The translations under genes and the position numbers were made by a program. The notes below the pieces were generated by a model. The model saw only the letters and a program-made list of their open reading frames with translations. It was not told the DNA's origin and did not search any database. This document shows, piece after piece, positions 1-64,000 of a stretch of 64,000 nucleotides of DNA. The stretch is from Sneathiella sedimenti (GTDB taxonomy: Bacteria; Pseudomonadota; Alphaproteobacteria; Sneathiellales; Sneathiellaceae). The first letter of the stretch is position 1; every line of letters starts with the position of its first letter. The DNA is taken from the NCBI RefSeq assembly GCF_017313765.1, contig NZ_JAFLNC010000004.1, positions 248,001 through 312,000 of the forward strand, given 5' to 3'.

Positions 1-579
1 CTGGTAATTGCGGAGGAAATTCTCCAGCCACAGGGTCGCCTCGAGATCGAGATAGTTGCTCGGCTCATCGAGGAGGAGCAGGTCGGGTTCCGCAAACAGC
101 GTGCCCGCGAGCGCGACACGTGTGCGCCAGCCGCCGGAGAAGGAGGAGCAGGAGCGCTGCTGCGCCTCATGGTCGAAACCAAGACCGGCGAGGATTTTCG
201 CGGCCCGTGCCTCCGCCGTGTGGGCGTCGATATCGGCCAGGCGGGTGTGGATTTCGGCGATGCGCATGCCGTCGGTGGCGGTCTCCGCCTCCTTCATCAG
301 GCGCGCCCGCTCGACATCGGCGGAGAGTACGGCCTCGATCAGGCTTTCCGGTCCGCCCGGAGCCTCCTGCGGCAGGACACCCAGGCGCGCACCGTTGCGC
401 AGCTCGATGGTGCCGCCGTCGGGATGAATTTCCCCGGTGATCATCTTGAGCAGCGTCGACTTGCCGGTGCCGTTGCGCCCGATCAGGCCAAATTTATGCC
501 CGACCGGAATATGCAGCGAGGCATTTTCCAGCAGTGTACGTCCGGCGATGCGGTATGTCAGATCCTTGATTTGAAGCAT
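1..579 (-). CDS. ABC-F family ATPase (N-terminal part, C-terminus outside window)
   Basis: The frame is open from an ATG at 579 to the window edge, giving the first 193 residues. It reads as the N-terminal nucleotide-binding domain of an ABC-F protein: Walker A GRNGTGKST near residue 35, signature SFSGGWRTR near 150, and Walker B with DEPSNYLD near 175. The NYLD after Walker B and the absence of any membrane segment are typical of ABC-F proteins, soluble ATPases that act on ribosomes. The subfamily (Uup, EttA or YheS-like) cannot be fixed without the linker and second ATPase domain. It is divergent from the arsR-type gene and has no SD stronger than GAGAG before the ATG. Confidence 0.85.
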   Translation of the reverse strand, partial: MLQIKDLTYRIAGRTLLENASLHIPVGHKFGLIGRNGTGKSTLLKMITGEIHPDGGTIELRNGARLGVLPQEAPGGPESLIEAVLSADVERARLMKEAETATDGMRIAEIHTRLADIDAHTAEARAAKILAGLGFDHEAQQRSCSSFSGGWRTRVALAGTLFAEPDLLLLDEPSNYLDLEATLWLENFLRNYQ

Positions 580-657
580 GGGGCACTCTCTAACAGAAAG
601 CGCGCCCGCCCGAAAGCCGGAAAATCGCCAATAGACGCGAAATCGGAGAGTTCTTCT

Positions 658-686
658 TGACATGCAGGTAAATACCTGCATATTAT
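658..686 (+). promoter_or_regulatory. Promoter with embedded ArsR-type operator
   Basis: TTGACA (658-663) and TATTAT (681-686) are separated by 17 bp. The spacer is almost exactly filled by a perfect palindrome, ATGCAGGTA-AA-TACCTGCAT (662-681). ArsR-family repressors bind such dyads, so repressor binding here would block polymerase; autoregulation of the gene starting at 706 is inferred. Confidence 0.75.
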
Positions 687-705
687 CCAGTTCAAGAGGT
701 AGAGT

Positions 706-1032
706 ATGGATGATGACAAGACATTCAAGGCGCTGGGCGATCCGACACGCAGGAAGCTGCTGGACCTGCTCTGCGAGAAGAACGGCCAGACGCTCGGACA
801 GCTATGCGAGCATCTGGACATGAAGCGCCAATCCGTGACGCAGCATATCGGGCTGCTGGAGGAGGCCAATCTTGTCTCAACGGTAAAGCGGGGGCGGGAG
901 AAGCATCATTTCCTCAACCCGGTGCCGCTGCAGATGGTTTACGAGCGATGGATACGGAAATTCGAGCAGCAGCGCCTCGCCCTGCTGCATGATCTGAAAA
1001 CCGAACTGGAAGGAGAGCAAGATGGGCAATGA
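706..1032 (+). CDS. ArsR-family HTH transcriptional repressor
   Basis: This 108-residue protein is a winged-helix regulator of the ArsR/SmtB family. It opens with KALGDPTRRKLLDLL, and the recognition helix lies around residues 40-60 (MKRQSVTQHIGLLEEANLV), followed by the wing (VKRGREKHHF). It has no cysteine-rich metal motif (no ELCVCDL-like sequence), so it belongs to the non-metal branch usually paired with SRPBCC proteins. It overlaps the next gene by 11 bp, which suggests translational coupling. The palindrome between its -35 and -10 is the likely operator. The inducer is unknown. Confidence 0.88.
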   Translation: MDDDKTFKALGDPTRRKLLDLLCEKNGQTLGQLCEHLDMKRQSVTQHIGLLEEANLVSTVKRGREKHHFLNPVPLQMVYERWIRKFEQQRLALLHDLKTELEGEQDGQ

Positions 1033-1498
1033 GAAAACGACATTCGTTTATGTGACCTATATCCGCGCGAGCGCGGAGAAGATATTCGAGGCCATCACCC
1101 GGCCGGAGATCGCTGCCCGTTACTGGGGGCATGAGAATGTCTCCGACTGGAAGCCGGGCTCCCGGTGGGAGCATATCCGCGCCGATGCCGCCCGCGATGT
1201 CAAGCTGGCCGGTGATGTGGTCGAGAGTGATCCGCCGAAACGCCTCGTCATCACCTGGGCGGGCGCCTCCGAATATGACAACCCCGATGCCCACAGCCGG
1301 GTAACGTTTGACCTTGTGCCCTATGACGACATGGTGCGGCTGACCGTCACCCATGACGAGCTGGAGGCCGGCAGCGGCATGGCAGCCGGAATCAGCAAGG
1401 GCTGGCCGCTCGTGCTCTCCAGCCTCAAGTCCTATCTGGAAACAGATGAGGGGATTGATGTCTTCGCTGAGCCCTGTGCGACCGACGCGGCCGCCTAG
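1022..1498 (+). CDS. SRPBCC / AHSA1-domain protein
   Basis: At 158 residues this is the size of a single START-like hydrophobic-cavity domain. The opening FVYVTYIRASAEKIFEAITRP and the later RYWGHENVSDWKPGS and TVTHDEL segments match AHSA1/polyketide-cyclase-like (SRPBCC) proteins. Such proteins are commonly cotranscribed with an ArsR-type repressor, as here, and may bind a small hydrophobic ligand. The substrate is unknown. It converges on the tetR gene with only 9 bp between them and no terminator visible in the gap. Confidence 0.82.
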   Translation: MGNEKTTFVYVTYIRASAEKIFEAITRPEIAARYWGHENVSDWKPGSRWEHIRADAARDVKLAGDVVESDPPKRLVITWAGASEYDNPDAHSRVTFDLVPYDDMVRLTVTHDELEAGSGMAAGISKGWPLVLSSLKSYLETDEGIDVFAEPCATDAAA

Positions 1499-1507
1499 GA
1501 CATCGAT

Positions 1508-2164
1508 CTATCCCGCGCGGATCATCGCCTGGACGGAAGTCTGGCTGGCGGTGATCAGCGCGTCCAGCGGCAGATGCGCTGGCTCGGCAAGGATCTGCAG
1601 GGCGACGCCGCGCAGCAGGCCGATGATCAGGGCCGAGAGGATCGCCGGATCGAGGGAGGAGGGGAGTTCCCCTCTTTCCATCCCGAGGGCGAGATAGGAC
1701 ATGATCTCGCCGCGGAACACCTGGTTCACATGGGCGATTTCCTCCGCCATCCCCGGCAGGGAACCAAGCCCTTCTCCCATCAGCACATAGAGCGCGCGGA
1801 TGCGGGTGCCGCGGGCGGCAACATCCTTGAGATAGACCTCGATAAAGCGCGATAGCTGCGCCGGGGCGGGCAGGGGATCGCGCTCCTTCGTCCGGGGGCT
1901 GAGGCTTTCGTCGGCCTCGAACCGGTTGAGAATATGGGCGATGACGGCACGGAGCACCCGCTCCTTGCTGCCGAAGCGGTTACTGACCAGCGTGCCCGTG
2001 CATCCGGCCCGCCGCCCGATCTCGATCAGCGTCGTCCGCTGATAGCCCTTTTCGGCGAACAGTTCCGTCGCCGCCTCGATCATGCGCTGGCTGGACTCCT
2101 GGCGCCGCTCAGGGTTTTTCCGGGGGCGGGCGGCTGCTTTTGCGCGGCTCATGTCAATTCCCAT
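1508..2164 (-). CDS. TetR/AcrR-family transcriptional regulator
   Basis: This 218-residue protein has the TetR N-terminal helix-turn-helix: MIEAATELFAEKGYQRTTL, then IGRRAGCTGTLVSNRFGSKERVLRAV at about residues 28-75. The rest is the variable all-helical ligand-binding domain. A basic, alanine-rich leader (residues 1-25) precedes the HTH; a start at the internal Met5 is also possible. It is divergent from the TauD-like dioxygenase, with a 14-bp palindrome in the shared intergenic region, so it probably represses itself and the dioxygenase. The ligand is unknown. Confidence 0.88.
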   Translation of the reverse strand: MGIDMSRAKAAARPRKNPERRQESSQRMIEAATELFAEKGYQRTTLIEIGRRAGCTGTLVSNRFGSKERVLRAVIAHILNRFEADESLSPRTKERDPLPAPAQLSRFIEVYLKDVAARGTRIRALYVLMGEGLGSLPGMAEEIAHVNQVFRGEIMSYLALGMERGELPSSLDPAILSALIIGLLRGVALQILAEPAHLPLDALITASQTSVQAMIRAG

Positions 2165-2198
2165 GTAATATCAACAGGATATCACCATAACAAAATAG

Positions 2199-2227
2199 TT
2201 GTTGGTCAACAACAATTTTAATGATAT
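2199..2227 (+). promoter_or_regulatory. Candidate promoter and TetR operator between divergent genes
   Basis: The perfect inverted repeat TTGTTG-GT-CAACAA (2199-2212) lies between tetR and the dioxygenase gene. Its left arm could also be a weak -35 (TTGTTG), 17 bp from TGATAT (2222-2227). The palindrome is seen directly; its use by the adjacent TetR is inferred from position. Confidence 0.45.
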
Positions 2228-2259
2228 GTCTTGGGAAAATAAAAATACGGGGATGTCCA

Positions 2260-3102
2260 ATGATCACAGTGACAAGAATAGACGCGCCCTGCGGCGCCCG
2301 GGTGGAAGGGGTGGACCTGTCAGCCCCCCTTAACAAGGAAGACGTGGCCGCCATCCGCAAGGCATGGATGGATCATCATGTGCTCGTCTTTCCGGAGCAG
2401 AAACTGGAGAATGACGATCTTGTAAAGTTTGCCGAGTATCTCGGCCCGATCGGTGATGATCCGTTCTTTCATCCGATCGACGGGCATGACAAGATTGCCG
2501 CGGTTCATCGCTATGCGCATGAGACGGGGCGGATCTTTGCCGATAACTGGCATTCGGACTGGAGCTTCATGACCGTGCCGCCGTCCGGCACAATGCTTTA
2601 TGGCCTGATCATCCCGACGGAAGGGGGCGACACCCTCTTTTCCAACCAGCATCTCGCGTGGGAGGAAATGCCGCCCGAGATGAAGGACCGGTTCGAGAAC
2701 CTGACAGCCGTTCACTCGGCCGGTGGGGCCTATTCCCGCGAGGGGGCCTACTCGGAGAAAAACTTCAAGGGCGCGATGCGGTTCAACATCTCCGACGAGG
2801 CGAACAAGAGGGAGACGCACCCGGTTATCCGCAATCATCCGGAAACCGGCAAGAAGGGCATTTTCGGCGGCGGCTATCTGGTCGATCTCGACGGGATGGA
2901 TCATGACAGCGCGAAAATGAGGCTGAAAGAGCTGTATAGCTGGCAAGGGCGGGAGGAGTTTATCTATCGCCATAAGTGGGAGCCGGACATGCTCGTCCTC
3001 TGGGACAACCGTTCGGTCCTGCATTGCGCGACCGGCGGATATGAGGGGCAGGAGAGATTGCTCCACCGGCTGACCATCGCCGACAACCCGGCCTATTATT
3101 GA
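2260..3102 (+). CDS. TauD/TfdA-family Fe(II)/2-oxoglutarate dioxygenase
   Basis: This 280-residue enzyme opens with ITVTRIDAPCGARVEGVDLS, the usual TauD/TfdA start. The iron-binding HxD lies in NWHSDWSF, and the distal His plus 2-oxoglutarate-binding Arg lie in the C-terminal LLHRLTI segment after VLWDNRSVLHCATGGY. The family couples 2-oxoglutarate decarboxylation to hydroxylation of taurine, alkyl sulfates or aryloxyacids; the substrate cannot be told here. I chose the ATG at 2260, which has a purine-rich GGGGATG stretch upstream and matches the family N-terminus, over an in-frame ATG at 2221. It is divergent from and probably controlled by the TetR protein. Confidence 0.87.
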   Translation: MITVTRIDAPCGARVEGVDLSAPLNKEDVAAIRKAWMDHHVLVFPEQKLENDDLVKFAEYLGPIGDDPFFHPIDGHDKIAAVHRYAHETGRIFADNWHSDWSFMTVPPSGTMLYGLIIPTEGGDTLFSNQHLAWEEMPPEMKDRFENLTAVHSAGGAYSREGAYSEKNFKGAMRFNISDEANKRETHPVIRNHPETGKKGIFGGGYLVDLDGMDHDSAKMRLKELYSWQGREEFIYRHKWEPDMLVLWDNRSVLHCATGGYEGQERLLHRLTIADNPAYY

Positions 3103-3248
3103 CGGAAGGTAAGCCGCGGAAGAAGGCCGGGCCGACAATTGCGGGCGCGGGGCTTCAATTTTGCCGTAAATCTGTTGCCCCATGCGCGCATCCCCGCTAT
3201 AAGGCGCGGAATTAATCCTTTGTCCGCTATATTAAGGTGAGTGACCCA

Positions 3249-3671
3249 ATGGCTCTTGAACGTACTTTCTCCATCATCAAACCCGATGCAACCCGCCGTA
3301 ACCTGACTGGCAAGATCAATGCCAAGCTGGAAGAAGCCGGCCTTCGCATTGTCGCGCAGAAGCGCATTCGCATGACCCGCGAAAATGCCGAAATCTTCTA
3401 CGGTGTGCACAAGGAACGGCCGTTCTTCGGTGAACTCTGCGACTTCATGACCTCCGGCCCGGTTGTCGTGCAGGTTCTTGAAGGGGAAAACGCCATCATG
3501 AAGAACCGTGAAGTCATGGGCGCCACCAACCCGGCCGACGCCGCCGAAGGCACGATCCGCAAGGAATTCGCCGAAAGCATCGAGGCCAACTCCGTGCATG
3601 GTTCCGACAGCCAGGCCAACGCCGCAATCGAGATCGCCTATTTCTTCGCCGGTTCCGAAATCGTCGGCTAA
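3249..3671 (+). CDS. ndk: Nucleoside diphosphate kinase
   Basis: The 140-residue product is the family's standard length. It begins [22 protein letters not shown]. The active-site His is in [10 protein letters not shown] near residue 117, and the nucleotide-binding KPDA and MGATNPADA motifs are present. It transfers the terminal phosphate between NTPs and NDPs through phosphohistidine in the cytoplasm. The ATG at 3249 has AAGGTGAG about 6-8 nt upstream; a GTG at 3237 overlaps that SD and is unlikely. It is monocistronic, with an intrinsic terminator just downstream. Confidence 0.97.
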
Positions 3672-3690
3672 GCGAGAAATCACCCAAAGA

Positions 3691-3721
3691 AAAAGGCCCG
3701 CAAGTTAGCGGGCCTTTTTTT
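3691..3721 (+). terminator. Intrinsic terminator of ndk
   Basis: A 7-bp stem GGCCCGC / GCGGGCC with a 6-nt loop is followed by seven T. An A-run on the 5' side means it could also act on the converging bactofilin transcript. Confidence 0.9.
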
Positions 3722-3743
3722 GTGTCTTGCAGTTGCGGGCGGG

Positions 3744-4166
3744 TTATTTCTCCGCGCTCGCGGCCTCGGATTTCTCGAGGAAGGTGACCGTCTCCGGCAG
3801 GTCGCGGGGATTGTCGCTATGCTTCAGGTGACCGTCAATCTTGGCGCCGGGCTCAATGCTGAGGGAGGCATGAATAATGTCGCCCTTGACCGTCGCGGTG
3901 GAGGTGACGGTGATTTCCTCGCCCCGGAGGCCGCCATGCACCGCGCCGCGGATGATCAGCGTGCCGGCATTGATGTCGCCGGTGATATGGGCGTTCTGCC
4001 CGATGGTCAGGGTTTTGGCCTGTACATCTCCATTGATCTTGCCGTCGATCTGGATTTCCCCCTCGGAGAAGAGGTTCCCCTCAATGGTGAGATTGTCGGC
4101 GATGATCGAGGGCATGGCGCTCGATCTGGCGGCCTTTGGCTCGGTCTTGTTGTTACTGGAAAACAT
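3744..4166 (-). CDS. Bactofilin-family cytoskeletal protein
   Basis: The 140-residue protein has a short disordered tail, then a continuous bactofilin core from about residue 18 to 118. The core shows the repeating beta-helix pattern: LTIEGNLFSEGEIQIDGKINGDV, AKTLTIGQNAHITGDINAG, and similar turns. Bactofilins polymerise into membrane-associated filaments without nucleotide and organise cell-wall enzymes. The next gene upstream on the same strand is an M23 peptidase with a transmembrane anchor, the standard bactofilin partner; the gap is 22 bp, so they are probably one operon. The C-terminal tail is short and acidic. Confidence 0.93.
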   Translation of the reverse strand: MFSSNNKTEPKAARSSAMPSIIADNLTIEGNLFSEGEIQIDGKINGDVQAKTLTIGQNAHITGDINAGTLIIRGAVHGGLRGEEITVTSTATVKGDIIHASLSIEPGAKIDGHLKHSDNPRDLPETVTFLEKSEAASAEK

Positions 4167-4188
4167 GGAACACCCTCACTTCACGGAT

Positions 4189-5631
4189 TTACTCGTTGTC
4201 GGCTTTCTCAACTTTCGGCGTTGCTTTGAACGCGTATCTTCCAGCCTTGATAAAGTTCACCGGATCGTAATGCTCTCCGTCATGGATGATCTCATAATGC
4301 ACGTGACGGCCGGTGCTTCGACCGGTTGATCCCATCACGCCGATTTCGGTCCGGTATTCGATATGCTGGCCCTTCTTGACCAGAATTTTCTTCAGATGGC
4401 CATAGCGGGTCTTGAAGCCGCGGCCATGATCGATGGTGACCATGTTGCCATAGGCGCCGTTGCGGCCGACAAAGGTCACGATCCCCGGCGCGGTCGCCAG
4501 GATCTTGGAATTTTTCGGCCCTGCGAAATCAACGCCGGAATGAAAGGCGGTCCGCTTGGTGATCGGGTCACGTCGCTTGCCGAAGCTCGACGTGACATAG
4601 CCGACATCGACGGGCCGGGCGAGGGGGAGCTGATTGAGCAGGGTCTGCAGCGACTCCCAGCGGGCGAGGCTCGCCTCCATTTTCTGGGTCTGGGCGTAGA
4701 AATCCTGCTCCTTCTCGAGGAGCTTGGTGTTGGGCTGGGCGGCGACGAACGGTCCGCCAAGGCCGGCCTCCGTATCGGACCCGAGAAGCTTTTCCGGATC
4801 GAGGCCGGTCAGCACGATAATCTCGCGCAGCGCCATCACGCTTTCATTCGTGCGGTCATGAATGCGCGCGATCAGGTCCTTGTTCTCCATCGACATTTTT
4901 GTCAGTCGGGAGCGGAGTTCGCTGACCTCGGTCGTGAGGGCGTCCTCCTTGTGAAGGCGGCTGTTGAATTCCCGTTTCAGGCTGGCGAACTGGGCGCGGG
5001 TTTGCTCCAGCTCCTTGTAAATCTCGTCCTTGGTCGAGGCGTAGAGATTGACCAATCCGCGTAAAGACGCCAGCCGCTGCTCGGTTTTCGCGCGGTTGGT
5101 GTCCGCCTCGTCGCGCTGGCGGGCGGTCTGGAACAGCGCCTTGTTGAGCTGCATGATCTCCAGTTCCAGCTGCTCGCGCCGGGCGTTGGTGCTGTGCAGG
5201 CTCTCGCCGAGGGCGCGGATGCGATCCTCCAGCGATTTCTTCTGCGCCTTGTCGCCCGTGGCGCTGGAGGCAAATTCAAGTGCCTTTTCAACGACATGGC
5301 GATCGGCCAGCACATCCTCAAGGCGGGCGTACTGCTGATCCAGCTCAACCTGTGTCGCGGCGATCTTTGATTGCGCCAGCTCGAAATCCGCGGAAACGGC
5401 GTTAAATTCGGACTGGAGCGAGAGGAGGGTCGCCTGCTGTTGCGTCATTTCCCGGTACTGCAGCGCGCCCGATACCATGAGATAGGCGAACATGCCGCCA
5501 AAGCCGACGGAAACGGCGAAACCCATCGCCTGCGCCGCAACGGAAAGCTTGAGATATTTGAGTTGTCCCCGAGTGGAGATGATAACCTGACGGTCCGTAA
5601 ACAATTTATCCACGACGGCCTTCAGCTTCAT
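4189..5631 (-). CDS. Membrane-anchored M23 peptidoglycan endopeptidase with coiled coil
   Basis: This 480-residue protein has a cytoplasmic N-terminus, one transmembrane helix at about residues 33-55, and a long coiled coil from about 60 to 270. A C-terminal LytM/M23 domain covers about 345-450. Zn ligands and catalytic residues are visible in FHSGVDFAG (HxxxD), in the later RYGHL segment, and in GRHVHYEI (HxH). It should cut peptide cross-links in periplasmic peptidoglycan. It sits 22 bp upstream of the bactofilin, like the LmdC/BacA-type pairs that set cell shape or stalk morphology in alphaproteobacteria. The short N-terminus is the likely bactofilin contact. Confidence 0.9.
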   Translation of the reverse strand: MKLKAVVDKLFTDRQVIISTRGQLKYLKLSVAAQAMGFAVSVGFGGMFAYLMVSGALQYREMTQQQATLLSLQSEFNAVSADFELAQSKIAATQVELDQQYARLEDVLADRHVVEKALEFASSATGDKAQKKSLEDRIRALGESLHSTNARREQLELEIMQLNKALFQTARQRDEADTNRAKTEQRLASLRGLVNLYASTKDEIYKELEQTRAQFASLKREFNSRLHKEDALTTEVSELRSRLTKMSMENKDLIARIHDRTNESVMALREIIVLTGLDPEKLLGSDTEAGLGGPFVAAQPNTKLLEKEQDFYAQTQKMEASLARWESLQTLLNQLPLARPVDVGYVTSSFGKRRDPITKRTAFHSGVDFAGPKNSKILATAPGIVTFVGRNGAYGNMVTIDHGRGFKTRYGHLKKILVKKGQHIEYRTEIGVMGSTGRSTGRHVHYEIIHDGEHYDPVNFIKAGRYAFKATPKVEKADNE

Positions 5632-5726
5632 CTGCTCTTCCTGATCTTCTGTTGCATACCAATATTACGGGGATGGTGGGTAATAGAACTGATTTTTTCG
5701 TAAACTTCAACTGCTCACAGCGACCG

Positions 5727-6557
5727 CTAAAATTTGGTGTATTTTGTCTCTTTTCGCAAAGACGGAACGGACAGCGGGTGGTAGTAATTGGCTGGCAGTC
5801 CGGCAACCGACCGTGCGTCTTCGTTAAATGGGGGTTTTAAAAGGCCTTTAAAGAATTTTTGTACTAATGCCTGCCAGGTCTTTTCCGCGTCGAGATCATT
5901 ATTTTCGCAAAAATGGTGGAACCAGCGGCTGCCGATTGCGACGTGACCAATTTCGTCACTTAAGATTATGTTAAGCACGTTGACGCTCTTTTCGTCGCCG
6001 ATCTTGCCGAATCGGGTGATCATGGCGGGGGTGACATCGAGGCCGCGCGCCTCCAGCACCATCGGCACCACCGCGAGCCGGGCGGCGAGGTTGTCGCGCG
6101 TTGCCATTGCCGCCTCCCACAGGCCGTCATGGGCCGGAAAATCGCCGTAAGAATAGCCAAGCTCCGCGATCCGGTCGGCGAGAAGGGTGAAATGTTTCGC
6201 CTCCTCATCACCAACCTGCACCCAGTCGTCATAGAAGGCGCGGGGGAGATTCTCTTCTGTGAAGCGCGCCACCATGTCCCAGGCGAGATCGATGGCATTC
6301 AGCTCGATATGCTGCACCGCATGGAGCAATGTCGCGCGCGCCGCGTCGGACTGGCCGCGCCGCCGCGGCATCTCGGCCGGGGGCAGGAGGGGTGGTTTCC
6401 CGGGCCGCGCGGGCCGGTCAGGGGGCAGGGCACTGCCGATCTCCATCGTCCCGGCGGCGGTGCGCCACCGGTCTGCCGCCTCCCGGCTTTTGGCGGCCTT
6501 TTGCGCGGCGTCCGGCTCGGTCAGCACGGCGACCGCAAGATCAGAGAGAGAGGTCAC
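5727..6557 (-). CDS. DUF455 ferritin-like protein
   Basis: This 276-residue protein matches DUF455, a ferritin-like four-helix family. Putative metal ligands occur in HIELNAIDLAWD (about residue 92), GDEEAKHF (about 128) and SDEIGHVAIG (about 210), which are E/ExxH-type helices. Function is not established; membership of the ferritin-like superfamily suggests a di-iron oxidase or hydroxylase. Its stop lies 3 bp from the bcp stop-to-start boundary on the same strand, so it is probably in an operon with bcp and glnE. Confidence 0.85.
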   Translation of the reverse strand: MTSLSDLAVAVLTEPDAAQKAAKSREAADRWRTAAGTMEIGSALPPDRPARPGKPPLLPPAEMPRRRGQSDAARATLLHAVQHIELNAIDLAWDMVARFTEENLPRAFYDDWVQVGDEEAKHFTLLADRIAELGYSYGDFPAHDGLWEAAMATRDNLAARLAVVPMVLEARGLDVTPAMITRFGKIGDEKSVNVLNIILSDEIGHVAIGSRWFHHFCENNDLDAEKTWQALVQKFFKGLLKPPFNEDARSVAGLPANYYHPLSVPSLRKETKYTKF

Positions 6558-6560
6558 GGG

Positions 6561-7028
6561 CTAAAGGGCTTTCGCCGCTTCCAGTACCGCCTCCACATGT
6601 CCCTTGACCTTTACCTTGCGCCAGACATTGCGGATCACGCCCGCGTCATCGATCAGGAAGGTCGCGCGCTCGATCCCCATATATTTGCGGCCATACATGT
6701 TCTTTTCGACCCAGACGCCGAAGGCCTCGCAGGTGGTGCCGTCCTCATCGGAGGCGAGAATGACTTCCAGTGCCTGCTTTTCGCGGAAGTTCGCATGTTT
6801 CTTGAGGGAATCGCGGGAGACCCCGATCACCTTCACGCCAAGCTTGTCGAATTCCTTGATACTGGCGGTGAAATCCTTCGCCTCGGTGGTGCAGCCGGGG
6901 GTGCTGTCCTTGGGATAGAAATAGAGCACAAAGGGCGTGCCTTTCAGGACGTCTAGGCTCACATCCTCCCCGCCATCGGTGGGCATATTGAATTCCGGGG
7001 CTTTCTCTCCAACGTCGGGCATGGTCAC
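6561..7028 (-). CDS. bcp: Thioredoxin-dependent peroxiredoxin, BCP/PrxQ type
   Basis: At 155 residues this is a standard-length BCP. The peroxidatic Cys46 lies in DSTPGCTTEA, with the conserved FYPKD just before. The resolving Cys that many family members have five residues later is absent (it is Asp here). The only other Cys is Cys100 in DGTTCEAFG. It may therefore work as a 1-Cys enzyme or use Cys100. It reduces hydrogen peroxide and organic peroxides in the cytoplasm. The start overlaps the end of glnE by 4 bp, implying cotranscription. Confidence 0.93.
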   Translation of the reverse strand: MTMPDVGEKAPEFNMPTDGGEDVSLDVLKGTPFVLYFYPKDSTPGCTTEAKDFTASIKEFDKLGVKVIGVSRDSLKKHANFREKQALEVILASDEDGTTCEAFGVWVEKNMYGRKYMGIERATFLIDDAGVIRNVWRKVKVKGHVEAVLEAAKAL

Positions 7029-10015
7029 TCCTTTTTCTTTTTGCCGGCGAGATGCGCGTGCAACAGCCGGTCGATATCGTCTTGGGCGCTTTTGAGCTTT
7101 TTAGCGAGCTCGTCGAAATTATCAACCTCCGCGGCGGCGGCAAGGGCATTTTTCAGGGCGAGCGGGATGGTCTCGTCGATTTTCCGGCCGCCAAGGCAGA
7201 GCTGCTTGAGGCCGCTGATATTGAGGTAGAGCCGGAGGATTTCGACCAGCCTGTCGGCCACATCCGGCGCTAAAATCCCTTCTGACTTCATGACCTTCAG
7301 GCTGTCCATGGAATTGGGATCGAGGATGTCCGGATGATCCGGGCCATGCTTAAGGCGGAGATACTGGCAGAGGAATTCAAGGTCCATGAGCCCGCCGACG
7401 GCATGCTTGATGGCAAGCGGGTTGTCACTGCCATGCTGTTTCAGCACCCGCGTCCGCATGTCGAGCGTATCTTTACGGATTTTCTCGCTGTCGCGCCGGG
7501 TGAGGGCGATTTCGCGCAGCATTTTCTCGGTTTTCTCGCAGAGCGCCGCATCGCCCGCGACCACGCGCGCCCGGGTGAGGGCCAGATGCTCCCATGTCCA
7601 GGCCTCGTCCTCATAATATTTGCGGATACTCTCGATCGGCAGGGAGATCGGACCTGACTTGCCATGCGGCCGGAGCCGCATATCGACCTCATAGAGCTTT
7701 CCCTCGCCGGTATGAACGCTGAGCGCGTTGATAAGGCGTTGGCAAAAGCGGGTATAGTAGAGGCCCGCCGAGATGGGCTTTTTGCCGTCGGTCATCATGC
7801 CGTCTTCCGGGGTCTCGAAGACGAAGATCAGGTCCGCGTCCGAGGCTGGGGTCATCTGCCGGCTGCCCAGCTTGCCCATGGCGATCACCGCGAATTCCCC
7901 GCCCGGCACGACGCCGTGGGCAGTGGCGAATTCCTCCCGCACCTTGACCAGCATCGCGTCGAGGATCACCTCGCACAAATCGGAGAAGGCGGGACCGGCG
8001 GCGACCGTCGCGCCAAGGCCGGAGCCGTGGTCGACGTTATCGAGGATCTGCACGCCCAGGCGGAACTTGCGGTCGTTCGCCCAGCGGCGGGTATAGTCGA
8101 GCACATCCTGGAAATCCCGCGCCGTGGAGAGGATCAACTCGAGATCGGCCGCGAGAAAATCGCGCGGCGGCAGCGGCGCCATGAATTCCGTATCCAGCAC
8201 CCCGTCAAGCAGCATCGGGTTCCCCGAGAGCGTCTCCGCCAGCTCCGGCGCCATGCCCATGATCTTCGCCAGCAGCTTGAGCAGGCTCGGGTGCGCCTTG
8301 AACATGGTGAAAAGCTGGACCCCGGCGGGCAGCTTTTGCAGGAACACGTCGAAGCGGGTGAAGGCGGCGTCGGGATTGCTGGTGTCCCCGAGCGACTCGA
8401 GGATTTGCGGCATCAGCGCGGTGAGGATCTGCTGCGTACGGACATTGCGGGTCGAGCGGTAGCGGCCGTGGTGCCATTCGCGCACTGTCTGCGAGACGGC
8501 GCTGGTGTTCTCGAAGCCGAGCTCGGCCAGCGACTTGAGGGTTTCCGGGTCATCCTCTGCCCCGGTGAAGACCAGACGACCCGCCTTGCGGTCCGGCGTT
8601 TCCTCGAACGCGAACAGGGCGTCGTAATGGCCCTGCACGGTTTCCAGGGTGGTGCGCAATTCCTTGCGAAACGCCTCTGCCTCGTCATAGCCGAAGAAGA
8701 CACCGAGTTTCCGGAACTCCTCCGGGTCCTCGGGCAGCAGCTGCGTCTGCTCGTCATGGGTCATCTGCAGGCGATGTTCCAGCTCGCGAAGATATATATA
8801 AGCCTCCTGCAGTTCTTCCCGTACCGTTGCGTCAATCTTGCCCGCCGCGGCAAGCTGCGACAGGGTGCCGAGGGTCGTGACCTCGCGGAGCAGCGGATTG
8901 CGCCCGCCCTCGATCAGTTGCTGGGTCTGGCAGAAAAACTCGATCTCGCGGATCCCGCCGCGACCGATCTTGATGTTATGGCCCTCCAGCGAGATTTTCG
9001 AGAATCCCTTGTGAGTATGTATCTGCGACTTGATCGCCTGAATATCCTCGATTGCCGCGAAATCCATGGACTTGCGCCAGATAAAGGGGGTGAGGAAGGT
9101 GACGAATTCCCGCCCGGCCTTGAGGTCGCCGGCGATGGCGCGGGCCTTGATCATGGCGGCGCGCTCCCAGTTCTGGCCCTGACTCTCGTAATAGACATGG
9201 GCAGCGCCGACGGAAAGCGCGATCGGCGTTGCGCCGGGGTCTGGCCGGAGCCGGAGGTCGGTGCGAAAGACATAACCGTCGCGGGTACGCTCCTGCATCA
9301 TGGTGACAAGGTTGCGGGCGATCTTGACGAAGCAGTCCTGGACCGAGCGGCGACCGGTATAGCTCGTCTTCGCGGCGTCGAAGAGGACGATGAGATCAAT
9401 GTCGGAGGAATAGTTAAGCTCTCTCGCGCCGAGCTTGCCCATGCCGATGATGATCAGGCCGCTGTCCCTTCTCGGATCGTCAGGGTGGGGCAGGACCAGT
9501 TCGCCCTTATCGCTTGCCGTCTTCAGCAGATGGCGGCAGCAGAAATCCACCGCCGTATCGGCGAAGGTCGAGAGCACACCGGTGATCTTCATCAGCTCCC
9601 AGACTTTCCCCATGTCGCAGAGCGCCGTCAGCAGGGCGATCCGCCGCTTGGCAACACGCAGCGCCGCCATCACCGCATCGCGCTCCGCCTCCAGATGGCA
9701 ATCCGCCTGCAGCGCGTTATATATCCACTGAAGCGTCCGGTCAGCGCCGTCCTCCACCAGATGACGGAGGAGATGCGGCTCCATCAGAAGGCAGCTTGAA
9801 AGAAACGGGCTGTTGCCAAAAACGCTGGTGAGGATCTGCGGGCCTGTTTCCGTGCCCTCAAGCTGCTTGGCAAAGGCCGCGAGTTCAGGGTCGGTGGCGG
9901 TGACTTCCTGCCAGCTTTGAAGGCCGACGGCAAGCAGTTCCGGATCGCCGGGTGAGGGAAGATCCGCCATCACATCGGCGAACGGGATTTTTTTAATTTC
10001 TGCGATATCCTGCAT
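7025..10015 (-). CDS. glnE: Bifunctional glutamine synthetase adenylyltransferase/adenylyl-removing enzyme
   Basis: The roughly 996-residue protein has two nucleotidyltransferase domains. The N-terminal adenylyl-removing domain carries GMGKLGARELNYSSDIDL near residue 195. The C-terminal adenylylating domain carries AMGKLGSRQMTPASDADL near 710. Helical regions, including the GlnD/PII-responsive linker, lie between and after them. It switches glutamine synthetase activity by adding or removing AMP under PII control. I prefer the ATG at 10015, which has GGA 6 nt upstream; an ATG at 10033 would make 1002 residues and overlap the start of the divergent gene. It heads a probable glnE-bcp-DUF455 operon. 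Confidence 0.95.
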   Translation of the reverse strand: MQDIAEIKKIPFADVMADLPSPGDPELLAVGLQSWQEVTATDPELAAFAKQLEGTETGPQILTSVFGNSPFLSSCLLMEPHLLRHLVEDGADRTLQWIYNALQADCHLEAERDAVMAALRVAKRRIALLTALCDMGKVWELMKITGVLSTFADTAVDFCCRHLLKTASDKGELVLPHPDDPRRDSGLIIIGMGKLGARELNYSSDIDLIVLFDAAKTSYTGRRSVQDCFVKIARNLVTMMQERTRDGYVFRTDLRLRPDPGATPIALSVGAAHVYYESQGQNWERAAMIKARAIAGDLKAGREFVTFLTPFIWRKSMDFAAIEDIQAIKSQIHTHKGFSKISLEGHNIKIGRGGIREIEFFCQTQQLIEGGRNPLLREVTTLGTLSQLAAAGKIDATVREELQEAYIYLRELEHRLQMTHDEQTQLLPEDPEEFRKLGVFFGYDEAEAFRKELRTTLETVQGHYDALFAFEETPDRKAGRLVFTGAEDDPETLKSLAELGFENTSAVSQTVREWHHGRYRSTRNVRTQQILTALMPQILESLGDTSNPDAAFTRFDVFLQKLPAGVQLFTMFKAHPSLLKLLAKIMGMAPELAETLSGNPMLLDGVLDTEFMAPLPPRDFLAADLELILSTARDFQDVLDYTRRWANDRKFRLGVQILDNVDHGSGLGATVAAGPAFSDLCEVILDAMLVKVREEFATAHGVVPGGEFAVIAMGKLGSRQMTPASDADLIFVFETPEDGMMTDGKKPISAGLYYTRFCQRLINALSVHTGEGKLYEVDMRLRPHGKSGPISLPIESIRKYYEDEAWTWEHLALTRARVVAGDAALCEKTEKMLREIALTRRDSEKIRKDTLDMRTRVLKQHGSDNPLAIKHAVGGLMDLEFLCQYLRLKHGPDHPDILDPNSMDSLKVMKSEGILAPDVADRLVEILRLYLNISGLKQLCLGGRKIDETIPLALKNALAAAAEVDNFDELAKKLKSAQDDIDRLLHAHLAGKKKKE

Positions 10016-10031
10016 TCCTAATCCGGGTTGC

Positions 10032-13000
10032 ATGGGTTACGATAATGAAATCAATTATCAGGACAGACTTTTTTTATACAAGCCTTATTCAGAGCGAATT
10101 TCTCAATTGGTTAAAGCATCCTCCAGATTAGTGTACCGGATCCTGATGGGAGCCGTCGTCCTTGTCTTTGTCGCGGCGCTGGCGTTGATCGCGGGGCTGT
10201 CGCGCGGGCCGATGTCGTTGTCCTTTGTCGAGCCCTATGTCGTGCAGATACTGCAGGTGCAGTATCCGGAGGTCAAATTCGACTTCAGCAATCTCGAGCT
10301 GGAATGGAACGGTCGCGACAAGAACCTGATGGTCGCCATCGACAATCTCGAGATTTCCGACGAGACGCGAAAAGTCGCCTCCATCCCCGATGTGACAATG
10401 GTGTTCAGCGGCGAGGCGTTGCTGCGCGGCCGGATCGCCCCGGCGGAGCTGGAATTCACCGGCCTCAAGATCCGCCTGACCCGCAACAAGGCGGGGGAGA
10501 TCAAGTTCGGTTATGAACATAGCCTGATGGCTGAACGCGGGACCAGCGGGGGCCTGACCCGCGATACAGACGAGAGCGCCGAGGATGTCCCCGTGGCGGA
10601 CGAGTATCTCAATATCCTCAATGAGTTGAGCAAGGAGCCGGACCCGGAGAGCCTGACGGGTTATCTCCAGCGGCTGGAACTCTATGATTCCGCGGTCTTT
10701 ATCGAAGATGAAATCCTAGGCCGTTTCTGGCGGGTGACCGGTGCCGATGTGTTCGTGTGGCGGGAGAACCGGGGCCTCAGCGGGCAGGCCAGCGGCCTGA
10801 TCAAGGTCGGGAACGAGAATGTCTCCGTGGTTGCGTTTGGTGATTATGACCGGGACTACAAGCGCACCCGGATCGACGGCCAGTTCAGTGACCTGCCGCT
10901 GCCGCTGGTCGGGGCACAGGTGGCGGAACTTGACATCCTGAAGGGGGTTAAACTCTCCCTGTCCGGGCATGTGAATGCCGACCTCGACGAGAAATTCAGT
11001 TTTGATTCCCTCGGCTTCGATGTGACGGCCGGTGCCGGCGAGATTGACCTGCCGGAGCTGTATAAGGAGCCGCTCTCCATTGACAGCCTCTCGGTATCGG
11101 GCGAGGTGACGGGCGATTTCCGGAAGATCACCCTTGAAAGCGTGACAGCGGAAACCCTGGGAACCTCTGTCGTGATGGAGGGGGTTGTTGACGTGGCAGA
11201 GGCGGGCACGGGCCTGACTCTTGCGGGCAGCCTCCGGGATCTTGCCGTCGATAACCTCGGGCGGTTCTGGCCTTACTCCATGGCCAGCAACGGCTATGAC
11301 TGGGTAACCAAGAATATCCGCGGCGGGAAAGTGCCCCAGGCGAGCTTCACCATAGACCTGCCGCCCGGCGCGCTGGAAAGCGGGGAAATCCCGAAAGACT
11401 CCGTCGTCCTGAAATTCGATATCAAGGGCACGTCTGCCGACTATTATTCACCGCTACCCAAGGTGACGGATATCGACGGGAGCGCGGTACTGACCGAAAC
11501 CGGGGTCTCCATAACCGGCATGACCGGAAAACTTGGCAGTCTCGATGTGACGTCGGACAAGGTGATCATCAACGAGTTTGATAAATATGACCAGCTCGCC
11601 GATATTGCCATCCGCGTGACGGGGAGCAGCCGGGAAATCTTCACCTTCCTCGATCTGGAGCCGCTCGGCCTCGCCACCCCCTATGGCATTGTACCGTCGG
11701 CGATGACGGGGACGGGAACGGTAGATGCATCGTTCAAGTTTCCGTTGCGTTTCGATTTGCAGCTTGAAAACGTCAAATACGCGGCCAATGGCGATTTCAC
11801 CGAGGCGACCATCCCTGACGTGGCGGAGAATTATACCCTGACCAAGGGCGCGCTGAACGTCGCCGTCGATCCGAAAGGCGTGCAGGTCTCGGGCACGGCG
11901 GCGCTCAATGACGTCCCGGCAAAAATCGAGGCAGAAAGCTGGTTTACGGGGGCGAAGGAAGGCCATCGCCGCTATGTGCTGACCGCCACCCCCGATGATG
12001 CGGCGCGCAAGGCGCTCCATCTCGATACGTCGTATTTGGCGGGGCCCATGAAGGCGAAGGTGACCCTGGAAACCATTCCTGACGGGCGCGCAAGCGGTGC
12101 AATCAAGCTCGACCTCACGGACACCGAGATCAAGGTGGATGCCCTGCACTGGACGAAGGCGGCGAGCGTCGCCGGCCAGTTTGCGGCGGAGATCAACTCG
12201 ACGGCCGGGGATGTGACGACACTGTCCAACATTGCGGTTACCGCCGGGGATCTCGTGGCCAGCGGCACGGCGATTTTGAAAGAGGACCTGCTCGCGGAAC
12301 TGACTCTGCCCTCCGTCCGCTATGGGGAGAATGATTTTGGTCTCGTCTTCAGCCAGGCGCAGCTTGGCAAAATGGCGGTCAAGGTGCGCGGCGCGCAATT
12401 CGATCTAAAGCCGTTCGTGGTCGCGACCTATGACCTGAACGAAGTGGATGTCGATGGCCCGGAAGAGAACCGCTTGATCGATATTCATGTCGATATGGAC
12501 CGGGTGCTGCTCGATCACGACCTGACCCTCGACAATGTCGCCGCCGACATGAGTATTGACGGAAATCTCATAACGACCGGGATGGCCCAAGGGAAGTTCA
12601 AGGGCGAGAAGAGCTTTGATTTCGAAATCATCCCCTCGGCCAAGGGACGGCTCGTCACCTTTATTTCCGATGACGCGGGATCGCTCTTTCGCGGCCTTGA
12701 TCTCTACGACGATTTTCGCGACGGCAACCTGAAGCTGACCGCCGAGATTGACGACAGCCAACCCTCCCGCCCGGCGGAGGGAACGGTCGCGATCAAGGAT
12801 GTGCGGGTTGTGAATGCGCCGGTGCTCGGCAAGATCCTGACCCTCGGCTCCCTCGGCGGTATTGTTGACCTGCTGCGCGGGGAGGGGATGGTCTTCGCGA
12901 CGGTGGAAGGGCCCTTCACTTATGAGAACGGCATTTTCACCACCAAGGATTTCCGCGCCATCGGGTCCATCGGCATCACGCTGACCGGCACGGTGGACCA

Positions 13001-13289
13001 GCCTGCGAACAAGATTGACATGTTCGGCACGGTGATCCCGTCCTATACATTAAATTCCATGCTTGGGAATATACCGATCCTTGGCACCCTGCTCGTCGGC
13101 AAGAAGGGGGAGGGAATTTTCGGCTTCTCCTACAAGGTGCGGGGCGGGCTGGAAGATCCGGATATCAGCGTCAACGCCGTCTCGGCGCTGGCGCCTGGTA
13201 TCCTCCGCCGCATGTTCTTCGAGCCCTGGGACCAGGACGATATCCAGCCGCCGTCAACAAACAAGCCCAACAACCGCCAGAGCCCGTAA
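10032..13289 (+). CDS. Large AsmA/YhdP-like envelope protein (DUF3971)
   Basis: This is a 1085-residue protein with a short cytoplasmic N-terminus and one transmembrane helix at about residues 36-57. The rest is a very long periplasmic beta-rich region of the DUF3971/AsmA_2 type, with features such as SLSFVEPYV, LEWNGRDKNL and the C-terminal LGKILTLGSLGGIVDLLRGEG. Such AsmA-like proteins are proposed to form hydrophobic grooves bridging inner and outer membranes for phospholipid transport. The ATG lies within CATG at 10031-10034, head to head with glnE, and lacks a clear SD, so the start is uncertain. The tail is proline- and asparagine-rich. Confidence 0.88.
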   Translation: MGYDNEINYQDRLFLYKPYSERISQLVKASSRLVYRILMGAVVLVFVAALALIAGLSRGPMSLSFVEPYVVQILQVQYPEVKFDFSNLELEWNGRDKNLMVAIDNLEISDETRKVASIPDVTMVFSGEALLRGRIAPAELEFTGLKIRLTRNKAGEIKFGYEHSLMAERGTSGGLTRDTDESAEDVPVADEYLNILNELSKEPDPESLTGYLQRLELYDSAVFIEDEILGRFWRVTGADVFVWRENRGLSGQASGLIKVGNENVSVVAFGDYDRDYKRTRIDGQFSDLPLPLVGAQVAELDILKGVKLSLSGHVNADLDEKFSFDSLGFDVTAGAGEIDLPELYKEPLSIDSLSVSGEVTGDFRKITLESVTAETLGTSVVMEGVVDVAEAGTGLTLAGSLRDLAVDNLGRFWPYSMASNGYDWVTKNIRGGKVPQASFTIDLPPGALESGEIPKDSVVLKFDIKGTSADYYSPLPKVTDIDGSAVLTETGVSITGMTGKLGSLDVTSDKVIINEFDKYDQLADIAIRVTGSSREIFTFLDLEPLGLATPYGIVPSAMTGTGTVDASFKFPLRFDLQLENVKYAANGDFTEATIPDVAENYTLTKGALNVAVDPKGVQVSGTAALNDVPAKIEAESWFTGAKEGHRRYVLTATPDDAARKALHLDTSYLAGPMKAKVTLETIPDGRASGAIKLDLTDTEIKVDALHWTKAASVAGQFAAEINSTAGDVTTLSNIAVTAGDLVASGTAILKEDLLAELTLPSVRYGENDFGLVFSQAQLGKMAVKVRGAQFDLKPFVVATYDLNEVDVDGPEENRLIDIHVDMDRVLLDHDLTLDNVAADMSIDGNLITTGMAQGKFKGEKSFDFEIIPSAKGRLVTFISDDAGSLFRGLDLYDDFRDGNLKLTAEIDDSQPSRPAEGTVAIKDVRVVNAPVLGKILTLGSLGGIVDLLRGEGMVFATVEGPFTYENGIFTTKDFRAIGSIGITLTGTVDQPANKIDMFGTVIPSYTLNSMLGNIPILGTLLVGKKGEGIFGFSYKVRGGLEDPDISVNAVSALAPGILRRMFFEPWDQDDIQPPSTNKPNNRQSP

Positions 13290-13294
13290 GCGGG

Positions 13295-14548
13295 TCAGAC
13301 CGGCTGGATCAGGTAGTGCCGCTTCTTGCCGGCGGAAAGCTTGATCCGTCCGTCAGGGTCGAGGTCGCTGAGGCTGATTGTCGCTTTTTCGTCCGCGATT
13401 TTCTCGTCATTGAGGCGCGCGCCGCCCCCCTTGATGAGTTTCCGCGCTTCGGAATTTGATCCGGCTAGGCCTGCCCGCTGAAACAGCGCGGCGGCGGGAA
13501 TGCCGGCTTCAAGCTCACCCTTCGGCACGTCCAGCGTCGGCAGCCCTTCCGCCGTCTGGCCCATCTCGAAGGTCTGCCGGGCGGTTTCGGCCGCGGCCTC
13601 GGCGGCGGCCTTGCCATGGGCCATCTCGGTGCAGGCATCGGCGAGAATTTTCTTCGCGTCGTTCAGCTCCGCACCTTCAAGCTTTTCAAGCCGTGCAATC
13701 TCGTCCATCGGGATTTCGGTAAACAGCCGCAGGAACTTGCCGACATCGGCATCTTCCGTGTTGCGCCAGAACTGCCAGTAGTCATAGGCGCTCAGCATAT
13801 CTTCATTGAGCCAGATCGCGCCGCCCAGTGTCTTGCCCATCTTCCCGCCGGAAGCGGTGGTGAGCAGCGGCGAGGTCAGGCCGAACAGGGAAAAGCCGTT
13901 GGTCCGGCGGCCGAGCTCAACGCCATTGACGATATTGCCCCATTGATCGGAGCCGCCAAGCTGCAGGCTGCAATTGTATTTCTTCTTCAGCTCGACGAAG
14001 TCGTAGGCCTGCAGGATCATGTAGTTGAACTCGAGGAAGGTCATGGACTCCTCGCGCTCCAGCCGGAGTTTCACGCTGTCGAAGGAGAGCATCCGGTTGA
14101 TCGAGAAATGCGGTCCGTACTCACGCAGGAACGGAATGTACTCGATCTTGTCGAGCCAGTCCGCGTTATTGACCATGATCGCGTCCGTCGGCCCGTCCCC
14201 GAAGGTGAGGAACTTTTCGAACACCTTCTTGATACCGGCCATGTTTTCCTCAATGGCTTCATCGGTGATCAGCGGGCGGCTTTCATCGCGCCCGGTCGGA
14301 TCGCCGACCTTCGTCGTCCCGCCGCCCATCAGCACGATCGGCTTGTGCCCGGCCTTCTGCAGGCGGCGCAGGATCATGATCTGCATGAGGCTGCCCGCAT
14401 GGAGGCTTTTCGCCGTACAGTCAAAACCGATATAGGCGGTCACGATATCATCAGCAAAAGCTTTATCCAGCGCGTCGATATCTGTACATTGGTGCAGGTA
14501 GCCGCGTTCAGTGAAGACTTTCAGGAAGTCGGAGCGTAATTCGGTCAT
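13295..14548 (-). CDS. tyrS: Tyrosyl-tRNA synthetase
   Basis: The 417-residue class I synthetase has the HIGH-like HAGS at about residue 50 within [13 protein letters not shown]. The tyrosine-binding [12 protein letters not shown] sits near 205-215, and the KMSKS-equivalent GGKMGKT near 235. An S4 RNA-binding domain covers the last 60 residues ([10 protein letters not shown]). It charges tRNA-Tyr. The ATG at 14548 gives the usual N-terminus MTELRSDF; a GTG at 14566 would add six residues with no SD. It is divergent from anmK, a common alphaproteobacterial arrangement. Only 5 bp separate its end from the AsmA-like gene. Confidence 0.97.
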
Positions 14549-14630
14549 GGAACTTGATTCTGTCACTTAGAGTTAAAGAGCGCCATCGTTTAGCACATAT
14601 GGGAACCAGATTAAAAGTGCGGTATGACAC

Positions 14631-15758
14631 ATGACGTCAATAAAACAAAAACAGGACCAAATTAAACCCCTTCGCGCCCTTGGATTGATGAGCGGCACGT
14701 CGCTCGACGGGGTCGACGCGGCGATTATCGAAACGGATGGAGAGACGGTTTCCAGCCATGGTCCCGTCCACTCCGTTCCCTATGAGCCCGAATTCCGGGC
14801 GCGCCTGCGCGATGTCCTCGGGAAGAGGGGCGCGCCGGGGACGCTGATTGCGGATTTTACCCGGTTGCAGGCGGACTTTGTCCTTGCGCTGCTGAAGGCG
14901 AATAACATGACGCCGCCTGATATTGATTTGGTCGGCTTTCACGGCCAGACCATCTTTCATGACCCGAAGAACCGCGTGACGGTGCAGATCGGCGATGGCG
15001 CGATGATGGCGGAACTGACGGGCATTGATACGGTGGCCGAGTTTCGCCATGACGATGTGGCCGCGGGCGGCGAGGGAGCGCCCTTCGCGCCGCTCTATCA
15101 CCGGGCGCTTGCCCGCGATCTCGACGGACCGCTTGCCGTGCTCAATCTCGGCGGGGTCGGAAATGTCACCTATATCAATGGCGATGAGGTGCTGGCCTTT
15201 GATACCGGGCCCGCCAATGCGCTGATGGATGACTGGATCCTGACCCACACGGGCCAGCCGTTCGATGATGGCGGCAGGATCGCCGCGTCAGGGCAGGTGA
15301 ATGAGCCGGTGCTCGCCCGGCTGCTCGATAACCCGTATTTCGATCTGAAACCGCCGAAAAGCCTCGATCGCGATGAATTTCCGGTGGCGGAACTCCTCTC
15401 GGGTCTGGGGCTCGAGGAGGGGGCGGCGACACTCCTGCATTTCACCAGCGAGAGCATCCGCCGCGCGCTGCGTCACCTCCCGGGAAAACCGAACCGCTGG
15501 CTGTTGACCGGCGGCGGGCGCAAGAACCCGGCGCTGGTACTGGCGATCGAGACGGTTGTCGGGGTGCCGGTCGAGCCGGTCGAGGCGGTCGGCTGGCGCG
15601 GCGATGACCTGGAGGCGGAGGCGTTTGCCTTCCTCGCGGTCCGGAGTGTCCGTGGCCTGCCGCTCAGCCTGCCGACGACGACGGGCGTGCCGACGCCGAT
15701 GTCGGGCGGGCGCTTCTACCCCGCACAGTCGAAAAAAGCGCGGATCGGCGTGAGCTAG
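14631..15758 (+). CDS. anmK: Anhydro-N-acetylmuramic acid kinase
   Basis: The 375-residue sugar kinase has the family N-terminal ATP-binding GLMSGTSLDGVDAA at about residues 18-31 and GFHGQTIFHDP near 103. LNLGGVGNVTYI is near 170, and the C-terminal WLLTGGGRKNP near 290. It phosphorylates and opens 1,6-anhydro-MurNAc from recycled peptidoglycan, producing MurNAc-6-phosphate. The stop overlaps the converging hydrolase stop by 4 bp. The N-terminal 15 residues, rich in K and Q, are not conserved. Confidence 0.96.
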   Translation: MTSIKQKQDQIKPLRALGLMSGTSLDGVDAAIIETDGETVSSHGPVHSVPYEPEFRARLRDVLGKRGAPGTLIADFTRLQADFVLALLKANNMTPPDIDLVGFHGQTIFHDPKNRVTVQIGDGAMMAELTGIDTVAEFRHDDVAAGGEGAPFAPLYHRALARDLDGPLAVLNLGGVGNVTYINGDEVLAFDTGPANALMDDWILTHTGQPFDDGGRIAASGQVNEPVLARLLDNPYFDLKPPKSLDRDEFPVAELLSGLGLEEGAATLLHFTSESIRRALRHLPGKPNRWLLTGGGRKNPALVLAIETVVGVPVEPVEAVGWRGDDLEAEAFAFLAVRSVRGLPLSLPTTTGVPTPMSGGRFYPAQSKKARIGVS

Positions 15759-16417
15759 TCCGCGTCGTCCTCATCTGTGCCGTTCAGGCGCATGTCGAGA
15801 TAGTCGTCGACGGAGGCCATCAGTTTGTCGAGGCTGTTCTCGAAGAAATGGTCTGCGTCGGGAATCTCGTCATAATGAATGGTGATGCCCTTTTGCGCCT
15901 TCAGCTTCTCGACCAGCTTCTTGATATCCTTTCGCGGCACCAGAACGTCCTGGTCGCCATGAATGATAATGCCTGACGACGGGCAGGGGGCGAGGAAGGA
16001 AAAGTCATACATGTTCGCGGGCGGGGCGACGGAGATGAACCCGGCGACTTCCGGCCGGCGCATCAGCAGCTGCATGGAAATCCACGCGCCGAAGGAAAAG
16101 CCGCCGATCCAGACGGCCGGGGCATTCGGGTTATGGGTCTGCATCCAGTCAAGCGCGGCGGCGGCATCGGACAACTCGCCCACGCCGTGATCATAATCGC
16201 CCTGGCTGCGGCCGACTCCGCGGAAATTGAAGCGAAGCACAGAGAAACCGCGCTTCTTGAAGGTGGTAAAGAGGTTGTAGACGACCTTGTTATTCATGGC
16301 GCCGCCATACTGCGGATGCGGATGGAGGATCAGGGCGAGGGGAGCGTTCGGATTGTCTGAATGGTGATACCGCCCTTCCAGGCGTCCTTCGGGTCCATTA
16401 AAAATAACGTCAGGCAT
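15755..16417 (-). CDS. Alpha/beta hydrolase
   Basis: The 220-residue single-domain hydrolase has nucleophile elbow GFSFG near residue 108. The oxyanion HPHPQYGGAMNNKVV is at about 32-46 and FRGVGRSQG near 65. A catalytic Asp lies in HGDQDVLVP near 155, and a late His in DADHFFEN. This short form, with HPHP and MNNK motifs, is widespread in alphaproteobacteria and resembles dienelactone hydrolase-like esterases without an assigned substrate. It has no signal peptide, so it is cytoplasmic. It ends in a 4-bp overlap with anmK. Confidence 0.85.
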   Translation of the reverse strand: MPDVIFNGPEGRLEGRYHHSDNPNAPLALILHPHPQYGGAMNNKVVYNLFTTFKKRGFSVLRFNFRGVGRSQGDYDHGVGELSDAAAALDWMQTHNPNAPAVWIGGFSFGAWISMQLLMRRPEVAGFISVAPPANMYDFSFLAPCPSSGIIIHGDQDVLVPRKDIKKLVEKLKAQKGITIHYDEIPDADHFFENSLDKLMASVDDYLDMRLNGTDEDDAD

Positions 16418-16530
16418 TTTTTTTCTATTTCCTACAGCAGCTTCTATATTGAGCCGGATACACCATGGATATGGCCCTTTTTTCGGCTTGCGCCAGCGAG
16501 AAACGCGTCACGGGAACACCAATAGTATCC

Positions 16531-16560
16531 TTGACGGTTCCTCAGATATACATATATCTG
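16531..16560 (+). promoter_or_regulatory. Promoter with overlapping palindrome upstream of cysE
   Basis: TTGACG (16531-16536) is followed after 16 bp by TATATC (16553-16558). A dyad CAGATATA-NN-TATATCTG (16543-16560) covers the spacer and -10. Its placement suggests repression of the cysE operon by an unidentified factor. The rest of 16418-16631 shows no gene. Confidence 0.5.
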
Positions 16561-16631
16561 TTAGGTATGGGCGCTTTAAACCTCAGGTGAATTCCGCTAC
16601 AAGAGCGGCACAATACAGAAGGTAAGGGCAA

Positions 16632-17396
16632 ATGTTCAAGCATATTAGCGAAGAAATTACTTGCGTGATGGAACGGGACCCGGCAGCAAGAACCCGTTTG
16701 GAGGTTGCGCTGCTCTATCAAGGCTTCCATGCGGTCGTCTTTCACCGTCTCGCTCATTGGCTGTGGGAGCGTAACTGGCGCCTGCTTGCGCGGCTGCTCT
16801 CGCAGTTCAGCCGCTTCCTCACCGGCATCGAAATCCACCCCGGCGCGAAGATCGGTCGCAAGCTCTTTATCGACCATGGCATGGGTGTCGTGATCGGTGA
16901 AACGTCGGAAATCGGCGATAATGTAACCCTTTATCATGACGTGACGCTTGGTGGTGTCGCGCCCTCCATTGACTCCGATGCGCAGCGTGGCGTGAAGCGC
17001 CACCCGACGTTGGGGGATGATGTAATCATCGCCTCGGGTGCCCAGATCATCGGCCCAATTACCATTGGAAAATGTGCCCGCGTCGGGGCGAACTCGGTCG
17101 TTCTCAAGGATGTACCAGAACGTACGACGGTTGTCGGCGTCCCGGCCCGCGCGGTAAATGGTGCGGCAAAAAGTACGCAGGACAACAGATTCGCCGCCTA
17201 TGGTGTCGGGAATCATGATCTGCCTGACCCGGTTTTCAAAGTGATGGACGGCCTGCTCGACAAGGTGCAGTCACTTTCCATGCGCGTGGAAGAGCTGGAG
17301 AATGAACGCCGCACCCAGGCGGAGTCGCCGATTGCCCTCAAGCCGAAGAAAAAGCCGGCGGCGAGGACCGCAAGCAAGACAAAAGCGGATAGCTGA
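16632..17396 (+). CDS. cysE: Serine O-acetyltransferase
   Basis: The 254-residue enzyme is of the short EpsC-type. A helical N-terminus with HRLAHWLW (about 38-45) precedes the left-handed beta-helix, with hexapeptide turns from about 72 to 178. Active-site His residues are in [17 protein letters not shown] and LYHDVTLGG. It makes O-acetylserine for cysteine synthesis. The C-terminal extension from 185 is Lys/Ala-rich and lacks the classic GDGI feedback tail. A cysteine desulfurase follows after 16 bp, coupling cysteine production to sulfur mobilisation. Confidence 0.95.
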
Positions 17397-17412
17397 TCTT
17401 TTCTAACTGAGC

Positions 17413-18552
17413 ATGGCTGCGGGCCCGATTGTACCTATGGCGAAAACCGTTTATCTCGATTTTAACGCAACAGCGCCAATCCGGCCCGAAGTGGTAAACG
17501 CCATGGTCGCCGTCATGGAGGCGGGTGGCAATCCGTCGTCCGTGCATCAGGCGGGACGCACGGCGAGAAACCGGGTGGAGGAGGCACGGGGCCGCCTCGC
17601 CCGTCTGCTCGGGTGCAAACCCCCTGAGATTATCTTTACCTCCGGCGGGACGGAGGCGAACAATTTCGCGCTCTCGTCTTTTCCCGACCGGCCGCTTCTT
17701 ATTTCCGCTGGCGAACATGATTCGGTCCTGGCCGTTGCGCGGAACGCAGTACAACTTCCCCTCACGTCTGATGGTCAGCTCGATCTTGCCGCACTTGGCG
17801 TTTGCCTGGATGAGGCAGGCGAGGGCGCGCTCGTCTCCGTCATGCTGGCGAATAACGAGACCGGGGTGATCCAGCCGGTCGCCGAGATTGCGGCCCTCGT
17901 GCATGAAAAGGGCGGCCTTTTCCATTGCGATGCCATTCAGGGTGCAGGCAAGATCCCAGTTGATTTCAAGGCGCTTGGGGCGGATATGATGTCTGTCTCC
18001 GCCCATAAGTTCGGCGGTCCGCAAGGGATCGGGGCGCTTGTCCTGCGGGACGGGCTGGCGGTCCCGCCTCTGCTGAAAGGAGGCGGGCAGGAGCTTGGCC
18101 GTCGCGCCGGCACGGAGAATGTCGCCGGGATCGTCGGTATGGGTGTCGCCGCGCAGTCCGCCCACGAGGGGCTCGACAGCTATGAGACGGTTGCCAAGCT
18201 TCGCGATCGGCTGGAAGCGCAGTTGCTTAACATTTCTCCCGAGAGCCATATTTATGGCCATGAATCGCCGCGGCTTCCCAATACAACGGCCATCTCCATG
18301 CCGGGCGTCGCATCGGAACTCCAGGTGATGTCCCTCGACCTTGACGGGATCGCGGTCAGCGCGGGCTCGGCTTGTTCGTCGGGCAAGGTCAAGGCCAGCC
18401 ACGTCCTGAAAGCCATGGGCGCCAGCGACGAGGAGGCAGGGTCCGCCATTCGGATCAGTCTTGGCTGGACCACCACGGAGGTGGAGATCGACCGGCTTGT
18501 CGCGAGCTGGCGGAAACTTTACCAGCGGAAATCGCCGAAATTTGCCGCATAG
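17413..18552 (+). CDS. Cysteine desulfurase (NifS/IscS-like)
   Basis: The 379-residue PLP aminotransferase-fold enzyme has the N-terminal YLDFNATAPIRPEVV, FTSGGTEANN near 82-91, and the PLP Lys in SVSAHKFGGPQG near 200. The mobile catalytic Cys is in SAGSACSSGKVKASH near 320. It converts cysteine to alanine and enzyme persulfide, supplying Fe-S or thio-cofactor assembly. The start is uncertain: Met9 (17437) gives the usual MAKTVYLDFN. The gene lies between cysE and an ISC-type ferredoxin, but no IscU, HscA or HscB is nearby, so it may be a secondary desulfurase. Confidence 0.92.
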   Translation: MAAGPIVPMAKTVYLDFNATAPIRPEVVNAMVAVMEAGGNPSSVHQAGRTARNRVEEARGRLARLLGCKPPEIIFTSGGTEANNFALSSFPDRPLLISAGEHDSVLAVARNAVQLPLTSDGQLDLAALGVCLDEAGEGALVSVMLANNETGVIQPVAEIAALVHEKGGLFHCDAIQGAGKIPVDFKALGADMMSVSAHKFGGPQGIGALVLRDGLAVPPLLKGGGQELGRRAGTENVAGIVGMGVAAQSAHEGLDSYETVAKLRDRLEAQLLNISPESHIYGHESPRLPNTTAISMPGVASELQVMSLDLDGIAVSAGSACSSGKVKASHVLKAMGASDEEAGSAIRISLGWTTTEVEIDRLVASWRKLYQRKSPKFAA

Positions 18553-18618
18553 GGCCTAGACATGACGCGGCGGGCAGGATAGGTAAATCAGTAAGGATGT
18601 TCAGGAGTTCACGCGCGT

Positions 18619-18948
18619 ATGCCGAAAATGACCTTTATCAAGCCCGATGGCAGCCGACAGGAAGTTGATGCGCCGCTCGGCCGGACGATTCTGGAAATTG
18701 CCCATCAGAACAATATTGATCTGGAAGGCGCCTGCGAGGGGAGCCTTGCCTGCTCGACCTGCCATATCATCGTCTCGGACGAGGATTTCGAGCGCCTGCC
18801 CGACCCGACCGAGGATGAAGAGGATATGCTCGATCTCGCCTATGGCCTGACCCGGACCTCGCGGCTCGGCTGCCAGATCGAAATCACGGAGGAACTCGAC
18901 GACCTGGTCGTGACCCTGCCCGGCGGATCGAACAACATGATGCTGTGA
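18619..18948 (+). CDS. 2Fe-2S ferredoxin, adrenodoxin/ISC type
   Basis: The 109-residue ferredoxin has Cys39, Cys45 and Cys48 in [10 protein letters not shown] and the fourth ligand Cys85 in RLGCQI. This is the C-x5-C-x2-C-x36-C spacing of vertebrate-type/ISC ferredoxins. It carries single electrons to Fe-S assembly or to cytochrome P450-type partners. A matching adrenodoxin-reductase-like enzyme is encoded 1.5 kb away on the other strand (20432-21748). Its stop overlaps the TenA start as TGATG, implying coupling. Confidence 0.94.
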
Positions 18949-19625
18949 TGAGCCGCGGACTTTTCGACCGGCTGAAGACCGACAATGCCGCCCTGTGGGA
19001 CGCCTATACCCATCATGACTTTGTAACCGGTATGCAAACGGGCGCCCTGCCCAAAACCGCCTTTCAATACTACCTCAAGCAGGACTATCTGTTTCTGATC
19101 CAGTTTGCGCGGGCCTATGCACTGGCCATTTACAAGGCCGACAACCTGACCGAGATGCGCTCCGCCCTTGCCGGGGTGAAGGCGATTCTCGAGATGGAGA
19201 TGGACCTGCATGTGGGCTATTGCGCCGACTGGGGCATTGCCGCGTCGGAGCTGGAAACGCTTGAGGAAGCCCCGCAAAATATCGCCTATACCCGCTTCGT
19301 GCTGGAACGCGGCATGGCGGGTGACCTGCTCGACCTGATGGTCGCGCTCAGCCCTTGCGCCATCGGCTATGGCGAGATCGGTGCGCGGCTCGCCAAATCG
19401 CGGAAAACGAAGATCGAGGGCAACCCCTACATCACCTGGATCGAGATGTATGCGGGGGCGGAGTACCAGCAGCTGGTCACCGACATGACGGCGGAGATTG
19501 ACGCGCTGGCGACCAAGCGGTTTACCGAGGCGCGTTTTCCCGATCTATCGAAGACCTTCGCCACCGCGACCCGGCTGGAAGCGGATTTCTGGCAGATGGG
19601 CCTCACCGCGGAGCACGCGTCCTAA
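18948..19625 (+). CDS. TenA-family protein (aminopyrimidine aminohydrolase / thiaminase II-like)
   Basis: The 225-residue all-helical protein has the TenA landmarks FQYYLKQDYLFLIQFARAYALA (about 39-60), ALSPCAIGYGEIG with the likely catalytic Cys137, and TWIEMYAGAEYQ near 165. TenA enzymes salvage the pyrimidine of degraded thiamin. The ATG at 18948 overlaps the ferredoxin stop (TGATG); a GTG one codon earlier is possible. Grouping with cysteine desulfurase and ferredoxin loosely links it to thio-cofactor metabolism, though no other thi gene is in the window. Confidence 0.9.
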   Translation: MSRGLFDRLKTDNAALWDAYTHHDFVTGMQTGALPKTAFQYYLKQDYLFLIQFARAYALAIYKADNLTEMRSALAGVKAILEMEMDLHVGYCADWGIAASELETLEEAPQNIAYTRFVLERGMAGDLLDLMVALSPCAIGYGEIGARLAKSRKTKIEGNPYITWIEMYAGAEYQQLVTDMTAEIDALATKRFTEARFPDLSKTFATATRLEADFWQMGLTAEHAS

Positions 19626-20428
19626 TACAGCTCGCCTTCCAGCGTCCAGGCGACTTCAAAGTCCTGTACATAGTCGTTATGGGTGACGAGGCCGTCCTTC
19701 TCGGTCCAGTAATGCAGCAGGTATTCCGGCGGCTCGAAGGTGGTGCTGAGTTCGTTATTTTCGCCCAGCAGCAGCCTCACCTGATGGGATGTGGAGGGGC
19801 AGGTCTGGACAATCGTGCCGCCGACGAGTCTCTGGATGGCCCGGTGCAGATGGCCGCAGAGCACCCGCTCGATATGGTCATGCCGGGAAATCACCTCGGC
19901 GAATTCCGCCATGTCGAGCAGGCCCATCGCATCCATGCTGGTCAGGCCGGTCTTGAACGGCGGGTGATGCATGAAAATAACGACGGGGCGATCGCTCTCG
20001 CGGCTCAGCTCTTCCTCCAGCCAGTCGAGCTGCTCCTGTCCCAGATGGCCTTGCGGTTTGCCATGGATATTGGTGTCGAGGCAGATGAACTTGAGCGGCC
20101 ATCCCTCCACCACGTAATACAGCTTGCCGTCCTTCTGCAAATAGTCATGGTCGGGAAACATCTTGCGGAGCAGGGTGCAGTCATCATGGTTGCCGGGCAG
20201 CAGATAGACCGGCATCTCGAATTCGGGCAGAATCTCGCGCAGGATCTCATATTCCTCCGCTCTCGCGGTGTTCACCAGGTCGCCGGTGAGGAACACAAGA
20301 TCGGGGCGGTTGACGCTGTTGTTTACATGCCGTGCCGCCTCCCGGAGTTTCGTTACTGGATCATAGAGCTTCGCGAAATCCTCCTCCGGCAAGGTGACAT
20401 GGCTATCACTCAATTGCGCGATCAGCAT
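19622..20428 (-). CDS. Metallophosphoesterase (class III cyclic nucleotide phosphodiesterase-like)
   Basis: The 268-residue protein has the full calcineurin-like set: QLSDSHV (DxH), FLTGDLVN, LLPGNHDD, FMHHPPF and CGHLHRA. The size and the MHHPP and GHLH spacing resemble CpdA/GpdQ-type enzymes, which hydrolyse cAMP or glycerophosphodiesters with two metal ions. The substrate is not decidable from sequence. It overlaps the converging TenA stop by 4 bp, and the ferredoxin reductase gene ends 3 bp upstream on the same strand, so the two are probably cotranscribed. Confidence 0.9.
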   Translation of the reverse strand: MLIAQLSDSHVTLPEEDFAKLYDPVTKLREAARHVNNSVNRPDLVFLTGDLVNTARAEEYEILREILPEFEMPVYLLPGNHDDCTLLRKMFPDHDYLQKDGKLYYVVEGWPLKFICLDTNIHGKPQGHLGQEQLDWLEEELSRESDRPVVIFMHHPPFKTGLTSMDAMGLLDMAEFAEVISRHDHIERVLCGHLHRAIQRLVGGTIVQTCPSTSHQVRLLLGENNELSTTFEPPEYLLHYWTEKDGLVTHNDYVQDFEVAWTLEGELY

Positions 20429-20431
20429 GGC

Positions 20432-21748
20432 CTATCCTTCCTGCTGTACAATGGACAGCATATCACGAGTCCGGACAAACTTCTTCCTCGGAGATTTCCC
20501 GCCGCCGCGGGCCACTTCCGCCTGGTCAATTTTCTTCCAGTCCTCGAAGGAGACGGCCCGAATGCCTTTCTCCCGGCACCAGGCGTCGAGCCCTGCGGGC
20601 CCGCCTTTTGCGGGATTGCCGCCGCCTTCAAAATCGGCCAACATCCGCTCCACCACATTCTGGCTGTCGATGCGGTTGGTGCCGATGGTGCCGCTGGGTC
20701 CGCGCTTGGCCCAGCCGACCACATAAAGACCGTCGGCGACATGTCCCTCGTCATTCTTGACGATGCCTTTCTCGACCGGCAGCCCTTCCAGAATGCCCAT
20801 CTCATAGCCGATGCAGGAGACAAGAAGCTGGCAATCGATCTCATAGGTCTCGCCGGTGCCAACGGCCTTGCCATCGACAATCCTGTTGCGCTCGAACCGG
20901 ACGCCGGTAATCGCCTCATCCCCCAGGATCTCGACCGGGCTCGCCAGGAAATCAAGATGGATGGAACGTCCTTCGATCCCTGGACGGATCTGCTCGAAAT
21001 TGCGGAGGAGGTCGAGATTTGTGTTTACAACCTTCTCCTCCTTCTTGTCGTCGGAGGTAAATTCCGCGGGCAGCACGCTCTTGTCGGTATAGGTCTTGGC
21101 GGAGACCAGCTCGGCAAACTCACCCAGCTCCTTGGAGGAAAACTGCGCATTCTCCGGCGCGCGGCGTCCCACCACATGCACGCATTTGAGCGGGCTTCTG
21201 AAAATCTCGCTGGCCGCATGCTCGGCGAGATCGGAAGTGACCATCTCATCCTCCGTCCGCATCAGGATGCGCGCGACATCAAGGGCGACATTGCCGTTGC
21301 CGATGACGACCGCCGTCTCGATATCCAGATTGGGCACCGCATCGCGATATTCCGGATGGCCGTTGTACCAGTAGACGAAGGTCTGGGCCCCGAATACGCC
21401 GTCCTTGTCCTCCCCGGGGATACCGAGACTGCGATCCTTCGGCGTGCCGGTCGCGATGACCACCACATCATACAGCTCCCGCAGCTTGTCGAGCGGGACA
21501 TCACTGCCGAGGCCGATATTGCCGACAAAACGGACATTGTCATTCTCCATCACCTTGTCATAGGCGCGGGTAACATTCTTGGTGGTCTGGTGATCCGGGG
21601 CTACGCCCGCCCGCACCAGCCCGTACGGTGTGGCCAGCTTGTCGATGATATCTATCTGGCTTTCGGGGTTTTTCTTGACGATGGCTCCCGCCGTGTACAT
21701 TCCTGCCGGACCGGAGCCGACGATACAAATCTTTAACCCTGCTGACAT
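20432..21748 (-). CDS. Ferredoxin-NADP+ reductase, adrenodoxin reductase type
   Basis: The 438-residue flavoprotein begins with a dinucleotide fold for FAD, CIVGSGPAGMYTAGAI (about 8-23). TPYGLVRAGVAPDHQTTKN near 40-58 is diagnostic of adrenodoxin reductase/FprA proteins. An NADP fold with GNGNVALDVARIL lies near 155, and the C-terminal VVGWAKRGPSGTIGTNRID near 350. It should pass electrons from NADPH to a 2Fe-2S ferredoxin, and the obvious partner is the adrenodoxin-like ferredoxin at 18619-18948. It is cotranscribed with the phosphodiesterase. Confidence 0.93.
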   Translation of the reverse strand: MSAGLKICIVGSGPAGMYTAGAIVKKNPESQIDIIDKLATPYGLVRAGVAPDHQTTKNVTRAYDKVMENDNVRFVGNIGLGSDVPLDKLRELYDVVVIATGTPKDRSLGIPGEDKDGVFGAQTFVYWYNGHPEYRDAVPNLDIETAVVIGNGNVALDVARILMRTEDEMVTSDLAEHAASEIFRSPLKCVHVVGRRAPENAQFSSKELGEFAELVSAKTYTDKSVLPAEFTSDDKKEEKVVNTNLDLLRNFEQIRPGIEGRSIHLDFLASPVEILGDEAITGVRFERNRIVDGKAVGTGETYEIDCQLLVSCIGYEMGILEGLPVEKGIVKNDEGHVADGLYVVGWAKRGPSGTIGTNRIDSQNVVERMLADFEGGGNPAKGGPAGLDAWCREKGIRAVSFEDWKKIDQAEVARGGGKSPRKKFVRTRDMLSIVQQEG

Positions 21749-21791
21749 TTTCCCTGACTCATTCTTGTTCTTGAATTTTTGTTATACGGAA

Positions 21792-22727
21792 CTAGCGTTT
21801 CTTCAATCCGCCAAAACGCCGGTAAAACTCCTCTGATGCGGGGGGCAGTCTCCCCGTTTCATTCTCAAGTATTGTCATCAGATATGCCTCTGCGCCCTCC
21901 CAGACCAGATGATAGATGGTGCGAAACAGCTCCCGCGCCTGGTTGCCGTTCCACCCCGGCGGCAGCAATTCCGCCGGTAACATCGGGTCCCGCAAGAGAA
22001 CCCGCCGGTAATCATGCACCAAGAGGCTGCGAATGATAAAACATTTTTTTTCGTCAAGGGGTGCCCCGGTCTGGGCAAGGTCGGCAAAGGCGCTGAAATG
22101 ACCGATGAAACGGGCATAGTCCGCCTCCAGATCCTTCAGGTTCCAGCCCTTCTGCACCAGGATTTCCGGTGCGTTGTAGGGGGTAGCCCCGACGCCAGTC
22201 GCGCTTAAGGCGGTTACTTTGCCGGTCAGGCCAAGGTCGGTGAGAAGGCTGTCAACGCTGGCGGCGCTGGCTGTCGGATGGGCGTAAACGCCGCCGCCAA
22301 GGGTGCCGAAACCAAGCCAGCCAAGCTCCGTCTCCAGCTTGCGGCGGTTCTTCTCCGCAAGGTCGCGGCGCAGCGCGAACAGGAACAGCCAGTTGCCGTC
22401 CCAGGCGATATCTCCCGCGGCATAGATACGCCGTGTCGCCTCGGCGAAGCGATGGGAGCCGGTTTCTGTCAGGCGATAGAAGCTTCGCCGCCCGACCTGG
22501 CTCGACGCGAGCATGCCTTCCTTCTGCAGGCGGAAGACGGCGGTGCGTACCACGCGCTCGTTGAGGCCGAGGGAATCCACCAGTGTAATCAGGCTGCCCA
22601 GCCAGACGGTGCCGCCATGAGGGGACACCGCATCGCCCCAGACGGTGACCAGCAGGGATTTGGCTTTCAGGTCCAGCTTCTTCAACAGGGGCGTGATCAG
22701 GGTGTCGGCGGGGCGCGCTTTGGTCAT
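21792..22727 (-). CDS. PaaX-family transcriptional regulator
   Basis: The 311-residue protein has the PaaX N-terminal winged helix (SLLVTVWGDAVSPHGGTVWLGSLITL, then NERVVRTAVFRLQKEGML, about 25-75). The central PaaX domain contains DGNWLFLFALRRDLAEKNRRKL, and the C-terminal domain includes SLLVHDYRRVLLRDPMLPAELLPPGWNG near 255-280. PaaX represses phenylacetate degradation through phenylacetyl-CoA, but no paa gene is in the window, so the target is unknown; an autonomous homologue is equally likely. Confidence 0.92.
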   Translation of the reverse strand: MTKARPADTLITPLLKKLDLKAKSLLVTVWGDAVSPHGGTVWLGSLITLVDSLGLNERVVRTAVFRLQKEGMLASSQVGRRSFYRLTETGSHRFAEATRRIYAAGDIAWDGNWLFLFALRRDLAEKNRRKLETELGWLGFGTLGGGVYAHPTASAASVDSLLTDLGLTGKVTALSATGVGATPYNAPEILVQKGWNLKDLEADYARFIGHFSAFADLAQTGAPLDEKKCFIIRSLLVHDYRRVLLRDPMLPAELLPPGWNGNQARELFRTIYHLVWEGAEAYLMTILENETGRLPPASEEFYRRFGGLKKR

Positions 22728-22879
22728 GCGGCCCCCGCGCTTTCAGGGAGAAAGAGCCGGCCTCTGGTCGAGTGAGTCGTCGCCAATTTTAACCCTTAGC
22801 TTCTTGTTTTGATTTTCCAATTTATACTTTATAGTCTTTTTCGATCCTAGGCGAAAAGAGGGGCGACGGTCCAGCGAAC

Positions 22880-23581
22880 ATGCAAAATCTTGAAAACATA
22901 GAATTGCTGAGTGAGCTCACGCCTCAGGAGCGCGCGGAAATTGCCGCCAAATGCGTCTGGCGGACTTATGGCGCGAATGAGCAGATCCTGGAGAGGTCGA
23001 CAGACAGCCGCGATATGTATTTCGTTGTTTCCGGCAGCGTCAATATCGTCAATTACGGCGTCTCGGGGCGGGAGGTGACCTACGCCACCGTTGGGGAAGG
23101 GCAGTATTTCGGCGAGCTCTCGGCGATCGACGGACGGGCGCGGTCGGCCAATGTGGTGGCGAGTTCGCGCTGCCTGCTGGCGAGCCTCAGCCCGGAGCTT
23201 TTCCGCGACTTGCTGATGCGTAATCCGACAATCATGATGTCGGTGCTGCAGCGGCTCGCCCGGATCATCCGCATCAATGACGACCGCATCCTTGACCTGT
23301 CGACCCTGGGCGCGGTGCAACGGGTCTGCCAGGAACTGCTGCGTATGGCGGAACCGGACCCCCTGACCGCGAACAGCTGGCTGATCTATCCGATGCCGAC
23401 CCAGAGCGTGATTGCGAGCCGGGTTTCGACGACGCGGGAGACCGTGGCGCGCGTGCTCGGCCAGCTTGGACATGAAGGGATGGTCCTGAAAAAGGGCAAG
23501 ACGCTGTACCTGAAGGACCGCGACGCGATCGAGGATTATATCAAGACCCTCGCCATGACGCCGAGCCAAAGCAACCGCTGA
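22880..23581 (+). CDS. Crp/Fnr-family transcriptional regulator
   Basis: The 233-residue protein has a cyclic-nucleotide-binding-like beta barrel (about 8-125: FVVSGSVNIVNYGVSG, GEGQYFGELSAIDGRARSANV). The long dimer helix is followed by a C-terminal winged helix at about 160-225 (TQSVIASRVSTTRETVARVLGQLGHEGMV). The FGELSAIDGRARSA stretch corresponds to the cAMP pocket region, so nucleotide binding is possible. FNR-type cluster cysteines are absent. It converges on modC. Upstream is an AT-rich region with a plausible TATAGT (22830-22835) but no convincing -35. Confidence 0.92.
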   Translation: MQNLENIELLSELTPQERAEIAAKCVWRTYGANEQILERSTDSRDMYFVVSGSVNIVNYGVSGREVTYATVGEGQYFGELSAIDGRARSANVVASSRCLLASLSPELFRDLLMRNPTIMMSVLQRLARIIRINDDRILDLSTLGAVQRVCQELLRMAEPDPLTANSWLIYPMPTQSVIASRVSTTRETVARVLGQLGHEGMVLKKGKTLYLKDRDAIEDYIKTLAMTPSQSNR

Positions 23582-23593
23582 CCTTTCCGCCCC

Positions 23594-24667
23594 TCAGGCC
23601 CGGCTGATCGTTACTGCTTTCACTAGCGCCCAGACGGGTGTGTCCTTGGTGAGCTTCATATCCTCGAACGACTTGCGGGTAATTCGCGCCGTCAGCGGAA
23701 AGCCGACATCCAGCAGCAGTTCCTCCATCCCCTCGGCGCCGCTGCAATGGTCGACGAGGCGGCCCTTGAACCGGTTGAGGATCGACATGGATTTCGGTTC
23801 CGTCTTGGAGAGGGCGACATCGCGCGCCCGGATGCGCAGGCGTGCCGAACTGCCGATTTCCTTCGCGCCGCCGGTGATATAGAGTTTCCCGCCGCCCGCT
23901 GTTTCCAGCGTCAGCATGTGATGGGCGGGTTCATAGGCGGTGACGGTTGCCGCGATCAGGGTACCGGCATCATAGCCGCCGGCATAGGGGATCAGGTCAA
24001 GCCGGGTCAGGATATCGGCCGTTGGTCCCACCGCCTTCATTGCCCCGTTGTCGAGCAGCAGCAGGGTATCGGCGAGACGGGTAATTTCCTCGATCGAATG
24101 GGAAATATAGAGGGTAGGGATATCGAATTCTGATTTCAACGCCTCGATCAACGGGAGGATTTCCCTCTTCCGCGCGTCATCGAGACTGGAGAGGGGTTCG
24201 TCCAAGATCAGGATTTTCGGGTTGCTGAGCAGCGCCCGGCCGATGGCGACCCGCTGGCGCTCCCCGCCGGAGAGTGACGCGGGTTCCCGGTCCAGAAGCG
24301 CCGCGAGACCAAGAATGTCGGCCACCTTCTCGAACGAAACCGGTGTGGCCTTGCCAGCGCGTCGACCGTTGCCATAGGTGAGATTGCCACGCACCGAGTA
24401 ATGGGGGAACAGGCGATGCTCCTGAAAGACAAAGCCGATATGCCGCTGATGAACGGGGATGTTGATATTCTTCGCGCTGCTGAACAGGGTCCGCCCGGCA
24501 AGCTCGATATGCCCCTCATCGGGGGTGACCAGTCCGGCCAGCATCTTCGCCAGCAATGTCTTGCCCGCGCCGGACGGACCAAACAGGGCAGTCAGCCCGG
24601 CCTCGGCCTTGATATCCGCGCTCAGGTGAAAGCGGCCGAGGGATTTCTTGACGCGAATATCAAACAT
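23594..24667 (-). CDS. modC: Molybdate ABC transporter ATP-binding protein
   Basis: The 357-residue ATPase has Walker A GPSGAGKTLLAKML near residue 32 and signature LSGGERQRVAIGRALL near 125. Walker B ILILDEPLSSLDD follows near 148. The C-terminal region (about 280-355) is a MOP/TOBE domain (VSAR, RIRARDVALSK), which binds molybdate in ModC. The ATG at 24667 overlaps the modB stop (TAATG), so it replaces a longer open frame whose first 34 residues would lie inside modB. It powers oxyanion import. No modA or modE lies next to it. Confidence 0.94.
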   Translation of the reverse strand: MFDIRVKKSLGRFHLSADIKAEAGLTALFGPSGAGKTLLAKMLAGLVTPDEGHIELAGRTLFSSAKNINIPVHQRHIGFVFQEHRLFPHYSVRGNLTYGNGRRAGKATPVSFEKVADILGLAALLDREPASLSGGERQRVAIGRALLSNPKILILDEPLSSLDDARKREILPLIEALKSEFDIPTLYISHSIEEITRLADTLLLLDNGAMKAVGPTADILTRLDLIPYAGGYDAGTLIAATVTAYEPAHHMLTLETAGGGKLYITGGAKEIGSSARLRIRARDVALSKTEPKSMSILNRFKGRLVDHCSGAEGMEELLLDVGFPLTARITRKSFEDMKLTKDTPVWALVKAVTISRA

Positions 24668-25362
24668 TACACGCTGCCTCCCAGCCGGCGGTTTGAGCGA
24701 CGGGTCAGCCATTCGGAAAGGGCTATGGCGGCGAAGGCCAGTACGACCGAGATAATAACCAGCCGCCACACCGCCGTTTCCGCGTCAGGTGTCTGAAGAA
24801 GGGTATAGATGGCGAGCGGCAGGGTCTGTGTCTCGCCGGGGATATTGGCGACAAAGGTGATGGTCGCACCAAACTCCCCGAGTGCGCGGGCAAAGCCGAG
24901 GGTGATCCCGGCGAGAATGCCCGGAATGATCAGCGGCAGGGTGATGGTGAGGAAGACCATGGCCGGCGACCGGCCCAGGGTGAGGGCGGCGACCTCAAGG
25001 TTCTGGTCCACTGCCTCAATGGCCTGGCGGATGGCTCGGGTGATGAAGGGAAAGGCCATCACCGCCGTGGCCGCGACAACACCCTTCCAGTTGAAAATGA
25101 GGGAAATGCCGAAATGGTCCAGCAGCCACGCGCCGATCACACCGCGATTACCAAGCAGGACCAACAGGAAATAGCCCACCACCACCGGCGGCAGGACGAT
25201 CGGCAGATGCACCAGGACATTCAGCGCCGTCTTGCCGTAAAACTCCCGCCGGGCCAGAAGCCAGGCGATGAACAGCGCGGGCAGCAGGGAAATGCCGACA
25301 CACCAGAGCGCGACTTTCAGGGAAAGCAGGATAACGTCCAGCTCTGCCGGGGACATGCTCAT
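24667..25362 (-). CDS. modB: Molybdate ABC transporter permease
   Basis: The 231-residue inner-membrane protein has five predicted helices. The binding-protein-dependent transport loop is RSPAMVFLTITLPLIIPGILAGI, and HLPIVLPPVVVGYFLLVLLG and GFARALGEFGATITFVANIPGETQTLPLAIY are strongly ModB-like. It forms the channel with ModC. It overlaps hisI by 4 bp upstream and modC by one base downstream, so hisI-modB-modC read as one transcript. The substrate-binding protein ModA is not encoded adjacent, which is unusual. Confidence 0.95.
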   Translation of the reverse strand: MSMSPAELDVILLSLKVALWCVGISLLPALFIAWLLARREFYGKTALNVLVHLPIVLPPVVVGYFLLVLLGNRGVIGAWLLDHFGISLIFNWKGVVAATAVMAFPFITRAIRQAIEAVDQNLEVAALTLGRSPAMVFLTITLPLIIPGILAGITLGFARALGEFGATITFVANIPGETQTLPLAIYTLLQTPDAETAVWRLVIISVVLAFAAIALSEWLTRRSNRRLGGSV

Positions 25363-25760
25363 GGGGCGGGGGTCTTGTCCCCGTAGATCTCCTCAGGGGG
25401 GATCTCCACATCGCTGATAATCTCGGCCTTGCCGTCGCGGATACTCGTGAAAAAGCAGTTATGGCGACCGGTATGGCAGGCCACGCCGGTCTGCTCAACC
25501 AGCAGCAGGAGCGTATCACCATCGCAATCGACGCGAAAATCAACGAGCCGCTGCACATGGCCGGAGCTTTCGCCCTTGCGCCACAGCTTCCCGCGGGAGC
25601 GCGACCAGTAGCAGACCTGCCCTTTTTCGAGGGTTTCCTGAACAGCGTCGCGGTTCATCCACGCCATCATCAACACCTCGCCCGTGTCATGCTGTTGCGC
25701 AATCGCAGGGACGAGACCGTTCGCGTCAAAGGTAATGCTGTCCAGAATATCGCTGTCCAT
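25359..25760 (-). CDS. hisI: Phosphoribosyl-AMP cyclohydrolase
   Basis: The 133-residue enzyme has the family core AWMNRDAVQETLEKGQVCYWSRSRGKLWRKGE (about 33-64), metal ligands DCDGD (about 77-81), and Zn-binding ACHTGRHNC (about 94-102). It opens the purine ring of PR-AMP at the third step of histidine synthesis. It is the monofunctional HisI form, without HisE. Cotranscription with modBC seems incidental; no other his gene is near. Confidence 0.96.
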   Translation of the reverse strand: MDSDILDSITFDANGLVPAIAQQHDTGEVLMMAWMNRDAVQETLEKGQVCYWSRSRGKLWRKGESSGHVQRLVDFRVDCDGDTLLLLVEQTGVACHTGRHNCFFTSIRDGKAEIISDVEIPPEEIYGDKTPAP

Positions 25761-25812
25761 CGGATCATCTTATCCTATTTTGTCGAATCAGTCGCCGATT
25801 CGTCGTCTTATA

Positions 25813-26988
25813 CTATTTTGCCGCGTTTAGCCGGTCAAAGCCGCTCTTTAAATCTGCAATCAGGTCATCCACGGCCTCAAGCCCGATATGGAGCCTTAAA
25901 AGAGGGTTCGTATTGTCCCATGTCGTAGCCGTCCTATAGCTGGTGGGATCAGCCAGGATAACCAGGCTTTCATAGCCGCCCCAGGAATAGCCCATGCCGA
26001 ACAATTCCAGATCGTCGAGGAAGGCGGCGAGGGCTGCTTTCGGAACTTCCTTGAGTCGGATAGAGAACAGTCCGGAGGCGCCGAGAAAATCGCGTTTCCA
26101 GATGGCGTGACCCGGATCGTCGGGCATTGCGGGATGCAGCACCGAATGAACCTCCGGCCGTCCCTTGAGCCATTCGGCCACCTGAAGCGCGTTCTCCATA
26201 TGCTGGTTCAACCGCACCGACAGCGTGCGAATGCCGCGCTGGGCAAGATAGACATCATCCGGTCCGGCTGTCTGGCCGAGCATATTCGCGCTCTTCTGCA
26301 GCTGCGGCCAGTATTCCTTGTTTGCCGTAACCGTGCCGATCATGACATCGCTATGGCCGACGATATATTTCGTCCCTGCCTGGATCGAGATATCGACCCC
26401 ATGCTCGAACGGTTTGAAGAAGAGGGGAGACGCCCAGGTATTGTCCGTCAGCACCACCGCACCCTTTGCATGCGCGACGTCCGCGATGGCGGGGATGTCC
26501 TGCATCTCGAAGGTTTGCGAGCCCGGCGCCTCGGTATAGACAGCCGTTGTATTCGGGCGCATCAGCTCGCCGATGCCGGCACCAACAAGCGGGTCATAGT
26601 AGGTCACCTCAACGCCGAATCGAGACAGGAAATTATCGCAGAAGACCCGAACCGGGCCATAGACACTATCTGTCACCAACATGTGATCACCAGTCTTGAC
26701 GACGGCGAGTATCGCGTTCGCGCACGCCGCGAGGCCGGAGGGGAACACCTGCGCGCGGTATCCGCCTTCCAGATCAGCGACCGCATCCTCCAGCGACCAG
26801 GTTGTCGGTGTGCCGATCCGGCCATAGGAAACGACCCGCTCGCCCGCCGCGCGCGCCGCGTGAGTCTTCTGCAATGCGTCCAATGACGGATAGAGAATGG
26901 TCGAGGCATGATAAACGGGGACATTGACGATGCCGAAATTACCTTCTGGATCACGTCCTGCGGTGACTAATTTTGTTTCATCTTTCAT
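25813..26988 (-). CDS. metC: Cystathionine beta-lyase-type PLP enzyme
   Basis: The 391-residue Cys/Met-metabolism PLP enzyme has YGRIGTPTTWSLEDAVADLEGG near 55-76, TDNTWASPLFFKPFEHGVDISIQAGTK with the PLP Lys near residue 203 followed by YIVGHSDVMIG, and the C-terminal YSWGGYESLVI near 335. The VGHSD and SWGGYESL segments match cystathionine beta-lyase, which makes homocysteine from cystathionine, rather than gamma-synthase. It is probably monocistronic. Close relatives sometimes act as cysteine desulfhydrases. Confidence 0.9.
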   Translation of the reverse strand: MKDETKLVTAGRDPEGNFGIVNVPVYHASTILYPSLDALQKTHAARAAGERVVSYGRIGTPTTWSLEDAVADLEGGYRAQVFPSGLAACANAILAVVKTGDHMLVTDSVYGPVRVFCDNFLSRFGVEVTYYDPLVGAGIGELMRPNTTAVYTEAPGSQTFEMQDIPAIADVAHAKGAVVLTDNTWASPLFFKPFEHGVDISIQAGTKYIVGHSDVMIGTVTANKEYWPQLQKSANMLGQTAGPDDVYLAQRGIRTLSVRLNQHMENALQVAEWLKGRPEVHSVLHPAMPDDPGHAIWKRDFLGASGLFSIRLKEVPKAALAAFLDDLELFGMGYSWGGYESLVILADPTSYRTATTWDNTNPLLRLHIGLEAVDDLIADLKSGFDRLNAAK

Positions 26989-27300
26989 GGGAGGGGACAG
27001 CCTGCTGATTAGTTTTTGCTATTGTTCATTGCATATAGGATGGACGGCAAAGTTAAAAGAGCAAATTTCACCCATCATATCATGGCACAATGGCTTTTTT
27101 CGCACTTGCAGCAAATTTTTACATTGACGAGATGTATAAATTTACTATCGTCAAAGACTTAGGAGGTCATGATAACATAGATTATGATCTCCGCGTGTAA
27201 TTCACTCAAGTGCTCAAAATAAGGGTACAGTACTTAATCGAAGTATGTGATTTACCGGACAGAATATTGAGAATTATCAATGGACAGGAAGGTCATTTTC
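26989..27300. other. AT-rich intergenic region between metC and aapJ
   Basis: This divergent intergenic region of 312 bp has no credible gene. It holds an RNA-type hairpin at 27162-27192 and an SD AGGAAGG at 27286-27292 that fixes the aapJ start at 27301. I could not assign a convincing -35/-10 pair for either gene. Confidence 0.6.
27162..27192 (+). promoter_or_regulatory. Twelve-bp hairpin in the aapJ upstream region
   Basis: GGAGGTCATGAT and ATTATGATCTCC pair over 12 bp as RNA (two G-U pairs) around a 7-nt loop. No T-run follows, so it is not an intrinsic terminator. It could be a leader structure or a protein-binding dyad for the aap operon. Confidence 0.4.
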
Positions 27301-28317
27301 ATGAAAAAAGCGAGTTTTATTGCTGTCGCAGCAGCCGCGTCTTTTATGGCGACAGCGGCAACCGCAGCAACCCTGGATGATGTAAAAGCCAAGGGCTTCA
27401 TCCAATGTGGTGTTACAACCGGTCTGGCGGGCTTTGCCGCGCCGAACAATGAAGGCAAATGGGAAGGCTTCGACGTGGATTTCTGCCGCGCGATGTCTGC
27501 CGCCATTTTCGGTGCCCCGGACAAGGTGAAATATACCCCCACGACAGCGAAGGAGCGGTTTACCGCCCTGCAGTCAGGCGAAATTGACGTGCTGGCCCGG
27601 AACACGACCTGGACCTTCAGCCGCGACGTTAACCTCGGCTTCGAATTCGTCGGCGTTAACTACTATGACGGTCAGGGCTTCATGGTCAAAAAATCCCTCG
27701 GCGTGAAATCCGCGCTTGAGCTTGACGGCGCCCGGGTCTGCGTGCAGTCCGGTACAACCACCGAACTGAACCTTGCCGACTACTTCACCGCCAACGGCAT
27801 GAAATACGACTCAGTCGTTTTCGACACGGCAGATGAGGTACGCGAAGCTTATTTGAAAGATACCTGCGACGTGTACACGACGGACCAGTCCGGCCTCTAT
27901 GCACAGCGTTCGGTTATCGCTGATCCGGAAGCCCATATCGTTCTGCCGGAAGTGATCTCGAAAGAGCCGCTCGGCCCGCTCGTCCGTCACGGCGACAACC
28001 AGTGGGGTGATATTGCCCGCTGGACATTGAACGCCATGATCGAAGCGGAAGAGCTGAATGTGTCTTCGGCAAATGTCGACGATTTGAAGGCAAACACCCA
28101 GAACCCTGGCATCCAGCGTATGCTGGGCACTTCCGGTGACCTTGGACAGCAGCTCGGCCTCTCCAACGAATGGGCCTACAACATTATCAAGAATGTTGGC
28201 AACTATGGCGAAAGCTTTGCCCGCAACCTTGGTGAAGGAACAGCCCTCAACATTGCTCGCGGTCTGAACGCACAGTGGAACAAGGGAGGCATTCTCTACG
28301 CACCACCACTGCGCTAA
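27301..28317 (+). CDS. aapJ: General L-amino acid ABC transporter, substrate-binding protein
   Basis: The 338-residue periplasmic protein has a signal peptide (MKKASFIAVAAAASFMATAATAA, cleavage near 24). The family 3 binding fold contains VKAKGFIQCGVTTGLAGFA, FDVDFCRAMSAAIFG, ERFTALQSGEIDVLARNTTWTFSRD and FVGVNYYDGQGFMV, highly characteristic of AapJ. It binds a broad range of L-amino acids. The ATG at 27301 has AGGAAGG 8 nt upstream; an upstream ATG at 27280 overlaps that SD. A hairpin separates it from aapQ and may set higher expression of the binding protein. Confidence 0.96.
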   Translation: MKKASFIAVAAAASFMATAATAATLDDVKAKGFIQCGVTTGLAGFAAPNNEGKWEGFDVDFCRAMSAAIFGAPDKVKYTPTTAKERFTALQSGEIDVLARNTTWTFSRDVNLGFEFVGVNYYDGQGFMVKKSLGVKSALELDGARVCVQSGTTTELNLADYFTANGMKYDSVVFDTADEVREAYLKDTCDVYTTDQSGLYAQRSVIADPEAHIVLPEVISKEPLGPLVRHGDNQWGDIARWTLNAMIEAEELNVSSANVDDLKANTQNPGIQRMLGTSGDLGQQLGLSNEWAYNIIKNVGNYGESFARNLGEGTALNIARGLNAQWNKGGILYAPPLR

Positions 28318-28335
28318 GGGTGTAATGATTATGTG

Positions 28336-28378
28336 AAAGGAGCGCATGGCCTGTTTTGACCGGACATGCGCTCCTTTT
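28336..28378 (+). terminator. Intercistronic hairpin between aapJ and aapQ
   Basis: AAAGGAGCGCATG and CATGCGCTCCTTT form a perfect 13-bp stem with a 16-nt loop, followed by a short T-rich stretch. It resembles a leaky terminator or 3'-stabilising structure, common after the binding-protein gene in ABC operons. Confidence 0.65.
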
Positions 28379-28425
28379 GCCTATTGGCAGCCGTAATCTT
28401 AACAATCCCTGGGGAGGTGTAGTTT

Positions 28426-29619
28426 ATGACGGCAGAAGCAGCAGATCTTGAAGTCGCCAAGATCAACAAGTTTAGAGACCCACGAATAAGGGCAATCTTT
28501 TATCAAATTGTCGTTATTGTGCTGTTTATTGCTTTCGTCTGGTATGTTGGACACAATACAGCAATAAACTTGGAAAAACGCGGCATCGCGTCCGGGTTTA
28601 ATTTTTTGAGCCAGCCTGCGGGCTTTGGCATCGGCATCGTCCTCTTGATGGACTACAGCAGTCAGACGTCCACCCATCTTGATGTTCTTCTCATTGGTAT
28701 TATCAATACCCTTGCCGTGTCGATTTCCGGCATTTTACTGGCCACCATTATCGGATTTATCGTTGGCGTCCTGAGACTGTCCAAGAACTGGGTCGTTAAC
28801 AAGATCGCCGCCGTCTATATCGAGGTGATCCGCAATATCCCGCTGCTGGTGCAGCTGATGTTCTGGTATTTTGCCGTCCTGTCGGTCCTGCCGCTCGTCG
28901 GTGACAGTATGTCGATCGGCAACAATTTCTTTGTCAACAACCGCGGTGTTAACTTCCCGGCCATGATTCCGTCAACCGGGTTCTGGGTTCTTCCGGTGGC
29001 GCTTCTTGTCGCCATCGTCGCGTCCCTCTTCATCCGCAACTGGGCCCATAAGCGCCAGGACCTGACCGGGCAGATTTTTCCGGTGTTCTGGGTAAGCCTG
29101 GCCCTGATAATCCTGCTGCCGGTCATTGCGTCCCTGGCGATGGGCAATCCCTTTACGATGAGCTATCCGGAATTCGGCCGGTTCAGCATCAAGGGCGGCT
29201 GGTCCATGGAGCCGGAATTCCTGGCACTCCTGCTGGGTCTCTCGATCTATACGGGTGCTTTTATCGCCGAGATTGTCCGCTCGGGCATCAACGCGGTGAG
29301 CCACGGCCAGACGGAGGCGGCACATTCACTGGGCCTGCGCCCGTCAATGACCACCCGGTTGGTGATCCTGCCGCAGGCGCTCCGGGTGATCGTCCCGCCG
29401 CTGACAAGCCAGTATCTGAACCTGACGAAAAACTCTTCCCTCGCCACCGCCATCGGGTATGCGGACATTACGGCCCTTTTCGCCGGAACCTCGCTCAACC
29501 AGACCGGTCAGGCGATTGAGTGCATTCTCATAACGATGTTGTTCTACCTGTCCATAAGCCTCCTGATTTCGATGTTCATGAACTGGTACAATAAACGCAT
29601 TGCATTGGTGGAGAGATAA
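28426..29619 (+). CDS. aapQ: General L-amino acid ABC transporter permease
   Basis: The 397-residue inner-membrane permease begins with a cytoplasmic stretch, then IFYQIVVIVLFIAFVWYVG. It carries GFNFLSQPAGFGI, typical of AapQ. A His/Met permease domain with the EAA loop (QTEAAHSLGLRPSMTTRLVILPQALRVIVPP) lies near 300. It pairs with AapM. It ends 1 nt before the aapM ATG, and the long N-terminal half with extra helices is normal for this family. Confidence 0.95.
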   Translation: MTAEAADLEVAKINKFRDPRIRAIFYQIVVIVLFIAFVWYVGHNTAINLEKRGIASGFNFLSQPAGFGIGIVLLMDYSSQTSTHLDVLLIGIINTLAVSISGILLATIIGFIVGVLRLSKNWVVNKIAAVYIEVIRNIPLLVQLMFWYFAVLSVLPLVGDSMSIGNNFFVNNRGVNFPAMIPSTGFWVLPVALLVAIVASLFIRNWAHKRQDLTGQIFPVFWVSLALIILLPVIASLAMGNPFTMSYPEFGRFSIKGGWSMEPEFLALLLGLSIYTGAFIAEIVRSGINAVSHGQTEAAHSLGLRPSMTTRLVILPQALRVIVPPLTSQYLNLTKNSSLATAIGYADITALFAGTSLNQTGQAIECILITMLFYLSISLLISMFMNWYNKRIALVER

Positions 29620-29620
29620 G

Positions 29621-30724
29621 ATGGCTATAGTTAAAACAGAACGCCATGAGGATCTGCCACCGCCCGTCAGCCAGACCGGCGTCATCGGCTGGATGCGGGA
29701 GAACCTGTTCTCCAGCCCGTTGAACGCGCTGCTGACGGTGGTGTCAATCTATGTGGTCTGGTGGGCATTGAGCGGGATTATTTCCTACGCCTTCATCAAT
29801 GCCAATTTTGTCGGGGAGACCCGCGAGGACTGCACCGGGACAGGCGCCTGCTGGGTCTTTATCAAGGCCCGGTTCGGCCAGAATATGTACGGCTTCTATC
29901 CGGTTGAGGAACGCTGGCGTGTCGATGTCGGCTATGTCCTTGCCGCGATCGGGCTGTTCTTGGTCCTGACCGATTACGTGAAGAACAAGAAATGGCCGGC
30001 GATCTACATGTTCGTATTCGTGCCGATCGTTTGCTACTTCCTGTTCTACGGCGGATCCTTCGGCCTGCCGGTTGTAGAAACCTCGCAGTGGGGCGGTCTC
30101 TTCCTGACCCTGGTGCTGGCGTCAGTCTCGATTTTCGTGTCGCTGCCGCTGGGGATTGTTCTCGCTCTCGGCCGGCGGTCAAGCATGCCGATCGTGCGGA
30201 TGCTCTGCGTCGGATTTATCGAGTTCGTCCGCGGCGTACCGCTGATTACGGTGCTGTTCATGGCCTCGGTCATGTTGCCGTTGTTCCTGCCCGAAGGCGT
30301 GAACTTCGACAAGCTCATCCGGGCCCTCGTCGGCATGTCGCTCTTCTCTGCGGCCTATATGGCCGAGGTGGTGCGCGGCGGATTGCAGGCGATCCCGAAA
30401 GGCCAGATGGAGGCGGCGAAAAGCCTTGGTCTCGGCTATTGGCAGGCGATGGGGCTGATTATTCTGCCTCAGGCGCTCAAGATTTCCATTCCGTCCATCG
30501 TCAACACCTTCATCGGCCTGTTCAAGGATACGACGCTGGTGCTGATCATCGGTCTGCTGGATCTGTTGAGCATCGTCAAGGCCGGAACCACCGATAAGGA
30601 ATGGGTCGGGATGGCGACCGAAGGCTATGTCTTCGTGGCCGCCGTCTTCTGGGTCTTCTGCTTCGGCATGTCACGTTACAGCATCTGGTTGGAGAACAAG
30701 CTCCATACCGGTCATAAAAGATAA
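29621..30724 (+). CDS. aapM: General L-amino acid ABC transporter permease
   Basis: The 367-residue permease has several N-terminal helices, the AapM-type segment CTGTGACWVFIKARFGQNMYGFYP near 68-92, and the EAA loop GQMEAAKSLGLGYWQAMGLIILPQALKISIP near 265-295. The ATG at 29621 follows the aapQ TAA by one base and is preceded by GAGAG; an earlier open frame from 29600 lies inside aapQ. It forms the heterodimeric channel with AapQ. Confidence 0.95.
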   Translation: MAIVKTERHEDLPPPVSQTGVIGWMRENLFSSPLNALLTVVSIYVVWWALSGIISYAFINANFVGETREDCTGTGACWVFIKARFGQNMYGFYPVEERWRVDVGYVLAAIGLFLVLTDYVKNKKWPAIYMFVFVPIVCYFLFYGGSFGLPVVETSQWGGLFLTLVLASVSIFVSLPLGIVLALGRRSSMPIVRMLCVGFIEFVRGVPLITVLFMASVMLPLFLPEGVNFDKLIRALVGMSLFSAAYMAEVVRGGLQAIPKGQMEAAKSLGLGYWQAMGLIILPQALKISIPSIVNTFIGLFKDTTLVLIIGLLDLLSIVKAGTTDKEWVGMATEGYVFVAAVFWVFCFGMSRYSIWLENKLHTGHKR

Positions 30725-30736
30725 GAGGTGGAGAAT

Positions 30737-31507
30737 ATGAGTGAAGCTGCCATGACTCAATCCGATATTGATATCGCGATCCAGCTGATCGGGATGCATA
30801 AATGGTATGGGGAATTTCATGTCCTGAAAGACATCAACCTGACGGTGGAACGGGGAGAGAAAATCGTTGTCTGCGGGCCGTCCGGTTCGGGCAAGTCAAC
30901 GATGATCCGCTGCATCAACCGGCTGGAGGAGCATCAGCAGGGCCAGATCATCGTCGACGGGATCGAGTTGACCAACGATGTGAAGAAGATCGATGAAATC
31001 CGCCGCGAGGTGGGGATGGTCTTCCAGCATTTCAACCTGTTTCCGCATCTGACGGTTCTGGAGAACTGTACGCTGGCGCCGATCTGGGTCCGCAAGACCC
31101 CGAAGGCGGAAGCCGAGGAAATTGCCATGAAGTTCCTCGAACGGGTGAAAATCCCGGAGCAGGCGCTGAAATATCCGGGCCAGCTCTCCGGTGGTCAGCA
31201 GCAGCGTGTGGCGATTGCCCGCTCGCTCTGCATGAATCCGCGCATCATGCTGTTTGATGAGCCGACATCGGCGCTTGACCCGGAAATGATCTCCGAGGTG
31301 CTGGACACCATGATCAGCCTTGCCGAGGAGGGGATGACGATGATCTGCGTGACCCATGAAATGGGCTTCGCCAAGACCGTCGCCGACCGGGTGATCTTCA
31401 TGGACGAGGGCGAGATTATCGAGCAGGCGCCGCCAACGGAATTCTTCGAGAATCCGCAAAGCGAACGGACCCAGCTGTTCCTCAGCCAGATCCTGCACAA
31501 CGGCTGA
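30737..31507 (+). CDS. aapP: General L-amino acid ABC transporter ATP-binding protein
   Basis: The 256-residue ATPase has Walker [19 protein letters not shown] near 48, Q-loop [15 protein letters not shown] near 95, signature [15 protein letters not shown] near 152, Walker [15 protein letters not shown] near 175 and switch His in VTHEMGFAK near 210. The ATG at 30737 has GAGGTGGAG just upstream; an in-frame GTG at 30728 is part of that SD. It energises the AapQM channel and is the last gene of the aap operon. Confidence 0.96.
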
Positions 31508-31524
31508 TAACGCCTTACAATAAA

Positions 31525-31560
31525 AGAAAAAGCCCGGTAAGAAATTGCCGGGCTTTTTTA
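31525..31560 (+). terminator. Intrinsic terminator of the aap operon
   Basis: Stem AGCCCGG (31531-31537) / CCGGGCT (31548-31554), loop of 10 nt, then TTTTT and an upstream A-run. It may serve the converging gene on the minus strand too. Confidence 0.88.
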
Positions 31561-31576
31561 TGGGAAGAAAAGGCGC

Positions 31577-32392
31577 CTAACTCCCGGCGCCGAGGGACTT
31601 CCAGTATTTCGTGTTGAGCGTGCCGATCAGGCGGTCATGCCAGCTCCCCAGACAGGCGCGGAAGCTGAGGCTGCCGGCCATGGTGCGGTCATAGCATTCA
31701 TTGACGACGGCGTTCGCGTTATCCCTTGCACCGCTCGCAAATCCGGATTTCTCGGTGAGGTCGTCAAAGGCGGCGCGGACAGTGGCGCGCTCGGTATCGC
31801 TCGCCCGGCCACGCCAGGGCAGACGGTTGATCGCCTGGTTAATCAGTTCCGCCGCGTCGCGCTTGTTCACATCCAGATCGACAAGGCGGGTCGCCGCCTC
31901 CCGCAGTGGCCCGGTGGCGAGCAGGATATCCTCCTCCGTCTGCGGTTTCACGTCGTTAGCGACGGGCAGCGGCACGAGGGAGAGATTATCCGGTACGGAA
32001 AGGCTTATCTCCAGTGGCCCGTATTTTTTCAGGTGGGTGTCGCGAAAGGTGAGGCGGACTGCGTTATGGCCCCGCGCGGCGGTAATCTCGAGCGGGAGAT
32101 GGGCGAGCGAGATTTCCTGTCCCGTTGCCGTCCGGCCGCTAAGATCGAAGAATTTATCGCCATGGACGTAATAACCCGTACCAATATTGGGGGAGGCGCG
32201 ATGCTCCTGCAGGCAGATGGTGGTCAGTTCCACTGTGCATTCGCCCTTTTCGCAGGTGACGGGCAGTTTCAGGTCAGTCGAGGCCACGGCCAGGATCTGC
32301 GGCGCGGCAAGCGCGGGCAGGGCCGCCACGGCACCGGCGAGCGAAGCGGCCGTAAAGAGGGAGACGCGTAGTTGTTTGTTCAGGGGCGCCAT
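31577..32392 (-). CDS. Secreted protein of unknown function
   Basis: The 271-residue protein has a Sec signal peptide (hydrophobic 9-28, ending ALPALAAP with cleavage near 30). I recognise no domain. The mature part contains CEKGECTVELTTICLQEHR with three Cys near 47-60 and two more Cys late (VNECYDRTMAG, FRACLGSWHD), so disulfide bonds in the periplasm are likely. The N-terminal half looks beta-rich and the C-terminal third helical. It lies between aapP (converging) and a GNAT gene. A dyad upstream may control it. Confidence 0.65.
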   Translation of the reverse strand: MAPLNKQLRVSLFTAASLAGAVAALPALAAPQILAVASTDLKLPVTCEKGECTVELTTICLQEHRASPNIGTGYYVHGDKFFDLSGRTATGQEISLAHLPLEITAARGHNAVRLTFRDTHLKKYGPLEISLSVPDNLSLVPLPVANDVKPQTEEDILLATGPLREAATRLVDLDVNKRDAAELINQAINRLPWRGRASDTERATVRAAFDDLTEKSGFASGARDNANAVVNECYDRTMAGSLSFRACLGSWHDRLIGTLNTKYWKSLGAGS

Positions 32393-32425
32393 ATGAAAAC
32401 CTCCGCGCGTGTCAAACCAGCATAT

Positions 32426-32445
32426 ATATCAGAATAAACTGATAT
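32426..32445 (-). promoter_or_regulatory. Dyad upstream of the secreted-protein gene
   Basis: ATATCAG and CTGATAT form a perfect 7-bp inverted repeat around AATAAA. The site is about 35 bp upstream of the minus-strand ATG at 32392, a promoter-proximal position, so it may be an operator. Confidence 0.35.
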
Positions 32446-32484
32446 GGTGCGCCGGTCAACGCGGAGACGATCACATCCTGGCGA

Positions 32485-33042
32485 TCAGAGGTTCTCGATC
32501 GGGTCGATTTCCACCTCGCGGCGGCGGATTGGTTCGAACCCTGCGCGTTGATACATGGGCAGCGCCTTCGGATGATCGAGGGTGCAGGTATTGATGGTGA
32601 CTTTCTCCGGCTCCTTCACCCAGGCCTCATCGAGCGCCCAGTTCAGGAAATAGGGGCCGAGCCGCATCCCGATAAATTCGGGCATGATACCGAAATAGGC
32701 GACATCGACGGCCTCGGGCAGATCGGCGCTGTTCAGCTCGACAAAACCCGCCGGGACGCCATTGACATAGAGTACATAGACTTCGGTCGTTGACGCATGA
32801 AGGATTTCCTCAAGCTCGGAATCAGGGATGAAACGGCGGTCAACCCAGCCCCAGTCGCGCCCCACCGTGTTGTAGAGATAGCGATAGAAGGAAACCGTCG
32901 GTTTTTCCGCGCGGATGATCGCATGGGGAACCGCTGGCGGCGGGGGCGGGGCGGCATGTTGCCGCGTCGTCATTTCAAGAAAGGTAATGGTCACGGGCCA
33001 TTTACCCGTGCTCGTCGGTTTCGGCGGTCGTTTGAGAGGCAT
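32485..33042 (-). CDS. GNAT-family N-acetyltransferase
   Basis: The 185-residue protein fits the GNAT fold. ELNSADLPEAVDVAYFGIMPEFIGMRLGPYFLNWALDEAW (about 100-140) holds strand 4 and an acetyl-CoA loop in which the usual Q/RxxGxG/A is degenerate (EFIGMRLG). The C-terminal HPKALPMYQRAGFEPIRR is typical. The N-terminal 40 residues are proline-rich and probably disordered. Substrate unknown. It starts 2 bp after the end of sseA on the same strand, suggesting cotranscription. Confidence 0.82.
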   Translation of the reverse strand: MPLKRPPKPTSTGKWPVTITFLEMTTRQHAAPPPPPAVPHAIIRAEKPTVSFYRYLYNTVGRDWGWVDRRFIPDSELEEILHASTTEVYVLYVNGVPAGFVELNSADLPEAVDVAYFGIMPEFIGMRLGPYFLNWALDEAWVKEPEKVTINTCTLDHPKALPMYQRAGFEPIRRREVEIDPIENL

Positions 33043-33044
33043 TC

Positions 33045-33911
33045 TTACTTTCCGGTTTCGACTGGTAATTCCTCATCAAGAGCCCATTCGGTCCAGGAGC
33101 CATCATAGACGGCGACGCGCTGATGGCCCAGCAAATGCAGGCCGAACGCCAGGACGCAAGCGGTGATACCCGATCCACAGGATGTAATCACTGGTTTCTT
33201 TAAATCAATCCCTGCGCCACTAAAAGCTGCATTCAGTTCTTCTGCCTGACGGAAGGTTTTGTCCGCGTCATTGAGGAGGGCCGTATAGGGCAGGTTCTTT
33301 GAGCCCGGGATATGGCCGCCACGCAGGCCTTCGCGCGGTTCCGGCTCCGTGCCGTCAAACCGTCCGGCGGAGCGTGCATCGAGCACCTGTTCGCGGCTTT
33401 GGTCGATATTGCGGGCAACCTGATCCTTCTCGCGCAACAGAAAGCTGTTAATGCGGGAGGTGAAGTGACGTTCGGCGGGCTTTACAGGCATATCGTCGAC
33501 CGGGCGTCCTTCCGCCTTCCACTTGGGCAGGCCCCCGTCGAGGATGGCAACATCCTGATGCCCGAACAGCCGCAGCAGCCACCAGGCGCGCGCGGCACTG
33601 ACCATGCCAAGGGTGTCATAGACGACGATCCGGTTGCCGTCGCCAAGGCCCAGTTTCCGCATCCGACTCGAGAATTTCTCCGGGCTCGGCACCATATGGG
33701 GCAGCGGGTTGTCGGTGTCGGCAATCTCGTCAATGTCAAAGAAGACCGCGCCGGGGATATGTTCCGCGTCATATTCTGCCCGTGGATTACGGTTGGTGGC
33801 CGGCATATGCCAGGAGGCATCGACGATCCGGACGTCCGGGGCGGAGGCGTGCTGTGCCAGCCATTCAGTGGAGACAAGAGAGGAGGAGTTTACATAGGAC
33901 ATATCGCTCAT
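33045..33911 (-). CDS. sseA: 3-mercaptopyruvate sulfurtransferase (tandem rhodanese)
   Basis: The 288-residue protein has two rhodanese domains. The N-terminal one is inactive (SWHMPATNRNPRAEYDAEHIPGAVFFDI). The C-terminal one carries the catalytic Cys in SCGSGITACVLA near residue 238. The CGSG[IV]TA loop marks mercaptopyruvate sulfurtransferase rather than thiosulfate sulfurtransferase. It moves sulfur from 3-mercaptopyruvate to acceptors. Its position near cysK and AlaX continues the cysteine-related theme. Confidence 0.93.
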   Translation of the reverse strand: MSDMSYVNSSSLVSTEWLAQHASAPDVRIVDASWHMPATNRNPRAEYDAEHIPGAVFFDIDEIADTDNPLPHMVPSPEKFSSRMRKLGLGDGNRIVVYDTLGMVSAARAWWLLRLFGHQDVAILDGGLPKWKAEGRPVDDMPVKPAERHFTSRINSFLLREKDQVARNIDQSREQVLDARSAGRFDGTEPEPREGLRGGHIPGSKNLPYTALLNDADKTFRQAEELNAAFSGAGIDLKKPVITSCGSGITACVLAFGLHLLGHQRVAVYDGSWTEWALDEELPVETGK

Positions 33912-33941
33912 TTCACTTTTCTTTGGCGTTTAGGTCTGACT

Positions 33942-34655
33942 TCATTCCGTAAATTCTAGCGACACCCGACGGTTTTGCCGACCCTTCTTTTCAATTTTTC
34001 TTACCCGGACCGCGCCGATCTCCGACGTGTTGCGCACATGCGTCCCGCCGCAGGGCTGCAAATCCACGCCATCGACCTTGATCAGGCGGATTTGGCCGGC
34101 GCCGCGGGGCGGTTGAACGGACATGGTTTTCACCAGGTCGGGCTTGGCATCAAGCTCGTCCTCGCTGATCCAGTCGCTGCTGACCGGGTGATTTTCATTG
34201 ATGATCCGGTTGAGCTCGGTGGTGATTTCTTCCTTGTCCAGCGTCGCCTCGGGCAGGTCGAAATCGAGCCGGCCCTTGCCGTCGGACACCTGGCCGCCGG
34301 TTACCGGATAGGGCAGGACGGCGGAGAGCAGATGCAGGCAGCTATGCATGCGCATATAGCGATGGCGGGTATCCCAGTCGATTTCGGCGGTGACCGTGGC
34401 GCCAACCTCAGGAAGAGTGCTTCCCTCCGCCGGGACATGGACAATCTCGTCCGGGGTTTCCCCCTTGACCGTCGTTGCAATCTCGATCTCTGTGCCGCCC
34501 TCCAGGATCAGGCGGCCGCGATCCCCCGGCTGACCGCCGCCGGTGGGATAGAAAACTGTCTGGTCCAGAATGATGCCGCCCCGTTCGTTCACGCCTTTCA
34601 CCACCGCCGACGTTTGGGTTAGGTAAGCGTCGTCGCGAAAGAGGGGGTGTGTCAT
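33942..34655 (-). CDS. Alanyl-tRNA editing protein, AlaX-M type
   Basis: The 237-residue stand-alone editing domain begins with the short AlaRS-like beta barrel (DQTVFYPTGGGQPGDRG at about 31-47). Zn ligands are HSCLH (HxxxH, near 104-108) and PCGGTHVRN (CxxxH, near 202-206). It hydrolyses Ser or Gly mischarged on tRNA-Ala. The presence of the GGGQ motif makes it AlaX-M. It ends 30 bp from sseA and starts 16 bp after cysK, all on one strand; coupling of a tRNA proofreader with cysteine genes is curious but may be incidental. Confidence 0.93.
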   Translation of the reverse strand: MTHPLFRDDAYLTQTSAVVKGVNERGGIILDQTVFYPTGGGQPGDRGRLILEGGTEIEIATTVKGETPDEIVHVPAEGSTLPEVGATVTAEIDWDTRHRYMRMHSCLHLLSAVLPYPVTGGQVSDGKGRLDFDLPEATLDKEEITTELNRIINENHPVSSDWISEDELDAKPDLVKTMSVQPPRGAGQIRLIKVDGVDLQPCGGTHVRNTSEIGAVRVRKIEKKGRQNRRVSLEFTE

Positions 34656-34671
34656 GATGTACTCCGGTTGG

Positions 34672-35682
34672 TTAGCTGTCGCCGGTCAACCAGGGGGCAA
34701 CCGGCAGGTTCTTTTCCTTCAGCATATCAATGTCCATCAACTTGCTAAAGTATTTTTGCGCCGTATCGCAAAGAACCGTGACAATCGTATGACCGGGGCC
34801 CATTTCCTTCGCCATGCGGATGGCGCCGGCCACATTGATGCCGGTGGAGAGACCAAGTTGCAGCCCTTCATGAATATTGAGGTCATAGAGGACGTTAAGC
34901 GCCTCCACATCGTCGATCTGGAACGGCAGGTCGATATCAAGCCCTTCCAGGTTGGCGGTGATGCGGCCCTGGCCGATGCCTTCGGTGATCGAGCTGCCCT
35001 CGGACTTCATTTCGCCATTCTTGTAGTAGTTATAGAGCGCCGCGCCCATCGGGTCGGCGAGGCCGATCTTGATATTCGGGTTCTTCGCCCGGAGCGCTAT
35101 CGCCACGCCCGCCAAAGTGCCGCCGCTGCCGACGGCGCAGATAAAGCCGTCGACCTTGCCGTCGGTCTGTTCCCAGATTTCCGGGCCCGTGGTGTCGATA
35201 TGGCCCTGACGGTTGGCGACGTTATCAAACTGGTTGGCCCAGATGACGCCGGCATTATTGGTTTTCGCCATTTCCTCTGCCAATCTGCCGGAATATTTGA
35301 TATAATTATCCGGATCCTTGTAGGGCTTGGCCGGGACGAGGCGTAAATCCGCGCCGCAATAGCGGAGCAGGGCCTTCTTCTCCTCGGTCTGGGTTTCCGG
35401 CATGACAATAATCGTTTTATACCCTTTTGCATTGGCCACCAGGGCAAGGCCGATGCCGGTATTCCCCGCGGTTCCCTCGACGATCAGGCCGCCAGGCTTC
35501 AGAAGGCCTTTCTCCTCGGCATCCTTTACGATGGCAAGGGCCGCGCGATCCTTCACCGATCCGCCGGGATTAAGAAATTCGGCCTTGCCGTAAATATCAC
35601 AGCCTGTTGCCTCGGAGGCGGCTGTCAGGCGGATGAGCGGCGTATTGCCGATGCTGTCGATAAAGTCTTTGCGGATTTCCAT
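34672..35682 (-). CDS. cysK: Cysteine synthase A
   Basis: The 336-residue PLP enzyme has TPLIRLTAASEATGCDIYGKAEFLNPGGSVKDR, with the PLP Lys near 46, and the TAGNTGIGLA phosphate/substrate loop near 72-81. AVGSGGTLAGVA lies near 185 and the C-terminal STGINVAGAIRMA near 270. It condenses O-acetylserine with sulfide. Its substrate is made by cysE, 18 kb away. It appears to lead a cysK-alaX-sseA-GNAT run on the minus strand. Confidence 0.93.
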   Translation of the reverse strand: MEIRKDFIDSIGNTPLIRLTAASEATGCDIYGKAEFLNPGGSVKDRAALAIVKDAEEKGLLKPGGLIVEGTAGNTGIGLALVANAKGYKTIIVMPETQTEEKKALLRYCGADLRLVPAKPYKDPDNYIKYSGRLAEEMAKTNNAGVIWANQFDNVANRQGHIDTTGPEIWEQTDGKVDGFICAVGSGGTLAGVAIALRAKNPNIKIGLADPMGAALYNYYKNGEMKSEGSSITEGIGQGRITANLEGLDIDLPFQIDDVEALNVLYDLNIHEGLQLGLSTGINVAGAIRMAKEMGPGHTIVTVLCDTAQKYFSKLMDIDMLKEKNLPVAPWLTGDS

Positions 35683-36107
35683 GAGAGGCTCTGTAGTTTG
35701 TCGTTAATACCAGCGTATTTATGTTAATCTGGCAATTTACATGCGTAGCGTCAAGCGCTGTCGGTGAAATAAATGGCGGTTCCTAAAATTGCCGGAAGCA
35801 AGAGCAGGCAAACATCGCCTGAACGCCATCCATTGACGTAATATTAGGAATGTATTATACTATAAATAGAATTAATACCTTTATTAGGTGTAATTATAAA
35901 TTTTATGTCGTGTGAATCTGTACTTTAAACAAAATTTTCGACAGAAATTATCCTCCCCTTCAGGCGCATCTTTTCGGCGTTCCATACGAACTGCCTGCGC
36001 GACCGCATTTCCGACTTCTCCAAAGGCACCACTGGAACGGCAGAATGCCCTCAGTGGCTGGATTAATACTAACGCTATAAACCAGCTATTTCAGATTGAG
36101 AGGAAAT
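35683..36107. other. Gene-free AT-rich segment at the left edge of the phage-derived cluster
   Basis: The 425-bp stretch between cysK and the first phage-region gene has no convincing gene; a 74-codon frame at 35912-36136 lacks coding character. It is clearly more AT-rich than the flanks from about 35820 to 35950 and contains one strong promoter (35833-35861). I found no copy of a tRNA 3' end and no obvious direct repeat that could be an attachment site. Confidence 0.6.
35833..35861 (+). promoter_or_regulatory. Strong sigma-70-type promoter entering the phage-derived cluster
   Basis: TTGACG (35833-35838) and TATACT (35856-35861) are spaced by exactly 17 bp in an AT-rich setting, pointing toward the gene at 36108. 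An imperfect dyad (AATTAATACC / GGTGTAATT) lies just downstream and could be an operator. Confidence 0.6.
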
Positions 36108-36614
36108 ATGACATCCAAATTGATTGGCGCTCGTAAATTGCGGGACAACCCCATAACGCAGAAATTGACGGATCGCATGGTTGTTTCGGCCAGCGGCGGT
36201 ATGGGGCCCTGTTGGCGATCCGCCCGGAATAATCCTTCGGCCAGAATGAGAACGTCTAATGGCAGGGCGGGGGAACCGCGCTTGTTCGCTCTGTTGACAG
36301 AGGACCAGATTCGGATCGCGGAAAGAATTGCGCGCGGCTTTCATCTGCGGACGGCGGGTCTCGGGATGCGGACACAAACCTACCGGTGGCAACCGACGAG
36401 CACAGGCAACGCAGAAGATTGGCAGTTTGATTTGATGCGTCGCTTCACGCTGTGGGCGGTTGCGGTACAGGAGGCCGGGCTTTCGCTCGCCGCCGTGCTT
36501 GATGTGCTTGTTTTCGGGAACAGCTGTCGGGCCGTTGACCGGGCGCGGCGTAAGCGAAATGGATATGTGCGGGCGCAGATTATGGAAGCCCTGGAGCTTT
36601 ACGAGAAACTATAA
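36108..36614 (+). CDS. Unknown protein, candidate regulator of the phage late operon
   Basis: The 168-residue protein is not one I recognise. The first 60 residues are basic and serine-rich. The C-terminal part (about 85-168) is helical and charged: FDLMRRFTLWAVAVQEAG, LAAVLDVLVFGNSCRAVDRARRKRNG, IMEALELYEKL, which could be a DNA- or RNA-polymerase-binding domain. The ATG at 36108 follows GAGAGGA closely; a TTG at 36096 is possible. Its position matters: own promoter upstream, then a promoter and immediate terminator before the terminase genes, as for lambdoid Q proteins. A late regulator or antiterminator role is inferred from that layout only. Confidence 0.55.
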   Translation: MTSKLIGARKLRDNPITQKLTDRMVVSASGGMGPCWRSARNNPSARMRTSNGRAGEPRLFALLTEDQIRIAERIARGFHLRTAGLGMRTQTYRWQPTSTGNAEDWQFDLMRRFTLWAVAVQEAGLSLAAVLDVLVFGNSCRAVDRARRKRNGYVRAQIMEALELYEKL

Positions 36615-36638
36615 AAAACATCCTCAGATAGAAAATGA

Positions 36639-36675
36639 TTGACAATTGGGGAACATTACCTTACACTAATTGTCA
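36639..36675 (+). promoter_or_regulatory. Candidate late promoter with flanking inverted repeat
   Basis: TTGACA (36639-36644) and TACACT (36662-36667) are 17 bp apart. A perfect 8-bp inverted repeat TGACAATT (36640-36647) / AATTGTCA (36668-36675) overlaps the -35 and lies just past the -10, so a bound protein would cover the promoter. Confidence 0.65.
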
Positions 36676-36688
36676 CAGTCGGAAAATG

Positions 36689-36729
36689 GGCCCATGGAAA
36701 TCAAAGCATTTCTGTGGGCCTTTCTTTTT
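36689..36729 (+). terminator. Intrinsic terminator directly after the candidate late promoter
   Basis: A 13-bp stem (36689-36701 with 36708-36720, two G-U pairs, loop CAAAGC) is followed by TTTCTTTTT. It would end transcripts about 55 nt after the promoter at 36639, before the terminase genes, implying antitermination or read-through control. Confidence 0.8.
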
Positions 36730-36898
36730 GGAAAAATAGTCAATTAAAACAACGTCTGTTCCCTGAAAATTCTGATACATAACTTTCGTAATTCTAGATT
36801 ACCTAGCCCGAAATAGTCTCCGGGCCGGGCGGTATCGGATAGGGTAAACACCTAAAGATAGAAACATATAGTGATCGTTGAAAAATGAGGCCTCCGGT

Positions 36899-37300
36899 AT
36901 GACAACTATCGAGCTGTTGAAATCTGCCCTGCATAACAAGATCTGGCGCCGCAATGTCGCCCTGCCGCTGCTGGAGGAAATCAAGCAGGCCGGGCGGATC
37001 AATGACATAGTTGCGCTGCTCGGATCCGTCTTCCTGAAGAAGGAGGAAGAGACCGTCCGCCGCTTCGTTGCCGATGTCTTTGCCGGGGAAATTCTGGAAA
37101 TCGCCGACAATGCCAATGACAATGACGCGGAAAAGGAGGCGCGGGAGGATATCGCCCGCTCCAAGCTCCGGATCGATACGCGCAAATGGCTGATGGCGCA
37201 TTTCGCGCCGGCGCAATATGGGGACGGGGCGGCCAATGACAAGGGCAAGCGCAGCTTCCCCGTGCCCCGTCTGTACCTGCCGGAAAATGGCCGTGATTAG
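36899..37300 (+). CDS. Phage terminase small subunit-like protein
   Basis: The 133-residue protein is helical. Its C-terminal half contains ARSKLRIDTRKWLMAHFAPAQYGD, the segment shared by many alphaproteobacterial phage small terminase subunits (R[VI]xxRKWLxxxxxPKxYGD). Direct position before the large subunit, which starts 14 bp inside this gene's end, supports the call. The ATG at 36899 has GAGG 8 nt upstream; a TTG at 36878 is also open. It would recognise viral DNA and load it on the packaging motor. Confidence 0.7.
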   Translation: MTTIELLKSALHNKIWRRNVALPLLEEIKQAGRINDIVALLGSVFLKKEEETVRRFVADVFAGEILEIADNANDNDAEKEAREDIARSKLRIDTRKWLMAHFAPAQYGDGAANDKGKRSFPVPRLYLPENGRD

Positions 37301-38633
37301 ACCCCAGCCCGGCCCGCAGGAAATGTTTCTTGGCACTTCCGCCGATATCGCCATCTATGGCGGCGCGGCGGGCGGCGGCAAGAGCTTTGCCCTGTTGATG
37401 GAACCGCTCCGTCATATGGTGCATGGGGAGTTCAAGGCCGTAATCTTCCGCCGCACCTCGAAACAGGTGAAGAATGAGGGCGGGCTGTGGGATGCCTCCG
37501 CCGCGCTATACGGCACTCTTGGTGGGCAGGCGAAGGAGAGCGAGCTCAGCTGGAAGTTCCCGAGCGGGGCGTCAATCAGCTTCGGCCATCTGGAGCATGA
37601 GAAGAACAAATATGACTGGCAGGGATCGGAACTTGCCTTCATCGGCTTTGACGAGCTGACCCATTTTACCGAGAGCCAGTTCTTCTACCTGTTGAGCCGG
37701 AACCGCTCCACCGGGCGGGCGCGGCCCTATGTGCGGGCGACCTGTAACCCGGATGCGGATAGCTGGGTCGCCGATTTTATCCGTTGGTGGATCGATCCGG
37801 AAACCGGCTATCCGATTTCCAGCCGCTCTGGAGTCTTGCGCTGGTTCGTCCGGGAGGACGACAGCCTGATCTGGGGCGATGACAAACGGGCGCTGGAGGC
37901 AGCGCATCCCGGGAGGATCGCCAAATCCGTGACCTTTATCGCCGCCTCTATTGAAGATAACCAAATCCTGATGGAGCGGGACCCGGGCTATCGCGCCAAT
38001 CTTGCCGCTCTCTCCACGGTGGATCGGGAACGGCTGCTGAAGGGGAACTGGAACATCCGCCCGGCGGCCGGCGCCTATTTTCGCCGAAGCTGGTTCCCCG
38101 TTGTGGCGGCGGCACCGGTGGAGGCCCGCCGGGTGCGCGGCTGGGATCTGGCGGCCAGCCATATGGAACCGGGGACCTCTCCCGACTGGACCGTCGGGGC
38201 GCGGCTTGCCCGGGACACCAGCGGGGTGTTTTATGTAGAACATGTAGAGCGGCTGCGGGGCACCCCGAACGAGGTCGAACGCGCCATCCGTAATCTCGCC
38301 ATGAGTGACGGGCGGGAGACGGAAATCGCCCTGCCGCAGGACCCGGGGCAGGCTGGTAAGGCGCAAGTTCAGGCCCTCGTTCGTCTGCTCGCGGGCTTCC
38401 GGGTAAAAAGCCAGCCCGTAACGGGCAGCAAGATTGTCCGCGCGATGCCCTTCTCGTCACAGGCCGAGGCGGGCAATGTCCGACTTGTGGCGGGGCCATG
38501 GAACGGGGACTTCCTCAATGAACTCGAGAATTTCCCGACCGGTCGTCATGATGATCAGGTCGATGCGGTCTGCGAGGCGTTTCACGCTCTCACCCAAGTT
38601 TCACAGAAATCACAACAGGATATGTACTCATGA
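37287..38633 (+). CDS. Phage terminase large subunit
   Basis: The 448-residue packaging ATPase/nuclease has an N-terminal motor domain with Walker A YGGAAGGGKSFALL (Lys32), FIGFDELTHFT as Walker B near residue 123, and the coupling ATCNPD motif near 153. The C-terminal RNase H-like nuclease has acidic residues in GWDLAASH near 285 and HDDQVDAVCEAF near 430. It cuts concatemeric DNA and pumps it into proheads. The chosen ATG overlaps terS by 14 bp; a longer frame from 37218 lies within terS. Confidence 0.93.
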   Translation: MAVIRPQPGPQEMFLGTSADIAIYGGAAGGGKSFALLMEPLRHMVHGEFKAVIFRRTSKQVKNEGGLWDASAALYGTLGGQAKESELSWKFPSGASISFGHLEHEKNKYDWQGSELAFIGFDELTHFTESQFFYLLSRNRSTGRARPYVRATCNPDADSWVADFIRWWIDPETGYPISSRSGVLRWFVREDDSLIWGDDKRALEAAHPGRIAKSVTFIAASIEDNQILMERDPGYRANLAALSTVDRERLLKGNWNIRPAAGAYFRRSWFPVVAAAPVEARRVRGWDLAASHMEPGTSPDWTVGARLARDTSGVFYVEHVERLRGTPNEVERAIRNLAMSDGRETEIALPQDPGQAGKAQVQALVRLLAGFRVKSQPVTGSKIVRAMPFSSQAEAGNVRLVAGPWNGDFLNELENFPTGRHDDQVDAVCEAFHALTQVSQKSQQDMYS

Positions 38634-39952
38634 ACGATCCTTCCACCTCCTCACAGCTGTATGACACGATGGCGCTGCGCTGGGCACTGCCGAAGGCGCT
38701 GATGGGCGGCACGCTGGCGATGCGGGCGGCGGGCACGCGCTATCTGCCGCGCCATCCGGCGGAGAACAGCGCCATCTATACGGAGCGGGCGAGCCGGACC
38801 GTGCTGCGCAATCATTTCCGCCGCACGGTGACAAAGCTGGTCGGCCGTCTCTTCGCCGAACCGCTGATCCTCTCCGACGACTTGCCGGAGGAAATGGTTG
38901 CGATCTTGCGCAATATCGATCTGGTCGGACGCGGCCTCAATGTCTTCGCCCGCGACTGGTTCGAGGATGCGATGGTCTGCGGTCTGTCCCATGTGCTGGT
39001 GGATTTTCCGGCGACGGCGGGCGGGCAGTCCCTGGCCGAGGAACGCGAGCAGGGCGCGCGGCCCTATGCGGTGCATGTCCGCGCCGATCAGCTGATTGCC
39101 GCACAGTGGGATGTCCGGGGCGGCGACAAGGTGCTCACGCAAATCCGTATCCGCGAGAAGGCGCTGCGCTATCACGGGTTCGAGGAGCGGGAGGAGGAAC
39201 AGATCCGCGTGATCGAGCCGGATCGCTGGCGTCTCTATCGAATGGACAAGAAGGGCATCTGGCAGGAGGTACAGGCAGGGGAGAATACCTTGGGCCGCAT
39301 TCCGCTCGTCACCCTATACACCGCGCGGACAGGATTTTTGCAGGCCGAGCCGCCGCTTGAGGATCTCGCCTTTTTGAATTTAGAGCATTACCAGATCCGC
39401 TCCGATCAGCGTAACGCGCTCAATGTCGCGTCCTTCCCGATCCTCGCGGCCTCCGGCTACAACCCGGAGATTGACGGCCCGATCGAGGTGGGCCCCAATA
39501 AGGTGCTGACCACCAGCGAGAGCGAGGGCAAATATTATTATGTCGAAAGCTCCGGCGCGGCGCTGGAGGCAGGCGCGACGGAGCTGGAGGCGCTGGAAAA
39601 GGCGATGCTGCTTTTCGGGTTGCAGTTTGAAACCCCGAAGGAACGGGAGACGGCGACCGGCCGGGCGCTGGATGCCGCCGATGCGCTCTCGCCGCTTTCC
39701 GCCATGGCGATGAATCTGGAGGATAGCCTCAACACCCTGCTGTCGTTGTTCGCCGCCTGGATGGAGATGCCGCTGACCGGCAGCATTGCAGTTGCGTCGA
39801 AGTCTGGCGCGGCGCAGGCGAGCGAGCGCGACCTCGACTTCCTGCTAGAGGCGCGACGGCTTGGCGATGTGAGCGGGGAGGAATTGATCCGCGAGGCAAA
39901 GGCGCGTGGGCTTCTCAGTGACAGTCTCAAGGTGAACGCCGCCGCCGAATAG
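38630..39952 (+). CDS. Phage portal protein (DUF4055)
   Basis: The 440-residue protein matches DUF4055, portal-like proteins found just after terL. Features include RYLPRHPAE, SRTVLRNHFRRTVTKLVGRLFAEP (about 50-75), WFEDAMVCGLSHVLVDFP near 110, and the helical C-terminal crown region FETPKERETATGRALDAADALSPL near 330. It forms the dodecameric DNA channel at one head vertex. It overlaps terL by 4 bp. An intrinsic terminator follows. Confidence 0.85.
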   Translation: MNDPSTSSQLYDTMALRWALPKALMGGTLAMRAAGTRYLPRHPAENSAIYTERASRTVLRNHFRRTVTKLVGRLFAEPLILSDDLPEEMVAILRNIDLVGRGLNVFARDWFEDAMVCGLSHVLVDFPATAGGQSLAEEREQGARPYAVHVRADQLIAAQWDVRGGDKVLTQIRIREKALRYHGFEEREEEQIRVIEPDRWRLYRMDKKGIWQEVQAGENTLGRIPLVTLYTARTGFLQAEPPLEDLAFLNLEHYQIRSDQRNALNVASFPILAASGYNPEIDGPIEVGPNKVLTTSESEGKYYYVESSGAALEAGATELEALEKAMLLFGLQFETPKERETATGRALDAADALSPLSAMAMNLEDSLNTLLSLFAAWMEMPLTGSIAVASKSGAAQASERDLDFLLEARRLGDVSGEELIREAKARGLLSDSLKVNAAAE

Positions 39953-39981
39953 CTGCGTTTCGATAATTTTTCATCCATCAG

Positions 39982-40003
39982 GGCCCCGTTGCGGGGCTTT
40001 TTT
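39982..40003 (+). terminator. Intrinsic terminator between portal and scaffold genes
   Basis: Stem GCCCCG / CGGGGC with loop TTG, then a run of six or seven T. It lies within the structural cluster, so it may tune packaging versus capsid expression. Confidence 0.75.
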
Positions 40004-40016
40004 ATTGAGGTTTTCC

Positions 40017-40721
40017 ATGTTTGACTTTCCCAATAACGTGACCGACTTGAGCGAGGTGCCGGAAGCCTATCGCAGCCTTTACCAACCGGGGGAGGAAGGG
40101 TTTACCCTCGACCCTCATCTGGCAGAGAAGCTGGATGTCTCCGGGCTGTTATCGGCGCTGGAGAAGGAGCGCGGCAATGCGCAAAATTTCGAGAAGGAGC
40201 TGAAGGCCTGGCAAACGCTCGGCCCTGATCCGGAGACTGCCTGGGCGAATAAGCAGAAGGCGCTTACGGCGGAATTCACGGAACAGTTCGATGCGATTCT
40301 GGCGGAGAAGGATGAGGAGATCGCTCGATTGAAAGAGCGAAATGCCGAGTTCCTGACCACCACCCGCGCGACGGAGGCGCTTTTGAAAGCCGGCGGCAGC
40401 GTCGAGCTTCTGATGCCGCACTTACGCGCCGCGATCACGCTGGTGGAAGAAGAGGGCGCGCCGGTCCTCCGGATTATCGATACGGACGGGTCCTTCCGCG
40501 AGAAGGCGGAAGGGGTGCCCCTGACCGTCGAGGATCTGGTGGCGGAAATGCGCAGTTCCCCGGTCTTTGCCCGCGCCTTCAACCCGACCGGCAACAAGGG
40601 CAGCGGCATGGACCCGAGCGGGGTTCCCGTCAACCGCGCCACTGTCAACGGACAGAACCAGTGGGCGCTCAACGCCCGGATCGAGGATATCGCCGCCGGA
40701 AAGGTGTCTGTCTCGATGTAG
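40017..40721 (+). CDS. Scaffolding-like phage head protein
   Basis: The 234-residue protein has an acidic N-terminus, then a charged coiled-coil region at about 40-135 (LSALEKERGNAQNFEKELKAW, EKDEEIARLKERNAEFL). A folded C-terminal part (about 140-200) ends in a flexible Gly/Asn-rich tail. Position between portal and coat genes, together with coiled-coil content, fits a scaffold that templates prohead assembly. I see no protease motif. The ATG at 40017 is preferred over the TTG at 40005. Confidence 0.65.
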   Translation: MFDFPNNVTDLSEVPEAYRSLYQPGEEGFTLDPHLAEKLDVSGLLSALEKERGNAQNFEKELKAWQTLGPDPETAWANKQKALTAEFTEQFDAILAEKDEEIARLKERNAEFLTTTRATEALLKAGGSVELLMPHLRAAITLVEEEGAPVLRIIDTDGSFREKAEGVPLTVEDLVAEMRSSPVFARAFNPTGNKGSGMDPSGVPVNRATVNGQNQWALNARIEDIAAGKVSVSM

Positions 40722-40802
40722 TGAACCAAGTCCGCGGGATGCGGCAGGGCCCGGGACGGGTCTGCAATAACCCCTTAATCCCTTATTCTGGAGATAAAGA
40801 AA

Positions 40803-41933
40803 ATGGCAAATGATATTTCGGCCGCCATGCCGAAGATCCTTGCGCGCGGCCTGATGGCCCTGCGCGAACAGACCGTGATGCCGCGCCTCGTGAATGGCGA
40901 TTTCAGTGCCGATGCGGCGCAGAAGGGCGACACCATCGATGTGATCCTGCCGTCCGACCTGACAGCGGATGACGTGACGCCGGGGACAACTCCGCCGACA
41001 CCGACCAGCTCAACGCTTGAGAAGGTGCAGATCGAGCTTAACAACTGGAAGAAGGCGGACTTCTATCTCACCGACAAGGAGATGATGGAGGTCGAGGCGC
41101 GGGAGAATTTCATGCCCGTGCAAGCAAGCGCGGCCATTCGGGCGCTTGCGAACGCGGTCAACCAGTCGATCCATGCGAAATATACCGGCATCTACGGCCT
41201 GGTCGGCACGGCGGGCACGACGCCCTTTGCGTCGGATGCCAGCGATGCGACGGCCGCCAGAAAGCTGCTGCTGGAGCAGAAGGCCCCGAAAGAGTTCCGC
41301 TATGGCGTACTCGATTTCGATGCGGAATCCAACGCGCTCGATCTTGCAGCCTTCGCCGATGCGGACCGCGCGGGCAGCAGCTCCGCCAAGATCGAGGGCG
41401 AGATCGGCCGCAAATATGGTATCGACTGGTACAGCGATGATCACGTGGCCACCCATGTCACGGGGGCGGAAGGAACGCCGCTCGTCAAGGGCGCATCCCA
41501 GACCGGCACCAGCCTGATCGCCGATGGCTTTACGACCAAGCCGTCCGTTGGCGATATCTTCACCATAGATGGCGATACGCAGCAATATGTGGTGCAGGCC
41601 GCAACGGATTTGTCGGGCACGGAATCGACCCTGACCATCGCCCCGGCGATTAGTTCCGCGCCAGCCGACAACGCGGCGATGACCTTCGTCGATGATCATG
41701 TGGTTAATCTCGTGTTCAACCGCGATGCCTTTGCCTTCGCCAACCGTCCGCTGGCCCACAGCACGCAGGACATGGGGCTGGGCAGCCAGATCCTGTCGAT
41801 GACCGATCCGATGACCGGCCTGTCGCTCCGCCTTGAGGTGGCGCGCCAGTACAAACAGGTCGTCTGGGAGTTTGACATCCTCTGGGGTGTCGCGCTGGTC
41901 CGGCCCGAGCTGGCGGTCCGTCTCGCTGGCTGA
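40803..41933 (+). CDS. Major capsid protein, P22 coat (gp5)-like family
   Basis: The 376-residue protein fits the P22 coat-protein family. It starts NDISAAMPKILARGLMALREQTVMPRLVNGD and continues KGDTIDVILPSDLTADDV and KVQIELNNWKKADFYLTDKEMMEVEA, all recognisable in that family. An extra beta-rich insertion around 215-300 looks like the I-domain. It should form an HK97-fold shell without proteolytic maturation, in line with the missing protease gene. It is led by CTGGAGATAAAGAA and followed by a terminator, so it is probably highly expressed on its own. Confidence 0.87.
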   Translation: MANDISAAMPKILARGLMALREQTVMPRLVNGDFSADAAQKGDTIDVILPSDLTADDVTPGTTPPTPTSSTLEKVQIELNNWKKADFYLTDKEMMEVEARENFMPVQASAAIRALANAVNQSIHAKYTGIYGLVGTAGTTPFASDASDATAARKLLLEQKAPKEFRYGVLDFDAESNALDLAAFADADRAGSSSAKIEGEIGRKYGIDWYSDDHVATHVTGAEGTPLVKGASQTGTSLIADGFTTKPSVGDIFTIDGDTQQYVVQAATDLSGTESTLTIAPAISSAPADNAAMTFVDDHVVNLVFNRDAFAFANRPLAHSTQDMGLGSQILSMTDPMTGLSLRLEVARQYKQVVWEFDILWGVALVRPELAVRLAG

Positions 41934-41941
41934 CCGGAGTG

Positions 41942-41980
41942 GGGAGCGGTGCGAAACATCGCCGCTCCCTTTTTCTTTTC
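41942..41980 (+). terminator. Intrinsic terminator after the capsid gene
   Basis: Stem GGGAGCGG / CCGCTCCC with a 12-nt loop, followed by TTTTTCTTTTC. Confidence 0.8.
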
Positions 41981-42001
41981 TGATCTAGCAGGAAAAAATC
42001 C

Positions 42002-42472
42002 ATGACCTTGATAACCGAAACCGGCAGCGGCGTTGCCGGGGCAACGACGTATGTGTCCCTCGACGAGGCGGACAGCCATTTCACTGCGCTTGCTAATGAT
42101 GACTGGACCAGCGCCACGGACGGCCAGCGCGAGCTTGCCCTGATCCGGGCGGCCCTGCATATCGACAGCTATCTCTATCCCGGCACGATCCTCGATTGGG
42201 ATCAGGGCCTGAAATGGCCGCGAAGTGGCGCCTATGACCGCGACGGGCGGGCCATGACCGGCATCCCTCATGCGCTTCGCACCGCCACGTTGGAGCTTGC
42301 GGATATCTTTCTGCGCGATCCCAACGGCCTCGATGACCGGCAGATAACGCGGCAGAAAATCGGTCCCATTGAGGTGACGTATGAGGAAGGCAAAAAGCGC
42401 ATGAGCTTCGTCTTTCGCCTGCTGCAGCAGATTGGCGCGCGCGCCCAGGACAGCCAGATGGTGAGGGGGTGA
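42002..42472 (+). CDS. Head-tail connector-like protein (DnaT_2-type fold)
   Basis: The 156-residue protein reads like the DnaT-like domain family encoded after coat genes in phages: TYVSLDEADSHFTALANDDW, then LALIRAALHIDSYLYPGTILDWDQGLKWPRSGAYD and IPHALRTATLELADIFL. The all-helical content and order support an adaptor between portal and tail. The family name refers to remote similarity with the DnaT primosomal protein; a replication role is unlikely here. Confidence 0.72.
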   Translation: MTLITETGSGVAGATTYVSLDEADSHFTALANDDWTSATDGQRELALIRAALHIDSYLYPGTILDWDQGLKWPRSGAYDRDGRAMTGIPHALRTATLELADIFLRDPNGLDDRQITRQKIGPIEVTYEEGKKRMSFVFRLLQQIGARAQDSQMVRG

Positions 42473-42475
42473 ACC

Positions 42476-42835
42476 ATGCGGAACGAGACTATCCGGCAGA
42501 TGGTGCGCGACCTCTTCGATACCGTCGGCGAGGTGGCCGTGAGCGCCACACTTCGACAAAAGATCCAAGGCGCGTATGACCCTGGCAGCGGTGCGAGTGA
42601 GGCAACAACCGACACCACCATCCGCTTGGTGCGGACGGAGAAAAGCCTTTCTGATGCGGCGAATGTGGGCGGCACGCCGATTAACCCCGCGCTCCATCAC
42701 GCGCTGATCGAGTGCGAGGACGTGACGCCAAAGGCAGATGACGACCTGATCATCGGCGCGGAAACTTTCACCCTGCTGCAGGTTGTCGCGGCAGATACCG
42801 GCGCAGGCATTCTGTATGAGGTGAGCTACCAATGA
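42476..42835 (+). CDS. Phage head-closure/neck protein candidate
   Basis: The 119-residue protein is not recognised by sequence alone. It begins with a helix (ETIRQMVRDLFDTVG) followed by beta-rich segments (DTTIRLVRTEKSL, LLQVVAADTGAGILYEVSY). The size and its place between connector and tail-terminator genes match a stopper or head-closure protein. It overlaps the next gene by 4 bp. Confidence 0.55.
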   Translation: MRNETIRQMVRDLFDTVGEVAVSATLRQKIQGAYDPGSGASEATTDTTIRLVRTEKSLSDAANVGGTPINPALHHALIECEDVTPKADDDLIIGAETFTLLQVVAADTGAGILYEVSYQ

Positions 42836-43221
42836 GCTATCGCAAAATACAGGCGGCGCTGGATGCGCGGCTTCAGGCTTATGAGTCTGACGATGTGGCC
42901 TTTCCGGGCACGTCTTATTACCCCGCCCATGGCACCTCATATCTGGAGGTTCTGTTCCTGCCCGCCCCGGCGGAAGGGATATTCCTCGGCTCCGGCGCGG
43001 TGGAACTGCATACGGGCGACTACCGCATCACCGTCCATGACGCGGACATGGCCTCCGCGCAGAGCCGCATCGATGCCCTGCGGTCGCATTTCAACAAGGG
43101 CCGCGTGCTGAGCTTTGAAAGCCTTGACGTGCATCTTGATGGCGCGGCCGTCGGTGCCAATGAGGGCGACCTCAAGAAAATCGCCCTCCCGCTTCTCGTT
43201 TCCTGGCGCAGCTATTTTTAA
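42832..43221 (+). CDS. Tail terminator-like protein
   Basis: The 129-residue protein starts with SYRKIQAALDARLQAYESDDVAFPGTSY, the opening helix plus strand common to tail terminator/completion proteins (DUF4128-like). DYRITVHDADMASAQSRIDALRSHF and a C-terminal LPLLVSWRSYF follow. It should cap the tail tube at the head side. ATGA overlap with the preceding gene indicates tight coupling. Confidence 0.65.
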   Translation: MSYRKIQAALDARLQAYESDDVAFPGTSYYPAHGTSYLEVLFLPAPAEGIFLGSGAVELHTGDYRITVHDADMASAQSRIDALRSHFNKGRVLSFESLDVHLDGAAVGANEGDLKKIALPLLVSWRSYF

Positions 43222-43233
43222 GGAGCCACTGCC

Positions 43234-44139
43234 ATGACCTTTGCTACCGGAGCCCAGCATGGGCTGACCTATATTACTGAAAGTGTCTTCGGCACGACGC
43301 CGGCCTCGCCGGAGATGACATCATGTCGTCATACGGCCTGCAGCCTCGGCCTTTCCAAGACGACACTGGAGACGGCGGAAATCCGGAGCGACCGCCAGAT
43401 CGCCCATCTCCTGCATGGGCAGAAAACCGTCTCGGGCAATATAGATATGGAGCTTTCTTACGGCGCGTTCGATGACCTGCTCGCCGGCCTGATGCAATCA
43501 AGCTGGTCATCGGATGTGCTGAAAGCGGGTGCAACACAGCCCAGCTTCACCTTCGAGCGCGGCTTCAGCGACATCGCCCAGTATCAGGTGCTGACCGGCT
43601 GCGTGATCGACCGACTGCGCCTCAATGTCCGGCCGGATCGGTTGATCTCGGGAACATTTGGTCTTGTCGGCAAATCCTCCGCGATCAATTCCTCTTCCCT
43701 TGATGCGAGCCCGACGGCTGCCGCCGCCAATGACCCGATGGACAGCTTCTCCGGATCACTGGAAGAGGGGGGCAGCAGCATCGCTATCGTGGTCGGTCTG
43801 GAACTGAATATCGATAACGGCCTGGAGCAGGCCTTCGTGATCGGGGAGGACGAGGCGACGAGCCTGCTCGCCGGGCAATCGCGTATTACCGGGGAAATCA
43901 CCACCTATTTCGAGGATGCGGCGCTGCTCAACAAATTCGCCGCCCGCACCGAAAGCAGCCTTACGCTTACCTGCAGCGGGGCCGGCGGCAGTCTTGAGTT
44001 CGATCTCCCGCGGATTGTCTACACCGGGGCGGAGATCCCGACGCTGGGCGCAGGGCCGATCACCCTCTCGTTGCCCTTCAGCGCACTCTATGACGAGACG
44101 GAAGCCACCAACCTGAAAATCACCCGGACCGCAGCATAG
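43234..44139 (+). CDS. Major tail tube protein
   Basis: The 301-residue beta-rich protein has the pattern of siphovirus tube proteins. LTYITESVFGTTPASPEMTSCRHTACSLGLSKTTLETAEIRSDRQIAHLLHGQKTVSGNIDMELSYGAFDDLLAGLM is an N-terminal block I recognise from phage tail tube proteins of this type. NNGTFGLVGK-like strands and a middle Ig-like part (EGGSSIAIVVGLELNIDNGLEQAFVIG) follow. It forms the tail lumen. It precedes the chaperone genes, as in lambda-like tails. Confidence 0.78.
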   Translation: MTFATGAQHGLTYITESVFGTTPASPEMTSCRHTACSLGLSKTTLETAEIRSDRQIAHLLHGQKTVSGNIDMELSYGAFDDLLAGLMQSSWSSDVLKAGATQPSFTFERGFSDIAQYQVLTGCVIDRLRLNVRPDRLISGTFGLVGKSSAINSSSLDASPTAAAANDPMDSFSGSLEEGGSSIAIVVGLELNIDNGLEQAFVIGEDEATSLLAGQSRITGEITTYFEDAALLNKFAARTESSLTLTCSGAGGSLEFDLPRIVYTGAEIPTLGAGPITLSLPFSALYDETEATNLKITRTAA

Positions 44140-44149
44140 GAGGGGTTAA

Positions 44150-44542
44150 ATGCCTAAGAATGTATTTGATGTGGCAGCGTTTGACCTGAAGGCCCGGTCG
44201 GAGGCGGGGGCGCCGCTAACCCTCCGTCATCCCAAGACGGGCGAAGACCTCCCCGCCGTTATCTGGCTGCAGGGGGAGGATGCGGAGAATTACCGCAAGT
44301 GCCTCCGGTCGCAGATCGACCGGCAGATCATGGAACGCAAGCTGGAACTGACCGCCGCAGAGCTGGAGGAGAGGCTGATCGAGCGGCTCGCCGCCATCAC
44401 GCTCCGCTTCGAGAATATTGAGCTTGACGGCGTGCAGTATGACGGCACGGCGGAAAATGTCTTGAGGCTCTATCGGGATCATCTCTGGATCCGCGAGCAG
44501 GTCGCCGCCTTTGTGGAGGACCGGGCCAATTTTTTGCCCTGA
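44150..44542 (+). CDS. Tail assembly chaperone, first-frame product
   Basis: The 130-residue protein is short, acidic and helical. It begins with PKNVFDVAAFDLKARSEAGAPLTLRHPKTGE, then helices that include ENYRKCLRSQIDRQIMERKLELTAAELEERLIERLAA. Location between the tube and the tape measure, in the usual G/GT slot, suggests a chaperone for tape-measure assembly. The last codons contain the slippery heptamer TTTTTTG (44530-44536) two codons before the TGA, so a share of ribosomes would continue in the -1 frame into the next feature. Confidence 0.72.
   Translation: MPKNVFDVAAFDLKARSEAGAPLTLRHPKTGEDLPAVIWLQGEDAENYRKCLRSQIDRQIMERKLELTAAELEERLIERLAAITLRFENIELDGVQYDGTAENVLRLYRDHLWIREQVAAFVEDRANFLP
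44530..44536 (+). promoter_or_regulatory. Candidate programmed -1 frameshift site
   Basis: The heptamer T-TTT-TTG sits in phase with the upstream frame and fits X-XXY-YYZ. It is 3 nt before the zero-frame TGA. The -1 frame is open from here to 44892. No strong downstream stem was obvious by eye. Confidence 0.6.
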
Positions 44543-44892
44543 CCGCCGCGCGCCTCACGGACTGGGCAGCGCATCAGTTTCAACTGGCGGAAGAGGTCGG
44601 TCCCGGCATCACCCGCGCCGCCGCGCTGCGTCAGATGGCGAAGGCAACGGGCCGGAAGATAGCGAATTCCGGAACGGTTGTCCCGCCGCCATCCTGCATC
44701 GCCCATGTCTGGAGCTGGTTTTTGGGGCTTCTGCCGCTCTATGCGGCGGGACCTTTACCGCGTCCAGCCTGGATTGCGGCGGATATCGAGGCGCGCTTCG
44801 GCCTACGCCCCACGGGGTTTGAGGTTGGGGTTCTCCTCGATCTCTTCGGTCTCTGGTGGCGGCAACGGGCCGGGAACGCAGAACAAGGATAA
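44536..44892 (+). CDS. Tail assembly chaperone, -1 frame extension
   Basis: In the -1 frame the sequence continues for about 118 residues to a TAA at 44890-44892 with no start codon near the frame entry; the first ATG is at 44635, deep inside. The peptide (LTDWAAHQFQLAEEVGPG, IAHVWSWFLGLLPLYAAG, IEARFGLRPTGFEVGVLLDLFGLWW) is compact and tryptophan-rich, as for the T domain of GT chaperones. The fusion with the upstream product would be about 247 residues. It could instead be translated from 44635, but that would lack its N-terminal helices and there is no SD. Confidence 0.65.
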   Translation, partial: ALTAARLTDWAAHQFQLAEEVGPGITRAAALRQMAKATGRKIANSGTVVPPPSCIAHVWSWFLGLLPLYAAGPLPRPAWIAADIEARFGLRPTGFEVGVLLDLFGLWWRQRAGNAEQG

Positions 44893-44897
44893 AGTAT

Positions 44898-45635
44898 ATG
44901 GCAAATAACAGTGATTTCACCGCCCTTGGCGGGCTGGACAGGCTGCTCAAAAGTCTCGACACGCTCGGCGACAAGACCCGCAAGGCAGAAAAAGAAGCCG
45001 CGCGCCTGACGCAGCAGTTTTCCGGCTTGCAAAACGGGCTTGCCAGCTCAAGCGGGACGGGCGGATTCGTCGATGATCTGAACGCTGGCCTTCAAACCGC
45101 GAAAGAAGAAATGACTGATTTCGCGGAGATTTCGGGCAAGGTCGCGGCGGGCATCGGCACCGCGTTCGAGGACGCGTTCGAGAAACTGCTCCTGTCGGGC
45201 AAGGATTTCAAGACGGTCCTGCAAAGGCTGGAGGCGGATCTCATTCGTCTCGGCACCCGGACGCTCACCTCGACCGCAAGCCAGAGCCTCGGCGGGGCAG
45301 GTGGCCTGCTTTATGAACTCGGCGGCGCCCTCTTTGGCGGCGGCGGATCGCTCGCCAGCCTGTTCCCCGGCTTCTCGACCGGTGGGCAGTTCACCGTCGG
45401 CGGCGCGGCCGGGGTGGACCAGAATCTTGTCCCCCTCCGTCTGACGCGGGGGGAGCGGGTGACGATCGAAACCCCGGCGCAGCAGCGGCTAGCGAATAAT
45501 GCCACAGCGGCACCCGTCATCAATATGGCGTTCAATATCTCGACCCCCGACGCAGCAAGCTTCCGCCTCAGCCAGACGCAAATCCAGGGCGAAGCGCTTC
45601 GTCAGGCACAACGCAGCCTTAGAAGGAACGGTTAA
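44898..45635 (+). CDS. Short tail tape measure protein
   Basis: The 245-residue protein has an N-terminal coiled-coil-prone region (LDRLLKSLDTLGDKTRKAEKEAARLTQQF), then FEDAFEKLLLSGKDFKTVLQRLEADLIRLGTRTL, and a Gly-rich C-terminal block FSTGGQFTVGGAAGVDQNLVPLRLTRGERVTI typical of tape measure proteins. Ordinary siphovirus tape measures run to 600-2000 residues; this length resembles the very short GTA version (about 220). Since tape length sets tail length, a short tail is predicted. The ATG has AAGGA 8 nt upstream. Confidence 0.82.
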   Translation: MANNSDFTALGGLDRLLKSLDTLGDKTRKAEKEAARLTQQFSGLQNGLASSSGTGGFVDDLNAGLQTAKEEMTDFAEISGKVAAGIGTAFEDAFEKLLLSGKDFKTVLQRLEADLIRLGTRTLTSTASQSLGGAGGLLYELGGALFGGGGSLASLFPGFSTGGQFTVGGAAGVDQNLVPLRLTRGERVTIETPAQQRLANNATAAPVINMAFNISTPDAASFRLSQTQIQGEALRQAQRSLRRNG

Positions 45636-45638
45636 ACC

Positions 45639-46247
45639 ATGAGCTTTCATGACGTCAGATTCCCGACCCGCATCTCCTACGGCGCAGTGGGCGGGCCCCG
45701 CTTTTCGACCACGGTGCAAGTCCTGAATTCCGGGTTTGAGCAGCGCAATATCAACTGGGCACAGGCGCGGCGCGAATATAGCTTCGATATCAGCCCGAGC
45801 CGGGGGGAGGACTGGACCGCGGTCCTCAATTTCTTTCATGCACGGCGCGGCCGGGCCTATGGCTTTCGCCTCAAGGATTTTTCCGATTTCGAGCTTGCCG
45901 AGCAATCCATCGGTACTGGCGATAACAGCACCACCCAGTTCCAGATTTTCAAGCGCTATGTCGACGATGATGAACTTGCCCCGCCCTATGACCGGGACCT
46001 GAAGAAGATCGTCGCCGATACGGTGGAGGTGTCCGTCGATGGCACACCGCTGGCCAGCGGCTGGAGCGTGGATGAAACGACCGGCATCCTTACCTTCGAT
46101 GTTGCGCCCGCGACGGACGCGGATATCGCGGTGGCCTGTGAGTTCGACGTGCCGGTCCGCTTCGATACGGACTTGATGCAGGCCGCCATTCCGGGGCCGG
46201 ACATCCATCACTGGCAGAGCGTCAAATTGGTGGAGATACGGATATGA
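45639..46247 (+). CDS. Distal tail protein, DUF2460 (GTA gp12-like)
   Basis: The 202-residue protein matches DUF2460: FHDVRFPTRISYGAVGGPRFSTTV, EQRNINWAQARREYSFD and FFHARRGRAYGFRLKDFSDFEL, then IGTGDNSTTQFQIFKRY. This is the GTA ORFG12 family, the ring at the tail end. It overlaps the DUF2163 gene by 4 bp; the order DUF2460-DUF2163-NlpC-tip matches the Rhodobacter GTA cluster. Confidence 0.9.
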   Translation: MSFHDVRFPTRISYGAVGGPRFSTTVQVLNSGFEQRNINWAQARREYSFDISPSRGEDWTAVLNFFHARRGRAYGFRLKDFSDFELAEQSIGTGDNSTTQFQIFKRYVDDDELAPPYDRDLKKIVADTVEVSVDGTPLASGWSVDETTGILTFDVAPATDADIAVACEFDVPVRFDTDLMQAAIPGPDIHHWQSVKLVEIRI

Positions 46248-47089
46248 AGTCTCTCAGTGCGGCCCTGAACAGCCATATCGCCGGGGAGGTGACCACACTC
46301 GCGACCTGCTGGGCGCTGACCCGGCAGGGCGGGACGGAAATGTTCTTCACCGATTTCGATGAGGATCTGGTGATTGACGGCGACACCTATCTGGCGGCGA
46401 GCGGCTATTCCCGCTCGGCCATCGCCAATAGCAGCAGTTTCAGCGTCGATAACCTTGATATCATTGGCAATCTCACCAGCGATATCATCCGCGAAGAGGA
46501 TCTTTTCGCCGGGCTCTATGACTTCGCCGAGGTGCGGATTTTCATGGTCAACTGGCAGGATCTTTCCCAAGGCACATTAGCGCTCCGGCGCGGCTGGATC
46601 GGGGAGGTTTCGGCGCAGGACGGGGCCTTCACGGCGGAGCTGCGCGGCCTTGCCCAGGCGCTCCTTTATGAGGTGGGGGAGGTTTATTCTCCCCTTTGCG
46701 GCGCTGATCTCGGCGATAGTCGCTGCGGTGTCGATGTGGATGCACTCACGCAAACCGATGTGGTGGCGGGCGTCACTTCGCGCGACCTGTTCACGCTCAC
46801 CGACTATAACGGTGCGGATGATGTGCTGAATGGCGGGGTGCTGACCTTTACCAGCGGTGCGAACGTCGGGCGCTCTTGCGAAATCCGTGACTGGACGCAA
46901 TCGGGTAAGACGCTCACGCTCTATCTGGAGGTGCCCTACGAGATTGAGGCGGGAGATGAGGTCTCCTTCTTTCCCGGCTGCGACAAGCGCTATGCGACCT
47001 GCCGCGACACCTATTCGAACCATCTCAATTTCCGCGGCTTTCCGCATATTCCGGGCACCGATGCCCTGCTGGAGACCGGCGATGGTTGA
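46244..47089 (+). CDS. Tail hub protein, DUF2163 (GTA gp13-like)
   Basis: The 281-residue protein matches DUF2163. LNSHIAGEVTTLATCWALTRQGGTEMFFTDFDEDL leads, and it ends FRGFPHIPGTDALL, a family hallmark. Four cysteines occur as two pairs, Cys152/Cys161 (LCGADLGDSRCG) and Cys246/Cys253 (GCDKRYATC), the arrangement proposed to hold an iron-sulfur cluster in GTA-like hubs. It would connect the distal ring to the tip. It overlaps the peptidase gene by 8 bp. Confidence 0.9.
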   Translation: MKSLSAALNSHIAGEVTTLATCWALTRQGGTEMFFTDFDEDLVIDGDTYLAASGYSRSAIANSSSFSVDNLDIIGNLTSDIIREEDLFAGLYDFAEVRIFMVNWQDLSQGTLALRRGWIGEVSAQDGAFTAELRGLAQALLYEVGEVYSPLCGADLGDSRCGVDVDALTQTDVVAGVTSRDLFTLTDYNGADDVLNGGVLTFTSGANVGRSCEIRDWTQSGKTLTLYLEVPYEIEAGDEVSFFPGCDKRYATCRDTYSNHLNFRGFPHIPGTDALLETGDG

Positions 47090-47495
47090 GCGCGCGGACA
47101 TTATCACCGAGGCACGCCGCTGGATCGGCACGCCCTGGCGGCATCAGGGACGCAGCCGGGCGGGCGTCGATTGCGTCGGGCTGGTCGTTCTGGTGGCCCG
47201 CACTCTCGGTCTCAAGCCTGAGGATGTCACCGGATATGCGCGGCGGCAAGATGGCCGGGCACTTCTGCGTCATCTTCATAAACAACTTGAGTTACAACCA
47301 GCAACTGACTGGAAATATGGAAATATCGGTGTTTTCAAGGAAAGCGCCTTTCCCATCCATGTCGGGTTTTTAAGCGAACGCGATGGAGTGCCGACGGTCA
47401 TCCATGCCCATGCCCGGAGAAGGCAGGTGATCGAAGAGGCGCTTGATCCATACGGTACTCCGTTTGCCGTTTTCTCATTTCCGGAGGTTCTCTAA
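47082..47495 (+). CDS. NlpC/P60 cell-wall peptidase of the tail (GTA gp14-like)
   Basis: The 137-residue papain-like peptidase has catalytic Cys31 in AGVDCVGLV and catalytic His93 in FPIHVGFLSE. TEARRWIGTPWRHQGRSR before the Cys is typical of phage and GTA tail peptidases. It should cut peptidoglycan stems during DNA entry. I start at the ATG at 47082, overlapping the hub gene; a longer open frame upstream is antisense-like read of the hub gene. The TAA overlaps the ATG of the next gene by one base. Confidence 0.9.
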   Translation: MVERADIITEARRWIGTPWRHQGRSRAGVDCVGLVVLVARTLGLKPEDVTGYARRQDGRALLRHLHKQLELQPATDWKYGNIGVFKESAFPIHVGFLSERDGVPTVIHAHARRRQVIEEALDPYGTPFAVFSFPEVL

Positions 47496-50400
47496 TGGCG
47501 ACTTTGGCACTTGGGCTCGCGGGCGCCGGTATCGGCGCGGTAACCGGTGTCGGCGCCGGGGCTGGTTGGCTTCTCGGCACGACGTTGGGCCGCGTTCTCT
47601 TCCCCGAAGAAGGCAATTCATCCTCCGCGACGCGGCTCACCGATCTCAATGTCACGGGCGCAAGCTATGGCGCGGCGATCCCGCGCTTGTACGGCACCAT
47701 GCGCCTTGCCGGGAATATCATCTGGGCGGGCGAGCTTCGCAGCGAGGCAGTGACCAGCAGCAGCGGCGGCGGCAAGGGCGGCGCGGGCGGCTCATCCCAG
47801 GTAACCGGTTACAATTATTTCACCAGTTTCGCTGTCGCTATCTGCGAGGGGGAGGTATCGAACCTCCTTAAAATCTGGGCCGATGGGGAGGTCATCTATG
47901 ACGCCGGCGCGGAGGGGGACGTGATCGCCTCCGATGTGCGGTTCCGCTTCTACCCCGGCGATGAGGAACAGCTCCCCGACAGCATTATCGAGGCGGCGGA
48001 AGGGGAGGACAACACGCCTGCCTATCGCGGGCTCTGTTATCTCGTGTTCGACGACCTGCCGCTGCGCGCCTTTGGCAACCGCATCCCGAATATAGAGGTG
48101 CTGGTCACCACTGATGGTGTCGGCGCCTATCCGCTCACCGACAGCGAGATTGCCTCCGTCAATGCGGGCAGCTTTGCCTATGATGCGGAGCGGGGCCTTG
48201 TCTACAGCTATGAGGTGGTGGGCGGTGTCGATACGGTCCGCAAGATCGATGCCCTGACGCTGGAGGAACTCGCGACAGCCGAGGTGGAGACGGAATTTCC
48301 GCGCCTGCCCGACGCGGCGATCGGGTTTTCGCGGGATCGCAAGGGCAATTTCTGGATCGGCACGGGCGCAGCCCTGCTCGCCGGGCGGCAAATCCACCAT
48401 GTGAACGGCGAGACAATGCAACTCAACGACAGCGCCGATCTGCCGAGTGGCGTGGGTGCAATTACCCATTCGACTGATATCATCAATCCGCTTACCGGCG
48501 CGCAGTTCCAGGTCGCCGGATCGCAGCAGAATTATCAGGTGGTGATCTTCGATGAGGCGCTGGAGGTGTTGGACAGCATCACGACAAGCTCGCGCGTCTC
48601 TACCGGTGCGGTGACAGACGCAGACGAAGTCGCCTGGGTCGGCCTGTCCGGCTGGGCGACCGGCCCGGTGTTCAGCGACCTTGAGATCGTCCGCGTGTCG
48701 GTTTTTGGCAGTCCGGGTGTTTCGGGCACGGACTATTCCGTCGAGAGTGAGATTTTTACCATCGCCACCGCCGATCTCACGCCGCTGGGCGGGACGGGGA
48801 GCGAAACCAACAATATCACCAGGCTGGTCGCCTATTTGCCCGCGAGCGATGAGCTTCTGTTCCAGAATGATTATCGTATTTTAAAATGGTCGACGCGTAC
48901 CCATGAAATCACCGCAAGTCGCGATGTGAGCACGTTGAGCGGAAGTCTCAGCCTTGTCCATACGCATAACGGCAGCGAGATCGTCTTTATCAGCGCCGGG
49001 CGCTATGCGGTTTATTTGAGCGCCGAGACGCTGGCGGAGAGGGAGCGGGTCGATCTTTATGACTTCGACGGGGTTAGTGCGTCCGTGAACGGCGTCTATG
49101 ACGCGGCGACGGACAGCATGTTTGTCTTTAACAGTTCCTTCGGGGTGAAACGGCTTTTCTTGCGCCGCGCGAGCGGGGCGGGGGCCGAGCTTGCCGATAT
49201 CGTCAGTGACCTCTGTGCGCGTGGGCGTCTGACGGATGAGGATGTCGATGTCTCCGCCCTTGCGGGCAGCATTCCGGGCTATCTGGTGAGCCGCCCGATG
49301 TCGATTGCCGAGGCGCTGACCCCGCTCAGCGATTATGCCTTTTTCGATGCGGTGGAGAGCGGCGATGTGCTGAAGTTCCTCCCTCGCAACCAGGCCGACA
49401 GCGGCGTGACCATCACGGATGAGGAGATGATCGCGCCGCCCGCCTTGCGCCGGTTGCAGGAAAGCGAACTGCCGGAGAGGATATCGCTCTCCTATCTCGC
49501 GTCCGATGCGGGCTACCAGATCGGTACGCAGATGGAGAAGCGGGCCTTCCGCCCCGTCGCCACCATGTTCGGGCGCAACCAGATTGCGCGGGATCTGCCG
49601 ATGGCGCTTACCGCTGATCTCGCGCGGCAGGCGGCGGCGAAAACGCTCTATTCCGCCTGGGCTGAGCGACAGACGGTGAGCGCGTCGCTGCCGCTGAAAT
49701 ACCTCGCCCTCGATCCAGCAGATGTGCTGAGCCTTGAGATAAACGGTGCGGCCAGCAGCGCCCGGCTGATGCAGTCCCATTTCGGCGCGGATATGACCAT
49801 CGAGACCGAGGCCGTGACCCTTTCGCCCTTGAGCTATGACGCGGGCGAAACCGGGGATGCGGGCTCGGGCTATGAGCAGGTGCTGATCCGCAAGGGAAGC
49901 TATGCGGAGCTGTTCCTCCTCGATCTGCCGTTGCTCAGGGATCAGGATGCGACGGCGGGGAACGGCAGCCGTTTCTATTTCGCCATGGATGGTTATCAGT
50001 CCGGCTGGACCGGTGGCACCCTCTATTCCGCCTTCGATGAGGACAGCTATCAGGTAGAAGGGGCAATCAGCAACGAAGTTGTCTGGGGTGTGACGTTGAA
50101 CGCGCTTGAGGGTACGGAAACGCCGTTCCAGACGGATGAAAGCTCGACCCTCGATATCCGTTTTGTGAGCGGCGGGGACGAACTCGAAAGCATTAACACA
50201 TCCGCATTGTTGAACGGCGGTAATGCCCTGCTGGTGGGCGCAGAGATTATCCAGTTCGCCGATGTGTCGGAGAATGCGGATGGCAGCTACCGTCTCTCGA
50301 CCCTGCTCCGGGGACGTCGCGGCACGGAAGGGGCGACCGGCTCGCACAGGGTTGGGGAGCGGGCGATCCTGCTTCGCTCTGGCGATATCGGGGGCGGCTT

Positions 50401-50836
50401 TAGTGCCCTCAACACCCTCGACCTGCCGCGCCGCTGGAAAGCGGTGGGGGCGGGCCGCCTGATTGAGGAGGTTTCGCCCACCATCAAGGCCCTGACCGGC
50501 AATGACCTCAAACCTTACGCACCGGTCCATATTACGGGCACGCGCGATGGCGGGGATCTCTCTCTCAGCTGGCAGCGGCGGACGCGGATCGGCGGCGGCA
50601 GTTTGAGCGGCGAAGTGCCGCTTTCCGAAGCGTCGGAGCGGTATGAGCTGGTCTTTACCCATAATGGGGAGAGTGTCTCCAAATATGTATCAGATGCCAC
50701 GGAATATACCTATGAGCTGGCCGATTTCAACGCGGATTTCGGTGTTTCCGAAGTCGCGGTGCCGGAGCTTTCGCTCACTCTCTATCAACTTTCTGAAACC
50801 ATAGGCCGGGGTTTTCCGGCAACGGAGATTATCTAG
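47495..50836 (+). CDS. Large tail tip / host-specificity protein (GTA gp15-like)
   Basis: The 1113-residue protein has an N-terminal tip region at about 1-205. A Gly-rich hydrophobic start is followed by VTGASYGAAIPRLYGTMRLAGNIIWAGEL and FAVAICEGEVSNLLKIWADGEVIYD, alike to GTA gp15. From about 560 a Phage-tail_3-like domain begins (LADIVSDLCARGRLTDEDVDVS, YAFFDAVESGDVLKFL), and it ends with a fibronectin-III-like module (SLSWQRRTRIGGG). Between about 210 and 560 there are repeated beta-strand units (AYDAERGLVYSYE, SRDRKGNFWIGT, YDAATDSMFVFNS) that look like a beta-propeller where GTA proteins carry a glycosidase-type barrel. Confidence 0.85.
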   Translation: MATLALGLAGAGIGAVTGVGAGAGWLLGTTLGRVLFPEEGNSSSATRLTDLNVTGASYGAAIPRLYGTMRLAGNIIWAGELRSEAVTSSSGGGKGGAGGSSQVTGYNYFTSFAVAICEGEVSNLLKIWADGEVIYDAGAEGDVIASDVRFRFYPGDEEQLPDSIIEAAEGEDNTPAYRGLCYLVFDDLPLRAFGNRIPNIEVLVTTDGVGAYPLTDSEIASVNAGSFAYDAERGLVYSYEVVGGVDTVRKIDALTLEELATAEVETEFPRLPDAAIGFSRDRKGNFWIGTGAALLAGRQIHHVNGETMQLNDSADLPSGVGAITHSTDIINPLTGAQFQVAGSQQNYQVVIFDEALEVLDSITTSSRVSTGAVTDADEVAWVGLSGWATGPVFSDLEIVRVSVFGSPGVSGTDYSVESEIFTIATADLTPLGGTGSETNNITRLVAYLPASDELLFQNDYRILKWSTRTHEITASRDVSTLSGSLSLVHTHNGSEIVFISAGRYAVYLSAETLAERERVDLYDFDGVSASVNGVYDAATDSMFVFNSSFGVKRLFLRRASGAGAELADIVSDLCARGRLTDEDVDVSALAGSIPGYLVSRPMSIAEALTPLSDYAFFDAVESGDVLKFLPRNQADSGVTITDEEMIAPPALRRLQESELPERISLSYLASDAGYQIGTQMEKRAFRPVATMFGRNQIARDLPMALTADLARQAAAKTLYSAWAERQTVSASLPLKYLALDPADVLSLEINGAASSARLMQSHFGADMTIETEAVTLSPLSYDAGETGDAGSGYEQVLIRKGSYAELFLLDLPLLRDQDATAGNGSRFYFAMDGYQSGWTGGTLYSAFDEDSYQVEGAISNEVVWGVTLNALEGTETPFQTDESSTLDIRFVSGGDELESINTSALLNGGNALLVGAEIIQFADVSENADGSYRLSTLLRGRRGTEGATGSHRVGERAILLRSGDIGGGFSALNTLDLPRRWKAVGAGRLIEEVSPTIKALTGNDLKPYAPVHITGTRDGGDLSLSWQRRTRIGGGSLSGEVPLSEASERYELVFTHNGESVSKYVSDATEYTYELADFNADFGVSEVAVPELSLTLYQLSETIGRGFPATEII

Positions 50837-50837
50837 C

Positions 50838-51656
50838 ATGCCAGAACTTGATTTACCGCAGATCGCCGAGAGCCAGGCGCTTGCCTATGTCACCTCCAAC
50901 GATGCGGACGCGAAGCTGGAATCCGCGCTCTGCGACGAGATTGCCAGTCATGACCCGACCGCTGGCGATGTGACGCTAACCGACGCCGAGTTTCGCGAGA
51001 CCTGGCATCATGTTATCGGCGGCAGCCCCTCCGGCGGCTTTAACTTCATCGTGCCGGAGATCAAGCGCCCCTTCATGGTCACCAACGGAAGCGGGGAGAC
51101 GGCAACGGTCAAGACCGCCTCCGGCGCGGCGGGGCAGGCGCTCGAGGGGGAAACCCGGCTCTTCTATTGCGACGGGACGGATGTCATCGGCCTGACGGAC
51201 AGCACCTCGGGCGGTGGGGGCGGCGGAACCCACGCAGGGGCGCTGGTCAAGATGAGTTCCAACCAGAGCATTGCCGACAGCACCAACACCACGCTCAACT
51301 GGGCGAGTGAAAGCTACGATACCGATAGCTATCACGACAACGCCACCAACAACAGCCGCCTGACCGTGCCGAGCGGGGTCTCCAAGGTGATCGTCAGCGG
51401 GCAGGTCCGCTGGGACAGCAATGGAAGCGGCACGCGGGAAATCCTGCTCGAGAAGAACGGGTCCAGCAGTTTTGATGGCCGCCCGTTCGAGCATATCGAC
51501 GCGCAGACGAACCGCACCATGCAGAGCTTTGTCTCGCCGGTGCTGGCCGTGACGCCGGGGGATTATTTCGAGTTGGTCGCCTGGCAGGACAGCGGCGCCA
51601 GCCGGGACATCGAAAGTCATGTCGCCACCTGGTTCAGCATTCAGGCCATCGAGTAA
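50838..51656 (+). CDS. Tail fibre / receptor-binding protein candidate
   Basis: The 272-residue protein has an N-terminal part (about 1-120) with no clear relative, a Gly-rich hinge (SGGGGGGTHAG near 125), and a C-terminal beta-sandwich at about 140-272. The last part (TVPSGVSKVIVSGQVRWDSNGSGTREILLEKNGS) resembles C1q/TNF-like jelly-roll tips found on phage fibres. It follows the tip protein by a single base and lies where adsorption proteins are normally found. Host target unknown. Confidence 0.65.
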   Translation: MPELDLPQIAESQALAYVTSNDADAKLESALCDEIASHDPTAGDVTLTDAEFRETWHHVIGGSPSGGFNFIVPEIKRPFMVTNGSGETATVKTASGAAGQALEGETRLFYCDGTDVIGLTDSTSGGGGGGTHAGALVKMSSNQSIADSTNTTLNWASESYDTDSYHDNATNNSRLTVPSGVSKVIVSGQVRWDSNGSGTREILLEKNGSSSFDGRPFEHIDAQTNRTMQSFVSPVLAVTPGDYFELVAWQDSGASRDIESHVATWFSIQAIE

Positions 51657-51679
51657 GAGAGGTTGCAAGGGGAGAAACG

Positions 51680-52033
51680 ATGAAAATACTGACGCTGACG
51701 GCGGTCCTTGGGGCCGCTTTTCTTATGGACAGTGTAACGGCCTCGGCTGCACCGCTCTGCCTGCCGCGGAGCGAGCTTGCCGTGCATCTGGCGGAAAACT
51801 ACGGCGAGGTCCTTGTTGCGCAGGGGCTCAATAACCGGGGCAGCCTGATCGAGGTCTTCGCGACCAGATCGCGCGATCGCTGGACCCTGACCGAAACCGA
51901 TGTGCTGGGCCGCTCCTGCCTGATCGCGGCGGGGGAATACTGGAACGCGCCCGGTGACCGCCCGCAACAGGCGGCGCGCCAGCCCGCGGCCTATCCCGCC
52001 ATCGCGGACCCGGCGGAGGGAGACTCTCCATGA
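51680..52033 (+). CDS. Small secreted protein of the phage cluster
   Basis: The 117-residue protein has a signal peptide (MKILTLTAVLGAAFLMDSVTASA, cleavage near 24). A mature domain with two Cys follows (PLCLPRSELAVHLAENYGEVL near 26-46 and GRSCLIAAGEYWN near 78-90), probably disulfide-bonded. Similar small exported proteins accompany alphaproteobacterial prophages and GTA loci, without known function. Its stop overlaps the next start (ATGA). Confidence 0.62.
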   Translation: MKILTLTAVLGAAFLMDSVTASAAPLCLPRSELAVHLAENYGEVLVAQGLNNRGSLIEVFATRSRDRWTLTETDVLGRSCLIAAGEYWNAPGDRPQQAARQPAAYPAIADPAEGDSP

Positions 52034-52248
52034 ACAACCTCGAACAGGAAATCGGCGCCATGCGGGTGCGCATCGAGAATCTGCATCTCGACATGGTGGA
52101 GCTGCGTGATGACGTCAAAAGCCTGACCCTGCAGGTCAGCATGGGGCGCGGCGCGCTGAAGGTCATCGGGATCACAGGGACTGTCATTGCGGCGTTAACC
52201 ACCTTTGCCGCCTGGCTGGGGCAGGCCTTCCGGCCGTTCAATCTGTAA
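52030..52248 (+). CDS. Coiled-coil/single-helix membrane protein, XhlA- or holin-like
   Basis: The 72-residue protein has an N-terminal amphipathic helix (residues 3-38: LEQEIGAMRVRIENLHLDMVELRDDVKSLTLQV) and a C-terminal membrane helix (about 43-64). This topology matches haemolysin XhlA-type proteins of phage lysis cassettes. It overlaps the preceding gene by 4 bp and is 3 bp from the next. Confidence 0.6.
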   Translation: MNNLEQEIGAMRVRIENLHLDMVELRDDVKSLTLQVSMGRGALKVIGITGTVIAALTTFAAWLGQAFRPFNL

Positions 52249-52251
52249 ATC

Positions 52252-52470
52252 ATGGAGGAAGGAATATTGGGTGCCTTTGTCACTATTGGCGACATGCTGC
52301 AGGCCCTCTGTCTGGCTGTCGCGGGACTCGCCTTCCTGGTCACCCTGGCGACGATCATCACCGCGCTGACGCCGACCCGCTGGGAGGAGGAACCGATCGA
52401 CCGGTTTTTCCGGATGCTGAACCTGATCGCGGGGAATGTCGGCCATAACCGGAATGCCGACGACAGATGA
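52252..52470 (+). CDS. Small membrane protein, holin candidate
   Basis: The 72-residue protein has one long hydrophobic helix (about 12-40, MLQALCLAVAGLAFLVTLATIITAL), then a conserved-looking TPTRWEEEPIDRFFRMLNLIAGNVGHNR tail. Size, topology and position just after an XhlA-like gene suggest a holin or related lysis protein. It overlaps the lipase start by 4 bp. Confidence 0.5.
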   Translation: MEEGILGAFVTIGDMLQALCLAVAGLAFLVTLATIITALTPTRWEEEPIDRFFRMLNLIAGNVGHNRNADDR

Positions 52471-53129
52471 ACCCGTTGGAGGCGGCCATCTGCGCGAAGA
52501 TTGCCTATGACCCGAACGGGGCGGAGCGGGCGACACGCCTCGGTTACAGCTACCACGCGGTGGCGGGACGGGACCATTTCGCCTGGATCGGGCGCAAGGA
52601 CGGGATCACGATCGTCGGCTTTCGCGGCACGGCCCTGTTCGGGCGGGAGAGACGGAGCTATCGCAGCAATCTCTCCACCGACCTGATCCCCTGGGCCGGA
52701 GCGGGGCTTGTGCATGAGGGCTATTACCAGGCGCTCTGGCAGGTGCTGGCCGCGGTCCGGCGGGAATTGAAGGGCGCACGCGGAATTATCCTCACCGGCC
52801 ATTCCATGGGCGCGGCGCTGGCGACGCTGGCGGCCATGCTGCTGGAGGCGGAGCGGGTCTATGCCTTTGCCTGCCCGCGCCTCGGCAACCGGACGTTTGC
52901 GGACGGCTTCTCGCGCGCGATCCGAGTGACCCGCTTCGTCAACCGCTGCGATGTGCTGGCGCGGATGCCTTTTTCAGGGGAGGTGCAGGGCAGCGATCCG
53001 GCGGTGCGGCAGCCTTACTGGCATGTCGGGCGCGTCGTCCGCCTGCCGGCATTCGGCCATTCCATGAGCGCCTATGTCCAGGGCGTTCGTCAGCGCCGGG
53101 ACGGAAACTACCAAAGTCATCAACGATAA
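52467..53129 (+). CDS. Class 3 lipase-like alpha/beta hydrolase in the phage cluster
   Basis: The 220-residue hydrolase has nucleophile elbow TGHSMGAALATLAAML with Ser113. The class 3 lipase hallmarks are VGFRGTALFG near 50-58, FACPRLGNRTFADGF near 133-147, and RFVNRCDVLARMPF with the likely acid near 160. A candidate catalytic His lies in HVGRVV or GHSMSAY near the end. No signal peptide is seen, so a holin or tail would be needed to reach the envelope. It is coupled to the holin-like gene by ATGA overlap, suggesting a lysis or membrane-attack role. Confidence 0.82.
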   Translation: MNPLEAAICAKIAYDPNGAERATRLGYSYHAVAGRDHFAWIGRKDGITIVGFRGTALFGRERRSYRSNLSTDLIPWAGAGLVHEGYYQALWQVLAAVRRELKGARGIILTGHSMGAALATLAAMLLEAERVYAFACPRLGNRTFADGFSRAIRVTRFVNRCDVLARMPFSGEVQGSDPAVRQPYWHVGRVVRLPAFGHSMSAYVQGVRQRRDGNYQSHQR

Positions 53130-53148
53130 ACAGAGGAGGACTTTTGAC

Positions 53149-53484
53149 ATGACTTCAGCAGGGCAACGCAAAACCCAGGAAACGGAGACACCGACGCTGG
53201 ACAGCTTTATCGAGGAAACGGCGGAAGCGGCATATCTTTCCGAACCGTCGGATGAGGAAGAAGCAAATGACAACTTCCCCGCCCATGAGATTCTTCTGGG
53301 CTGTATCTGGCGTGATACGGAGAGTGCGCAGCAACGGGTCGGCCTGATTGACGACGCGCCGTTTGGCGCATCGCGTGACGATGCACGGGGGCGGCAGGAG
53401 CTTGACTTTTCCGACGACCGGCACGGCGCCCGCGGATTTCTCGATGAGGATTTGGATCCGGGTGACGGGGCTGTCGGTTTCTAG
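53149..53484 (+). CDS. Small acidic protein of unknown function
   Basis: The 111-residue protein is highly acidic and low in hydrophobics (SEPSDEEEANDNFPAHEI, DEDLDPGDGAVGF), so much of it is probably disordered. The ATG at 53149 has a strong SD, GAGGAGGA, 8 nt upstream, which is the best evidence that it is translated; an upstream frame from 53074 lies in the lipase gene. It closes the structural cluster before the strand switches. Confidence 0.5.
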   Translation: MTSAGQRKTQETETPTLDSFIEETAEAAYLSEPSDEEEANDNFPAHEILLGCIWRDTESAQQRVGLIDDAPFGASRDDARGRQELDFSDDRHGARGFLDEDLDPGDGAVGF

Positions 53485-53501
53485 ATGACGGCGGGCGCGG
53501 G

Positions 53502-54110
53502 CTATTTCCGTTCGGCCAGCGCCAGGCCGATCCCGGCGGCAATCAGGAAGCCGGCGGTGATCCGGTTGCGGATATTCTGGTAGCGTAGCATCAGCGGCCG
53601 CAGCGCGCCCGCAAAGACCGCCCATATTGCATCGCCGAAAGTCAGGACCGTCAGGAAGACGGCCGCCACGAGGGCGAGCTGGCTCATATAGTCGCCCTCC
53701 GCCGAAATGAACTGCGGCAGCAGGGCGGCGTTGAAGATCAGGGTTTTCGGGTTGAGGATGGCGACCATCAGCCCGCGTGTGAAAAGCGCCATGACCGGCG
53801 CCCGCACGGCCCGGATCGCGGAGAGGTCCTCCGGCGGGGCAATCCAGCTCCGGTAGCCGAGCCAGAGAAGATAGACAACTCCGGCCCATTTCAGCCAGGT
53901 CAGGATATCGGCAGCGACTTCCAGGAGCGCCCCGATGCCGAGCACGACAAGCAAAAGCTGGATCCCGACGCCGACAGTGGTGCCGGCCACAGTGCAAAGA
54001 CCGTACAGCGTTCCGTAGCGCAAAGAGTTGGCAATCGTCAGCGCTACATTCGGGCCCGGAATGGCGACCAGCCCAAGGGTGATCACGGCAAGTGTAAAAA
54101 GAGAATCCAT
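53502..54110 (-). CDS. LysE/RhtB-family amino acid exporter
   Basis: The 202-residue membrane protein has six predicted helices and the LysE hallmarks: LVAIPGPNVALTIANSLRYGTLYGLCTVAGTTVGVGI (about 14-50), WLKWAGVVYLLWLGYRSW and FTRGLMVAILNPKTLIFNAALLPQFI near 115-140. It would export an amino acid or homoserine-lactone-like compound. A bacterial-type gene on the opposite strand, it interrupts phage-type sequence. The ATG at 54110 is chosen over 54128, which would add six aromatic residues. No SD is strong. Confidence 0.87.
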   Translation of the reverse strand: MDSLFTLAVITLGLVAIPGPNVALTIANSLRYGTLYGLCTVAGTTVGVGIQLLLVVLGIGALLEVAADILTWLKWAGVVYLLWLGYRSWIAPPEDLSAIRAVRAPVMALFTRGLMVAILNPKTLIFNAALLPQFISAEGDYMSQLALVAAVFLTVLTFGDAIWAVFAGALRPLMLRYQNIRNRITAGFLIAAGIGLALAERK

Positions 54111-54128
54111 TCGAAAAAAATACCACAT

Positions 54129-54424
54129 ATCAGGGTGTCGGCAATCGTAATTTCATAAAGTTGTCACAGTGTCTAGGTAACAATGGTGGGTTAGGCGGCC
54201 CCGGCTGATTCTCATAACCGAGGAGAGAATTGACAGTTTGAGGGAATTTTTTGGATTTATGTTGGGTTAATTAACTATATTGGAGAAATTGCTGGATTTA
54301 ACGCATATTTTTCGGTAAAATTTGGTCATTATCGCCAAAAATTTTGAACTTTGTTGTATTTCCAACAGTCGCGTTTCCAACAAAAAGTTGATTGGACAAA
54401 ATTCATTTTGAATGGAGACGGCCC
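54129..54424. other. AT-rich intergenic region before the anchored secreted protein
   Basis: No gene is visible in these 296 bp. There is an imperfect AT dyad around 54318-54347 (AAAATTTGG / CCAAAAATTTT). A 9-bp direct repeat TTTCCAACA occurs at 54359-54367 and 54374-54382, 15 bp apart, near the start of the downstream gene. This could be an activator site. No clean -35/-10 pair was found. Confidence 0.45.
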
Positions 54425-54832
54425 ATGTCTTTTAAATATCTGAATATGAAGCTTGGAATTTTTGCGCTGGGTCTTGTCGTTATCATTGGATTGTCTGCCG
54501 TCCTTGGTGTCAGTGAGCAGGTAAGGGCAGCGACGGCGTCGGTTGAATGTTCCAAAACCCTGTCTGGACAGGCGGAGACATGCGCAAAGGAGCGCGCTGA
54601 CGCGACCGAAGACAAGTCGTTCGTAACCGCGTGGTTTTTTCCGCAATCCAAACCACAGGGGTCGGAGAATTCTGCCGTAAGCGCCGGAACGCCTGGTAAG
54701 GGCGGCGAGACGGTGGCGCAGGATAATTCGGCCAGCGGCTTTCCTCCGGAAGCGCTGATCCTGTTCGCGGTGGCACTTGCCGGTATCGTCTTTCTTGGCC
54801 GACGCAAGAAGTCGGCTGTTCGCGAGGAATAG
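54425..54832 (+). CDS. Secreted protein with C-terminal anchor resembling a PEP-CTERM sorting signal
   Basis: The 135-residue protein has an N-terminal signal segment (about 10-38, ending EQVRAATAS). A short polar middle with two Cys follows. The C-terminal GFPPEALILFAVALAGIVFLGRRKK has a Pro-Glu motif, one membrane helix and a basic cluster. That three-part tail resembles PEP-CTERM-type signals recognised by exosortases, though the motif is not canonical and no exosortase is in the window. A simple tail-anchored protein is the alternative. The ATG has GGAGACGG just upstream and is followed by a terminator. Confidence 0.5.
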   Translation: MSFKYLNMKLGIFALGLVVIIGLSAVLGVSEQVRAATASVECSKTLSGQAETCAKERADATEDKSFVTAWFFPQSKPQGSENSAVSAGTPGKGGETVAQDNSASGFPPEALILFAVALAGIVFLGRRKKSAVREE

Positions 54833-54852
54833 CCTCCGAAGTGACCAAAAAG

Positions 54853-54882
54853 AAGCGGCTGTCCCGATGCGGCCGCTTTTTT
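54853..54882 (+). terminator. Intrinsic terminator
   Basis: Stem AAGCGGC / GCCGCTT with a 12-nt loop followed by a T-run ends the anchored-protein transcript. Confidence 0.82.
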
Positions 54883-54939
54883 CATGAAAATCCAAGCGAC
54901 TTAATTTTTGCTTAGTATCTCCCCGGTAGAATTCCGCCC

Positions 54940-55683
54940 ATGGAAATAACGCATACAGTCAAGCCGACAGCCTGCCTTCTGGAGGCGTTCCGATTTGTGA
55001 TCGGGCATCGCTGGCCCTGCCTGTTCCGGGCTGTGCCGGTGGTGATGATGACGGCGCTGATCGCCTGGCTGGAAACTAACATACTCGCGGCGGCGGACTA
55101 TTTCCGGCTGGTCGTGAATGAAATTCTCTATGCGATCTTTTCCGTTTATTGGCACCGCTATACCGTCTTCAAGTTCGAGCGGCGAAATCCCTCCTTCGGC
55201 CTGCATTTCGGGCTTCGCGAGATCAAGTTTGCCGGGGCGATGCTGGGGTATGTGCTCATCACCTATGTGCTGGCGAAGGTCTATGTGGCGAGCGGTGGCG
55301 ATGGGTCCAGCGCGTCAATCATGCTGTTCGTGACGTTGTTGTGCCTGTGCTTCATGCCGCTGATGTTTATCTTTCCGGCGATTGCGCTCGACCAGCCGCT
55401 GGCCCTGAAGGATTTCGCCCGGACCGTCATTGATATGTTCCTGCCTCTGGTTGGCACCTTCCTGCTGGCGCTGGTGGCGGTGGTCGGGCTGTATGTCCTG
55501 ATCTATATGCCGATGCTGCTGCTGATCCTGATGAACAAGCCGGATATGGCGGGAATCCTGTTTTTCGTCTTGTCCAGCTTCCTGATCATGCCCTTTATCC
55601 TGGCCGTGTTTATCTCTTTTCTGTCGATCCTGTTCCGGGAAACCGTCGGCATTCAGCCGATCAACTATAAATCATCTTATTGA
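54940..55683 (+). CDS. Multi-pass membrane protein of unknown function
   Basis: The 247-residue protein has about six hydrophobic segments: FRAVPVVMMTALIAWL, FAGAMLGYVLITYVLAKVYVA, SIMLFVTLLCLCFMPLMFIFPAIAL, FLPLVGTFLLALVAVVGLYVLIYMPMLLLIL and ILFFVLSSFLIMPFILAVFISFLSILF. I do not recognise the family; the layout resembles uncharacterised membrane proteins of the DUF4013/YciC-like type. No catalytic or transport motif is visible. It stands between a terminator and a ketopantoate-reductase-like gene and may be cotranscribed with the latter. Confidence 0.6.
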   Translation: MEITHTVKPTACLLEAFRFVIGHRWPCLFRAVPVVMMTALIAWLETNILAAADYFRLVVNEILYAIFSVYWHRYTVFKFERRNPSFGLHFGLREIKFAGAMLGYVLITYVLAKVYVASGGDGSSASIMLFVTLLCLCFMPLMFIFPAIALDQPLALKDFARTVIDMFLPLVGTFLLALVAVVGLYVLIYMPMLLLILMNKPDMAGILFFVLSSFLIMPFILAVFISFLSILFRETVGIQPINYKSSY

Positions 55684-55824
55684 GGCTTGCCCGCGGCGGC
55701 CGATTTTTCTAACCTTGGGCGCGTGACGGGACGGCGGCAGTCTGTCCTTTGTTCAGAGAATAGTATCCATAGAGCCGGACCGGCGTTTCGTTCCGTCCGG
55801 CGCCAGAATAAGAAAGATAAGAAA

Positions 55825-56760
55825 ATGGCGCGAAAAATAGGAATAGTCGGAGCCGGGGCAATCGGCGGATATTTTGCGGCTCAACTGGCCGAGTCGGGAT
55901 ATGAGGTTGTGGTGCTGGCGCGCGGAAAGAACCGCGACGTGCTCTCCACCGACGGGATCACGATCACCTCCGAGAAGGGGGAGCAAACCGTTAAGTTTGC
56001 CGCCGTGTCGGACAGCCCGGCGGAGCTCGGGGTATGTGATGTTGTTTTCTTCGTGGTGAAGGGGCAGGACACGGACCAGGCGGCGGCGGACATGCGTCCG
56101 ATGATTGGCCCCAAAACCGAGATTATCAGCCTGCAGAACGGGTTTTACGGAATAGAGCATCTGGTCGCGACCTATGGCGCGGAACAGGTCTCGCCGGGCA
56201 TCACCTATATCCCCGCCGTGGTGCAGGCGCCGGGCCGGATCTATCGCACGGGGCAGAACACCCGGACGGTTTTCGGGCCCTATACCCCGCGTGACATTAC
56301 GCTTCATGAGGAACTGGCGGCGGCGCTGCAGAAGGCCGGTACCGATGTCCGCGCGAAGGTGGAGCCGATGCGGGAAATCTGGGCGAAATATGTGGTTCTG
56401 GCACCGTTTCACGCCATGTGCAGCCTGACCCGTCTGCCCGTTGGCGGCTGGATTATCCATCCTGAAATGCGGGACATCTATTTCCGCGCGATGAAGGAGG
56501 TCTGTGCCCTCGGCCGAGCCAAGGGAGCGGATGTCCCGGATTCAATTGCCGAGAAACAGGTGCAGTACAGCCAGACCGTGACCAACCCGAAAACCCGGGC
56601 GTCGATGTTTGAGGACCTGGACCGGGGCAAGCCGCTGGAACTGGAGCCCATCATTGGCTGGCTCTGCCGTGAGAGCGAGAAGCATGGACTGGAAAGCCCG
56701 GTTCATGACATGGCCTATGCGATCCTGCGGCCCTATCGGGACGGCCGCCCCGATATCTGA
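55825..56760 (+). CDS. 2-dehydropantoate 2-reductase-like enzyme (ApbA/PanE family)
   Basis: The 311-residue enzyme has the NADP-binding Rossmann start KIGIVGAGAIGGYFAAQLAESG, FFVVKGQDTDQAAADMRP near 75 and LQNGFYGIEHL near 105. The Lys-containing IWAKYVVLAPFHAMCSLTRLPVG near 190 and the C-terminal DLDRGKPLELEPIIGWLCRESEKHGL near 260 are ApbA/PanE hallmarks. Many members act on other 2-oxoacids, so pantothenate synthesis is not certain. The ATG at 55825 starts the conserved fold; an open frame from 55687 adds 46 unconserved residues. Confidence 0.87.
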   Translation: MARKIGIVGAGAIGGYFAAQLAESGYEVVVLARGKNRDVLSTDGITITSEKGEQTVKFAAVSDSPAELGVCDVVFFVVKGQDTDQAAADMRPMIGPKTEIISLQNGFYGIEHLVATYGAEQVSPGITYIPAVVQAPGRIYRTGQNTRTVFGPYTPRDITLHEELAAALQKAGTDVRAKVEPMREIWAKYVVLAPFHAMCSLTRLPVGGWIIHPEMRDIYFRAMKEVCALGRAKGADVPDSIAEKQVQYSQTVTNPKTRASMFEDLDRGKPLELEPIIGWLCRESEKHGLESPVHDMAYAILRPYRDGRPDI

Positions 56761-56904
56761 GCCTAGCTGACTGCCCTCGCAATTCTGATCCCGGACTGAC
56801 ACATCGGCGCAATTGTCGGTGACTGCCGCCTGACCCCAGGCGGCCGCGTTCGCCTGTGCGCAAATCACGGCAAGACAATCAGCACGCATCATAGGAGCGA
56901 TGGG

Positions 56905-57369
56905 ATGTTCATCAGTGATCTGCGGACGCATGTCGTCCGGCCGACCCTGGACGCGCTTGGCATGGGCGGGGCGGCGGCGGAAAACCTCATCCTCGGGACC
57001 GGGCTGGTGGAAAGCGGCTTTCGCCATCTGGCGCAGATGGGTGGCCCGGCGCTCGGCGTCTATCAGTGCGAGCCCGCGACCTATGACGATATTCTCCGCT
57101 ATCTCGACCGCCGCCCCGACATCGTCGCGCGGCTGCGGCCGTTTATCGCGGGCGAGGGCCTCCCTGCGGTATCGCAGCTGGTCTGGAACCTCAAGTTCGC
57201 GACCGCGATCTGCCGCATCCATTACTGGCGCAGGCCCGGCGCGATCCCGGCTGATCTGGCAGGGCAGGCGGTGTACTGGAAGCGGCATTACAACACCGCG
57301 CTCGGGCGTGGCACGGTGGCAAGATACCTCGAATGCGCCCGTCCCCTAACAGAAGGAATGACCCCATGA
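56905..57369 (+). CDS. Phage-like lytic transglycosylase/endolysin candidate
   Basis: The 154-residue protein looks like a compact SLT-type lysozyme. LGTGLVESGFR contains a candidate catalytic Glu36, and GGPALGVYQCEPATYDDI corresponds to the GxxQ substrate loop of lytic transglycosylases, near residues 47-64. No signal peptide is present, fitting a holin-dependent endolysin. It begins a cassette of four overlapping small genes whose order (lysin, membrane protein, lipoprotein) is typical of phage lysis modules. Activity is inferred; the fold call is moderate. Confidence 0.65.
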   Translation: MFISDLRTHVVRPTLDALGMGGAAAENLILGTGLVESGFRHLAQMGGPALGVYQCEPATYDDILRYLDRRPDIVARLRPFIAGEGLPAVSQLVWNLKFATAICRIHYWRRPGAIPADLAGQAVYWKRHYNTALGRGTVARYLECARPLTEGMTP

Positions 57370-57542
57370 AGGATTATTTGAAGGGAAAGAAAACCTATCT
57401 TACGGCGTTTCTCGCCATTATTGCGGCGGTGGGCAGCTACCTGCTCGATGAAATCGCGATGCAAGACATGATCGAGGCAATCTTCGCGGCCCTCACCGCC
57501 ATGACCATTCGCGCCGCCATCTCGACGGAGGCCGCGAAATGA
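57366..57542 (+). CDS. Holin-like small membrane protein
   Basis: The 58-residue protein has a basic N-terminus (KDYLKGKKT), one hydrophobic helix (YLTAFLAIIAAVGSYLLDEIA, about 11-31) and a second helix (MIEAIFAALTAMTIRAAI). It overlaps both neighbours by ATGA, placing it in a translationally coupled lysis cassette. Too short to assign to a holin class. Confidence 0.55.
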   Translation: MKDYLKGKKTYLTAFLAIIAAVGSYLLDEIAMQDMIEAIFAALTAMTIRAAISTEAAK

Positions 57543-57862
57543 GGCGCCTTGCTGTTGCCGCGCTGCTGTTGGCGCTCACGGCCTGCACGTCGCCGCTGGG
57601 ACAGCTCTCGGCGCGCGATCAGCTGCTGGTGACCTGCGACGGCCTCGCCACCACCATGGGGATCGTCAAGAACTACATCCTCGATGGCACCATCGACAAC
57701 CCGGCGACGCTGCGTGATATCCGTGATGCGTCGAGTATCGTCGAGGAAAGCTGCACCTCCAATATCGATCATACCACGGCGCTGAGCCGTCTTGCCGGGC
57801 AGTCGGTGATATTACTGGAGGCGCGGATCATGGCGGAAAACGGCGCCGGGAAAAGGAGCTAG
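57539..57862 (+). CDS. Small lipoprotein of the second lysis cassette
   Basis: The 107-residue protein has a lipoprotein signal: MRRLAVAALLLALTACTSP with lipobox LTAC at Cys16. The mature part is helical with two more Cys (TCDGLATTMG, ESCTSN). It could serve as a spanin outer-membrane subunit (Rz1-like), although it is longer and less proline-rich than classic Rz1. It overlaps the holin-like gene by 4 bp. Confidence 0.6.
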   Translation: MRRLAVAALLLALTACTSPLGQLSARDQLLVTCDGLATTMGIVKNYILDGTIDNPATLRDIRDASSIVEESCTSNIDHTTALSRLAGQSVILLEARIMAENGAGKRS

Positions 57863-57865
57863 CCC

Positions 57866-58051
57866 ATGGATATTACATCCGCATCCATCATCGCCCTGAT
57901 CGAGGGCGGGGCGTTCCTTGTGAATACCGCGCTTCGGGCCCAGAAGGGTGAGCTTTCCCAGTCCGACGTTGACGCCATCCTTGCACATGTGGGGGTGGAG
58001 GCCTCCGACCTTCGCCGCGTGATCGACGCCGCGCTTGAAGAAAAAGACTGA
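57866..58051 (+). CDS. Small protein of unknown function in the second lysis cassette
   Basis: The 61-residue protein is helical and acidic at the end (DVDAILAHVGVEASDLRRVIDAALEEKD) with a mildly hydrophobic start. It begins 3 bp after the lipoprotein gene and is followed by a terminator, so it ends the cassette. It has no recognised family. Confidence 0.5.
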   Translation: MDITSASIIALIEGGAFLVNTALRAQKGELSQSDVDAILAHVGVEASDLRRVIDAALEEKD

Positions 58052-58060
58052 CCCGACAAA

Positions 58061-58088
58061 AAGGGAGGCTGCCACGGCCTCCCTTTTC
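58061..58088 (+). terminator. Intrinsic terminator of the second lysis cassette
   Basis: Stem AAGGGAGGC / GCCTCCCTT with loop TGCCACG, then TTCC; a G+C-rich stem with a short T tract. Confidence 0.78.
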
Positions 58089-58285
58089 CTTGCCAAAATT
58101 CCTCTCACATTATCCCGCCTTTTTGAACGTCTGCTTCGGCTGATCCTCGATCGTGCAGGCGGTGAGCCGGGTGAGGCCGATCACGGCATATGCTGGTTTC
58201 ATAAGTATTTCCTTTGCATTTTTACAACTTCAACTAAAGCATTTTCTACTGTTCAATTCGCCGGAAGGTTTTGTTATATTAAACT

Positions 58286-59029
58286 ATGAAAACGTCATGG
58301 TGGAAAAAGGTTGATCAGTTAGGAGACGGTGTCGAAATCCTTGGAGCAATCTTTATATTTGTGATTGTTGGGCTGATCGGCATCTACTTTATTACGGATG
58401 GCATACCATGGATATGGAATGCGGTGGATCAAAATGAAGGCCGTGGTGCGCTTATCGGTTCATTTATTGGCGCATCAATTGGCTTTCTTGGATTAATTTA
58501 TGTCGCTCGCATTACAATTATGCACGAGCGTGAACTGTCTGACGAAAAAAGATTATCGAATGAAATTGATCGAGCCGGGTTTTTGTTCGCTTGTGCTGAT
58601 TCTGCCTTGCATGATTTTCGTCGTTTCCACAGATTTATTGCGAAACCATATGATGGTAACTCCTTGACTCCAAAGTCCAAGTGGCAAACCATCAACCTAA
58701 AATTCAAAAAAAATACTTACGAATGGAGTGGTGACAAAGACTTATTGATAGGCTTAGATCGACGCATTGTAATGCGAGCGCAGGCGTTTCAAAAAGCAAA
58801 TGAAGATTTCATCGAGTTTATTTCAGAGATAAACAGAATGTATGAGCTGGGTGTTTTCGCTACTCATAAAAAAAATTTGGAATTAAGTTTCGATGAAGAG
58901 CGCGAAACAAGAATGCTGAATGACCTTATGGCGCAGGCGAATGAACTTGCTACGGAAGCTCAAGAGTTTTTGATAAAGCTATATGATGAAATCTATATTG
59001 TTTATGGAGAAAAATTAGACTTCGACTGA
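58286..59029 (+). CDS. AT-rich two-helix membrane protein, unknown (possible phage-defence or moron gene)
   Basis: The 247-residue protein has two N-terminal membrane helices (about 20-42, LGAIFIFVIVGLIGIYFITDGI; about 54-75, ALIGSFIGASIGFLGLIYVARI). A long charged cytoplasmic helical region follows (MHERELSDEKRLSNEIDRAGF onward). That topology recalls membrane-anchored abortive-infection proteins (putAbiC-like), but I cannot confirm the family. Base composition is clearly more AT-rich than its neighbours, implying recent acquisition. It lies between the lysis cassette and tRNA-Asn, a common insertion location for mobile cargo. Confidence 0.6.
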   Translation: MKTSWWKKVDQLGDGVEILGAIFIFVIVGLIGIYFITDGIPWIWNAVDQNEGRGALIGSFIGASIGFLGLIYVARITIMHERELSDEKRLSNEIDRAGFLFACADSALHDFRRFHRFIAKPYDGNSLTPKSKWQTINLKFKKNTYEWSGDKDLLIGLDRRIVMRAQAFQKANEDFIEFISEINRMYELGVFATHKKNLELSFDEERETRMLNDLMAQANELATEAQEFLIKLYDEIYIVYGEKLDFD

Positions 59030-59103
59030 TCTGCTTCCTTACCTAATAATGACAAATAACGATTTTTGTCTTCCCTTCCCGTTTTCCCCTCCATGCACCC
59101 AAC

Positions 59104-59138
59104 AAAAAAAGCCTCCGGCTGGTGGCCGAAGGCTTTTG
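59104..59138 (-). terminator. Terminator of tRNA-Asn
   Basis: On the minus strand a stem GCCTTCGGC / GCCGGAGGC (one mismatch) is followed by seven T, directly downstream of the tRNA 3' end. Confidence 0.8.
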
Positions 59139-59141
59139 AAT

Positions 59142-59217
59142 TGGCTCCCCGAACAGGACTCGAACCTGTGACAGGCTGATTAACAGTCAGCTGCTCTACC
59201 AACTGAGCTATCGGGGA
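59142..59217 (-). tRNA. tRNA-Asn (anticodon GTT)
   Basis: A 76-nt minus-strand tRNA with acceptor TCCCCGA / TCGGGGA, anticodon loop CTGTTAA (GTT), T-arm GTTCGAGTC and encoded CCA (59142-59144). Its 3' end faces the phage-derived region, the usual orientation for an integration target. Confidence 0.97.
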
Positions 59218-59332
59218 TCAGGGCCCGAATTATATCGGGTTGGCGGCTTATAGCAATTGCCATTACCCCTGCCAAGCCTTGTTTTCGGATTTCGGCAAAA
59301 ATTTTTGGGTATTGGACAAAATGCCGCGGTGG

Positions 59333-59524
59333 TTAATCGCTCATATGCGCTTCTGAGATTTTTTTGTCCGTATTATACTGGCTGAGCGCATAGACGGCCC
59401 AGATCGCGGCGGGAATCCAGCCGATCAGCGTGATTTGCAGGATCAGACAGATAATCCCCTGGAACGGCTTGCCAATGGTGAAGAAAACCAGAAATGGCAG
59501 GATAAGCGCGATAATCAGTCTCAT
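59333..59524 (-). CDS. Pmp3/YqaE-family small membrane protein (copy 1)
   Basis: The 63-residue protein has the two-helix Pmp3 pattern: LIIALILPFLVFFTIGKPFQGIICLILQITLIGWIPAAIWAVYAL. Pmp3/YqaE proteins are small membrane proteins induced by salt and cold stress and thought to stabilise membrane potential. A second, divergent copy lies 86 bp upstream on the same strand. The start has GAGGGAG upstream of the ATG. Confidence 0.9.
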   Translation of the reverse strand: MRLIIALILPFLVFFTIGKPFQGIICLILQITLIGWIPAAIWAVYALSQYNTDKKISEAHMSD

Positions 59525-59610
59525 GGTAACTCCCTCTCATAAGCAAACTGACGCGTAGCTTACCCAACTATGCGCCACTTGGCAAATGAAGGTAAAGGGA
59601 GCGGGGGAGG

Positions 59611-59805
59611 TTAATTTCCCGGCTTGTCGGCCTTGGGTTTGCGGCGGCTCGGGCGGGAGCGGTGCAGGGCCACCAGGGCCCAGATGGCGGCCGGTAGCCA
59701 GCCCAGGACGGTGAGCTGCAGAATCAGGCAGATGATTCCTTCCAGGGTCCGGCCCAGCATGAAAAACATCAGCCAGGGCAGCAAAATTCCAATCGCGATA
59801 AACAT
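59611..59805 (-). CDS. Pmp3/YqaE-family small membrane protein (copy 2)
   Basis: The 64-residue protein has IAIGILLPWLMFFMLGRTLEGIICLILQLTVLGWLPAAIWALVAL, clearly paralogous to the neighbour, followed by a Lys/Arg/Pro-rich tail (SRPSRRKPKADKPGN) that the first copy lacks. GAGAG lies upstream of the ATG. The tandem copies suggest duplication with later divergence. Confidence 0.9.
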   Translation of the reverse strand: MFIAIGILLPWLMFFMLGRTLEGIICLILQLTVLGWLPAAIWALVALHRSRPSRRKPKADKPGN

Positions 59806-59917
59806 TGATCTCTCCTGCAGTGCATGACGGTCACGGACGCCGCACTTCGGGCGCCGCTTCAGTCAGGACGCGCGAAACCGGCGTCTTGTGAGAGATTCAA
59901 GGTAAATCAAGGGGAAT

Positions 59918-59991
59918 TGGAGGCCTGGACCGGAATCGAACCGGTGTGGACGGATTTGCAATCCGCTGCGTCACCACTCCGCCACCAGGCC
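59918..59991 (-). tRNA. tRNA-Cys (anticodon GCA)
   Basis: A 74-nt minus-strand tRNA with acceptor GGCCTGG / CCAGGCC, discriminator T, encoded CCA (59918-59920), anticodon loop TTGCAAA with GCA and T-arm GTTCGATTC. Confidence 0.96.
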
Positions 59992-60094
59992 ATCCTGTTC
60001 GTGGTGTATTGCCAAAAGCCTAGGCGTTGTAAGGCTTTCGGCAGGGAGTGTCAAGCGCAACAATGGGCGCGTCTGGCCGCGCCCGCTGCACTCT

Positions 60095-61033
60095 CTAGAC
60101 GACGACTTTTCCGTCGCGCTGGAAATGATCCATGGGGCCGTACAGCTTCACGATTTCCGCGTATTCCGCCGTATCGAAGAAGGCGCAGTTGCCCTCGGTG
60201 AAGGATTTCGCGACTTCCAGGGTGAAGCGCGCCGCAGCTTCCACATCGGTGAGGTGGGTCGCCCCGGTGGCGCAACCGGCAACCGGCACCTCGGTTGTGA
60301 TTGCGACGCCGACAACCGGGGCGGTCGTCGCGGTGCAGGGCTGCATGATGCTGTTGATATGATAGAGGCCGTTGCCGTAAGGGGTGATGTCCTGCTGGGA
60401 GAGGGCGAACACCTTCGGGTGCTGGCCCGTCACCTGCGCCATCAGCTCGAGCAGGTCGTCGCTTGTCTTGAGCAGATATCCTTCCTTGACCGTCGGCGAA
60501 ATGGCGAAGCCCCGATGGTTGAGGATCTTGTTGCCCTTGGTCGTATCGACAGAGAGGATGGCGTCCATCTCCTTGGCCACTTCCCACTGGTTCTTGAGTT
60601 CCATCGGGATAGGCGAATCCATGAACGGCACCGGCTTGTGCGGCCGGGTCGGCGCATTGGGGCAGATATGGGTGGAGAGGATCACGTCCCCTTCCAGCTG
60701 ATCGCCGAGGGAGGCCATCCGTCCGAGCTTCGCCGCCGCGGCCAGCACAGCAAGAGCGCCGTCGCCATCGGAGACAAAGCCGACCCGCTCCGGCCGGGCG
60801 CCGATGCCGCCGAGCCGGCCGATGATGCCAAGTGTCGGCGCATCCCCGCCATTGATTCGGCCGTTTTTGCCGGGCACGGTGATCTTGATGAAATCCGTCG
60901 CCCCCTTGTCGGAGGTAACGTGATTGACCTCGCACTCGGCCGTGCCGGTCTCCTTCAGATAAGCCTGCACATGCGCGCCGCTGGCCGACGGTGCATCCAG
61001 AATTTCATAGATATCAATGATTTGTTTCAGCAT
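60095..61033 (-). CDS. DUF1177 family protein
   Basis: The 312-residue protein matches DUF1177: LKQIIDIYEILDAPSASGAHVQAYL, TDFIKITVPGKNGRINGGDAPTLGIIGRLGGIGARPE, GDVILSTHICPNAPTRPHKPVPFMDSPIPM and VAGCATGATHLTDVEAAARFTLEVA. The family has no assigned function but is often beside AroM and peptide or oligopeptide transport genes. HICPNAPTRPH and the conserved Asp/His pairs suggest a metal-dependent hydrolase, possibly an amidohydrolase. It follows the regulator gene on the same strand by 100 bp, so cotranscription is likely. Confidence 0.88.
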   Translation of the reverse strand: MLKQIIDIYEILDAPSASGAHVQAYLKETGTAECEVNHVTSDKGATDFIKITVPGKNGRINGGDAPTLGIIGRLGGIGARPERVGFVSDGDGALAVLAAAAKLGRMASLGDQLEGDVILSTHICPNAPTRPHKPVPFMDSPIPMELKNQWEVAKEMDAILSVDTTKGNKILNHRGFAISPTVKEGYLLKTSDDLLELMAQVTGQHPKVFALSQQDITPYGNGLYHINSIMQPCTATTAPVVGVAITTEVPVAGCATGATHLTDVEAAARFTLEVAKSFTEGNCAFFDTAEYAEIVKLYGPMDHFQRDGKVVV

Positions 61034-61133
61034 GTCTCATATTCTTTTTGTTTCCAAATCCCAGCGTAAAATCTACATCGGGAGCGGAAAGGTTGAATAT
61101 GAGGGTGACTACGTATCTTAACCGCGCTTGTGA

Positions 61134-62045
61134 TTACAGCATCAAGACCTGGCGAATTAGGCCGGAAACCGTCGAGACGCCGAGCTTTTTCATCACCCGG
61201 CTGCGGTGGATCTCGACTGTGCGGTGACTGATGTCGAGCAGGCGGGCAATCTCCTTGTTTGACAGACCCGCCACGACATTTTCCGCCACTTCCAGCTCCC
61301 GCCGGGTGAGTTGCGGATAAGCCTGCGCCATGCGCATGGCGAGGTTCTTCTTCTCCCGCGGGCGGGTGTCTGTCATCGAATTGAGCTGCATCCGCAGGGA
61401 GCTTGCCAGAATGTTGCGGGCCGTTGCCACCGGCTTGCCGCTCTGCGCACTGACCTTCCGCGCCATCTCCCCCGAATAGGCCATGCTGTACATGACGATG
61501 AAGTCGCAGTTCTTGAGGCTGCGGGTGATGTCGTCGATATTCCCGCTCGGCCCGGGCAGGGTATAGCTGACCGACTGGCGGATCGCCGCGCCATGGGTGA
61601 AGATATTCTCGGTGCCCTGCAGATCGACGGAATAGATGATGCCGACCCGGCAGCCCACCATGGTAAGGGACTGGACCCAGGATTCAACAATGGTCTGGCC
61701 GTTGAGAAGCGGCGTCTTGGTGACGATTTCCTGCTGCAGCCCGGTACTGACAACGACGATAAAGTCGTAATTCTCCTGGTCCAGCCGCGCGCAAAGGGCC
61801 GCCATGCGTCTCTCCACGATATCTCCCGAGACGATCTTGTACTCCCCATTGGCGAAACGGGTATGAAGGGCGATCTGGTTGGGCGCTTTGGGGAGTTTGT
61901 CGAACTCGGTCGGGTCGATGCCGTCAAGGGCGCCGAATTCCTCGACGATGATCTCGGTGTCGAGCTGCCGGATGAGGTGCGGCACAATATCAGGGCGCGG
62001 CGCCTGACCTATGGTGACAAAGGCAATTCTCGGCAGTCGAGCCAT
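61134..62045 (-). CDS. AroM-domain / LuxR-type HTH fusion regulator
   Basis: The 303-residue protein joins an N-terminal AroM-like domain (about 5-222: [45 protein letters not shown]) to a C-terminal LuxR/GerE HTH (about 244-301: [44 protein letters not shown]). I know of no characterised regulator with this architecture. Relative to the neighbouring AroM protein it has Ser100 and Ser187 at two positions where that protein has Cys104 and Cys191, with identical 87-residue spacing. This suggests a catalytically silent ligand-sensing domain. It is divergent from AroM and upstream of DUF1177, so likely regulates both. Confidence 0.9.
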
Positions 62046-62114
62046 CTTTCCCCCTTCTTGGAAAAAAGCAGTTATAGACGCTCTGGCTCGCGGATATCAA
62101 GGCGTCCGTATTGT

Positions 62115-62128
62115 GTAAGGGCTTTTAC
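62115..62128 (+). promoter_or_regulatory. Candidate operator between the AroM-LuxR regulator and AroM genes
   Basis: GTAAGGGCTTTTAC is a 14-bp partly symmetric site (GTAA-NN-GC-NN-TTAC) within the 161-bp divergent intergenic region. LuxR-type proteins usually bind dyads of this scale, but the site rests on position and symmetry only. Confidence 0.3.
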
Positions 62129-62206
62129 GTATTTCACGAAACCGTAACAACCGTCAAACTTCTCACACTGGATAAAGTAATTTTCGGAAAATTCGGGGGC
62201 AAGTCA

Positions 62207-62902
62207 ATGAGCGTGGAAAAGATACGGGGCAAACGGCTGGCGCTGGTGACCATCGGGCAGGCACCACGGGTCGATATCACACCGGACATGATGCGCGGAT
62301 TCGAAGAGGACTATGACATCACCGAGTTCGGCGCGCTGGACGGCATGACGAAAGAGGAAGTTGCCGCGCTCGCCCCGGCGGACGGGGAAGATCGCCTGGT
62401 CAGCCGTCTTGTCGACGGAGAGGAAGTGATCTGCTCCCACGCGGCGATCGAGGCGCGGCTCGGTGAGTTGTTCGCCCGCATCGACGCGGACAAGTTCGAC
62501 GCCATCCTGATGCTCTGTTCGGGCAAGCTGACCGAGGCAAGTCACACGCTGCCCGTCTTTTCCCCCTATGAAACTCTGAATGCCGAGATTGCGGAATGCC
62601 GCGCCCGGGGCGAGGTGATCGGCATGATCTCCCCCCTGGCTGAACAGATTGACAAGAACAAGGCGCTGTTCGACAACCCGTCGGGCGCCCGCTTTTCCTA
62701 TGTCACGCCCTATGGTGACGGCAGTTTCGAGGCGGTGGGCGAAGAACTTAAAGACACCGATGTCATCATCATGAACTGCATGGGCTTTGACAGCGAGATG
62801 GCGGCGAAGGTGGAAAAATCCGCCACCGTGCCGACGCTGACAGTGCGGCAGATATTCATGAAACATATCGAGCGGGCGCTTTCAAAGGATGCGGCGGCCT
62901 GA
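62207..62902 (+). CDS. AroM-family protein
   Basis: The 231-residue protein matches Aro[55 protein letters not shown] with Cys104, and VIIMNCMGFDSEMAAKV with Cys191. Two Cys in equivalent loops of two half-domains resemble the Asp/Glu racemase superfamily, so an amino-acid racemase or related activity is possible; the name AroM derives from shikimate gene neighbourhood and does not prove a role there. I start at the ATG at 62207, preceded by GGGGGCAAG. It is followed 71 bp later by the transporter binding protein. Confidence 0.88.
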   Translation: MSVEKIRGKRLALVTIGQAPRVDITPDMMRGFEEDYDITEFGALDGMTKEEVAALAPADGEDRLVSRLVDGEEVICSHAAIEARLGELFARIDADKFDAILMLCSGKLTEASHTLPVFSPYETLNAEIAECRARGEVIGMISPLAEQIDKNKALFDNPSGARFSYVTPYGDGSFEAVGEELKDTDVIIMNCMGFDSEMAAKVEKSATVPTLTVRQIFMKHIERALSKDAAA

Positions 62903-62973
62903 TCGCCGGCGCCCGCGTGATCCATAATAATAACGGGAATAGTGAGCAAGAATTCAACCTGGAGGAAGAAAGT

Positions 62974-64000
62974 ATGAAAGATATGAGCAGACGTAGTTTT
63001 GGCAGGCTGGTAAAAGCCTGCGCCGTCGCGGGACTGGCCGTTGCCAGCCTTGGCGCGACGATGGAGCCGGCCACCGCCTTCGAGCGCGTAGACGGAGGCA
63101 AGGTTCTCGTCATTGCCGGACGCCAGCCGGTATCCACCTTGGACCCGAGCGTGAAATACAATGCCTCCATCCGGTCCCTGCAGCAGGCGCTCTATGATGC
63201 GCTGGTGAAATATGACGGTAACCCGCCGCAGGTAAAGCCGTGGCTCGCCGAAAGCTGGGAGCAGAGTGACGATGGCAAGACCTGGATCTTCAAGCTGGTC
63301 AAAGGCGCCAAGTTCCACAGCGGAAACCCGGTCAATGCCGAGGCAATCAAATATTCCTTCACGCGGACGCTGGAACTGAATAAGGGCCCGTCCTGGATGC
63401 TGTCCGACTTTCTCAAGCCCGAAGGCATTGTCGTTGTTGACGACCACACGGTCCAGTTCAATCTTGAAAAGCCCTACGCGGCGTTTCTCTCCTTCCTGCC
63501 GTGGTGGTACATCATGGACCCGGCGGTTGTCGGCGCCCATGTCGAAGGCGATGACTATGGCCAGAAATGGCTTACCGAGAATGAAGCCGGCAGCGGCCCG
63601 TACAAGCTGAAACGCTTCGATCAGGGAACGCTTTATGAAGTCGAGCGGGTCAAGGATTACTGGAAAGGCGACGGCGGCTCCAATATTGAGGGCATCGTCT
63701 ACAAGCTGATCCGGGAAACCTCGGCACAGCGCGCGGCGCTGATGCGCGGCGAGGCGGATATCGTACTTGACCTCTCCCCGGACGAGTTCGACCAGGTGGC
63801 AAAAGCCAAGGGGATCAAGACCTCGACCGAACCGGCGCTGACCGCGTTTGGCCTGAAGTTCAACACCAAGGGCAAATACATGTCCGACAAGAACCTGCGC
63901 AAGGCCGTGGCCCATGCCTTCGACTATGACTCACTGGTCGCCATCTTCAACGGCAAGGCGGTTCTGCAGACGAGCCCCTTCACCGACGATATCAAGGGCA
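62974..64000 (+). CDS. Family 5 peptide/oligopeptide ABC transporter substrate-binding protein (cut by window end)
   Basis: The reading frame from ATG 62974 (SD GGAGGA 7 nt upstream) runs to the window edge, covering about 342 residues. A twin-arginine signal (SRRSFGRLVK, then a hydrophobic stretch) directs Tat export. The mature part has SBP_bac_5 motifs: PVSTLDPSVKYNASIRSLQQALYDALVKYD, WEQSDDGKTWIFKLVKGAKFHSG, EAGSGPYKLKRF and VAHAFDYDSLV. The family binds peptides, nickel or related substrates. The neighbouring AroM and DUF1177 genes suggest an unusual amino-acid or peptide ligand. Permease and ATPase genes probably follow outside the window. Confidence 0.92.
   Translation, partial: MKDMSRRSFGRLVKACAVAGLAVASLGATMEPATAFERVDGGKVLVIAGRQPVSTLDPSVKYNASIRSLQQALYDALVKYDGNPPQVKPWLAESWEQSDDGKTWIFKLVKGAKFHSGNPVNAEAIKYSFTRTLELNKGPSWMLSDFLKPEGIVVVDDHTVQFNLEKPYAAFLSFLPWWYIMDPAVVGAHVEGDDYGQKWLTENEAGSGPYKLKRFDQGTLYEVERVKDYWKGDGGSNIEGIVYKLIRETSAQRAALMRGEADIVLDLSPDEFDQVAKAKGIKTSTEPALTAFGLKFNTKGKYMSDKNLRKAVAHAFDYDSLVAIFNGKAVLQTSPFTDDIKG

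Follow-up and report, generated by a model that had tools for sequence, protein, structure and literature searches.

What does a protein do that joins an AroM-like domain to a LuxR-type helix-turn-helix (HTH) and is encoded back to back with a stand-alone AroM? The question is raised by a locus close to the end of the 64,000-nucleotide stretch of Sneathiella sedimenti DNA analysed here (hereafter the window). The first-pass annotation, made from the letters alone, described an AroM-like domain joined to a LuxR HTH and divergent from an AroM gene, and Pfam matches together with the gene coordinates confirm that description. The features of the locus are as follows.

60095–61033, minus strand: DUF1177 protein, 312 aa, co-directional with the regulator and 100 bp after it (PF06675, E 5.9e-133)
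61134–62045, minus strand: AroM–LuxR fusion regulator (type 1; P0001), 303 aa, with Pfam AroM and GerE domains; member of a single-clade fusion family
61155–61313, minus strand: GerE/LuxR-type HTH of the regulator, residues 245–297 (Pfam; Foldseek matches to StyR, FixJ and VraR)
61401–62027, minus strand: AroM domain of the regulator, predicted Asp/Glu-racemase fold, residues 7–215 (Pfam; structure model; PDB matches)
61485–61487, minus strand: Ser187 codon of the regulator, Cys in nearly all stand-alone AroMs (alignments)
61746–61748, minus strand: Ser100 codon of the regulator, Cys in most stand-alone AroMs (alignments)
62207–62902, plus strand: stand-alone AroM (P0002), 231 aa, with the intact pair C104/C191 (PF07302, E 2.8e-53, 181.1 bits; model pLDDT 93.2)
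62516–62518, plus strand: Cys104 codon of the stand-alone AroM, aligning with the first Cys of an annotated Asp/Glu racemase
62777–62779, plus strand: Cys191 codon of the stand-alone AroM, aligning with the second Cys of the same racemase
62974–63999, plus strand: family-5 solute-binding protein of a peptide-type ABC transporter, continuing past the window end (SBP_bac_5, E 4.8e-67)

The start codons of the two AroM-type genes are separated by 161 bases (62046–62206).

A racemase-like domain joined to a LuxR-type HTH

Residues 7–215 of the regulator match the AroM family (PF07302) with an E value of 1.6e-36 (126.3 bits against a cut-off of 23.8), and residues 245–297 match GerE with an E value of 1.8e-18 (66.3 bits against a cut-off of 23.5). 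No phosphoreceiver domain was found in a Pfam search at E values up to 1, in which residues 7–215 matched AroM only. A second fusion of this genome likewise scores above the cut-offs of both profiles, PF07302 and PF00196, and so do 10 of 10 further fusions that were scanned. Against the NCBIfam equivalog NF007788 the regulator reaches 111 bits, under the cut-off of 198, and the stand-alone AroM, at 151 bits, is also under it.

AlphaFold models of the regulator (pLDDT 83.8, pTM 0.69; residues 141–156 of low confidence, with pLDDT under 50) and of the stand-alone AroM (pLDDT 93.2, pTM 0.89) give both proteins a predicted Asp/Glu-racemase fold. The first VIA-align match of each is hydantoin racemase 2eq5_A (Z 15.7, rmsd 3.3 and 190 aligned residues for the regulator; Z 15.3, rmsd 3.1 and 191 aligned for the AroM), and Foldseek also matches the regulator model to StyR, FixJ and VraR. 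A search of the AroM sequence against solved structures returned 0 matches at E values up to 10. Had the modelled N-terminal region been unlike AroM, the idea of a reused enzyme fold would have fallen; the prediction is AroM/racemase-like.

Compared with the AroM family (PF07302; NF007788), the regulator is homologous over nearly the full profile and has the GQxPR, GxLD, TG and Q motifs in common, but it differs in having neither cysteine and in carrying a C-terminal HTH. The predicted fold of both proteins is that of the Asp/Glu racemase superfamily (hydantoin/allantoin racemase, maleate isomerase, AMDase), whose cysteine pair is kept by the stand-alone AroM and is missing from the regulator. 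With LuxR/NarL (GerE) regulators such as StyR and FixJ it shares the C-terminal GerE HTH, and its predicted site is dyad-symmetric; in contrast to these, the input domain of the fusion is AroM, and no receiver or autoinducer-binding domain was matched in Pfam.

Loss of both cysteines across the family

In two alignments, C104 and C191 of the stand-alone AroM correspond to S100 and S187 of the regulator, each pair 87 residues apart, exactly as had been read by eye. In a profile comparison (hhalign probability 77, E 2.1e-5), C104 and C191 also line up with the cysteine pair of a protein annotated as a racemase; both members of this catalytic pair of the superfamily are missing from the regulator.

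AroM proteins came from three sources: whole genomes searched with the profile, named genomes scanned with a pattern for one N-terminal motif (of 143 confirmed stretches, the best 80 were used), and annotated plasmids. This collection comprises 133 distinct AroM domains, 28 in fusions and 105 called stand-alone, with the fragmentary match L017 left out. The number of residues following the AroM domain is bimodal, either 0–19 or 77–103, the exception being the split-domain row of L051.

Position 100 is occupied in the 28 distinct fusions by Ser (25), Met (2) or Thr (1), and position 187 by Ser (26) or Ala (2). In the 105 sequences called stand-alone, the first position is Cys in 97 and Ser in 8, the second is Cys in 102, Ser in 1 and Tyr in 1, with one gap, and both cysteines are present in 95. 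The sole Ser/Ser row among them, L039, is a fusion truncated by a contig end; apart from it none of the 105 is without both cysteines, L072 being incomplete there. Eleven distinct fusions found later are all Met/Ser, and 30 further distinct stand-alone AroMs are all Cys/Cys, so that Cys stands at either position in 0 of 39 fusions (28 plus 11). Loss of both thiols is the rule of the fusion clade. Together with the predicted fold, this count bears out the first-pass view that the fold was kept and both thiols were lost. Ser at both positions, the pattern that would have spoken against that view had it been usual among AroMs, is not the usual state, since 95 of the 105 keep both cysteines.

In seven stand-alone AroMs of family f199 (L124–L127 and L129–L131), from the same phylum, the first position is Ser while the second is still Cys; sites with one cysteine are likewise described for AMDase and EcL-DER in the available text on those enzymes.

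We also compared conserved columns between the 28 fusions and 102 stand-alone sequences (L039, L051 and L072 left out). Among the conserved columns listed, the two cysteine columns alone fall to 0% kept in fusions; they are kept in 93% and 99% of the 102 stand-alone sequences and in 100% of 18 sister stand-alone AroMs. G13, P16, R17, G38, L40, D41, T101, G102 and G135 are kept in 28 of 28 fusions, and the motifs GQxPR, GxLD, TG and Q143 are mostly retained. Because most conserved family motifs persist, the AroM domain most likely still binds a pathway small molecule, without turning it over.

A Pro-Tyr pair (SPY), positions 168–169 of P0002, is kept in 99% and 79% of stand-alone AroMs and is perhaps part of the active site. 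The corresponding residues (P164/Y165 in P0001 numbering) are kept in 32% and 14% of fusions; their loss in most fusions suggests that the pocket may have changed and that the ligand may differ.

A fusion that is still catalytic, through Ser/Ser or some other base, and that regulates by turnover in the manner of a trigger enzyme would account for the many conserved motifs that fusions retain. Active superfamily members with one cysteine replaced, Thr83/Cys197 in EcL-DER and Gly74/Cys188 in AMDase, are described in the available text of PMC12661438 and PMC4996985, and on that text only a double loss argues for a dead site. The fusions show a double loss: in 28 of 28 and 11 of 11 cases, each of the two positions is occupied by Ser, Thr, Met or Ala. 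OpaE, a related enzyme, retains 0.3% activity or less as the C199S or the C90S/C199S mutant (PMC12661438, available text). We consider a catalytic fusion very unlikely.

A single clade of fusions

A careful tree was built from 51 domains, comprising 23 of the 28 fusions and 28 of the 105 stand-alone sequences, hand-picked to thin near-copies. A branch supported at 100/98 and recovered in 100% of 200 bootstrap trees separates the 23 fusions from all the stand-alone sequences. A quick tree of 130 rows (L051, L071 and L072 left out) agrees on a single fusion clade, and the truncated L039 falls inside it. Under midpoint rooting, the nearest relatives of the fusions are two-cysteine AroMs from similar clusters, placed by forks with support of 80/67 and 94/86. 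The careful tree puts the two Sneathiella fusions in different subclades.

These trees divide the earlier proposal of a sensor derived from the enzyme. A derivation from two-cysteine AroMs agrees with the single clade and its nearest relatives, but the regulator is not a copy of the AroM beside it: in the careful tree it groups with fusions of other families, and a local duplication is not borne out by either tree.

A search for the AroM plus GerE architecture, which the first-pass annotation had proposed, showed that fusions recur beyond this genome, as one clade and in several alphaproteobacterial families. In a class sample of 385 genomes, fusions occur in 9 of the 15 that carry AroM, 4 of these 9 being Sneathiella; in a phylum sample of 398 genomes they occur in 1 of 14 that carry AroM, namely the present genome. 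On these counts the fusion family looks alphaproteobacterial; two metagenome fusions have no label finer than Pseudomonadota or Proteobacteria. Databases label the fusion genes just 'AroM family protein' or 'hypothetical protein', which might suggest a chance fusion or an annotation error in one strain; the single clade, its spread over several alphaproteobacterial families and the conserved gene order described below refute that reading.

Gene neighbourhoods of the fusions

The S. sedimenti genome (3.58 Mb) has three AroM genes, one stand-alone and two AroM–LuxR fusions. Beyond the window, in locus L004, the solute-binding protein gene is followed by four genes named, by likeness, DppB, C, D and F, and then by the second fusion:

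L004:10559–11473, minus strand: second AroM–LuxR fusion of this genome, 6.5 kb from the first, pointing towards the end of the transporter operon (convergent) and transcribed divergently from DUF917

The second fusion faces DUF917 (now S-Me-THD-like in Pfam) and then a hydantoinase-A-like gene. The transporter operon is flanked in this way by two fusions, each divergent from one catabolic operon.

The constant partner of the fusions is this DUF917–hydantoinase-A pair. Of 22 different fusion loci, 20 show it, and the remaining two (L033 and L034) lie on short contigs whose sequence stops short of it. DUF917 is also found in all 11 later fusion loci, which are short stretches. A stand-alone AroM is frequent near fusions and not constant (the L028 and L030 stretches show none), and DUF1177 occurs, among the 22 loci, only in Sneathiella type-1 loci and L140, and is rejected as a constant partner. 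Of the co-occurrence with AroM and DUF1177 that the first-pass annotation had put forward for checking, the AroM part holds as a tendency and the DUF1177 part does not extend beyond those few loci.

In G011, G012 and G015, three Sneathiella relatives, the fusion is the single AroM match and there is no stand-alone AroM. The ligand of a fusion need not, on this evidence, be the substrate of AroM, and the suggestion of an operon controlled by the substrate or product of its own enzyme fails as a general rule.

The same three genomes bear on another reading, in which no metabolite is involved and DNA binding is set by contact: the regulator's AroM domain would dock onto the stand-alone AroM or onto some other enzyme of the pathway. 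Many fusion loci do hold a stand-alone AroM, and OpaE is a homodimer (PMC12661438, available text), so AroM-type domains may pair. Against docking stand the three genomes with a fusion and no other AroM match, and the retention in fusions of enzyme motifs beyond what a docking surface alone would seem to need. We regard it as unlikely.

What the cluster degrades can be approached through its other members. DUF917 matches 2o3i among solved structures and, weakly, a halohydrin dehalogenase; the hydantoinase-A-like protein matches subunits of N-methylhydantoinase, 5-oxoprolinase and acetone/acetophenone carboxylase. Neither set of matches names a substrate. The available text of PMC11055893 describes AroM as racemase-like and of no tested function, enriched together with DUF917, whose function is likewise given as untested, and with peptide transporters near cyclodipeptide oxidases; 'LuxR' is absent from the main text of that paper in its available form.

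The DUF1177 protein (60095–61033) gave four weak rows in a sequence search against solved structures, the best with an E value of 0.094; by eye its start resembles a metallo-aminopeptidase, and the Nicalin rows are only weak.

A shared dyad at fusion and putative target promoters

When the intergenic regions are aligned, a single strongly conserved block stands out in 6 of 6 type-1 and 8 of 8 type-2 Sneathiella regions; it resolved on comparison with other fusion loci to an 18-bp dyad. The pattern nTA[ACG]G-N8-C[CGT]TAn, picked after viewing these fusion regions, has its sole match in the 64-kb window at the following position.

62115–62132, no strand: predicted operator GTAAGGGCTTTTACGTAT, an 18-bp dyad upstream of both genes, 74 bp from the start codon of AroM and 69 bp from that of the regulator (footprint, pattern matches)

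The dyad lies upstream of the fusion in 25 of 28 regions, one site each, some of these regions being the same genome under two locus names; L140 has no site, and L040 and L139 have near-variants only. Reduced to non-redundant upstream regions, 14 of 16 carry it, against a shuffle mean of 0.22 and a maximum of 3 in 1000 shuffles. A pattern-free dyad scan ranks TACG-N8-CGTA first, in 13 of 16 regions, against a maximum of 11 in 60 shuffled sets. With the pattern fixed beforehand and then tried on new fusions, all 11 (10 distinct regions) carry it, these fusions all belonging to family f66, close kin of the pattern-defining L141 and L142; no new fusion was found in the other three groups searched for test loci.

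As a check outside the promoters from which the pattern was chosen, the dyad recurs at a second promoter, that of an AroM–solute-binding protein, solute-binding protein or OPT–racemase operon, in 12 of 15 loci; it is absent there from L140, L141 and L142, and L030 is without such an operon in its stretch. Over 401 kb scanned, 37 of 40 matches fall in the 250 bp preceding a cluster gene, one of these 37 being inside the transporter operon; about half of the matches are promoters that defined the pattern. For a narrower form, TAAG-N6-TACGTATTT, the S. sedimenti genome contains two exact matches, at the two fusion promoters, and two one-mismatch matches, a number equal to that of the reversed control pattern. 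The second fusion's own copy of the dyad faces the DUF917–hydantoinase genes, whose promoter region is L004:11474–11647.

The dyad and the fusion tend to occur together. The dyad lies upstream of AroM in 15 of 16 cases in fusion loci (six of the 16 promoters helped to define the pattern and one belongs to the cut fusion L039; outside these, 8 of 9), against 0 of 112 AroM loci without a fusion in view, where named contigs were viewed within the fetched stretch only. The count leaves out the fragmentary L017, L063 with its too short upstream region, and 15 duplicate upstream regions. The dyad is absent from 6 of 6 AroM promoters in family f66 genomes whose fusion lies elsewhere in the genome.

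Could the dyad be bound by another regulator, or be a shared promoter element, with the fusion acting elsewhere? The two Sneathiella fusions belong to different subclades, yet their sites are alike, and elements other than the sigma-70 consensus are compatible with our promoter scan. The difference between 15 of 16 and 0 of 112 AroM promoters argues for the fusion, as do the symmetry and length of the dyad, which fit an HTH dimer and the typical size of LuxR-type sites. L140, the one printed fusion with a TVEKH HTH, is also the one without a site. Binding by something other than the fusion seems to us improbable on these grounds. The dyad is not favoured as a sigma-70 promoter: the scan of 60900–63050 gave one promoter-like site, which is not the dyad, with a shuffle mean of 1.0.

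The HTH of the L140 fusion reads TVEKH where 10 other printed fusions read TVEIH or TVDIH, and in the region without a dyad (L140:5760–6030) four AGTGCGA words lie between DUF1177 and the fusion. The L140 fusion has perhaps acquired an altered site specificity.

The sites lie mostly about 50–80 bp before the start codons of DUF917 and AroM, as placed automatically, a position that suggests activation.

A decommissioned enzyme as the proposed sensor

We propose, with a probability of about 0.77, that the fusions are one-component regulators with a decommissioned racemase-like sensor, putatively controlling a peptide- or hydantoin-type catabolic cluster. The reading builds on the computed architecture, predicted fold, cysteine loss, single clade, shared site and co-occurrence of site and fusion. 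The gene at 61134–62045 would encode a one-component transcription regulator whose N-terminal domain is a former AroM enzyme, both catalytic cysteines having been lost at or near its fusion to the LuxR-type HTH; the fusion event would have occurred once, probably in an alphaproteobacterial ancestor. Binding of the small molecule would alter the seating of the presumed HTH dimer on the 18-bp dyad. The control points would be the dyad in the intergenic DNA that the regulator shares with its divergent gene and the further copy at the AroM/transporter promoter. The likely targets are AroM, the solute-binding protein, the Dpp-type transporter, DUF917 and the hydantoinase-A-like protein, in Sneathiella also DUF1177, and the position of the sites suggests that they would be activated.

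A more specific version is that the fusion is a frozen enzyme reporting its substrate, with the pathway molecule sitting in an AroM-like pocket and not turned over. The two Sneathiella fusions, of different subclades and each with an operator copy, would then respond to distinct forms of that molecule, such as two isomers or successive intermediates, setting the import/AroM and DUF917–hydantoinase operons separately. We offer this as a speculative extension that we consider unlikely.

Relation to known regulators

Enzyme-derived one-component regulators, in which an enzyme fold serves as effector sensor beside an HTH, include ROK repressors, MocR-type GntR regulators and UTRA domains; these use other folds and other HTH types than the AroM–LuxR fusion. 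Our fold searches also brought up the sensor domain of another regulator, the N-terminal domain of the NtrC-type activator PrpR (2pju), with a match much weaker than those of the racemases (TM by query length 0.25–0.35).

The first-pass annotation knew of no described regulator of this type, and our literature searches turned up no racemase-fold/LuxR regulator (in the broad AroM searches, among the matches listed). The five matches for AroM with LuxR contained none on such a regulator, judged by title and abstract start, four papers from a further search dealt with other regulators, and the one match to a DUF1177 search concerned, by its title, DUF1996. The fusions appear to be a new regulator family of a known general type, enzyme-derived sensor plus HTH, not found in print in our searches (for the broad AroM ones, among the matches listed).

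DUF1177 is unnamed in Pfam, and AroM and DUF917 are described as untested in the available text of PMC11055893. A regulator family that shares the AroM fold and has a readable predicted operator offers a direct handle on all three: the inducer of these promoters should be a pathway substrate or intermediate, and a reporter screen could point to the chemistry. The family would also be a clean case of an enzyme becoming a sensor, in which both catalytic cysteines disappear as a DNA-binding domain is acquired.

Elsewhere in the window, large open reading frames at 47495–51656 resemble, by eye, phage-tail or gene-transfer-agent host-specificity proteins.
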